A stretch of 34,391 bases of DNA from Syntrophomonadaceae bacterium (GTDB taxonomy: Bacteria > Bacillota > Syntrophomonadia > Syntrophomonadales > Syntrophomonadaceae), in contig JAAYCK010000039.1 in NCBI GenBank assembly GCA_012729835.1, forward strand, positions 1 through 34,391, in the 5' to 3' direction. The position numbers and the translations under genes are program-made. Every line of letters starts with the position of its first letter. The first letter of the stretch is position 1. Positions 1 to 34,391 of this stretch are shown here, piece after piece. The notes under the pieces are model-generated. The model was given only the letters and a program-made list of their open reading frames with translations, had not been told where the DNA came from and searched no databases.

Positions 1-332
1 GACAACCCCAAGCTATCGTTTCGGATCGTTACGCTGCTTACAAGGTACCGGTTAAATCAATCTTTCCATCAACTCAGCACATTAGGGTCGAATCCTTCAA
101 GGATGACATCTCCAATAATCTTATTGAATCTTTCAACCACCAGTTCAAGGCCTGGTACAAAACTAAACAGGGCTTTAATTCTTACCTTTCAGCCAATAAT
201 CTCATCAGCACCTTCGTTTTCTTTTACAACTTTGTCAGGCCCCATTCTTCATTGAACGGCCATACCCCAGCTCAGGTTGCCGGCTTGAATCTGTCTAAGA
301 AACAAAAACGAAAGTATTTGCTCGTGGCTTGA
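1..332 (+). pseudogene. DDE transposase, 3' part only (IS6/IS240-like)
   Basis: An open frame enters from the left edge (first full codon at base 3) and ends with TGA at 330-332, giving 109 residues with no start in the window. It reads like the end of an rve-fold DDE transposase: SDRYAAY holds the second catalytic Asp, SNNLIESFNHQFK holds the catalytic Glu, and the tail FYNFVRPHSSLNGHTPAQ is typical of IS6/IS240-type enzymes. Whether the element is intact cannot be judged because its 5' part lies outside. No convincing right terminal inverted repeat was found in the following 190 bases. It is the only mobile-element trace in the window. Confidence 0.75.
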
Positions 333-520
333 ACCTTTTCTACGAAATCGGGTGCTATTCTTTCATGTTTACTTTACAGAGCCATCATATCAATATGACC
401 AATAAAATAACATGAGGACTAGCAGGGTAATGCCGATAATGGCTCTTCAGCACAATTTACCGGTCAATTACCCCCGTTAAGTCCACACTTAGTTCTGGTT
501 ATCCCGATTTGTTTGTGATC
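333..520. other. intergenic spacer between transposase and spoIIP
   Basis: About 190 bases between the end of the transposase frame and the stop of the convergent spoIIP gene. It should hold the right end of the insertion sequence. An 8-bp inverted repeat (AGAGCCAT near 380, ATGGCTCT near 440) is visible, but its spacing is too wide for a normal terminator. No gene is supported. Confidence 0.4.
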
Positions 521-1603
521 TTATTTATCGATTGTCCTGCGGTTTAGCCAGTAATAGCCGGCAATAACAGCTGCAACAACCGTAAGGACTAGTGCTATCG
601 TAGTCCCAGCCGTTTTGTTTTCCCCATTCAGCGGCTTCTTGGCTGGCCCAGCCTTATCTGAAGATATCCCTGTATTCACTGCATTATCTGAAGAAACGCC
701 CAACACTGTTGGCAGAGAATTAGCAAAGAGCATAACTCCCTTTTCTGCTTCAGCTTTGGAGTTAGTATGGGCTCCCACTTCAATCAACATGGCCCGTGGG
801 CTAAGATCCTGATTGTAGTCTCCCTTGCCCATATATATGCCATTGGAAAGCCCCGGGGCCTTGCGGTCCATTACTGCTTTCAGCCTTTTGGCAAATTCCA
901 GATTTGTTTTCATATTGGGATTCTGCCGGCCGACAACCAGTTTTACCTTGGTTACTTTCTTGCCTTTTACCTCAGTCTGATATTGACTGGCAGGAACGGC
1001 ATCCCGGTGGACATCAATAATAGCGTCAGGTTGTTTTTTTAGCAGACTGGTTGCCGTGCGTCGTGAACGATTATAGGCATTGATATCGTGAGGATTATGA
1101 TTGTTTTGATTGTATACCACATTGAAGCCCAAGGATTTAAGCTTTTCGTTTAAAGCCTGCCCTACATCATAGATCCCACCATTTCCATTGATGCTCTCTT
1201 TCCCGTCAGAGGGTACGTAGGATTCGTCACTATGAGTATGGTAAAGAGCAATTGTCGGATTTTTACTGCTCACAACCGGCACGGAACTATTGTCAAATAT
1301 CCAGGCCTTTTTATCGCTATCATAGTTCACCGTCGGCATGACCTCTTTGCCTTTATATACACAGCGAGCGGTATTAGTGATCACTTCTTTGACCATATAT
1401 CTTGAATTATCGGCACTGATATATTCATCACCTACCGAAACCACCGTTGCGGTCTGCAGTATGACATTGTTCTTCTCATCGATCAGTGTCATATACTTGC
1501 CGCTGGGCATCTCGTCTTCAGCATATACAGTGAATACAAAACTAAAAACCAGCAGCATGCTAAGAACTAATGCAATTCTTATAATTCTTTTACTCATCTT
1601 CAT
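521..1603 (-). CDS. spoIIP: SpoIIP-family sporulation cell-wall amidase, membrane anchored
   Basis: Probable stage II sporulation protein P, an N-acetylmuramoyl-L-alanine amidase used with SpoIID/SpoIIM for septal peptidoglycan thinning and engulfment. From the chosen ATG the protein has 360 residues: a signal or anchor helix (about 7-27), an extracytoplasmic domain, the SpoIIP catalytic domain (about 115-305) and a second hydrophobic helix (about 334-352) followed by NRR. Likely zinc/catalytic residues are H122 and H124 (YHTHSDESY), H199 (IDVHRDA) and E275 (MLIEVGAHTNS). The start at 1603 is preferred over upstream in-frame starts because AAGGTGA lies just before it and the signal sequence then begins at once. 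It overlaps the end of the DUF1614 gene by 14 bases, so the two are probably translationally coupled. The C-terminal anchor is unusual. Confidence 0.88.
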   Translation of the reverse strand: MKMSKRIIRIALVLSMLLVFSFVFTVYAEDEMPSGKYMTLIDEKNNVILQTATVVSVGDEYISADNSRYMVKEVITNTARCVYKGKEVMPTVNYDSDKKAWIFDNSSVPVVSSKNPTIALYHTHSDESYVPSDGKESINGNGGIYDVGQALNEKLKSLGFNVVYNQNNHNPHDINAYNRSRRTATSLLKKQPDAIIDVHRDAVPASQYQTEVKGKKVTKVKLVVGRQNPNMKTNLEFAKRLKAVMDRKAPGLSNGIYMGKGDYNQDLSPRAMLIEVGAHTNSKAEAEKGVMLFANSLPTVLGVSSDNAVNTGISSDKAGPAKKPLNGENKTAGTTIALVLTVVAAVIAGYYWLNRRTIDK

Positions 1604-2306
1604 CGCTGTCACCTTCTTTATGAATATCATGCAGGGGTTTATGCGCCGGTTCAGGTTCTCGCAAGTTTTTAACCAATTCTTCCGGTCTCCCTTCACTCTC
1701 CGGGCCACCTTGAATTCTTTCCAGGGTCTCACCAATAAATTCAGCCAATAGGACAGCTAACAAGCCGGACAACACCAATGAATCAAAGGCTCCTGCTCCT
1801 CCTACATGTACGGTTCCTCTCACCCCAGTACGTACTAAATAGATGTATTGACCTACATCCAGAGACAGAACGCCTATCACTGCAGCAAAAAAGGCGCCTC
1901 TTCTCGATCTGCCTGCTAAATAGCCAACGATACCGGCAACGATAGGATAAATATATATGGGATCGATGAAAATATTCTCTGGTTCTGCGCCCAGGTAACG
2001 GGCGGCTAAAAATAGTACAAGTCCGGTTACTGCCGCTGCAATAATAGCTCTGGTTCTTTCCATCCAGGTACCAGCCGCAAATAGGACGTAAAAGGCCAGA
2101 ATCACTGCTATTATTCCACCCAAGTTGATAGTAATCCGTCCGGTTATAGGTATGTCAATAAAACTACCGATTATCATGGCAGCGATGACCGCCAGGGCAG
2201 ATTTATCGGTTAGGTGCAAACGGTCTAGGACCCGATGGGCTACCCCAAAATAAATCAACACTGAAATAATCAAAAGGGCAACCAAGCCAAAAGGAAAACT
2301 GCTCAT
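1590..2306 (-). CDS. DUF1614 family multi-pass membrane protein
   Basis: A 238-residue hydrophobic protein matching the DUF1614 family, which has no established function. Several membrane helices are evident, with a short polar acidic C-terminus (HKEGDSDEDE). An interior stretch, GGAGAFDSLVLSGLLAVLLAEF, is typical of the family. The start at 2306 follows AAAGGATG; a longer frame to 2360 would add 18 polar residues without a better ribosome site. It sits directly upstream of spoIIP and overlaps it, which suggests a sporulation or envelope role by association only. Transcription probably begins in the short gap after the fni terminator. Confidence 0.75.
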   Translation of the reverse strand: MSSFPFGLVALLIISVLIYFGVAHRVLDRLHLTDKSALAVIAAMIIGSFIDIPITGRITINLGGIIAVILAFYVLFAAGTWMERTRAIIAAAVTGLVLFLAARYLGAEPENIFIDPIYIYPIVAGIVGYLAGRSRRGAFFAAVIGVLSLDVGQYIYLVRTGVRGTVHVGGAGAFDSLVLSGLLAVLLAEFIGETLERIQGGPESEGRPEELVKNLREPEPAHKPLHDIHKEGDSDEDE

Positions 2307-2391
2307 CCCTGTAACATCCTTTCTATCGAAATTCTTTTTGTTTAGGATGACCATTGGCAAGGTCTTTTATGTAGTAGCAAAATAATTGAAA

Positions 2392-2439
2392 AAGTCTGCC
2401 TGATAATGAGCTGGGTTCAGTTCATTATCAGGCAGACTT
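2392..2439 (-). terminator. intrinsic terminator after fni (18-bp perfect stem)
   Basis: Arms at 2392-2409 and 2422-2439 are perfect reverse complements (AAGTCTGCCTGATAATGA and its complement) around a 12-base loop. On the minus strand the hairpin lies 40 bases after the fni stop and is followed by TTTCAATTATTTT. It separates mobA-fni from DUF1614-spoIIP. The U tract is interrupted, so efficiency is uncertain. Confidence 0.75.
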
Positions 2440-2479
2440 GTTTATTACTATCTGTGAATCGATCGGTAAATCGATATGG

Positions 2480-3529
2480 TCACTGCCGGCTAGACCACCT
2501 TAGGGGATCAATTCCCCTCGCCCTCAACCATTCGGCCGTGAATCCGGTAATGATCAACGGATGCTGTTTTATCTCTTGCAGGTCTTTTGCCGCATTCATT
2601 AAGAATACAGCTTTTAAAGAATAAAGAAATTCATCTGTCCAGCTATTCAGCTTATCTATACCTTCTCGTAAAAATATCTTCAAAAGTGGCCCAGCTATGC
2701 CGACCAGGTCGGCACCCATAGCCAGTGCACGGGAGGCATCCAGTGACGTACGGATTCCCCCCGAAGCAATTACGGTAAGCGGAAGACCAAGACTGCAGAT
2801 CTCGCCCAAACTGGCTGCACTAGGGATCCCCCATTCCAGCATTTCACTGGAATGACTGCCTCGACGCTGTGTCTCGATGGAGATAAAATTTGTGCCCCCG
2901 CTGCCACCTATATCAAAGTACCTTACGCCACAGTCATATAGTATACTTACACTCTCCCGGGACAAACCAAAGCCAACTTCCTTGGCAATCACCGGTACCG
3001 GGCTTTCATTAACGATGGCTTTTACATTATTCCTGACACTTCTGAAATCTCGATCTCCTTCGTGCATGGCTAATTCCTGCGGTATGTTGAAATGTAGCTG
3101 CAGGGCATCTGCCTCTATCATATTAATCGCTTTCAATGCATCACTGACACTGCTATTAGCCCCCACATTGGCAATAATCAAGCCGTCAGGATTTATCTCT
3201 CTTACAACTTTAAAGCTGTCTCTCAATCCAGGATCATCAAGCGCAATAGTCTGAGAACCTACTGCAATGGCTAAGCCGTATTTCTGGGCCAATTCTGCCA
3301 GACCACGGTTTATCCTCCGAGCTTGTTCTGTACCGCCAGTCAAGGCATTAATTATAACCGGATAAGACAATTCTTTGCTAATAAAATGTAAGCCAAGGTT
3401 TATATCTTCCATATTGAGACCTGGCACTGACTGGTTGATGAGATGCAGGTCAGAAAAACCTGTATTCAAGGGGCCATCTTTGGTTTTGGATGCGATATCG
3501 ATATGATCAGTTTTTCTTTGATCGCGAAT
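2480..3529 (-). CDS. fni: type 2 isopentenyl-diphosphate delta-isomerase (FMN), probable ATT start
   Basis: FMN-dependent isomerase interconverting isopentenyl and dimethylallyl diphosphate. Family motifs are clear: INALTGG, AVGSQ, LHFNIPQE, GDRDFR, KEVGFG, DIGGSGGTNF and IASGGI. The first standard start in frame is TTG at 3469, which begins MNTGFSDLHL. The frame is open upstream and encodes IRDQRKTDHIDIASKTKDGP, matching the conserved R..RK..HI substrate-binding N-terminus of this family (Bacillus Fni begins TRAERKRQHI, from memory). Between the in-frame stop at 3578-3580 and 3469 there is no ATG, GTG or TTG. The best start is ATT at 3527-3529, eight bases after GGGGAGG and overlapping the mobA stop (TAATT). 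This gives 349 residues, the usual family length. IspH in this window supplies the MEP-pathway products it would balance. Confidence 0.88.
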   Translation of the reverse strand: MRDQRKTDHIDIASKTKDGPLNTGFSDLHLINQSVPGLNMEDINLGLHFISKELSYPVIINALTGGTEQARRINRGLAELAQKYGLAIAVGSQTIALDDPGLRDSFKVVREINPDGLIIANVGANSSVSDALKAINMIEADALQLHFNIPQELAMHEGDRDFRSVRNNVKAIVNESPVPVIAKEVGFGLSRESVSILYDCGVRYFDIGGSGGTNFISIETQRRGSHSSEMLEWGIPSAASLGEICSLGLPLTVIASGGIRTSLDASRALAMGADLVGIAGPLLKIFLREGIDKLNSWTDEFLYSLKAVFLMNAAKDLQEIKQHPLIITGFTAEWLRARGIDPLRWSSRQ

Positions 3530-4125
3530 TACAACAACCTCCCCGCCATACTCCTGGCATGTTCCAATGCCTGCGGATCATTAACATTAAATAGTTGCTC
3601 ATGCAAAGGACCGAAAAGCCTTAGTTCTTGTTCATCAATAATCATTGAATTCAGGTCTTCCTCAACTATTCGGGTAAGTTTGAGCCGCTTGTCCTCCAAA
3701 TAGTTTTGGAAAATTGGCAGACACTTTTTTGAGTATACAGCGGCTGTAGGCTGGAGTGTAGAATTCATACGGGTCACCACACTGTCATAATCACCAATTA
3801 GACCGATCATATGATCCACCATTTTCATATTTATAAAGGGCATATCACACCCCAATACAAATACCGGATCGAATAAAGCTCGCTCTAGCGCAGCATGTAT
3901 TCCGGCCACCGGTCCGAGATAGGGAAATATATCCTGATATATCGGAAGGCCAAAACGGTGAAACAGATATGGTTCATTGCTGATAATGATTGTTTCCTCA
4001 AAACGGCGGGTAAACTTGTCGATGATGATTTCAATTACCTGCTTCCCGCCGATTTCGGCAAACGCTTTATGAAATTTCATGCGGGTGCTTTTACCACCAG
4101 CCAGTATGGCTCCAGTCGTCTTCAT
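3529..4125 (-). CDS. mobA: molybdenum cofactor guanylyltransferase
   Basis: Predicted MobA, 198 residues, which transfers GMP from GTP to molybdopterin to make the dinucleotide cofactor used by enzymes such as formate dehydrogenases. The N-terminus has the nucleotidyltransferase signature LAGGKSTRMKFHKAF, followed by GPVAGIHAAL and the metal-binding VLGCDMPFI. The G of the usual RMG is K here, a small deviation. ATG at 4125 is chosen because AGGA lies seven bases upstream; a TTG at 4140 would add five residues. No other molybdopterin gene is nearby. Its stop overlaps the proposed ATT start of fni, suggesting translational coupling between two unrelated pathways. Confidence 0.88.
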   Translation of the reverse strand: MKTTGAILAGGKSTRMKFHKAFAEIGGKQVIEIIIDKFTRRFEETIIISNEPYLFHRFGLPIYQDIFPYLGPVAGIHAALERALFDPVFVLGCDMPFINMKMVDHMIGLIGDYDSVVTRMNSTLQPTAAVYSKKCLPIFQNYLEDKRLKLTRIVEEDLNSMIIDEQELRLFGPLHEQLFNVNDPQALEHARSMAGRLL

Positions 4126-4225
4126 AATACTATCCTGCAATTATTTCAACTTTCCTTATGCTCTTGTAATTAAACTCAATGACACGAGGCCTGAGCAAGC
4201 TAATCACGCATTTGTGATATGAAAA

Positions 4226-4244
4226 AGGCTGCCGCCGGCAGCCT
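4226..4244 (-). terminator. intrinsic terminator after fmdB
   Basis: Arms AGGCTGCC (4226-4233) and GGCAGCCT (4237-4244) form an 8-bp GC-rich stem with a 3-base loop. Read on the minus strand it is followed by TTTTC and lies just after the fmdB stop. It probably ends the cmk-plsC-ispH-fmdB transcript. Confidence 0.8.
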
Positions 4245-4257
4245 AAAAATTCATACC

Positions 4258-4467
4258 TCATCCCCCGCTAGTTCGTGCACTACATGAAGAACAATTATCG
4301 GATACAGGAGCCGATTTGCCTGCCGCTCCCGTATTAAAAAGGGATAACATCTGTTTTATATTGTTCGATTTGCATTCCGGGCATGTGGCTTTCGCTTTAT
4401 CAGCATTAGAAATCATCAAGTCAAACTTCCTGCCGCACTCCTGACACTGAAAATCAAAAATAGGCAT
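4258..4467 (-). CDS. FmdB-type zinc ribbon protein
   Basis: A 69-residue protein of the FmdB putative regulatory family. It begins MPIFDFQCQECGRKFD and has a second Cys pair, CPECKS, making a four-cysteine zinc ribbon (about residues 8-37). The tail is Gly/Ser rich with two further cysteines (CSSCSA). The ATG at 4467 follows a perfect AAGGAGG. It is the last gene of the cmk-to-fmdB run, 32 bases after the IspH-S1 fusion. The molecular function of this family is not established; regulation or metal handling are only suggestions. Confidence 0.85.
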   Translation of the reverse strand: MPIFDFQCQECGRKFDLMISNADKAKATCPECKSNNIKQMLSLFNTGAAGKSAPVSDNCSSCSARTSGG

Positions 4468-4499
4468 TTTACTACCTCCTTGTGTGGCTCGTAAAACTG

Positions 4500-6530
4500 C
4501 TATTCTCCTTCCTGCTGATCCAGGTATTCTTCCACTTCTTCTTTTTCCTGGTCTTCGATTAAAGCGCGTATGGAAAGGCCTACTCTCTTTTCATCCGGGT
4601 CAATGCTAAGTATCTTTACCATTACCTTTTCGTTGATTGAAACTACGTCTTCGGGCTTTTCAATTCTGCGATTGGCCAACTGTGAAATATGAACCAATCC
4701 ATCCACACCGGGATCCAATTCAACAAATGCACCAAAAGGCGCTGTTCTAACCACTGTACCTTCGATAACGTCGCCCTCATTATATTTTTCAACAAAATTC
4801 TGCCAGGGGCTCTTCAAGAGTTTTTTGCGGCTAAGCGATACTCTTTCTTTCTCACGATCAAGACCGAGGATGTATACTTCTACTTCGTCGCCTTCATTCA
4901 TGATATCAGAAGGATGGTCAATCCTCCTGTGGTCCATCTCCGAAACATGGAGCAATCCTTCGTAACCACCCAGATCAATGAATGCACCATAATCAACCAG
5001 GCGCTTAATCTTACCGGTTCTAGTTTGCCCCTCTTCGATGTTCTCCCAGAAGCTCTTTTTCAGTTTATTTTTCTCTTCGGCTACCAGATCCTTACGTGAT
5101 AATACCACCTGAGAACCGCGCCGTTTATTGCGATTGAATTCTATTATTTTGAAATTGAGTACTCGACCGATGTATTCCTCCAGATTCCTGGCATAACCGT
5201 CTTCTACATGGGAAGCCGGCAAGAAGGCGACGATTCCTACGTCTACTAACAAACCGCCTTTTACGCTGTCAGTGACCGTACCATCTATTGTCTTGCCTTC
5301 CTTGTAATATTCCTCTAAACTATCGAGAACCTTTTGCGAGTCCACCTTTTTCTTGGACAAAAGAATAGTCCCGTCATCATCCCATTTAAGGACCAGTACT
5401 TCGATCTCATCACCGACTTTAACCAGATCCTTGCAGGAATCAATATCCTTTAAGGACATTTCGCGCTGGGGAATGATTCCCTCTGATTTTCCGCCTACAT
5501 CGACCATAACTTCATCATCCAGAACCTGAATAACACGTCCGGTCAATATGTCCCCTTTGCTGGGAGTTGCAAAATCGGCCATTTCAGCTTCCATTTTTGC
5601 AAATGACTCTTCCTGCTGCCCCTCTATGTTTTCCTGAACCGGATCTTGCACTACGTTTTCCGCTTCAGCCTGTTTTCCCGTTTCTGCCTGGTTGTTTTCC
5701 ATTTCCGTCATCCTTTCCACTACCTCCTTAATAATCCAATCCGGAGTTGAAGCTCCAGCTGTAATACCCACTTTGGCGGCATCCCGGAACCATTTAATAT
5801 CAATATCGCCAGAACTCTGAATCTGATAAGTATTAACTCCGGTATCCAAACACTCTTTGTAGAGAGTGGCTGTATTCGAACTCTTACTGTCACCGATCAC
5901 CAGCATTACGTCTACCTGGCTGCAAAGATCGCGGGCAGCCTTCTGCCTTAGTCTGGTAGCGGGACATATGGTATTGAAAACCCTCAGCTCTGGACACTTG
6001 CTTTTTAAGGCATCAACTACTCGTTCGAATTTCTTTTCATCCTTGGTAGTTTGAGAAACTACGGCCATTTTAGCGCTGATTTGCAGATCACATATTTGAT
6101 CAGGGTCGTTGACCACAATGGCCTGTTCATCACACCAACCTATCAGGGCTTGTACTTCTGGATGATCCCTGTCTCCAAAAACAACTATATCATACTTTTC
6201 ACTTAACGATGCCACAATTTCATGAACCTGCTTTACCAAGGGACAGGTGGCATCCTTTACAATCAAACCCAGCGTATCCGCATCAGAGATTACGCTAGGC
6301 GTCACCCCATGAGACCTGATAATGATCCCCGCCGGAATATCCTTTATGTCTCCCAGGGAATCGACCGAATCAATACCATAAGCATGAAGGTAATCGATCA
6401 CTGCTTGATTATGGACCAGCGGCCCCAGGGTATACCATTTCCGATCATCGGTAAAACAGTCCCGGGCCATATCAACTGCACGTTTGACGCCGGAACAAAA
6501 TCCAGCTTTGTTGGCCAAAATGGTATGCAA
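4500..6530 (-). CDS. ispH: IspH (HMBPP reductase) fused to four-domain ribosomal protein S1
   Basis: One 676-residue frame encodes two proteins. Residues 1-273 are 4-hydroxy-3-methylbut-2-enyl diphosphate reductase, the last MEP-pathway enzyme. Iron-sulfur ligands are C12 (GFCSGVKRA), C96 (DATCPLV) and C189 (ICPATRLRQ); active-site H40, H74, H123 and E125 are also visible. An acidic Glu/Gln-rich linker (about 274-325) leads to four S1 RNA-binding repeats (about 325-394, 411-480, 499-569, 584-655), the third and fourth with the strong pattern GAF.(D/E)L.G..GLLH(V/I)S. IspH-S1 fusions are known in several Clostridia, so this is not a sequencing artefact. The start is TTG at 6530; the preceding codon is a stop and GGGGTG lies upstream. 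The S1 part may act in translation or mRNA binding; it has fewer repeats than the six of E. coli S1. Confidence 0.92.
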   Translation of the reverse strand: MHTILANKAGFCSGVKRAVDMARDCFTDDRKWYTLGPLVHNQAVIDYLHAYGIDSVDSLGDIKDIPAGIIIRSHGVTPSVISDADTLGLIVKDATCPLVKQVHEIVASLSEKYDIVVFGDRDHPEVQALIGWCDEQAIVVNDPDQICDLQISAKMAVVSQTTKDEKKFERVVDALKSKCPELRVFNTICPATRLRQKAARDLCSQVDVMLVIGDSKSSNTATLYKECLDTGVNTYQIQSSGDIDIKWFRDAAKVGITAGASTPDWIIKEVVERMTEMENNQAETGKQAEAENVVQDPVQENIEGQQEESFAKMEAEMADFATPSKGDILTGRVIQVLDDEVMVDVGGKSEGIIPQREMSLKDIDSCKDLVKVGDEIEVLVLKWDDDGTILLSKKKVDSQKVLDSLEEYYKEGKTIDGTVTDSVKGGLLVDVGIVAFLPASHVEDGYARNLEEYIGRVLNFKIIEFNRNKRRGSQVVLSRKDLVAEEKNKLKKSFWENIEEGQTRTGKIKRLVDYGAFIDLGGYEGLLHVSEMDHRRIDHPSDIMNEGDEVEVYILGLDREKERVSLSRKKLLKSPWQNFVEKYNEGDVIEGTVVRTAPFGAFVELDPGVDGLVHISQLANRRIEKPEDVVSINEKVMVKILSIDPDEKRVGLSIRALIEDQEKEEVEEYLDQQEGE

Positions 6531-6568
6531 CTAACTACACCCCATAATATATGCGTAAACCAGTTCTA

Positions 6569-7162
6569 TCATTGTTCCAGCAACAGGTTTATCTCATTCA
6601 TTATCGAAACGCTGGCTTCCTGCAATACAGCACTGCTTATCTTTTTCCCCAGGTATTCGCTCAGATTTATCGGATCGCCCACTCGAACCAGAAGTGGCTT
6701 GAACCAACCCAGCGGGAAGGTGTTCTCAGTTCCTATACAGGCTACTGGTACCACTGGAGCCCCGGATTTCAAAGCAAACATAGCGACACCGGTCTGAACG
6801 ATAGCATCCGGATATAGCTTTTTTCTGGCGCCTTCCGGAAAAATCCCCAGTATATTTCCCTGTTTCAGAAGATCCAATGCATAGCGTATGGTCTTGATGT
6901 CCGTTGAACCACGCTTAACCGGGAAAGCATTCAGCTTAGTTAATATTATAGACATTATGTCGTTATCAAACAACTCGGCCTTGGAAATGAAATGAATGGG
7001 TCTTTTAATAGCTACACCCACCAAAACCGGGTCCCAGTTGCTCATATGATTGGCCGCAATTATTACTGGTCCCTTTTCAGGTAGCTTATGTAGTCCCTCC
7101 GTTTTCAAACCCAGGACTGTTAAAAAAACTTTGCAAATAGCCCGGGCTATTCTATACAGCAT
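6569..7162 (-). CDS. plsC: 1-acyl-sn-glycerol-3-phosphate acyltransferase
   Basis: PlsC-family acyltransferase, 197 residues, acylating lysophosphatidic acid at the membrane to form phosphatidic acid. The catalytic NHMSNWDP motif (H.4D, about residues 38-45) and the phosphate-binding FPEGARKK (about 109-116) are present, with FPVKRG between them. The N-terminus is hydrophobic and could be a membrane anchor. Its ATG overlaps the cmk stop by 11 bases, so the genes are coupled. The cmk-plsC-ispH/rpsA order is common in Firmicutes. Confidence 0.92.
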   Translation of the reverse strand: MLYRIARAICKVFLTVLGLKTEGLHKLPEKGPVIIAANHMSNWDPVLVGVAIKRPIHFISKAELFDNDIMSIILTKLNAFPVKRGSTDIKTIRYALDLLKQGNILGIFPEGARKKLYPDAIVQTGVAMFALKSGAPVVPVACIGTENTFPLGWFKPLLVRVGDPINLSEYLGKKISSAVLQEASVSIMNEINLLLEQ

Positions 7163-7820
7163 ATCCAGACCCCCTAATAGTGTCCAGTATGAGGTTCATT
7201 AAGTCATCAATAGTCATGGAACTACTATCAATAACTATAGAGTCAGGTAATATCTTGAGAGAGCCAACCTCTCTGTTGGCATCGCTTTTATCTCGTTCTT
7301 CTATCTCTATTTTAACCTTCTCCAATTCATGACCGAGCCCAGTTGCTGTTAGTTCAGCCTGCCTTCTTCTAGCCCTTTCCTCAATGCTGGCGGTCAGAAA
7401 AAATTTATACTCTGCTTCCGGCAATACACATTCGCCGATATCACGTCCATCCATAACTACAGAATTATTAGATGCCATATGCTGTTGTTGGCGGACCATA
7501 ATACGTCTGATCTCAGGGTGGGACGCTACTTTGGAAACAGCGGCATTGACTTCGTGGGATCTGATTGCAGAGCTGACATCCTGCCCGTCACAAAAGACCA
7601 GTTGATGACTGGAACCTTGTCTGAACTCGATGTGCGTATCTCTGGCCAAGTTAGTGAGTTGCCCGGCATCAGCCAGGTCAACCTCGTTTTTTATCGCTTT
7701 CCAGGTAATACACCGATACATGGCACCGGTGTCTATATATACAAAACCCAATTTGTCTGCCAAGCGTCTTGCAATAGTACTCTTACCGGCTCCGGCCGGT
7801 CCATCAATAGCTATCTGCAT
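7152..7820 (-). CDS. cmk: cytidylate kinase
   Basis: CMP/dCMP kinase, 222 residues, close to the usual length. The P-loop GPAGAGKST lies at residues 7-15, followed by the substrate-binding YIDTGAMYR and the MDGRDIG motif near residue 123. Arginines of the lid region (ERARRRQAEL) are also present. The ATG at 7820 follows GGGTGA. It is the first gene of the operon leading to fmdB and follows aroA by 166 bases. That gap contains AT-rich sequence (for example TATGCTAAAAT on the minus strand) which could hold a promoter, but I could not identify a good -35/-10 pair. Confidence 0.94.
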   Translation of the reverse strand: MQIAIDGPAGAGKSTIARRLADKLGFVYIDTGAMYRCITWKAIKNEVDLADAGQLTNLARDTHIEFRQGSSHQLVFCDGQDVSSAIRSHEVNAAVSKVASHPEIRRIMVRQQQHMASNNSVVMDGRDIGECVLPEAEYKFFLTASIEERARRRQAELTATGLGHELEKVKIEIEERDKSDANREVGSLKILPDSIVIDSSSMTIDDLMNLILDTIRGSGYAV

Positions 7821-7986
7821 TCTTCATTCACCCAGTATAGAATTCAATTAATTTTAGCATACCTAATGGTCAGGTAAAACCTATAATCCATATGATAATT
7901 AGGTTATTGGCATTATCGCATGTACTCACATGAAATGCTATGTCGATCTGTTATTTTAGGAAAGATGCTTTTAGTTAGGGTTTATT

Positions 7987-9285
7987 TTAACTTCGTATCG
8001 TATTCAGCAGATCCCAAAATTCCGGGAAGGAAATACTGACTGCATCAGTACCCATGATTTGTGTATCTGACTGTAGACACATGGCGGCAACAGCAAGGCT
8101 CATAGCAATTCGATGGTCGCCATGGCTTTGAACCTGAGTATTTTCGGATTTATTTTCGCTCAACGCAGGATTACCTTGAATTACAAAACCATCTACCAGC
8201 TCTTCTATTTCGCAGCCAAATTTGGACAGCTCGCTGCATATGGCAGAGATACGATCACTCTCTTTTACGCGGAGTTCTTGAGCGCCTTCAATTGTTGATT
8301 GACCATTCGCAAAGGCCATGGCCACCGCTATTATAGGTATCTCATCTATCAAACGCGGAATAATTTCACCATTTATTCTAACACCATGCAAGGAAGAACT
8401 GCATATCAGCAGATCAGCAACCTCTTCTCCGCCAATTATCCTGCGGTTATGCAAATCGATCTTGCCGCCCATCTCGCGCATGACATCAATAATACCATCG
8501 CGAGTACTATTTATTCCTATGTCCTTTATCAACAATTCTGAACCAGGTACCAGGCTGGCAGCAACTATGAAGAAAGCGGCAGAAGAAATATCTCCGGGCA
8601 CTAGGAAGTCCTGTGGCTCAAGCTCTCTCCCTGGGCGCAGAGTGATCTCGTTGCGATGTACAGAAATATCAGCTCCCATGGCGATCAGCATGTTCTCACT
8701 GTGATTACGGGATCTCTCGGGTTCAATAATTACTGATTCCCCATCTGCATCCAGCCCAGCCAGCAACAGGGCCGATTTGACCTGAGCACTGGCGATAGGC
8801 ATACGGTAGTGTAAGCCTTTTAGTGGTCTGCCTTTTACAGCCAGTGGAGGGTTTTGGTCATTATTGCGCGCCCATATATCAGCACCCATAGCTCGCAGCG
8901 GCTCCATAACACGTTTCATGGGACGCTGGTTGAGTGATTGGTCTCCGCTTAGTACAGAAAAAAAGTGCTGACCAGCCAGAAGTCCTGACAATAACCGCAT
9001 GGTGGTTCCAGAATTGCCACAATCCAGGACTGAAGTTGACTCGCGCAGCCCATGTAATCCCTGGCCGAATATCTGTAACCGCGAGCCTTCTCGCTTAATT
9101 TCAACGCCTAATTGCTTAATGCACGAACATGTAGAAAGGGTGTCCTCTGCCAGTAAAAAATTGCTGACAGTCCCAACTCCCCGCGCCAAAGCAGATAAAA
9201 TCACGGCACGATGTGAGATAGACTTATCAGGTGCAACACTTATCTCTCCCTTTAAAGGTCCAGATTTGCTCAGGGTTGTCTGCAT
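7987..9285 (-). CDS. aroA: 3-phosphoshikimate 1-carboxyvinyltransferase (EPSP synthase)
   Basis: EPSP synthase, 432 residues, sixth step of the shikimate pathway (phosphoenolpyruvate plus shikimate-3-phosphate). Visible motifs are PDKSISHRA (19-27), CGNSGTTMR (89-97), GDQSLNQRPM, SAQVK (166-170), RNHSE (193-197), NSTRDG and the C-terminal HGDHRIAM. RNHSE, SAQVK and NSTR match three of the four published class II (glyphosate-tolerant) signatures; the fourth, GDK(S/T), is GDQS here, and the active-site glycine is kept in GNSGT. Resistance is therefore possible but not shown. AAGGAGG precedes the ATG. The gene follows tyrA by nine bases, forming one unit with it. Confidence 0.94.
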   Translation of the reverse strand: MQTTLSKSGPLKGEISVAPDKSISHRAVILSALARGVGTVSNFLLAEDTLSTCSCIKQLGVEIKREGSRLQIFGQGLHGLRESTSVLDCGNSGTTMRLLSGLLAGQHFFSVLSGDQSLNQRPMKRVMEPLRAMGADIWARNNDQNPPLAVKGRPLKGLHYRMPIASAQVKSALLLAGLDADGESVIIEPERSRNHSENMLIAMGADISVHRNEITLRPGRELEPQDFLVPGDISSAAFFIVAASLVPGSELLIKDIGINSTRDGIIDVMREMGGKIDLHNRRIIGGEEVADLLICSSSLHGVRINGEIIPRLIDEIPIIAVAMAFANGQSTIEGAQELRVKESDRISAICSELSKFGCEIEELVDGFVIQGNPALSENKSENTQVQSHGDHRIAMSLAVAAMCLQSDTQIMGTDAVSISFPEFWDLLNTIRS

Positions 9286-9294
9286 TTGTCCTCC

Positions 9295-10374
9295 TTATGA
9301 GCGAATCCACGCTTTGATGCCATTGGCCTGCAGTTCAGCAACCGCCTCTGCTGCATCAGTTAGAGAAGGAACTCCTAAGCGTATGGTACCGCCATCTCCT
9401 TCCCGGACTCGCAGTATTTCGATATCAACTATATTGATATCCTTTTCATGGAGTATAGCTCCTAAACGGGCAATTATTCCAGGTTTATCTGGCACTATGC
9501 ATACTATATCTGAAAAATCGGGCATTATCCCGCGGTGGACCTGAGGTATCCTGTCGCGCGTATCTTTTGCCGAGGAGAGCTCTTGTAGTACTTTTTCCCG
9601 ATCACCGGCCTTTATTGCTTCTCTCAGCTTAATGAGATTTTCGATTAAAAGGTCTAATTTGTCTACTATTATCTCCTGATTAGAAAATATGATGTTGTCC
9701 CATAGTTCCGGATTGGAGGAGGCTATCCGCGTAGTATCCCGAAATCCTCCGGCTGCCATCATTAAATGTTCTTCATCGCCTCGGGTCATGTTAACCAGGG
9801 CCGCGGCAGTTAGATGCGGAATATGACTTATAGCCGCCACCAGTTCATCATGGCGCTCAGCTGTCAGCCGCTTAATGCGGGCTCCAGTACATGCGAGCAG
9901 TTCGTTCATAAAGGCTAATATGTCATCAGGCGTGCCCGGAGCCGGGGTCAAAATATATGCAGCATTTTCAAACAAGTAGCGATCAGCTCCAACGACACCC
10001 CTTATCTCAGAGCCGGCCATGGGATGACCACCAATCTTGTACACAGCGTCAGGAAGCTGTGAGAATACACGCATAACCTCCTGCTTGGTGCTGCCAACAT
10101 CACTTATAATGGCACCCGGCTTAATTCTTGTTTTAACCTGGTCTATAATGCCACCAAAGGTGCTTATTGGGGTACACAGGAAGATTACATCCGCGGTAGC
10201 CGCCGCCGTTTCCAGATGCCCCCCACCGTCAATGGCTCCCATTGCCAAAGCTTGATCTATGGTATGATCCTCGTCCACGCCAATAACTCTAGCTACCAAA
10301 GGTGATTCCTTGAGAGCCAGACCTAAAGAACCTCCTATAAGACCTACTCCAATTATCAATACATTAACGGACAT
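9295..10374 (-). CDS. tyrA: prephenate dehydrogenase with C-terminal ACT domain
   Basis: NAD(P)-dependent prephenate dehydrogenase, 359 residues, the tyrosine branch after chorismate mutase. It opens with a Rossmann motif GVGLIGGSLGLAL (about 8-20); GGHPMAGSE and SHIPHLTAAAL are the family's catalytic-region motifs. From about residue 290 an ACT domain (VPDKPGIIARLGAILHE) probably gives tyrosine feedback. No chorismate mutase domain is fused; the separate aroH at 13938 may supply it. The ATG follows AGGTGA by six bases. It lies 24 bases after the upstream DAHP synthase and 9 bases before aroA. Confidence 0.93.
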   Translation of the reverse strand: MSVNVLIIGVGLIGGSLGLALKESPLVARVIGVDEDHTIDQALAMGAIDGGGHLETAAATADVIFLCTPISTFGGIIDQVKTRIKPGAIISDVGSTKQEVMRVFSQLPDAVYKIGGHPMAGSEIRGVVGADRYLFENAAYILTPAPGTPDDILAFMNELLACTGARIKRLTAERHDELVAAISHIPHLTAAALVNMTRGDEEHLMMAAGGFRDTTRIASSNPELWDNIIFSNQEIIVDKLDLLIENLIKLREAIKAGDREKVLQELSSAKDTRDRIPQVHRGIMPDFSDIVCIVPDKPGIIARLGAILHEKDINIVDIEILRVREGDGGTIRLGVPSLTDAAEAVAELQANGIKAWIRS

Positions 10375-10398
10375 AACTTATCACCTATCTGTGTATTA

Positions 10399-11409
10399 CT
10401 ATTCCTGCTTCATTGCAGCGTGCAGTTTTTGTACCTTATCCACCATCATACGGAAATTCTCGGGTGTCAATGATTGTGGACCATCAGACATCGCTTCACT
10501 AGGATTCTGGTGTACCTCTACAATCAAGCCGTCACAGCCGGCACCAACAGCAGCCATTGCCATCGGCGCTACCAGTTTCCATTTACCGGTTCCGTGGCTG
10601 GGATCGACGATAATCGGCAGATGGGTAAGCTGTTTGATGATGGGAACAGCGCTCAAGTCCAGGGTATTACGGGTGTAGTTTTCAAAGGTACGGATCCCCC
10701 GCTCGCACATGATCACCTGTTCGTTACCGCTGGATATGATATATTCGGCAGCCATAATCCATTCTTCAATGGTAGCGGAAGGTCCTCTCTTCAAGAGTAT
10801 TGGTTTATTACATTTCCCCAGTTCCCGTAAGAGGAAAAAGTTTTGCATGTTGCGTGCCCCTACCTGCATAACATCCACATAGGAGGCTACGATATCGATT
10901 ATACGCGGATCCATGATTTCTGACACTATCGGCAAGCCGGTTATCCTTCGCGCTTCGGCGAGTATCTTTAGACCCTCTTCCTCAAGTCCCTGGAAGGAGT
11001 AGGGTGAGGTGCGGGGCTTGAAGGCCCCCCCCCTGAGCATAGTGGCCCCGGCACTTTTAACCATCTGTGCGACCTCAAGGAACTTATCCCATCCTTCTAC
11101 TGCACAGGGGCCAGCTATTACTTGTATGCTGCCGTCACCAATAACCTGATCACCTACTCTTACGGTAGTAGGATTCGTTTTGAATTCCTTGGAAGCCATT
11201 TTAAAAGGCTGTACTATGGGTACAACTTTCTCCACTCCGGCCATGGTTTCGATTGCATCCATGATAGCCTGGGTTCTTTCTCCGATAGCACCAATAATGG
11301 TACGCTCAACACCTTTGGAAAGATGGACATTGAATCCCTTTTCCTCCAGTTTCTTTTCAACCATCTTGATCTGTTCTTCCGGAACAAGTCTTTCCATTAC
11401 GATGATCAT
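10399..11409 (-). CDS. aroF: 3-deoxy-7-phosphoheptulonate synthase with N-terminal FXD domain
   Basis: DAHP synthase of the KDO8P-synthase-like (type I beta) group, 336 residues, condensing phosphoenolpyruvate and erythrose-4-phosphate. Residues 1-70 form the ferredoxin-like regulatory domain (MIIVMERLVPEEQIKMVEKK). The barrel follows with AGPCAVEG, RGGAFKPRTSPYSFQG, LLKRG, CERGIRTFE, VDPSHGTGK and EVHQNP; Cys of GPC and His of DPSHGTG are metal/catalytic residues. ATG at 11409 follows AAGGAGG; an upstream start would add a non-family tail. It is preceded by a terminator-like hairpin and a tandem repeat, so expression is probably regulated at the RNA level. A shorter paralogue lies immediately upstream. 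Confidence 0.93.
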   Translation of the reverse strand: MIIVMERLVPEEQIKMVEKKLEEKGFNVHLSKGVERTIIGAIGERTQAIMDAIETMAGVEKVVPIVQPFKMASKEFKTNPTTVRVGDQVIGDGSIQVIAGPCAVEGWDKFLEVAQMVKSAGATMLRGGAFKPRTSPYSFQGLEEEGLKILAEARRITGLPIVSEIMDPRIIDIVASYVDVMQVGARNMQNFFLLRELGKCNKPILLKRGPSATIEEWIMAAEYIISSGNEQVIMCERGIRTFENYTRNTLDLSAVPIIKQLTHLPIIVDPSHGTGKWKLVAPMAMAAVGAGCDGLIVEVHQNPSEAMSDGPQSLTPENFRMMVDKVQKLHAAMKQE

Positions 11410-11448
11410 TTTGTAACCTCCTTTTCGTAGAGGTGAGAAAAACACAAA

Positions 11449-11479
11449 ATGCCATTAGTGAAAAAATCACCAATGGCAT
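11449..11479 (-). terminator. terminator-like hairpin in the leader of the second DAHP synthase gene
   Basis: On the minus strand the arms ATGCCATTGGTGA (11479-11467) and TCACTAATGGCAT (11461-11449) pair over 13 bp with one G-U, around a loop of five T, followed by TTTGTGTTTTTCTC. It lies between the two DAHP synthase genes, 39 bases before the ATG of the downstream one. That leaves no room for a promoter after it, so it is more likely an attenuator or leaky terminator than a full operon end. Confidence 0.7.
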
Positions 11480-11498
11480 CCAAGCCAAAGTCATAATT

Positions 11499-11520
11499 TC
11501 CCACCATACTACCATACTAC
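11499..11520 (-). promoter_or_regulatory. tandem GTAGTATG repeat in DAHP synthase leader, possible RNA-binding site
   Basis: On the minus strand GTAGTATG occurs twice in tandem, followed by GTGGGA, 19 bases upstream of the terminator-like hairpin. Two TAG triplets lie five bases apart. A very similar sequence lies just upstream of the hutP-like ATG (14757-14777), and a 12-base version (11 of 12 identical) lies upstream of aroH (14311-14322). A regulatory role is inferred from this recurrence only. Confidence 0.4.
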
Positions 11521-11617
11521 ATTTTTGATATTTAACATCCGTACTACAGCTATAACAATAACATGATGGGATGCTCAATTCAATCAAATTTTAAACAGTC
11601 TTACTATATAAAATATG

Positions 11618-12454
11618 CTAATGCTGGATAAGCTTGTTCTGCAGTTGGGCTATGGCTTCAATTCTTGATAGCAGTTGAAGGTAATTCTCCGGGGTTAGTG
11701 ATTGTTTACCATCGGACAATGCCCTATCAGGGTCCTGGTGCACTTCTACCATCAAGCCATCAGCTCCGGCAGCAATAGCAGCAGCAGCCACCGGAGTTAC
11801 CATTCTCCATTTACCGGTGGCATGACTTGGATCAACAATAACCGGCAGATGTGATAGTTCCTTGGCCATGACCACGGCCCCGATATCAACAGTATTACGG
11901 GTATAGGTTTCAAAGGTCCGTATGCCGCGTTCACACAGAATAACCTGCCAATTACCACCGCTTAGCAAATACTCTGCCGCCAATAGCCATTCCTCAATAG
12001 TAGCCGACAGTCCCCTTTTCAACAGAACTGGTTTATTTACTCTGCCCAAAGCATCCAATAACGAATAGTTCTGCATATTACGACTTCCTACCTGAAAAAC
12101 ATCGACATGATCATATAGGCAATCGATGTCATGAAGATCCATAATTTCTGTTACTACCGGCAAGCCGGTAATCCTTCGGGCTTCATCCAATATCTGCAGA
12201 CCCTCTCTTCCCATTCCCTGAAAAGAATACGGGGAAGTCCTCGGCTTGAACAATCCGCCTCGCAGCATATTAGCTCCGCTTGCCTTAAGAATCTGTGCCA
12301 GTTCCAGGTACTGTTCAGGACTTTCTACAGCACAGGAACCGGCAATATTAGTGCAGTAGCCCTGCCCAACAAATACCGGTCTCCCCGGTCCTTCTATTTT
12401 GATTACGGTGTCTTCAGCTTTATAATCCCTGGATACCAGCTTAAAAGGCCTCAT
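11618..12454 (-). CDS. aroF: 3-deoxy-7-phosphoheptulonate synthase, catalytic domain only
   Basis: Second DAHP synthase, 278 residues, with the same barrel motifs as its neighbour: RGGLFKPRTSPYSFQG, LLKRG, CERGIRTFE, VDPSHATGK and EVHQDP. It lacks the N-terminal ferredoxin-like domain: it begins MRPFKLVSRDYK, aligning with residue 80 or so of the longer copy, exactly at the domain boundary. The usual AGPCAVE is AGSCAVES here, keeping the metal-ligand Cys but losing the Pro. A good AGGAGG before the ATG and an intact frame argue against a decayed copy. It may be insensitive to feedback through the missing domain. It is the first gene of the aro run (aroF-aroF-tyrA-aroA) and is divergent from the nitrilase gene. 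Confidence 0.92.
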   Translation of the reverse strand: MRPFKLVSRDYKAEDTVIKIEGPGRPVFVGQGYCTNIAGSCAVESPEQYLELAQILKASGANMLRGGLFKPRTSPYSFQGMGREGLQILDEARRITGLPVVTEIMDLHDIDCLYDHVDVFQVGSRNMQNYSLLDALGRVNKPVLLKRGLSATIEEWLLAAEYLLSGGNWQVILCERGIRTFETYTRNTVDIGAVVMAKELSHLPVIVDPSHATGKWRMVTPVAAAAIAAGADGLMVEVHQDPDRALSDGKQSLTPENYLQLLSRIEAIAQLQNKLIQH

Positions 12455-12523
12455 GGCCTACCTCCTGTATAACAACTGTGATAGATTTTAATAAAATACA
12501 GCAAAATATAATTGCATTGATAA

Positions 12524-12551
12524 TTGATATCATTCATCTTAATAGTATAGC
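12524..12551 (+). promoter_or_regulatory. possible promoter for nitrilase-yjbQ
   Basis: TTGATA (12524-12529) and TATAGC (12546-12551) are spaced by 16 bases, about 60 bases before the nitrilase ATG. It would overlap the divergent aro promoter candidate. The -10 is a weak match. Confidence 0.3.
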
Positions 12552-12552
12552 A
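12544..12552 (-). promoter_or_regulatory. possible extended -10 promoter element for the aro operon
   Basis: Minus-strand TGCTATACT is an extended -10 (TGN plus TATACT), placing a start of transcription about 80 bases before the first DAHP synthase ATG. No good -35 is present (TTATCT lies at a short 15-base spacing). The assignment rests on motif appearance and position only. Confidence 0.3.
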
Positions 12553-12610
12553 TTCCCTTTAGACAGATAATAGTCTGCTGAATATATCATTGCTGATATG
12601 GAGGTGAAGC

Positions 12611-13420
12611 ATGAATGGTATAAAGCTGGCTGTATGCCAGATGAAAATTGGTGATGATAAAAACAAGAATCTATCTGTTGCTGAGGATATGATCAAAGAA
12701 TCTAGCGGTCTAGGCGCCCAAATGGTAGTACTGCCCGAAGTGTTCAATGCCCCCTATCAATCCGCGCTATTTCCCGATTATGCTGAGAGTTTTCCCGGAA
12801 TCACTACAGAATTTCTTGCACGGTCAGCAGCGTTACACAAGATATATCTCATTGGAGGTTCTATCATTGAAAAAGAAGATGGGCGTCTGTATAACAGCAG
12901 CTTCATTTACGGTCCGACAGGTGACCTGTTAGGGCGGCACCGAAAAATACACCTTTTTGATGTAGAAATTGAGAATGGTATTACTTTTCACGAATCTGAT
13001 ACCCTATCACCTGGCAACAGCGTGAGTGTGTTTAATAGCACACCACTTCCCATTGGGGTAATGATCTGTTTTGACATACGGTTTCCCGAACTAGCCCGAC
13101 GCTATGTCTTGGAAGGTGCACAAATGCTGGTGGTTCCGGCAGCTTTCAATACCACTACCGGCCCGGCTCACTGGGAGATCCTTATGCGAACGCGTGCTGT
13201 CGATAACCAGTGTTATGTTATTGCAGCCTCTCCAGCCCGTAACCCAGACTCTAATTATCAGGCCTGGGGACATTCCATGATAGTTGACCCCTGGGGCAAG
13301 ATATTAGCAGAGGCCGGAATCTGCCAGGAGATCATTTTAGCTGATGTCAGTTTTGATTTAATAAGACAGATCCGTACCCAGATGCCTTTGTTGAAGCAAC
13401 GGCGTCCGGAATTATATTAA
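12611..13420 (+). CDS. carbon-nitrogen hydrolase (nitrilase family, omega-amidase-like)
   Basis: Nitrilase-superfamily amidohydrolase, 269 residues. The catalytic triad is visible: E43 (LPEVFNAPY), K112 ([10 protein letters not shown]) and C153 ([10 protein letters not shown]). The length and the motifs KIHLFD and CFDIRFPE are most like the Nit2/omega-amidase branch, which hydrolyses alpha-ketoglutaramate and similar omega-amides, but the substrate cannot be read from sequence alone. The ATG follows GGAGGTG. It is one of few plus-strand genes, divergent from the DAHP synthases and 17 bases before yjbQ, so the two plus-strand genes are probably cotranscribed. Confidence 0.9.
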
Positions 13421-13437
13421 GTGAGGGGGACAGGCTA

Positions 13438-13851
13438 ATGAAGTTTTATACCGAATATCTCTGGTTCAACACTGAAAAACGAAAGGAGTACATCAGGATC
13501 ACCGATCAGGTACAAGAAGCCTGTAATAAGAGCGGAATAACCGAGGGTATGATTCTGGTAAGTGCCATGCACATTAGTGCCGGCATCTATGTAAATGATA
13601 ACGAACACGGTATTACCAGAGACATTGATGAAATGTTAGAAAAACTGGCCCCTTTTGGCCCTGATTATCACCATCATCGTACCGGTGAAGACAATGGGGA
13701 TGCCCACCTTAAAAGCATTTTGGTCCATCATCAGATTATCGTACCGGTTACCAACGGCAAATTGGATCTGGGTCCCTGGCAGGAAATATTTTATGCTGAA
13801 TTTGACGGGCGTCGAAAGAAACGGGTGATTATCAAGGTTATGGGGGAATGA
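13438..13851 (+). CDS. yjbQ: YjbQ/UPF0047 family protein
   Basis: A 137-residue protein of the YjbQ (UPF0047) family. Characteristic stretches are [12 protein letters not shown], a His-rich [18 protein letters not shown] and the C-terminal [15 protein letters not shown]. Some members have a weak, secondary thiamine-phosphate synthase activity, but the physiological role is not settled. GAGGGG precedes the ATG. It follows the nitrilase closely, with no obvious pathway link. Nothing resembling a strong terminator follows; a small GGGGT/ACCCC hairpin at 13919-13931 lies between it and the convergent aroH. Confidence 0.88.
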
Positions 13852-13937
13852 TTCAGTTTAGTTACCGCAAATGATCACATTGTTATAAATTGCGAAAAGC
13901 TGATAAGTTTTACCCGGAGGGGGTTTGACCCCACCAA

Positions 13938-14300
13938 TTACCTCTGCAGGTCTGTTCTTAAGCTTTGCGCATCTTTCATGTAGACATGTCTGATTTCTTC
14001 CTGGCTCTTTTCGGTATTCACATGCACCAACACTCTAATGCATCGTGGAAGGGCATTATGGACCTCTATCTCCTGGAAGCAGAGCAGGGGTACTTTGTCC
14101 CACCCCATCGAACGAGCTGCTGCAGCCGGAAATGCTGATCTGATATCAGCTGTCACCGTAAACAATGCACTGGCTATATCCTCAGTTTTCAGATCATTAT
14201 CATTGCAGATCTGTTCTAACAACTCCCGGGTTGCCTGAAGCACTTCCTCAACCGTATCTGTTTTAATTGTCGTTGCTCCCCTGATTCCTCTAACCAACAA
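13938..14300 (-). CDS. aroH: chorismate mutase, AroH class
   Basis: Monofunctional chorismate mutase of the AroH trimer class, 120 residues, converting chorismate to prephenate, the substrate of TyrA in this window. Family landmarks are VRGIRGATT at the start, FTVTADIRSAFPAAAAR, the conserved LPRCIRVLVH and IRHVYMKDAQSLR near the end. The start is TTG at 14300, because AGGTGA lies eight bases upstream and the N-terminus then aligns with Bacillus AroH. It lies 34 bases after the hutP-like gene. Its ribosome site is part of a sequence, GTAGGATGGTAG, closely repeated in the DAHP synthase leader, hinting at shared control. Confidence 0.92.
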   Translation of the reverse strand: MLVRGIRGATTIKTDTVEEVLQATRELLEQICNDNDLKTEDIASALFTVTADIRSAFPAAAARSMGWDKVPLLCFQEIEVHNALPRCIRVLVHVNTEKSQEEIRHVYMKDAQSLRTDLQR

Positions 14301-14310
14301 TTATCTTCAC

Positions 14311-14322
14311 CTACCATCCTAC
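14311..14322 (-). promoter_or_regulatory. GTAGGATGGTAG element upstream of aroH
   Basis: Minus-strand 12-mer between hutP and aroH, with two TAG triplets five bases apart. It differs at one base from GTAGTATGGTAG in the DAHP synthase leader and runs into the aroH ribosome site AGGTGA. A protein bound here could hinder translation. Functional meaning is inferred. Confidence 0.35.
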
Positions 14323-14334
14323 TTTTGTGGTTTT

Positions 14335-14751
14335 CTAAGAAACTGCCCGATGTCCCAGCCCTATAGCAACTTCATCCAAATGTAACAGTCCAATTCCCAT
14401 GAAAATAGCGACACTAACATGGTCATGATGACGGGCGATGCCGATCTTTCCTCCGACATTGAGTCCCAGGGCTTTTGGCATGATCTGGGTTATTGCCTCC
14501 CGTGCTGCGCCGGCAATAGCCCCTTCATCCGCATGGGTATCCTTTATTACTCCTTCCCTCTTAGCTGCAACAACTGACCTTTCCACAATCTTCCCAACTG
14601 AACTAATAAACTCACCGCCATAATCGACAGCTACCGCTTTGATGCCCAAGTGTTCCAGCATGTCCTTCTTAAGGTGCGCTTCTTCATCCCGCGTTTCGGA
14701 AAGGGCCATTCTAATTGCAGCTGTGGCCACCATTTTGCTGCCTATCACCAT
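14335..14751 (-). CDS. HutP-family RNA-binding antiterminator paralogue
   Basis: A 138-residue HutP-family protein, recognised by the C-terminal half GLNVGGKIGIARHHDHVSVA...MGIGLLHLDEVAIGLGHRAV. HutP of Bacillus is an antiterminator of histidine utilisation that needs L-histidine and Mg2+ and binds UAG repeats in RNA. In a by-eye alignment from memory its ligand histidines H73, H77 and H138 fall on G77, G81 and L125 (H124 is one position off), so a different ligand is likely. No hut gene is present; instead the neighbours are aroH and the aro operon. AAGGTGG seven bases before the ATG is the ribosome site and overlaps a repeat seen in the DAHP synthase leader. Ligand and targets are unknown. 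Confidence 0.8.
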   Translation of the reverse strand: MVIGSKMVATAAIRMALSETRDEEAHLKKDMLEHLGIKAVAVDYGGEFISSVGKIVERSVVAAKREGVIKDTHADEGAIAGAAREAITQIMPKALGLNVGGKIGIARHHDHVSVAIFMGIGLLHLDEVAIGLGHRAVS

Positions 14752-14756
14752 GCTTA

Positions 14757-14777
14757 TCCCACCTTACTCCATACTGC
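14757..14777 (-). promoter_or_regulatory. repeat-like element over the hutP ribosome binding site
   Basis: The minus strand reads GCAGTATGG then AGTAAGGTGGGA, which aligns with the DAHP synthase leader element with one gap and two mismatches over 22 columns. AGTATGG and AGTAAGG form a 7-base period, the same period as the published HutP site (UAG plus four bases), although the triplets are CAG/GAG rather than UAG. It includes the AAGGTGG ribosome site, so part of the similarity may come from that. Autoregulation is a hypothesis. Confidence 0.35.
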
Positions 14778-14780
14778 TTC

Positions 14781-15263
14781 TTATTTTACTATAACATTGC
14801 CAATCATTACTATGCCCTGATTCGCGGTGTAGCTGGAATTAACCTCGGGAAAGCCAACATTTTGGGAAACGGCCTTTATACGATACTTTACGGGAAATGA
14901 ATACCTGGTTGAGTCTATCTCCAGTCTGTCACCCGCTTTGACCGTTATCTTCACGTCTTTGTTTTCAAATGTTTTACATCTGCGTCCATTAACCAGTAGA
15001 TCGGCCATAGGTAGTGATGAAAATGACTCTATCGATATAACCAGACTAGCCTGTGGTGATTGTATCTTTCCAGGCAACTTTTCACTAACGTTTTCCCGGC
15101 TGACCGGATAGTATATTCCCTGTCCTTCCATTCGTTCTGACCAGCTAAGATATAGGCGAAATGAATCACGGGTCATAAGTCCTTGAATCACTATGACGGA
15201 AACCAATGTGATTAATATAAAACGTATAAGATATCTCTCAAAACGGTAAAAGAGGTCTTTCAA
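14781..15263 (-). CDS. hypothetical membrane-anchored protein
   Basis: A 160-residue protein I do not recognise. One hydrophobic helix (about 13-29) near the N-terminus follows a basic stretch and leaves most of the protein probably outside the cell. The rest is beta-rich in appearance, with LVISIESFSSLPMADLLVNGRRC, VKAGDRLEIDSTRYSFPVKYRI and IVMIGNVIVK, possibly an Ig-like or accessory domain. The start is TTG at 15263 with GGAGG eight bases upstream. It appears to be the first gene of a three-gene unit with hutP and aroH (29-base and 34-base gaps). A hairpin-forming repeat (CGGGCAT...ATGCCCG, 15276-15304) directly abuts its ribosome site. Confidence 0.75.
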   Translation of the reverse strand: MKDLFYRFERYLIRFILITLVSVIVIQGLMTRDSFRLYLSWSERMEGQGIYYPVSRENVSEKLPGKIQSPQASLVISIESFSSLPMADLLVNGRRCKTFENKDVKITVKAGDRLEIDSTRYSFPVKYRIKAVSQNVGFPEVNSSYTANQGIVMIGNVIVK

Positions 15264-15345
15264 GCAATCATCCTCCGGGCATGGTTTCTATTATGATATG
15301 CCCGCTATGCATAGAATATCCTTGCCTTCGATAGGGATTAAACTA

Positions 15346-15371
15346 AAGAAGGGAGCATCGCTCCCCTTCTT
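15346..15371 (-). terminator. terminator after the 2-oxoacid oxidoreductase operon
   Basis: Arms 15346-15356 (AAGAAGGGAGC) and 15360-15371 (GCTCCCCTTCTT) pair with one bulged base around a 3-base loop. On the minus strand the hairpin lies 21 bases after the gamma-subunit stop and is followed by TAGTTTAAT. The stem is strong and the U tract weak. Confidence 0.7.
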
Positions 15372-15392
15372 GCTAATATTTATATTAATAAA

Positions 15393-15944
15393 CTATTGAT
15401 TATTCCTGGCCCATTCTACCCCCGTCATAAAAGCCTGACGATTTCTTTCAATAACTGCCGGCTTTTTCCCTTTAAATATGGCATCAAAGTGCTCCAGGGC
15501 TTCTTCGACCTTTACCGGACCGGTCATATGCAGGTAAGCGCCCAGCATTATCATATTGGCACCCCGTACATTACCCATGGCTTCTGCAATAGAATTGGCC
15601 GGTATCTGATAAACAGTCACATCCTCCCGCTCCGGCACCCGATCCACCAGTGAGGAATTAATTACAATAGTCCCGTTGGATTTTACCTTATTCTCAAATT
15701 TATCCAGCGAAGGTCGGTTCATGACCACAATAGAACCAGGATTTTCTGTCAGTGGTGAACTAATTTCTTCATCTGATATAGTTACTTGACAATTAGCGGT
15801 TCCTCCCCGCATCTCTGCACCGTAGGACGGTACCCAGGTTACTTCTTTACCTATACCCATTGCCGCATAAGCCAGGAACTGGCCCATTGCCAGAACTCCC
15901 TGACCGCCAAAGCCCGCAAATAAAATCTGTTGCTCGACTGCCAT
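15393..15944 (-). CDS. korC: 2-oxoacid:ferredoxin oxidoreductase, gamma subunit
   Basis: Gamma subunit (POR_gamma fold), 183 residues. It starts with the nucleotide-binding-like AGFGGQGVLAMGQFLA, followed by PSYGAEMRGGTANCQV, both hallmarks of Kor/Vor/Ior gamma chains. GAGGAAAA precedes the ATG. It is the last gene of the operon, 33 bases after the beta subunit, and is followed by a hairpin terminator. The split arrangement (delta, alpha, beta and gamma as separate genes) fits 2-oxoglutarate or branched-chain 2-oxoacid enzymes; sequence inspection alone does not fix the substrate, so the symbol is tentative. Confidence 0.88.
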   Translation of the reverse strand: MAVEQQILFAGFGGQGVLAMGQFLAYAAMGIGKEVTWVPSYGAEMRGGTANCQVTISDEEISSPLTENPGSIVVMNRPSLDKFENKVKSNGTIVINSSLVDRVPEREDVTVYQIPANSIAEAMGNVRGANMIMLGAYLHMTGPVKVEEALEHFDAIFKGKKPAVIERNRQAFMTGVEWARNNQ

Positions 15945-15977
15945 TTGTCTTTTTCCTCCCCAACACTTTCTAAGGCA

Positions 15978-16715
15978 CTATTCAACGCACTTGAATTCTC
16001 CCAGCGGATAAGTCGGGAACATCTTGTCTTCCATCCATTTCATAGCCTCCACCGGATTTAATCCCCAGTTGGTCGGACAAGTAGACAAGATCTCCACCAT
16101 ACTGAATCCCAAACCCCGCTGTTGAACCTCCAGGGCCTTTTTTATAGCCTTTTTAGTCTTCATCACATTTGCCGGGCTGTTTACTGCAGTACGGCAGATA
16201 TATGCCGCACCTTCATTGCCAGCCAGGAGTTCAGCCATATGCGCGGGATATCCTTCCCATTCTGCCTTGCGGCCATAGGGACATGTGGTGGCAACCTGCC
16301 CCAATAAGGTAGTGGGCGCCATCTGTCCTCCAGTCATACCGTAGAGGGTATTATTGATAAAGAAGGTGGTAATCTTCTCGCCGCGCAGGGAAGCGTGAAC
16401 AATTTCTCCCATGCCGATGGATGCCAGGTCTCCATCTCCCTGATAAGTAAATACAAAACGATCAGGCAATAACCTTTTAATAGCGGTTCCTATAGCGGGA
16501 GCCCTTCCATGGGCTGCCTCCAGGGTATCAAAATTGAAATAATCATAAGCTAAAACGGAGCATCCCACCGGGCAGATGCCGATGGTTTTTTCCCGAATAT
16601 CCATCTCATCCAGGCATTCAGCGATCAAGCGGTGTATAATACCATGAGTGCAGCCAGGGCAATAATGGAATTTATTATCCTGCAAGCTCTTGGGCTTTTG
16701 AAATACGGTTTTCAT
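15978..16715 (-). CDS. korB: 2-oxoacid:ferredoxin oxidoreductase, beta (TPP-binding) subunit
   Basis: Thiamine diphosphate-binding subunit, 245 residues. The cysteines CPGCTHG and ICPVGC near the N-terminus and the TPP/Mg motif GDGDLASIGMGE...NNTLYGMTGGQ are diagnostic. Pyruvate-type enzymes differ in subunit structure, so this is a Kor/Vor type. ATG at 16715 is preferred over one at 16721: it lies seven bases after GGGAGG and overlaps the alpha-subunit stop as ATGA, the usual coupling junction. Electrons from substrate oxidation pass to the ferredoxin-like delta subunit encoded upstream. Confidence 0.9.
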   Translation of the reverse strand: MKTVFQKPKSLQDNKFHYCPGCTHGIIHRLIAECLDEMDIREKTIGICPVGCSVLAYDYFNFDTLEAAHGRAPAIGTAIKRLLPDRFVFTYQGDGDLASIGMGEIVHASLRGEKITTFFINNTLYGMTGGQMAPTTLLGQVATTCPYGRKAEWEGYPAHMAELLAGNEGAAYICRTAVNSPANVMKTKKAIKKALEVQQRGLGFSMVEILSTCPTNWGLNPVEAMKWMEDKMFPTYPLGEFKCVE

Positions 16716-17770
16716 ATCCATCCCTCCCTGGCAGCAATATTTATAATCTGCCGGCTTATCTCCTCGGGGTTGGGGCTGATGCCGATACGGCCGTAGAATT
16801 CAACTGGAACCCGACCTTCAATGGCGAGCTTTATGTCCTCGATCATCTGTCCCATATTTATTTCAACAGATAAAAAACGTTTAGCTGTCTGCGCTGCTGA
16901 CTTGATAACATCGTCCGGGAATGGCCACAAGGTTATGGGACGGATTAGTCCTGCTTTGACTCCTTGCTTACGGGCTTCCGAAACCGACTTCTTAGCTATA
17001 CGTCCCATCAAGCCAAACGCAACTATAACTATGTCTGCATCTTCGATCATAAAAGTCTCAGCACGTTTACATTCTTGTTGAATCTTTTCATACTTTGCCT
17101 GAAGATGATGGTTTCTCTTTTCCAAAAAGTCACTGTCCAAATGGAGTGTGTTCATAACGTTGGGAGCCCGGTCTTTACAGCCGTTGGTTGCCCATGGTTT
17201 ATCAACAAATTCGGTAACTGGTTCCCGGACAGTAATGGGCTCCATCAAATTGCCCAGAGTCCCTTCTAACATGATCATGACCGGTATTCGATGGTAGTCT
17301 GCCCAGTAGAATGCCTGCATGGTCAGATCCATCATCTCTTGTACACCGGAAGGAGCCACAACTATTGTATGATAATCACCATGTCCGCCGCCGCGAGTAG
17401 CCTGGAAATAGTCGGCCTGGGAAGGCTGGATCCCGCCCAAACCCGGGCCGCCTCTTGATACATTCACTACCACACAGGGAAGTTCTCCTTCGGAAAGAAA
17501 AGAAATACCCTCCTGTTTCAAGCTGATGCCGGGACCCGATGAAGCAGTCATAACCCGAAAACCAGCAGATGAACCGCCATATACCATATTAATTGCTGCT
17601 AGTTCACTTTCGGCCTGAACAAATACTCCGCCGATGGTTGGCATTTTCCTTGCCATGTACTCAGCAATCTCACTGGAAGGCGTGATAGGATATCCGAAAA
17701 AACCACGGCATCCGGCCAATATTGCGCCCTCCGCCAATGCTTCATTACCTTTCATTAAAACCCGGTCCAT
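16712..17770 (-). CDS. korA: 2-oxoacid:ferredoxin oxidoreductase, alpha subunit
   Basis: Alpha subunit, 352 residues, with the pyrimidine-binding domain first (GNEALAEGAILAGCRGFFGYPITPSSEI) and FVQAESELAAINMVYG containing the conserved Glu that activates TPP. TASSGPGISLKQEGI and the later YGRIGISPNP are also typical. Length and motifs fit VorB/KorA chains without a fused gamma domain. It begins four bases after the ferredoxin gene and overlaps the beta gene by the ATGA junction. It probably acts in the cytoplasm in oxidative decarboxylation or, with reduced ferredoxin, in reductive carboxylation of 2-oxoacids. Confidence 0.9.
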   Translation of the reverse strand: MDRVLMKGNEALAEGAILAGCRGFFGYPITPSSEIAEYMARKMPTIGGVFVQAESELAAINMVYGGSSAGFRVMTASSGPGISLKQEGISFLSEGELPCVVVNVSRGGPGLGGIQPSQADYFQATRGGGHGDYHTIVVAPSGVQEMMDLTMQAFYWADYHRIPVMIMLEGTLGNLMEPITVREPVTEFVDKPWATNGCKDRAPNVMNTLHLDSDFLEKRNHHLQAKYEKIQQECKRAETFMIEDADIVIVAFGLMGRIAKKSVSEARKQGVKAGLIRPITLWPFPDDVIKSAAQTAKRFLSVEINMGQMIEDIKLAIEGRVPVEFYGRIGISPNPEEISRQIINIAAREGWI

Positions 17771-17774
17771 GCCC

Positions 17775-17990
17775 TCACTCCTTCTCCACTGTAATAACCA
17801 GATCCGGGCACATCAACCCGCATATAGCGCAGCCCGTACAACTCTCTGGTTTTGTCAGGACTACCGGGTGATAACCCAGAATATTGATACTTTCATTGTC
17901 GAATTCCAAAACATCCCGCGGGCAAAACTCAATGCACAGCCCACATGCCTTGCAGCGGTCTTCCACAAAATGTACCGTGCCTTTGGCCAT
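17775..17990 (-). CDS. korD: 2x[4Fe-4S] ferredoxin-like delta subunit
   Basis: A 71-residue bacterial-type ferredoxin with two clusters: CKACGLCIEFCP and CTGCAICGLMCP. It is the delta subunit of the 2-oxoacid oxidoreductase encoded directly downstream, taking electrons from the TPP/Fe-S core to free ferredoxin. ATG at 17990 follows AAGGAGG; a longer frame to 18023 would overlap the P-loop gene and adds a basic tail not seen in the family. It lies 14 bases after the P-loop ATPase gene. Confidence 0.92.
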   Translation of the reverse strand: MAKGTVHFVEDRCKACGLCIEFCPRDVLEFDNESINILGYHPVVLTKPESCTGCAICGLMCPDLVITVEKE

Positions 17991-18004
17991 TAACCTATTC
18001 CTCC

Positions 18005-18673
18005 TTATGAGATACCTAGCCAATCAGGTCTGAAATGAAGTGACAATTTATAGATAATGTCACTATACTCCGGTTGAAGTTCGTTAAATAGTTTTTCTTC
18101 CACGGTAAGATAACGTACAGTGAGCCCCATTATCTGAGCCCATTCTAGAACTTTGCCATGGCCTTCCCTGACTGTTTCAGGTGTAGTTTCTTCAACCAGA
18201 TTTGGATTGCTGATTATGCCTGTAAATGAAACTCTACTGGATTGCTCCAGCATTTCTTTCAGTGCGATCAAGTCATCCAAACTCCCGGCAAAAGGCCGGT
18301 ATGGATTAACCACCAGCATAAATTCGTAGGGCCTGTCCAGTATATAAGAGCGCAGGTACCCCATTACTAAAACTCCGGACTCATCACCGCCTAGATCAAT
18401 AAATAGACTGTTATCCTGGCGGATACTGCTAATAATCTGCGGCGGTAATTGCGGGACGTCGCCAAAAGCTAAATCCCGTCTTGGTGCCAAGAGTTTGACC
18501 CCTTCCTTTTCCAGATCCTCTATCGCCAATCGTGAAGAAAAAAAAGGGTTGATCAGATCAACGTCGGCCAGAACGCTTTTCTCCCCTGCTCTGGCTTCCG
18601 CACGTGCAAAATTGAGAGCTATCTCAGTCTTGCCACTGCCCAATCCCCCGGCAAATATGATCAATTTCCCCAA
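18005..18673 (-). CDS. P-loop ATPase of SIMIBI type, function unknown, first gene of the kor operon
   Basis: A 222-residue nucleotide-binding protein. Walker A is GGLGSGKTE (9-17), a MinD/ParA/CobB-like switch follows as LADVDLINPFFSSR, and Walker B is probably LFIDLGGDESG. The DxDxxNP pattern points to the SIMIBI class. No partner-binding domain is evident. The likely start is TTG at 18673 with AAGGGG ten bases upstream. It sits 14 bases before the ferredoxin subunit and is the leading gene of the operon, so a role in assembly or regulation of the oxidoreductase is suggested by position only. Confidence 0.78.
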   Translation of the reverse strand: MGKLIIFAGGLGSGKTEIALNFARAEARAGEKSVLADVDLINPFFSSRLAIEDLEKEGVKLLAPRRDLAFGDVPQLPPQIISSIRQDNSLFIDLGGDESGVLVMGYLRSYILDRPYEFMLVVNPYRPFAGSLDDLIALKEMLEQSSRVSFTGIISNPNLVEETTPETVREGHGKVLEWAQIMGLTVRYLTVEEKLFNELQPEYSDIIYKLSLHFRPDWLGIS

Positions 18674-18709
18674 GGCTCAAGCCCCTTATAAAATAATCTT
18701 ATTCAGTAC

Positions 18710-18736
18710 TTTATAACAGCTAGCATTGAAAATCAA
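18710..18736 (-). promoter_or_regulatory. probable promoter of the kor operon
   Basis: On the minus strand TTGATT (18736-18731) and TATAAA (18715-18710) are spaced by 15 bases, and the -10 is extended (TGTTATAAA). Transcription would begin near 18703, about 30 bases before the TTG start. The short spacing makes the -35 uncertain; the extended -10 is the better evidence. Confidence 0.4.
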
Positions 18737-18848
18737 CCAAAATATTTGATTTTTCGAGATTTTTGAGGGGGTAAAGTGGTTGGAAAATGATAGGTTCATT
18801 AAGCAGTATGCAAAAAGAATTAATTAAGCGGTTTGTTCCATAGTCTTA

Positions 18849-19691
18849 TTAAATGGTGGTCTGGTCAACCAGCAAATCGGAAAGGTCGTTGATAACACTT
18901 TCTATGGTATTCTCGTCCATTCCCAGCAACTCCATAGCGTTAGCGGACATAGGATACAGCATACCATCCACACCAATGCCAATTCCCATGGCAACACAAA
19001 TAGCATCGGCCAAATGTATAATAGCAGTCAACTTGGGATTAATAGTAGCTTTGTCGGGATCATGATGGAAGGCAATGGCTTCAACCATCTGGTCAGTCAG
19101 GTTCCATTTGGCAGCTACCTGGGATCCCACATCTGCGTGAGTAAAACCAAGTATTTCAGTTTCAACCTCATTAAAGGGTATTTCTCCTTGAGTGGCTCGT
19201 TCGACTACATCTATATATGATTCCTTCATAGTATTGTTTAGTATGACCTTCCCAATATCATGTAGAAGTCCAGCAGTATAGGCCAGGTCAAGAGCGGGGA
19301 ATTTTGCTTTACGGGCAATCAGTCGTGCTGCCATCGCACAACATTGAGAATGTCTCCAAAGCTCGCCATGCTCAAGCGCATATCCTGCCATCTCTTTATT
19401 TAGGATGTCGCTGACTGAAGCTGCAATAACTATACTGCGAATGGTTTTAAAACCCATGAAAACCACTGCGTCAGTAACAGTATTAATACGTCGTGTATAG
19501 CCGTAAAAAGCAGAGTTGGCAAGGCGCAGAACTCGCGCGGTAATAGCCTGGTCCTGGTTCAGGACGTTATTGATATCTTGAGCCGTGGAATCGGGATCAT
19601 CAGTAAGCTGAATAACCCGCGTAACTACCGTCGGGAAAGCAGGCAGATCATTCACTGCTTCAACAATTGATTCCAGACTTAACCGGGCCAT
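18849..19691 (-). CDS. HDOD domain protein
   Basis: A 280-residue protein made almost wholly of an HDOD domain (about 10-215), the HD-related output domain found in bacterial signalling proteins. It has the family's early LPAFPTVVTRVIQL and LRLANSAFYGY, then GLLHDIGK with an HD pair kept, and later FTHADVGSQVAAKWNL and IAFHHDP. Several HD metal ligands remain (HD in LLHDIG, HH in AFHHD), so an active phosphohydrolase is not excluded, although most HDOD proteins are thought not to be active. GGGGGA precedes the ATG. It follows an unknown gene by 18 bases and probably shares its transcript. The partner is unknown. Confidence 0.88.
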   Translation of the reverse strand: MARLSLESIVEAVNDLPAFPTVVTRVIQLTDDPDSTAQDINNVLNQDQAITARVLRLANSAFYGYTRRINTVTDAVVFMGFKTIRSIVIAASVSDILNKEMAGYALEHGELWRHSQCCAMAARLIARKAKFPALDLAYTAGLLHDIGKVILNNTMKESYIDVVERATQGEIPFNEVETEILGFTHADVGSQVAAKWNLTDQMVEAIAFHHDPDKATINPKLTAIIHLADAICVAMGIGIGVDGMLYPMSANAMELLGMDENTIESVINDLSDLLVDQTTI

Positions 19692-19709
19692 ACAAATCCC
19701 CCTACCTAG

Positions 19710-20144
19710 TTATCTCCAGTTATTGACCTTGCGTTCCAGAAAGCGCTTATAATCAAGCATCTCTCCGCTAATAGTAACCATCAGTCGCTCTATTTCCAGC
19801 GAGGATAGTGTTAGCTCCTCAGGATCTAACACTTGGACAACTCTGAGTTCTTCCCTGGCAGCGAATTTGACGGCATGTTCCATTGAATCAGCATTAAAAG
19901 TAACGATAACTGGTGCATAGGACATTTCCCTTCCGTTTATTTCATCATACACCGAGTATATCTCTTGGCTCATATCGATATCTTCGATAGCTATTCCTTG
20001 GATAGGGACATTTCGCATCAATGACACTTTATGCTGTCTGGTTTCTTCAGCGGCCTGTTCGGGACTTTTCCCGCCAAATAAGGTTCTCTTGGATCTTACA
20101 CTGTTAATAAAATCGAAGCGAACCCTTAATCGCAATATACTCAA
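19710..20144 (-). CDS. hypothetical protein paired with HDOD gene
   Basis: A 144-residue protein that I do not recognise. It has no membrane segment or clear motif. A basic N-terminus (MSILRLRVRFDFINSVRSKR) is followed by mixed alpha/beta-like sequence, with VTFNADSMEHAVKFAAREELRVVQVLDPEEL in the middle. The start is TTG at 20144 with GGGGGA upstream. It lies 57 bases after the CobT-like gene and 18 before the HDOD gene, so it may be part of a small signalling unit. No function should be assigned. Confidence 0.65.
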   Translation of the reverse strand: MSILRLRVRFDFINSVRSKRTLFGGKSPEQAAEETRQHKVSLMRNVPIQGIAIEDIDMSQEIYSVYDEINGREMSYAPVIVTFNADSMEHAVKFAAREELRVVQVLDPEELTLSSLEIERLMVTISGEMLDYKRFLERKVNNWR

Positions 20145-20201
20145 AAGATTTTCCCCCGATCCACTACGTAGAAATATCGTAAATTATGGTTAAGGTATTA
20201 T

Positions 20202-21188
20202 CTAATTATAAAATATTTCTGTACATTCAGCTAGAAAAAGGCCAAAGGTAGCTGCTAATCCCTCACCATAGTTTATGTCTAAATCAAACAATGGGCCCAG
20301 TCTCAATTGTTCCAAAATCATAGCATGTCCGATTTGATCCGACAGACTGGGTGCAATCAGGATCTCCGTTACCCTCTTGTCTAACCTAGCCGCCAGATAC
20401 CCTGCTACCGCAGTAACATAACCGTCCAGCATTATAGGAACCCTGTTTTCAGCCGCATTAGCAATGAATCCGACCATAGCAGCAATTTCCAAACCTCCGA
20501 ATCGTGCCAGCAGGTCAATTATATTATCGTGTTTTGGAGCCCGGTTGTTCAATGCTTGTTTTATAATATCGATTTTTCGTGCAATCACGTCGATGCCCGA
20601 TGATCCCCTGCCCACCAGTACGCTGGGTTCAGCTCCAGTAGCAGCAACCGCTATAGCTGCTGAACACAAGGTGTTTCCAATGCCTAACTCTCCAATTCCA
20701 ATTATATCAAAGTTTTTATCGCTTAAAATATACCAATAGTCCTGACCTGCAGTGATAGCCAGTCCTACCTCATCATAGGTCAAAGCATCACCCGCTATAA
20801 AATCACGGCTGTGACTGTTGACCCCGTAAGATATCAATTCGGCAGCCTTTGAGGAAAACCCTTCATATTTACCTGCAAATTCTACTTTCTCCATTTCATC
20901 CTTAATATCAACAGATATTGGCCTTGCTAAACCTACATCTAGTATGTATTCTCTTTTCCCTAAACGGCTGAGGATTCGAGTGGTTGGTGCCTCACCTGAT
21001 AAATGTTGTTCTACTAGCTTATTCGTTGACAAGGGTTCGTAATTGCTTAATTGGTGCAGACTTATTGCATGATCGGCAGCAAACAAGGCCATACCGTAAT
21101 TTTGGGCATGACAATTGAGACTACTCAGACGTTTATGCAGCATTTCCAGTTTTCCTAGACCGTGAAAAGGCATAAGGGTATGATCCAT
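20202..21188 (-). CDS. CobT-like nicotinate-nucleotide:base phosphoribosyltransferase
   Basis: A 328-residue protein resembling CobT, which activates the lower-ligand base of cobamides by transferring ribose phosphate from nicotinate mononucleotide. CobT landmarks include FAADHAIS, IGIGELGIGNTL (usually IGEMGIGNTT), VGRGSSG, GGLEIAAM, IMLDGYVTAVAG, IGHAMILEQL and YGEGLAA, which keeps the catalytic Glu of the usual LGEGTGA. ATG at 21188 is chosen because AAGGTGA lies five bases upstream; GTG at 21197 is less well placed. No other cobalamin gene is nearby. Deviations in the GEG and N-terminal motifs leave open a different base specificity. Confidence 0.8.
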   Translation of the reverse strand: MDHTLMPFHGLGKLEMLHKRLSSLNCHAQNYGMALFAADHAISLHQLSNYEPLSTNKLVEQHLSGEAPTTRILSRLGKREYILDVGLARPISVDIKDEMEKVEFAGKYEGFSSKAAELISYGVNSHSRDFIAGDALTYDEVGLAITAGQDYWYILSDKNFDIIGIGELGIGNTLCSAAIAVAATGAEPSVLVGRGSSGIDVIARKIDIIKQALNNRAPKHDNIIDLLARFGGLEIAAMVGFIANAAENRVPIMLDGYVTAVAGYLAARLDKRVTEILIAPSLSDQIGHAMILEQLRLGPLFDLDINYGEGLAATFGLFLAECTEIFYN

Positions 21189-21235
21189 CGATATCACCTT
21201 CGTTATACGGCTGACTAAGTAATAATAATACTTTA

Positions 21236-21958
21236 CTATGCCTTGTTTGCCTTAGCCATCTCTAATAACTTCTTCACTTCTTCATCTTTTAAATACCTGT
21301 ATTCGCCTGGCTGTAGTCCTTCCAGATCCAATCCGGAAAAGGCTACCCTTTTCAAATATATTACCGGGTGCCCAATAGCATCGCACATCCTGCGAACCTG
21401 CCGTTTTCGCCCTTCATGAATTTCTATTTGCATCAAAGTATCCCGGCTGTTCTGTTGTAATATTTTGACTTCAGCGGGTGCAGTTATACCATCATCAAGC
21501 ACCACGCCCTTTTTTAACTTGCTGACTTCTTCACTTTTAACTAGTCCCTTAACCTTTGCTACATATATTTTAGGCATCTCATAGCGGGGATGTATCATGA
21601 GATTGGCGAAATCACCATCATTAGTCATTAAAAGCAGACCTTCTGTATCAAAATCCAATCTTCCCACCGGATAAATTCGTTGTTTTATTTCTTTTACCAG
21701 TTCCATTACCGTTGGTCTGCCCTGGGGGTCCCAAACACTGCTTATATAGCCCGTTGGTTTATACAGTAATAGCGTAATCTTGTCTTCAATAGCTGGCATC
21801 CTACCATCCAAACATACTAGATCTTGTTCGGGATCGATGTCGAAGGCAGGTTTAACAATGACTTCCCCATTTACCTTGACCCTTCCCTGAACTATCAATT
21901 CTTCAGCATGCCTGCGGGATGCTGCTCCAGTCATAGCCAGATATCTAGCCAATCTCAA
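21236..21958 (-). CDS. rluB: rRNA pseudouridine synthase (RluB/RsuA family)
   Basis: A 240-residue pseudouridine synthase. An S4 RNA-binding domain is first (LARYLAMTGAASRRHAEELI...GRVKVNGE, about 3-50), then the catalytic domain with YPVGRLDFDTEGLLLMTNDG, where the first Asp after GRL is the nucleophile. GRKRQVRRMC near the C-terminus is also typical. In the Bacillus order rluB follows spmA-spmB; here fhs, an NlpC gene and folE lie between. The start is TTG at 21958 with GAGGGG seven bases upstream; a longer frame to 22054 adds non-family sequence. Confidence 0.92.
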   Translation of the reverse strand: MRLARYLAMTGAASRRHAEELIVQGRVKVNGEVIVKPAFDIDPEQDLVCLDGRMPAIEDKITLLLYKPTGYISSVWDPQGRPTVMELVKEIKQRIYPVGRLDFDTEGLLLMTNDGDFANLMIHPRYEMPKIYVAKVKGLVKSEEVSKLKKGVVLDDGITAPAEVKILQQNSRDTLMQIEIHEGRKRQVRRMCDAIGHPVIYLKRVAFSGLDLEGLQPGEYRYLKDEEVKKLLEMAKANKA

Positions 21959-22157
21959 ATAAAACCCCTCTTCCAGGATGAAACTAATTTTGCATAAAAC
22001 AAAAGGGCGAACTATGGTCATAGACCCTATTGAATTAGCCTTATTGATGACCATTCTACGCTAATCACCATAATTCCTTGTATCATTAGTCTGCTTGGTA
22101 GTTTTCTGTTATGATTACTTTAGTTACAAACAAGTATACATTTGGAGGCTTCTAGCA

Positions 22158-22730
22158 ATGGAAAAAAAGACAATCGACCGTAACAAAATACAAAACGCTG
22201 TTCTCATGATAATTGAAGCAATCGGTGAGGACCCTTCCCGTGAGGGTCTTCAGGATACGCCCCGTCGAGTCGCTGATCTATATGAGGAGGTTTTTTCCGG
22301 GCTGGACATTGACCCACATGATTTTTTACAGGTCTCCTTTACTGAATTCCATGACGAATTGGTATTAGTCAAGGACATCCCTATTTATTCTCTTTGTGAA
22401 CACCACCTGCTGCCCTTTTACGGAAAGGCTCACGTTGCTTATATACCCCGCGGGGGCAAGGTTGTTGGCATTAGTAAATTAGCCAGGGTCGCTGAAACAT
22501 ATGCTCACCGTCCGCAACTTCAAGAACGACTTACTTCACAGATAGCGGACTGTATCAATGATACCCTTAAGCCCTTCGGTGTAGCTGTCGTCATTGAAGC
22601 TGAACACATGTGCATGACTATGCGCGGGATAAGAAAACCCGGGGCAATGACAGTTACTTCTGCAGTTAGGGGCCTCTTTGAGACACGAAGCGAAACCAGG
22701 GCCGAGCTTTTCGCATTGATACGCAGTTAA
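22158..22730 (+). CDS. folE: GTP cyclohydrolase I
   Basis: GTP cyclohydrolase I, 190 residues, the first step of tetrahydrofolate synthesis. Zinc and active-site motifs are [43 protein letters not shown] and the C-terminal [16 protein letters not shown] lies nine bases before the ATG at 22158; upstream in-frame starts lack a ribosome site. The gene is transcribed alone and divergently from rluB. It would supply folate for formate-tetrahydrofolate ligase, encoded about 1.1 kb away. A hairpin plus T run follows. Confidence 0.94.
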
Positions 22731-22771
22731 CTTTTTAATGCAAGAACAAACATTTAATACGTCAAAAAAAA

Positions 22772-22811
22772 ACAATGGACATGTCAGAGGACCTACCCAT
22801 TGTAGTTTTTT
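22772..22811 (+). terminator. terminator between folE and the NlpC gene
   Basis: ACAATGG (22772-22778) pairs with CCATTGT (22797-22803), followed by AGTTTTTTAT on the plus strand. The loop is 18 bases and the stem 7 bp, so the fold is modest, but the T run is good and it lies 40 bases after folE. The preceding run of A could also let it act on the minus strand. Confidence 0.6.
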
Positions 22812-22827
22812 ATACACTATAATTTTG

Positions 22828-23583
22828 TTATTGTGCTAGAGAGACGTTAGCTCCATCTTTAGCATTGTTTTCTTCAGATGGTGCCGGTGCCGCAACGATT
22901 GGAGTATCTATAATACGCCTTGCGCCGTAATAATGAGCTGAATAATAAGAATCATATATGGATGAATAGCATACTCCTTTTCCACTACTGGAACTGGCAT
23001 GAATGAATTGTCCGGAACCCACATATATCCCTACATGCGTTATACCGTAAGAACCTGCGGTACCCTGGAACAATACCAGATCGCCGCATACAAGCTCTTC
23101 CTTGCTTACTACGGTACCCACCCCGGCCATACCTGCTGCTGTACGGGGCAATTGATACCCATATTGTTTGTAGCAATAACTCACAAAACCCGAGCAATCG
23201 AATCCGCCGGGACCAGAGCCGCCGTAACGATACGGTGTCCCTAAAAACTTAGCTCCAAACCCTATGATATCTTGTCCGCTAATACTCGAACCGGATCTAG
23301 AAACGACGGGCTGAGGAATAACATTGGGTGTTGCCGCCCGTGAAGGCGCGATACTGGTCTGGCCATTTACCAGCAGTTTCATACCTGGTTGCAACAGATT
23401 AGATTTCAGATGATTAAGGCTAACCAGCTTATCCACTGTAGTATTATTCTTTCGAGCTATACTCCAGAGGCTGTCCCCACTCTTTACCGTATAATATGTA
23501 CCGGCTCCTAAAACAATAGGGGCTAAAAACATTACCATTACACAACTTAGCAATAAAACCAATAAACTTTTTTTGGATACCAA
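22828..23583 (-). CDS. LysM and NlpC/P60 domain peptidoglycan hydrolase
   Basis: A secreted cell-wall hydrolase of 251 residues. A signal peptide (about 5-27, ending VLGAGT) is followed by one LysM domain (YTVKSGDSLWSIARKNNT, about 30-75), a Ser/Pro-rich linker and a C-terminal NlpC/P60 cysteine peptidase domain. Catalytic Cys lies in GGFDCSGF, His in THVGIYVG and the third polar residue in FIHASSS. It probably cleaves D-Glu-diamino acid bonds of peptide stems. The start is TTG at 23583, six bases after GGGAGG; an ATG at 23601 would put the ribosome site inside the gene. No c-di-AMP riboswitch was recognised upstream, although such genes often have one. Confidence 0.9.
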   Translation of the reverse strand: MVSKKSLLVLLLSCVMVMFLAPIVLGAGTYYTVKSGDSLWSIARKNNTTVDKLVSLNHLKSNLLQPGMKLLVNGQTSIAPSRAATPNVIPQPVVSRSGSSISGQDIIGFGAKFLGTPYRYGGSGPGGFDCSGFVSYCYKQYGYQLPRTAAGMAGVGTVVSKEELVCGDLVLFQGTAGSYGITHVGIYVGSGQFIHASSSSGKGVCYSSIYDSYYSAHYYGARRIIDTPIVAAPAPSEENNAKDGANVSLAQ

Positions 23584-23862
23584 AAGCGTCCTCCCTCCCA
23601 TTTTCCCAGGTCATTATTGACACAGATTCGCCCATAAAGCCATACATTTTCTGACTCATGGGTAAAGATATTTCGACATGTAGATTAAAAAATTCTACTC
23701 TACTATAAAAAAGTCCTTCTTTTATAAAAATATTTTTGCTTTTAGACAAAAAAAGCGGAACAAATCGCTATCCAAAACTCGTCTAATTTAAGCTATTTTT
23801 GCACATCAAAAAAGGTTCTCCCTGCTAGCATACAAGGAGAACCCATTTTTGTTTTTTCTTCT
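23584..23862. other. AT-rich spacer upstream of the NlpC gene
   Basis: About 280 bases holding the fhs terminator (23814-23843) and the leader of the NlpC/P60 gene. It is AT rich with several T and A runs and contains many possible -10 boxes on the minus strand, none with a clear -35. No coding frame with a ribosome site is supported. Confidence 0.4.
23814..23843 (-). terminator. terminator after fhs
   Basis: GGTTCTCC (23814-23821) and GGAGAACC (23836-23843) form a perfect 8-bp stem with a 14-base loop. On the minus strand it is followed by TTTTTT and lies 19 bases after the fhs stop; on the plus strand it is also followed by T runs. It should end the fhs transcript efficiently. Confidence 0.8.
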
Positions 23863-25530
23863 TTAGAACAATCCTATAATCTGCCCATCCGGCAGGATAT
23901 CGATACTCTCTGCGGCCGGGTGACGACCCAATCCCGGCATCGTCATAATATTCCCCGCCAGTGGCACCAGGAATCCTGCTCCAGCTGATAATCTGACTTC
24001 TCGAATACTTACCCGGTAATCTCTTGGTCTTCCCCGTTTCAACGGATCATCCGAGAGAGAATTCTGAGTTTTAGCAATACATACAGGTAATTCACCATAG
24101 CCCATCTTCTCATATTTCTCGATATTCCTGATAGCCTCGGAGCTGTAGTCTACGCCATCTGCCCCGTAAATCTCAACACATACTTTTTCTATTTTTTGTT
24201 TGATCGGCTCTTCAAGCTGATACAAATAGCGGAATTCGTTGCCCTTATTACATGCCTTAACGACCTTTTCGGCCAGTTCGACGCCGCCGGCTCCGCCTTC
24301 AGCCCACACCCGTGACAGGGCTATATCCGCCCCTAATTCCATACACCTGTTTTTCACCATATCAATCTCGGCCTGCGTATCACCGGGGAATTCATTTAAG
24401 GCCACTACCACTGGTAACCCGAACTTCGTAAGGTTCTCCAACTGTTTCTCCAAATTGGCCAAACCAGAGTTCAATGCCTCCATATTGGGTTTCGATAAAT
24501 TTTCTTTGGGTACCCCGCCATGGTGTTTTAGAGCTCTAATAGTCGCTACCAGAACCGAGGCATCCGGTTTGAAGCCACTATAACGGCAGACTATGTCAAA
24601 AAATTTCTCCGCGCCCAAATCAGCTCCGAAACCTGCTTCAGTTATCATATAATCGGCTAATTTGTGCCCCATCCTGGTTGCAATCAAGCTGTTGGCTCCA
24701 TGAGCTATATTGGCAAACGGCCCGCCATGAATGAAAGCCGGGGTGTTTTCCAATGTCTGTACCAGATTAGGTTTAATAGCATCCTTCATCAATAAAGCCA
24801 TGGACCCATCGACTTTCAGATCCCCAGCGGTAACTGGCTCACCCTGTCTGGTGTACGCTACTACCATACGGCGACAGCGGTTCTTGAAGTCCATCAAGTC
24901 GGAAGCAAGGCATAAAGATGCCATGATTTCAGACGCTACGCTGATATCAAAACCAGACTCTCTTGGAACTCCGCCCATTTTACCACCTAGCCCGATGATA
25001 ATATTGCGCAGTGCTCTTTCATTGACATCCATTACTCGCCGCCATACCACCTGTCTGGGATCTATATTCAGGCTATTATCGAAATGCAAATGGTTGTCCA
25101 AAATAGCTGCCAGGAGATTGTGGGCTGCTGATACAGCATGAATATCTCCGGTAAAATGCAGGTTGATATCATCCATGGGAACTACCTGTGCATAGCCCCC
25201 TCCAGCCGCCCCGCCTTTAATGCCAAAGCTGGGCCCCAGTGACGGTTCACGTAGAGCAATAATCGCTTTTTTCCCAATGTAATTCAAGGCTTGTCCCAAT
25301 CCAATGGTTGTAGTGGTCTTACCTTCCCCGGCCGGGGTAGGTGTTATAGCAGTAACCAGCACCAATTTGCCAGAAGGTTTCTTTTCCAAGCGAGGCCACA
25401 CATCCAGGGATATCTTGGCTTTATATTTGCCGTAGTACTCAATGTCGTCTTCAAGCAGACCTATACCTGCTGCCACCTCTCCTATCGGCAGCATCCGAGC
25501 AGCCTGTGCTATTTCGATATCACTCGGCAT
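23863..25530 (-). CDS. fhs: formate-tetrahydrofolate ligase
   Basis: ATP-dependent formate activation to 10-formyl-tetrahydrofolate, 555 residues, the usual length. Motifs include [20 protein letters not shown] near residue 65 (ATP site), [23 protein letters not shown], and the conserved FPGDTQAEI and VWAEGGAGG region. In anaerobic Clostridia it serves one-carbon supply or, in acetogens and some syntrophs, the methyl branch of the Wood-Ljungdahl pathway; this window has no other such gene. TGGAGGG precedes the ATG. It is flanked by its own terminator and lies 62 bases after spmB, where it splits the spm genes from rluB. Confidence 0.95.
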
Positions 25531-25592
25531 ATAATCCCTCCATTAATACGTCATAGCTATATATTACCCTATGAGATGCATTTTTTCTGCAT

Positions 25593-26129
25593 TTATTTAA
25601 ATAACAAATGACATATATAAACTGCTGCTATAAAACCGCAGATGTCGGCACTTAATCCGGTTATAATAGAATAGCGATATTTCTTGACGCCAACTGATCC
25701 AAAATAAATGGTCAGAATAAAAAAGGTAGTATCAGTTGTTCCTTGCATGACTGAAGCCAAGCGGCCGACAAATGAATCTGGCCCGTAGACTTTCATCAGC
25801 TCGGTAGCCATTCCCAACACTGCACTGCCAGATAATGGTCGCATGAACCCCAGGGGCAGAATCTCTGGCGGTATGCCCAAAAAACCGGTCAGCGGTCTTA
25901 GGCCTGAACTTAGCATCTCCATAGCTCCTGATGCCCTGAATACGGATATTGCGAGCATCATACCGACCAGAAATGGTATTATCTTAATTGCTGTGGTAAA
26001 CCCCTCTTCCGCTCCTTCCACAAATGCTTCATAAACCGGTACTTTGCGCAAAGCTCCATAAAGGGGAATGATCAGTAGCAGCAGCGGTATCGCCCACCGG
26101 GACACCTCAGTCAGGATTTGGTACATCAT
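25593..26129 (-). CDS. spmB: spore maturation protein B
   Basis: SpmB, 178 residues with five or so hydrophobic segments of the nucleoside-recognition (Gate) fold. Typical stretches are IKIIPFLVGMMLAISVFRASGAM, GFMRPLSGSAVLGM and GTTDTTFFILTIYFGSVG. In Bacillus it acts with SpmA in spore core dehydration during sporulation. Its ATG overlaps the spmA stop as ATGA, so translation is coupled. A second ATG is the next codon. The usual dacB upstream of spmA is not present here. Confidence 0.92.
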   Translation of the reverse strand: MMYQILTEVSRWAIPLLLLIIPLYGALRKVPVYEAFVEGAEEGFTTAIKIIPFLVGMMLAISVFRASGAMEMLSSGLRPLTGFLGIPPEILPLGFMRPLSGSAVLGMATELMKVYGPDSFVGRLASVMQGTTDTTFFILTIYFGSVGVKKYRYSIITGLSADICGFIAAVYICHLLFK

Positions 26130-26719
26130 GGCCTGGACCTCCAGCGACTATAGCTGCGAAACCAGTAATCAAGAACAATTCCGACAACCATGGACAAACC
26201 AGTAGCAAAAATACAGGGTCCGACAATCTCTACCGGGTTGGTAGAATTGCAGGACAATCTCACGCCAATTATGGTGGCAGGTATTAGTGTTAAACATGAG
26301 GTGTTAAGAGCCAGAAATGTACACATAGCAGTAGAAGCTTCATCAGAATTGTTATTTAGTTGGTTCAGTTCCTGCATGGCTTTCATTCCGAAGGGGGTGG
26401 CAGCATTCCCCAGACCTAATATATTGGCGGCAAGGTTCATTATGATTGCGCCTATAGCGGGATGTTCAGGAGGAATACTGGGAAACAACCTGACCATCAA
26501 TGGTTTAAGCCCCCGTGCCAGAACTCTGACCAACCCGGCTCTCTCGGCTATCTTCATGATGCCAAGCCATAAAGCCATTATTCCGACCAGATCGAAACAG
26601 AGTTCTACGGCATCGCGGGCTGATTTCAATGCGGCATTAGTGACTACTTCCACCCGCCCGTTGATAGCCGCAAATATTATACCGACAGCCAGAAGGAACA
26701 GCCAGATATAATTCAGCAT
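26126..26719 (-). CDS. spmA: spore maturation protein A
   Basis: SpmA, 197 residues, membrane protein of the same Gate-fold group as SpmB. Typical segments are MALWLGIMKIAERAG, IIMNLAANILGLGNAATPFGMKAM and LIPATIIGVRLSC. ATG at 26719 is preferred because AAGGA lies seven bases upstream; an upstream TTG adds five residues. It lies just after a strong terminator that closes the ytfJ gene, so it must have its own start signal, possibly for a sporulation sigma factor, or rely on read-through. I could not identify a clear sigma G or E promoter in the short gap. Confidence 0.92.
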   Translation of the reverse strand: MLNYIWLFLLAVGIIFAAINGRVEVVTNAALKSARDAVELCFDLVGIMALWLGIMKIAERAGLVRVLARGLKPLMVRLFPSIPPEHPAIGAIIMNLAANILGLGNAATPFGMKAMQELNQLNNNSDEASTAMCTFLALNTSCLTLIPATIIGVRLSCNSTNPVEIVGPCIFATGLSMVVGIVLDYWFRSYSRWRSRP

Positions 26720-26775
26720 ATGCCCATCCTTCAACTTAGGTTTTTATGAAGGCTATGTGGGCAAAAAAAAAATTA

Positions 26776-26798
26776 GAACAGCCCTTAAAGAGCTGTTC
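26776..26798 (-). terminator. terminator between ytfJ and spmA
   Basis: GAACAGC (26776-26782) and GCTGTTC (26792-26798) form a 7-bp stem with a 9-base loop, followed on the minus strand by TA and a run of about ten T. This is one of the strongest U tracts in the window. It ends the scpA-to-ytfJ unit before spmA. Confidence 0.85.
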
Positions 26799-26826
26799 CT
26801 CGATTCGAGCGAAGTCTTATGTCCGC

Positions 26827-27255
26827 CTACTCCTCATATTCCGCTTTGCTTTTCCTACAGGAATTGGCGCGCTTATCCATGATATTTTCCCATTTATCGA
26901 GTAAACCAGGAAGAGTGTCAACAACGCGTTCGGCTAATTGATTACTGTTAACAGATATCAGACGAACTTCATTCATTCGCACCACCAGGAAACCAACCGG
27001 TTTCACCGACACTCCAGCACCCGCACCTCCACCGAAAGGAAGTTCGTTCGCTCTGGAATTAAGTGCCTCGTATTCACCGCCACCTGCACCGAAGCCGCAG
27101 GCAACTTGTGAAATGGGAATAATAACACTGCCATCATTGGTTTCCACCGCGTCTCCTACCACAGTATTGACATCGACCATCTGTTTGATCGCTTCCATGG
27201 CAGTTTTCATAAGTCCTTCAATGGGATGGTTGGGCTTTTCTTGCTGAGTATCCAT
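26827..27255 (-). CDS. ytfJ: GerW/YtfJ family sporulation protein
   Basis: YtfJ (GerW) family protein, 142 residues. The central signature VDVNTVVGDAVETNDGSVIIPISQVACGFGAGGGEY...GGGAGAGVSVKPVGFLVV is diagnostic. In Bacillus it is made in sporulation and affects germination, although its molecular function is unclear. The C-terminus is short and charged. GGGGG lies before the ATG at 27255, and the gene overlaps the end of the DUF2953 gene by 38 bases. Confidence 0.92.
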   Translation of the reverse strand: MDTQQEKPNHPIEGLMKTAMEAIKQMVDVNTVVGDAVETNDGSVIIPISQVACGFGAGGGEYEALNSRANELPFGGGAGAGVSVKPVGFLVVRMNEVRLISVNSNQLAERVVDTLPGLLDKWENIMDKRANSCRKSKAEYEE

Positions 27256-27883
27256 CTATATACCCCCTTATAGAAATAATGCTGGCCAAAATTATTATAA
27301 ACATAATATACACGATTCTAATTTTGAATATACTATCCAACTTGCTGGATAATCCCGAATCGTCATAAACCGGCCACACCTGTAGATCTACCTGTTCGAT
27401 TGAACTATAGTGGCTGAAGATCCCAATAAAATTACCCTTAATTGTCCAGATGCCGCCACAGGCAAGTGCAGTGTGCATCGGATCATCCAGGCCTATGGAG
27501 GTCTGCCAAGTGAATTTTACCAAAACAAGATGTGACATGAACATACGGAAGAGCTTGTAATAATCTTTAATGGGTACATCTAAGAACCGAGCGGGTTTAT
27601 TTCGCTTGCTATTGGCCGGTGCTTGTTTTTTAGCAACAGGTTGGTCGTCTGCGCTCTTCTTCTCTAAAACACCTGCAGCTATATTGATCCAGTCTCCGGC
27701 TGTACCTGGTGCAGTAATGTTCTTTTCCCATCTGAACCGATCAAAAATCGGTATGAAAACAAGCTTGATGCTTTTTTCCTGCCCCACATAGCGGAGATCG
27801 TATGAAAATTTCACTTTGACGTACAATAGGTTGAATGCCAGGAGCAATAATAATAGACCTGCCGCAACCAACCAAATCCGCAT
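27218..27883 (-). CDS. DUF2953 (YtfI-like) membrane-anchored protein
   Basis: A 221-residue protein with an N-terminal membrane helix (about 3-20), a polar middle region with a Lys-rich linker, and a hydrophobic helix near the C-terminus (about 191-206). It matches the DUF2953 family, which commonly precedes ytfJ in Firmicutes; ytfI is the Bacillus name. The motif TWQTSIGLDDPMHTAL is typical. No function is established, but conserved association with ytfJ suggests a sporulation role. It overlaps ytfJ by 38 bases and follows the DUF1992 gene by 26 bases. Confidence 0.85.
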   Translation of the reverse strand: MRIWLVAAGLLLLLLAFNLLYVKVKFSYDLRYVGQEKSIKLVFIPIFDRFRWEKNITAPGTAGDWINIAAGVLEKKSADDQPVAKKQAPANSKRNKPARFLDVPIKDYYKLFRMFMSHLVLVKFTWQTSIGLDDPMHTALACGGIWTIKGNFIGIFSHYSSIEQVDLQVWPVYDDSGLSSKLDSIFKIRIVYIMFIIILASIISIRGYIDGYSARKAQPSH

Positions 27884-27909
27884 ATAATTTCTCCCGCTTG
27901 ATAATTAGT

Positions 27910-28476
27910 TTATTTGTCTCTTAGAATTAATGCATCCTCTATCGCTTGCTCGATCCCATTTATAACCTTGTACATCTGATCATCAACAACAAAGTTTGCG
28001 CGCCCCTGCTCAAAGGTAGGGCAGTGTAGATTATAATCGATGATCTTCTTATTGATGTCTTCTAGTACCAGGCGCTGTTCAAAATAAAAATGGGCCTTCC
28101 TCTTCTCGAAACGTTCCAATGCCTTTCGGGAACGTTTATCCTGGCAGACCACCCCAGCATATTTTTTAAAGTATTCGACATCCTCCCAGAAACGCTTCCA
28201 CTGATGGTCTATCTCCTTGCCTAATTCTATCCAATAGGGGGCAAAATCGTTGTCCTTAAGGATCTTATAAACCATGCGCAATTCGGGCGGTTCGTAGGCA
28301 TTCTCCTCAAAATGGACCGGTTTGCCGGCTCCTTCCAGGTTATCGAATTCGCCCTTTTGCTGGGCTTTAAGAATCTGTGCCTCGACAAGGTCCTCGGTAC
28401 TGCTCATATATCGTGCCAATTTTCGGGCATGTTGTAACTTCCGATGTATTTCCTCTTCCAGCTTGTCATCCGCCAT
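27910..28476 (-). CDS. DUF1992 (DnaJ homologue subfamily C28-like) protein
   Basis: A 188-residue soluble protein with the DUF1992 signature AQQKGEFDNLEGAGKPV followed by MVYKILKDNDFAPYW. The rest is rich in charged residues and probably helical. It has no J domain of its own; the eukaryotic homologue DNAJC28 gives the family its name. The function in bacteria is unknown. It lies five bases after scpB and probably belongs to the same transcript. The ATG is preceded by GGAGG at a longish spacing of ten bases. Confidence 0.88.
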   Translation of the reverse strand: MADDKLEEEIHRKLQHARKLARYMSSTEDLVEAQILKAQQKGEFDNLEGAGKPVHFEENAYEPPELRMVYKILKDNDFAPYWIELGKEIDHQWKRFWEDVEYFKKYAGVVCQDKRSRKALERFEKRKAHFYFEQRLVLEDINKKIIDYNLHCPTFEQGRANFVVDDQMYKVINGIEQAIEDALILRDK

Positions 28477-28481
28477 CGCGG

Positions 28482-28997
28482 TTAAGCCTCCTCCAATTCC
28501 GGCAAGTCCTTCAGGCTAGTCAGACCAAATACCCTCAGGAACCCCTCGCTGGTAATATATTGCATTGGTTTTCCTGCTACTGCCTTGGTACCAGCCTCTT
28601 CAATCAGATTTCGCTCCAAAAGACTGGTAATCACTTTGTCACATTTTACGCCCCGGATCTTCTCAATCTCCGCCCGGGTAACCGGTTGTCGGTAAGCGAT
28701 GACGGCCAGCGTCTCCAGTGATGCCTGTGAGAGTCGTCTCCGCACGGGACGCTCCATTCTGCTCAGGATATCGGAGCAATCCGGATGGGTACACATCAGA
28801 TAAGCCGGCCCTGCCATCATTATGATCTGTACGCCTCTATGATTATTATTATACTCAATAAGGAGTTCATCCATAATTACTTTAAGATCCAAGAGCGGAA
28901 CATCCAATAGCTCCACCAGTTCATCAAGGCCTACTGCCTCTCCACGCACAAATAGTACAGCTTCCAATGCTGCCTTGACCTCATCTCTCATCAACAT
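28482..28997 (-). CDS. scpB: segregation and condensation protein B
   Basis: ScpB, 171 residues, a winged-helix kleisin partner of the SMC-ScpAB condensin complex for chromosome organisation. Typical stretches are KAALEAVLFVRGEAV near the start, RRRLSQASLETLAVIAYRQPVTRAEIEKIRGV and the C-terminal YITSEGFLRVFGL. ATG at 28997 was chosen because GGTGA lies five bases upstream; GTG at 29006 and ATG at 28991 are alternatives. It overlaps the end of scpA by 17 bases. Confidence 0.93.
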   Translation of the reverse strand: MLMRDEVKAALEAVLFVRGEAVGLDELVELLDVPLLDLKVIMDELLIEYNNNHRGVQIIMMAGPAYLMCTHPDCSDILSRMERPVRRRLSQASLETLAVIAYRQPVTRAEIEKIRGVKCDKVITSLLERNLIEEAGTKAVAGKPMQYITSEGFLRVFGLTSLKDLPELEEA

Positions 28998-29718
28998 GCT
29001 GTTCACCCCGCAGGTAAATCATAATATCTCCAAAAACTGCACTCTGCCTGGCCACTACCCTTTGCAGGCGGAGCAGCTCAAGCAGAGCTAAAAACAGGGC
29101 ATAGGTCTCGCGCCGGTACCTGACTCCTAGAAAGAGATCCTGGAAAACCATTTCGCCCGTGTTTTCCGCCAAACGGCTCATGATTTCTTCCATCTTGTCC
29201 TCAACGCTAATATCCTCAAGCCTTATCTCATAAGACGGTTCCTCTTCTGTAAGTTGACGAAGCAATGACCGGTACGCTTTTAGCAAAGAACCCAGGTCGT
29301 TTACTATCACTTCTGGCCCCAGTATTTCATCTGCGGTATTACGATAAAAGATACGGGCCATTTCTCCTTCGTGTATCATACCTAACGTTGCTGCAGCTTC
29401 CTTGTAGTGTTTATAATTCAGAAGTCTCTGCACCAGTTCCTCGCGGGGATCGATCTCATCAGCTTCATCTGTGCTCTCTTCCACTGTCGGACGGGGCAGC
29501 AGCATGCGAGATTTTAGGTTAAGCAGATATGAGGCCATAAGAAGAAAATCCCCTAGATTATCCAGGTCAGATACATCGTTCCCCTGGAGATGAGATATGT
29601 ATTGGTCACTGATCCTGGCGATCGGAATATCGTATATATTTATTTCGTCCTTCTCGATCAGATAAAGGAGGAGATCCATCGGACCGTGGAAGGCCTCCAG
29701 ATCGACTACGTAGGTCAT
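28981..29718 (-). CDS. scpA: segregation and condensation protein A
   Basis: ScpA, 245 residues, the kleisin subunit that bridges SMC heads. The N-terminal domain LEAFHGPMDLLLYLIEKDEINIYDIPIARI is diagnostic, followed by FLLMASYLLNLKSRMLLPRP and a C-terminal winged-helix domain with FLALLELLRLQRV. GGGGG lies six bases before the ATG. It is followed by scpB with overlap and preceded by an M50 protease gene by 23 bases, a common Firmicutes order. Confidence 0.94.
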   Translation of the reverse strand: MTYVVDLEAFHGPMDLLLYLIEKDEINIYDIPIARISDQYISHLQGNDVSDLDNLGDFLLMASYLLNLKSRMLLPRPTVEESTDEADEIDPREELVQRLLNYKHYKEAAATLGMIHEGEMARIFYRNTADEILGPEVIVNDLGSLLKAYRSLLRQLTEEEPSYEIRLEDISVEDKMEEIMSRLAENTGEMVFQDLFLGVRYRRETYALFLALLELLRLQRVVARQSAVFGDIMIYLRGEQHVDER

Positions 29719-29741
29719 AAATAACCCCCAATAAAATGATC

Positions 29742-30374
29742 CTAGAAAAATATCCCATAAATAAGATAATATAAGCTATATCTAATTGGGTTGAGAATCA
29801 CAGAAAATATGCCGGTAACAAACAATAAAAGCATAATTATCATCCCGTATTGTTCCAATAGGTGGAAGTATTTACCGGCTGAATCGGGAAGTATACCGGC
29901 TAATATCTTTGAGCCATCTAAGGGCGGTATCGGTATCAAATTGAATATCATTAAGCCAAGATTGATCAATACTAACGGCAAAAGCAACTGGGCCGCTGCG
30001 TTCTGGTACACCGCTGCGCTATCCTGGGGATTTATACCCATTACTTTGATGGCAGCCATGCCTATTATCGCTAATAGAAGATTCATGGCAGGGCCTGCGA
30101 GGGAAACCAACAGCATACCTTCTTTTACTCTTAGGTTTTGAAAACGGTAAGGATTGACCTGCACTGGCTTGGCCCAACCAAACCCTGCCCAGAGCAGCAT
30201 GATAAAACCAATCACATCTAAATGAGGTATCGGATTCAGGGTTAGCCTTCCCTGCAGATAAGGAGTATCATCACCCAATCTGTCGGCTACCCAGGCATGA
30301 GCAAATTCATGAAATGTAAGAGCAACAATTATGGCGGGCAGGTAGATTATTAAACTTGCAATCTTTCCTTCCAT
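29742..30374 (-). CDS. site-2 protease family (M50) membrane protein
   Basis: A 210-residue intramembrane metalloprotease. The zinc motif HEFAH lies in the first helix region (about residue 22) and the third ligand Asp in NLIPIPPLDGSKIL. Six or so hydrophobic segments are present, and no PDZ domain, so this is the short rhomboid-independent YwhC-like group rather than RseP. ATG at 30374 follows GGGAAGG by eight bases. It starts two bases after the upstream nucleotidyltransferase stop. The substrate is unknown; the position before scpA is common in Clostridia. Confidence 0.92.
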   Translation of the reverse strand: MEGKIASLIIYLPAIIVALTFHEFAHAWVADRLGDDTPYLQGRLTLNPIPHLDVIGFIMLLWAGFGWAKPVQVNPYRFQNLRVKEGMLLVSLAGPAMNLLLAIIGMAAIKVMGINPQDSAAVYQNAAAQLLLPLVLINLGLMIFNLIPIPPLDGSKILAGILPDSAGKYFHLLEQYGMIIMLLLFVTGIFSVILNPIRYSLYYLIYGIFF

Positions 30375-30376
30375 CT

Positions 30377-32998
30377 TTAATACCTTCCCTCTTCTATCCA
30401 CTTTCTGACCATAGCCAGTTCCTCCTCACGGGTATGGATGGTTTCACAGATCTCCATTGCATATAGTTCATCTAGAATGCTGGTGAATTTTGGTCCGGGT
30501 TTCAGACCCAATTCCTTAAGATCATTCCCGTTTATCTTGACCTCCACCCTTTCCTTTAGATCCAGGTAGTGGACCAACTGCTCCCATGGTTCCTCTTCGC
30601 GGACCAGCAGCAGCAGATAAACAATATTTTCACGGGTCCAGGCTGCTAACATTGAGTCAATCTCATTCATGGGCATCTGGGGATTCTTCATAAGTTGTTC
30701 GGCTACCTCCGGGATACAGCGGGATTCCTTTATTGAACGAGCCGCGTATGCATCAAAGTGATAGCGCTCAATAATGCCGGTAACCTTATCTTCGCTCATT
30801 CTAGCCAGCAGGACTGTGATATATACCAGCCATGCCTTTATAGTAACCGGAAAATATCGTTCTTGCACCCAAGCCGACACTACCGGTATCCGTTTAAGAG
30901 TAACCCGGTTAAGATGTTCGAGCTGAACCTCGGGCAGTACATATTGCCATACTCCAATCTCTTTAAGACGATCCAGAGCTGGGCCCGGGTCTTTTTCATT
31001 CAATATCAAGATCAGCTCGGTCAGTATGCGTTTATAAGATAATTTGCCCAGCAAATGTCTTTCTATCGCATCCCGCGCAAAGCGGATGGTGTCGGTCTCC
31101 ATCTGAAATTGGTAACGCTGCTCAAAACGAATAGCTCTGAGTATCCGCGTAGGATCTTCTACAAAACTCAGATTGTATAATATCCGGATATATCCCTCTT
31201 CCAGATCCTTACGTCCGCCAAAGTAATCTATAAGATCACCGAAATGATCAGGAAGTAGGTTAATAGCCAAGGTATTGATGGTGAAATCACGCCGATATAG
31301 ATCCTCGCGTATGGAGGAACGCTCTACCTTAGGCAGTGCCGCCGGGAATTCATAGTATTCAGTTCTAGCAGTAGCCACATCAATCTTGCTGCCGTCAGGC
31401 AGTATTATCACAGCAGTGCGAAAACGTTCATGTATCCTAGCTTTTCCCCCCAGCCGTTCTGCGAGCTTTCTTGCCATTTCTTCGCCGTTGCCCTCAACTA
31501 CCAGGTCGACATCGAAATTGGGAACATCCAGAAAAAGGTCTCTCACGAAGCCACCCACACAATATACTGAGCTATCGATGCTCTCCGCGACCTTACCTGC
31601 GGACTGCAGAATATCAATTATGCCAACCGGCAATCTCTCAGTCATAAGGGGCAGGCAATTTTCGTTTTCACTACCGGAGGAATACAGTATCTCATGATCT
31701 TCCGGATAATCACTGCCATGCAGGGTCCGTATTATATCCGTACGTGATACGATGCCGGCCAACCAGCCCTTTTCATCTATTACCGGCAGCCTGCCGATAT
31801 CATGATCAACCATTATACGCTGGATCTCCGGCACTGGTGTTTCAGGAGTTACTGACATTACGCCGGTAGTCATGAAGCCTTTCACTGGAGCATGTCCCAA
31901 ATCGTGCATACGGGCCTTGTCGACATCACGACGGGAAATTACCCCAACCATGTTTTCACCATCGACCACCGGCATCCCGGTGTGCCCGTAACGCAGCATA
32001 ATACGTCCTGCCTCTTCCATGCTTATATATAATGGAACACTCTTTACTGGTGTAGACATGATATCCCTAGCTGCTAGACCGGGGTTTACCATATTGCCCA
32101 GTCCTTCAATTATTGCCGCTACTACTTCTTCAGCGTTCTTATCCTTGACAATCCCTGAGGCCGCTTTGTCATGCCCCTTGCCCCCTAATGGACGTAATAC
32201 CTCGTTAACTTTGACGTTATTGCTGCGGCTGCGAGCGACGACATTGAGTTTTTCTTCCATTTTAGCAATAACAAAGATGACATCAGTTTCTTCCATTTCA
32301 AAGATACGGTGCGTTACAATGTCCAGACCCGGAATAAACTTGTTTTTTTCCGAAACAGCAATAACCACATCAAGATTTTTAATCAGGTAGTGTCGTGCAG
32401 TACCTAATAGATCCTGCATTAACTCCCTTTGTTGCGCCGAAAAAGGCTGTTCCATGAAGTTGGCTATTATGCTCAAGTTAGCTCCCTTGCTCAGCAGATA
32501 CGCCACCACCGAAACATCACGCGGCGTCGTCGAAGGAAAGAGGAGACTGCCGGTATCTTCATAGATACCCAGTGCCAGTATGGTAGCATCAAAAGCGGTA
32601 ATGGCAATATTTCTCTCGATTATTTCTTCCACCAGCAAAGTAGTGGCAGCACCTACCTCTTCTATCCTGGTGAGGCTTCCTCTGAGATCATCCGAGGCAG
32701 CAGGGTGATGATCAAATATATGGTAATCTATAGATTCACGTTGGGCCAACTTGGTCAAATGCCCGAGCCGATTGGCGTTAGCGGTATCAACCACAACCAT
32801 ACGGGATACATTGGCAAAGTCTACCTCTCTAGGCATCTTCATCAGCAGAAAATCCTTATATAGAGCGATAAACCTTTTTACATTCTTGGAAAGCGTACCA
32901 GAAATAACGCGGGTGGCTGATGGATATAGCTTGCTGGCTGCCACCATCGAGGCCAGACCATCGAAATCAAGGGCGTTATGTGAAGTTATTATTTCCAA
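30377..32998 (-). CDS. DHH phosphoesterase - CBS pair - tRNA nucleotidyltransferase fusion
   Basis: A three-part protein of 873 residues from the chosen start. (1) DHH/DHHA1 phosphoesterase (about 1-297): TSHNALDFDGLAS, VVVDTA, DHHPA and GGKGHDKAASG. (2) Two CBS domains (about 311-427). (3) A class II tRNA nucleotidyltransferase/poly(A) polymerase (about 460-870) with YCVGGFVRDL, the metal pair FDVDL, RRDFTINTLAIN and EDPTRILRAIRF. This architecture is known from A-adding or CCA-adding enzymes in Aquifex and Clostridia; which activity it has depends on a separate CC-adding partner not seen here. Two TTG starts exist. The one at 33007 directly abuts AGGAG, so TTG at 32998, nine bases downstream, is better and gives MEIITSHN, like family N-termini. 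Confidence 0.9.
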   Translation of the reverse strand: MEIITSHNALDFDGLASMVAASKLYPSATRVISGTLSKNVKRFIALYKDFLLMKMPREVDFANVSRMVVVDTANANRLGHLTKLAQRESIDYHIFDHHPAASDDLRGSLTRIEEVGAATTLLVEEIIERNIAITAFDATILALGIYEDTGSLLFPSTTPRDVSVVAYLLSKGANLSIIANFMEQPFSAQQRELMQDLLGTARHYLIKNLDVVIAVSEKNKFIPGLDIVTHRIFEMEETDVIFVIAKMEEKLNVVARSRSNNVKVNEVLRPLGGKGHDKAASGIVKDKNAEEVVAAIIEGLGNMVNPGLAARDIMSTPVKSVPLYISMEEAGRIMLRYGHTGMPVVDGENMVGVISRRDVDKARMHDLGHAPVKGFMTTGVMSVTPETPVPEIQRIMVDHDIGRLPVIDEKGWLAGIVSRTDIIRTLHGSDYPEDHEILYSSGSENENCLPLMTERLPVGIIDILQSAGKVAESIDSSVYCVGGFVRDLFLDVPNFDVDLVVEGNGEEMARKLAERLGGKARIHERFRTAVIILPDGSKIDVATARTEYYEFPAALPKVERSSIREDLYRRDFTINTLAINLLPDHFGDLIDYFGGRKDLEEGYIRILYNLSFVEDPTRILRAIRFEQRYQFQMETDTIRFARDAIERHLLGKLSYKRILTELILILNEKDPGPALDRLKEIGVWQYVLPEVQLEHLNRVTLKRIPVVSAWVQERYFPVTIKAWLVYITVLLARMSEDKVTGIIERYHFDAYAARSIKESRCIPEVAEQLMKNPQMPMNEIDSMLAAWTRENIVYLLLLVREEEPWEQLVHYLDLKERVEVKINGNDLKELGLKPGPKFTSILDELYAMEICETIHTREEELAMVRKWIEEGRY

Positions 32999-33073
32999 TA
33001 TCCTCAACTCCTGTTTACAATAAATGCATTATATCATAAGTAACTAATCAAATCGCTTGATCAGTATGCAAGA

Positions 33074-33101
33074 ATACCCCGGAGTTCTTACCCCGGGGTA
33101 T
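33074..33101 (-). terminator. hairpin after the LapA-domain gene
   Basis: ATACCCCGG (33074-33082) and CCGGGGTAT (33093-33101) form a perfect 9-bp stem with a 10-base loop. It lies 31 bases after the LapA-domain gene on the minus strand. The following TTCTTGC is a weak U tract, so termination may be partial. Confidence 0.6.
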
Positions 33102-33131
33102 CAATTCCATGCTACATTCAATAATTTATTT

Positions 33132-33527
33132 TTATTCCGGCTTATTCTCGGCATCCGCATGTATATCAGGAGAAGTCTGGGAGGGATTCGCTGCCGGGCT
33201 GCTGTCAGGCGTTGCTGTTTTACCCTTTTCCCCCCTCTTGTCCTTACGGCTGGGTTTTTCGTCTTTCAAGCTCTTGATCTCCTTCTGCAGCTTACGATTG
33301 GCCTGAGTCAGTTCTCTGGTCGCCTTGGCCACTTTAAAATAGCGAAAGCTGTCCACCAGAAAGACCAATATCGCACCGGCACAAGCTGCTACCAAAGCTA
33401 CAACTGCAATAGAAACCTTCGGCGAGGTCCAGTTTATAAAATGTACCGTCACCATTGTAGGATTCTGAAATACAAAAACTGCGATACCTACGAAAAACAT
33501 CAGCGCCAGGATCAAATAGGCCTGCAT
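33132..33527 (-). CDS. LapA-domain (DUF1049) membrane protein with coiled-coil tail
   Basis: A 131-residue protein with two hydrophobic helices (about 3-21 and 38-58) in the LapA/DUF1049 pattern, with FQNPTMVTVHFINW between them. A basic, probably coiled-coil stretch follows (KATRELTQANRKLQKEIKSL), then a low-complexity Ser/Pro/Lys tail. The family takes part in envelope or lipopolysaccharide assembly in proteobacteria; its role in Firmicutes is unknown. ATG at 33527 follows GGGGTG by six bases; a start at 33548 is less likely. Confidence 0.83.
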   Translation of the reverse strand: MQAYLILALMFFVGIAVFVFQNPTMVTVHFINWTSPKVSIAVVALVAACAGAILVFLVDSFRYFKVAKATRELTQANRKLQKEIKSLKDEKPSRKDKRGEKGKTATPDSSPAANPSQTSPDIHADAENKPE

Positions 33528-33604
33528 CAACGACACCCCACTCAACATAAATCTTTAAGCATATTAATTCTAGCAAAACAAGTCTCTTCCGCCAAGCTTA
33601 TTAA

Positions 33605-34391
33605 TCATTTATTATCCGGACATGGCATCTCAGCAGGTTCGACATGGATCATCACATGAGAATGGACTATAGTACTCTCTATACGCGCCTCGATGGCATC
33701 GCAAAGATCATGCGCCTCCTGAATTGAATTATGGGGACTGATCACCAAATGTAGGTCAATATACGAATCTCTGCCGGCTTGCCTGGTTCTTAACTCATGA
33801 TACTCAATAAAGTTTTCATTGTATTCATCAAGTATCAATTCAATCAATCTAAGATTGTCAGGTGCAATAGCGGCATCTAATAAGGGCATAAAAGCCTTTT
33901 TGGTCAAATCATAGGCAGCTTTGATTATGATCACAGCTACCAGCATGGCAGCTATCGGGTCTATTAAATGCTCTCCAGTTATCTTGATCAGGATAAGACC
34001 AATAAATACGCCTAATGATGTGTAAACGTCAGTACGAAGATGCATACCATCAGCTTCAAGCGCCACCGAATGGTTTTCCCTACCTACCTTAAGCAGATAA
34101 GTCGAAATAGCAAAATTAATCATTGCTGCAATACCCATTATTACTATACCCCATCCCGTATCAATCGGTTCTCCGCCATGGAGTATCTTTTTTATGGCCT
34201 CTGTAATTATCATTATGGCTGCCACAAATATTAGAAGGGCTTCAATGGTACCTGATATGTTTTCAATCTTGCCATGACCATAGGGGTGCTCTGTGTCTGG
34301 TGGTTTAGTGGAGGTCTTCACAGAAAAAAGAGCTATGAAGGATGCCAGCAAGTCGTTGCCTGAGTGTATTGCTTCAGATATGACACTGATC
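33605..34391 (-). CDS. cation diffusion facilitator transporter, 5' end outside window
   Basis: Cation efflux protein (CDF family), probably exporting Zn2+, Mn2+, Fe2+ or Co2+. The frame stays open to the right edge; codons before the apparent TTG at 34351 encode SEAIHSGNDLLASF, whose H...D metal motif is conserved, so that TTG is internal and the true start is beyond the window. Then come HPYGHGKIE, four more membrane segments, ALEADGMHLRTDVYTS with the second HxxxD site, and a C-terminal cytoplasmic domain (HSHVMIHVEP). 262 residues are visible. The right edge cuts it, so operon membership is unknown. Confidence 0.93.
   Translation of the reverse strand, partial: ISVISEAIHSGNDLLASFIALFSVKTSTKPPDTEHPYGHGKIENISGTIEALLIFVAAIMIITEAIKKILHGGEPIDTGWGIVIMGIAAMINFAISTYLLKVGRENHSVALEADGMHLRTDVYTSLGVFIGLILIKITGEHLIDPIAAMLVAVIIIKAAYDLTKKAFMPLLDAAIAPDNLRLIELILDEYNENFIEYHELRTRQAGRDSYIDLHLVISPHNSIQEAHDLCDAIEARIESTIVHSHVMIHVEPAEMPCPDNK

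Follow-up and report, generated by a model that had tools for sequence, protein, structure and literature searches.

A conserved AUH codon as the probable translation start of fni in the order Syntrophomonadales

Introduction

The fni gene on the minus strand of a 34,391-nucleotide stretch of DNA from a Syntrophomonadaceae bacterium (contig JAAYCK010000039.1; hereafter, the window) appears to begin with the non-canonical codon ATT, and a comparison of start regions across the order confirmed from sequence that this start is conserved as a member of the class ATA, ATT or ATC (AUH). We consider it very probable that initiation at this codon is weak, is probably discriminated against by IF3, takes place on a strong Shine-Dalgarno (SD) sequence in coupling with the upstream gene mobA, and has been maintained by selection for a low Fni output. 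Few genes have a conserved non-canonical start, and tests exist for only a handful of them. The interchange of AUA, AUU and AUC across an entire order, hardly ever with AUG, thus amounts to a natural experiment, and it suggests that weak initiation itself can be selected. There is also a practical consequence, as gene finders restricted to ATG, GTG and TTG would truncate Fni or misplace its start throughout the order. The kind of start is known from infC, pcnB, ccpN, cvfC1 and sigR; the gene and the order-wide depth of conservation appear to be new, and a search limited to the open-access literature retrieved no report of fni with such a start.

The fni start region in the window

Read from the ATT at 3527..3529 (all coordinates in this section are on the minus strand), fni occupies positions 2480..3529 and comprises 349 codons. 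Its upstream neighbour is mobA (3529..4125), a molybdenum cofactor guanylyltransferase-like gene that starts with ATG at 4125, and the final A of its stop codon TAA (3529..3531) doubles as the first base of the fni ATT, so that the two genes overlap by one base as TAATT. The SD sequence GGGGAGG (3538..3544) lies within the last mobA codons, 8 nt from the ATT. The fni frame is open between an upstream TGA and its own stop, which ends at 2480, and its upstream end reads TGA (3580-3578) TCC GCA GGC ATT GGA ACA TGC CAG GAG TAT GGC GGG GAG GTT GTT GTA ATT CGC GAT CAA AGA AAA. ATG, GTG and TTG are absent from this frame between the TGA and a TTG at 3469-3467, which is codon 21 of the reading from ATT. 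These coordinates bear out an earlier note on this DNA, which had described the TTG as the only standard start in a frame open to 3578-3580, placed the ATT eight bases past GGGGAGG and within TAATT, and given the product a length of 349 residues. Its central proposal, that translation starts at an AUU which overlaps the stop codon of mobA, likewise appears from the sequence to be the sole reading that fits.

The protein read from ATT matches the NCBIfam model for type 2 isopentenyl-diphosphate (IPP) isomerase, TIGR02151, over residues 4-328 with 358.5 bits, a full-length score above the cut-off of 281.3, and aligns from residue 2 with PDB entry 1p0k (E 1.6e-74), the isopentenyl-diphosphate delta-isomerase of B. 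subtilis. Residues 2-20 are RDQRKTDHIDIASK, and they contain the segment RDQRKTDHI (3499..3526). The earlier note had recognized in this segment the conserved R..RK..H N-terminus of the family, an assignment that holds for the whole order, with the RK..H motif at codon 5 in 58 of 58 fni loci; in the window the segment is encoded only in the reading from ATT 3529. By these features the window protein is a type 2 IPP isomerase (IDI-2/Fni), predicted to interconvert IPP and DMAPP with FMN.

Start codons and Shine-Dalgarno sequences across the order

We sampled 63 genomes of the order, covering Syntrophomonadaceae and neighbours, and read the start regions of all 58 fni loci that they contain (26 genera, three families); the named records among the relatives, all of them Syntrophomonadaceae, are Thermosyntropha lipolytica DSM 11003, a Thermosyntropha sp. 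and Syntrophomonadaceae MAGs. At the codon homologous to the window ATT, we found ATA in 33 loci, ATT in 13, ATC in 11, GTG in one and ATG in none. The expectation that the ATT would be conserved in relatives therefore holds for the AUH class (57/58 loci), but not for ATT itself (13/58). In the window, no canonical start fits the Fni N-terminus, and approximately 52 of the 58 loci lack any in-frame ATG, GTG or TTG between the upstream stop and the AUH site.

The constraint does not seem to be absolute, as three lineages have apparently shifted to a canonical start. The closest relative of the window genome (G001) has GTG at the site itself, a second genome (G013) reads ATG ATA, and a third (G025) reads ATG AGT ATT and has lost GGAGG, with initiation in the latter two probably at the ATG. 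In the third case (L049), an ATG was gained two codons upstream and GGAGG was lost, as if a strong SD with a weak codon had been swapped for a weak SD with AUG. Upstream in-frame ATGs elsewhere are poorly placed: a single nucleotide separates the ATG of G005 from GGAGG, and the ATG of G015, G048 and G051 overlaps or precedes the SD, so that AUH stays the better start in all four. G041 has an ATG at codon 4, 17 nt from its SD. Judged from sequence context, the probable starts among the 58 loci are about 55 AUH, two ATG and one GTG.

The SD sequence is conserved along with the codon. GGAGG precedes AUH with a spacer of 7-9 nt in 49 of the 58 loci (8 nt in 42, 7 nt in five and 9 nt in two), and SD sequences in most other families of the order are weaker, AAGAAGG-like motifs. 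One locus (L024) carries a two-codon insertion together with a new ATC that restores the 8-nt distance. Five single-sequence folds of the fni start region gave z values of -1.2 to +1.9 and revealed no shared RNA structure.

Alternative explanations

Since AUH comprises exactly the three isoleucine codons, a conserved internal isoleucine would look alike, and the codon might thus lie within a MobA-Fni fusion produced by programmed frameshifting or stop readthrough; that mobA stands ahead of fni in 57 of the 58 loci, and that the fni frame is often open for about 16 codons upstream, would agree with this. However, the frame of fni relative to mobA is +2 in 45 genomes, +1 in nine and 0 in three, and neither frameshifting nor readthrough can therefore generally join the two proteins. 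The junctions also have no common slippery site that we could see, a fusion would have no use for a perfect, constantly spaced SD, and an internal isoleucine would need an upstream start that is not available. In-frame stops moreover lie one to five codons upstream of AUH in several genomes. A stop stands two codons upstream in L047 (TAA ACC ATC) and L050 (TGA ACC ATT), where AUH is consequently the sole remaining start, and three to six codons upstream in L006, L035, L062 and L063. The fusion is thereby largely refuted, and we rate its probability as very low. Just as improbable is initiation at a downstream canonical codon to yield a shorter Fni. The window offers TTG 3469 as the first such codon, but its position differs by lineage, from codon 4 to beyond codon 80 (L005 and L024 have none within the first 80 codons), and mostly falls past the RK..H motif that all 58 loci retain. 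Because the TIGR02151 match begins at residue 4 of the ATT reading, a TTG start would cut off the conserved N-terminus, the RDQRKTDHI segment included, and the TTG was rejected as the start. An erroneous ATT in place of ATG, which the earlier note had named as a refuting case, might be suspected because the window comes from a draft assembly of 186 contigs. Yet no relative has ATG at the site (0/58), and AUH is present in independent genomes, among them three single-contig genomes (G004, G021 and G055) and the isolate T. lipolytica DSM 11003 (L033). A base-call or assembly error is accordingly refuted, and we assign it next to no probability. We infer from these comparisons that initiation takes place at the AUH codon.

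A different question is whether the codon has any regulatory meaning, as an AUH start fixed once could be sufficient thanks to the strong SD and the dispensability of Fni, and could persist by inertia. This neutral account draws on the facts that Fni can be lost, that a strong SD is able to compensate for a weak codon, and that a few lineages did move to ATG or GTG. Against it, AUG is a single third-base change away and was avoided. On an Fni tree made without the start codon, with changes counted in unambiguous rows, the third base changed at least 12 times among A, T and C and never to G, the first base being A throughout those changes. G makes up 26% of fourfold-degenerate third positions in these fni genes, and a simple hand calculation puts the chance of avoiding G at about 0.65 per change and about 0.006 for 12 changes, a rough figure given that there are about 12 changes, many weakly supported branches and one lineage that gained GTG. 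The overlap with mobA does not account for the missing G: in the TAATH class (-1; 16 genomes) the third base lies outside the stop codon, and in the ATAA class (-4; 17 genomes) ATGA would keep both functions equally well. The SD spacing has also been maintained for the AUH codon. We therefore regard neutral persistence as unlikely, though as carrying some weight, and these patterns suggest that selection keeps the weak AUH codon and disfavours AUG at fni.

Genome-wide controls

The mobA genes of the same loci served as a control and have a canonical start (ATG, GTG or TTG) in nearly all genomes. A scan of 447 ORFs from the window genome and a S. wolfei-like genome (G021) for GGAGG followed by a non-canonical codon, with no canonical start upstream, returned two strong-SD ATT candidates, both of them fni (one per genome), and one ATA candidate, an ABC-transporter ATPase gene. 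The idea that these genomes use AUH starts widely was thus rejected, as only these genes stood out among the 447 ORFs. As an observation in its own right, the ATPase gene (L146, around 9657 on the plus strand; about 1,069,657 in the S. wolfei-like genome) has GGGAGG, a 7-nt spacer and ATA as its apparent start, with the first canonical codon 21 codons further down.

This crude scan missed infC, probably since canonical codons come within a few codons of its start. The earlier note had likened the fni start to that of infC, and the comparison proved apt: in each of 30 genomes of the order (L113-L142), infC begins with ATC or ATT, never with the ATA that fni prefers, and the translation apparatus of the order evidently copes with AUH starts. 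The anticodon of the initiator tRNA is the ordinary CAU. A special AUA-reading initiator tRNA was considered and rejected, as the CGGGCTTATAACCCG matches in three genomes (L093, L095 and L096) give no tRNA with ARAGORN; the match in the window genome (L093) reads, by eye, as protein-coding and dnaA-like.

fni starts outside the order

In other families of the phylum, the fni loci that we examined mostly have canonical starts. Family f40 is the clear exception, with no canonical fni start in frame in any of the three genomes sampled (L075/L174 in G099, L192/L211 in G140 and L197/L212 in G175). Here, fni apparently starts with an ATA that forms an ATAA or ATAG overlap with the stop codon of the preceding gene. 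The neighbour is different from mobA and, by eye, ends in S1-type repeats. The f40 AUA start would either have arisen independently or be an older trait that other lineages lost.

Proposed mechanism and function

In the mechanism that we favour, the strong GGAGG at a nearly fixed distance of 8 nt, situated inside the end of mobA, would recruit the 30S subunit, and ribosomes just finishing mobA would probably assist initiation across the TAATH or AUAA overlap. The ordinary fMet-tRNA (CAU) would decode the AUU of fni by pairing at two of the three positions, and the mismatch at the third base would keep initiation weak and the Fni level low. IF3 discriminates against a third-base mismatch at the start codon. 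By analogy with other genes, IF3 would mediate the weak initiation at fni, which would be expected to be IF3-sensitive, and Fni output is likely to be low.

Low output is plausible on metabolic grounds. IspH, the last enzyme of the MEP pathway, makes both IPP and DMAPP, and with dxs present in 41 of 41 genomes tested, both compounds are supplied by this pathway. Additionally, five of the 63 genomes, including one at 93% completeness (G017), have no detectable copy of fni. Fni would hence be an accessory, dispensable balancing enzyme, for which low, coupled expression is plausible. A far more tentative extension, which we think improbable as it stands, is that infC and fni constitute a small IF3-sensing regulon in the order, in which the start codon would adjust the Fni level to growth state and the supply of IF3, and selection would have disfavoured AUG at fni for the order's depth; the f40 case is apparently separate.

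Comparison with known non-canonical starts

The closest parallel is infC, which in IF3 autoregulation combines, like fni, a conserved AUH codon (AUU, AUC or AUA) with a strong SD. However, the infC product is the discriminating factor itself and acts by feedback, whereas fni is a metabolic gene, and fni also uses AUA, which infC of the order does not. Within the Firmicutes, ccpN (AUA) and cvfC1 (AUU) of S. aureus and B. subtilis resemble fni in their conserved AUA or AUU start and strong SD (PMC13009471), but ccpN encodes a repressor and cvfC1 a small protein, while fni encodes a flavoenzyme, follows mobA with a stop/start overlap, and interchanges all three AUH codons. In S. aureus, natural AUU and AUA starts that follow strong extended SDs reach about 10% of the output from AUG, and ccpN up to 30% in rich medium (PMC13009471). 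In Streptomyces, sigR likewise combines a strong SD with a conserved non-canonical start, and repression by IF3 at its GTC start was tested and holds the protein low (PMC5472188). The sigR codon is GUC or GUU, the product is a sigma factor and the conservation spans a single genus; moreover, the effect of IF3 is experimental for sigR and by analogy for fni. Finally, the AUU start of E. coli pcnB, as cited in PMC13009471 (Binns and Masters 2002), limits the amount of one enzyme, as we propose for fni, although the gene and phylum differ.

Additional observations

The mobA start is apparently ATA or ATT in two genomes of genus g16 (L056 in G041 and L059 in G052) and ATG in their relatives, and may be real or a draft-genome error. 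Upstream of mobA-fni in the window lies a fused ispH-ribosomal protein S1 gene (4500-6530, minus strand; NF000907, 818 bits). Elsewhere in the window, two adjacent paralogous ORFs (10399-11445 and 11618-12454, minus strand) are DAHP synthase-like, as judged by eye from their translations.
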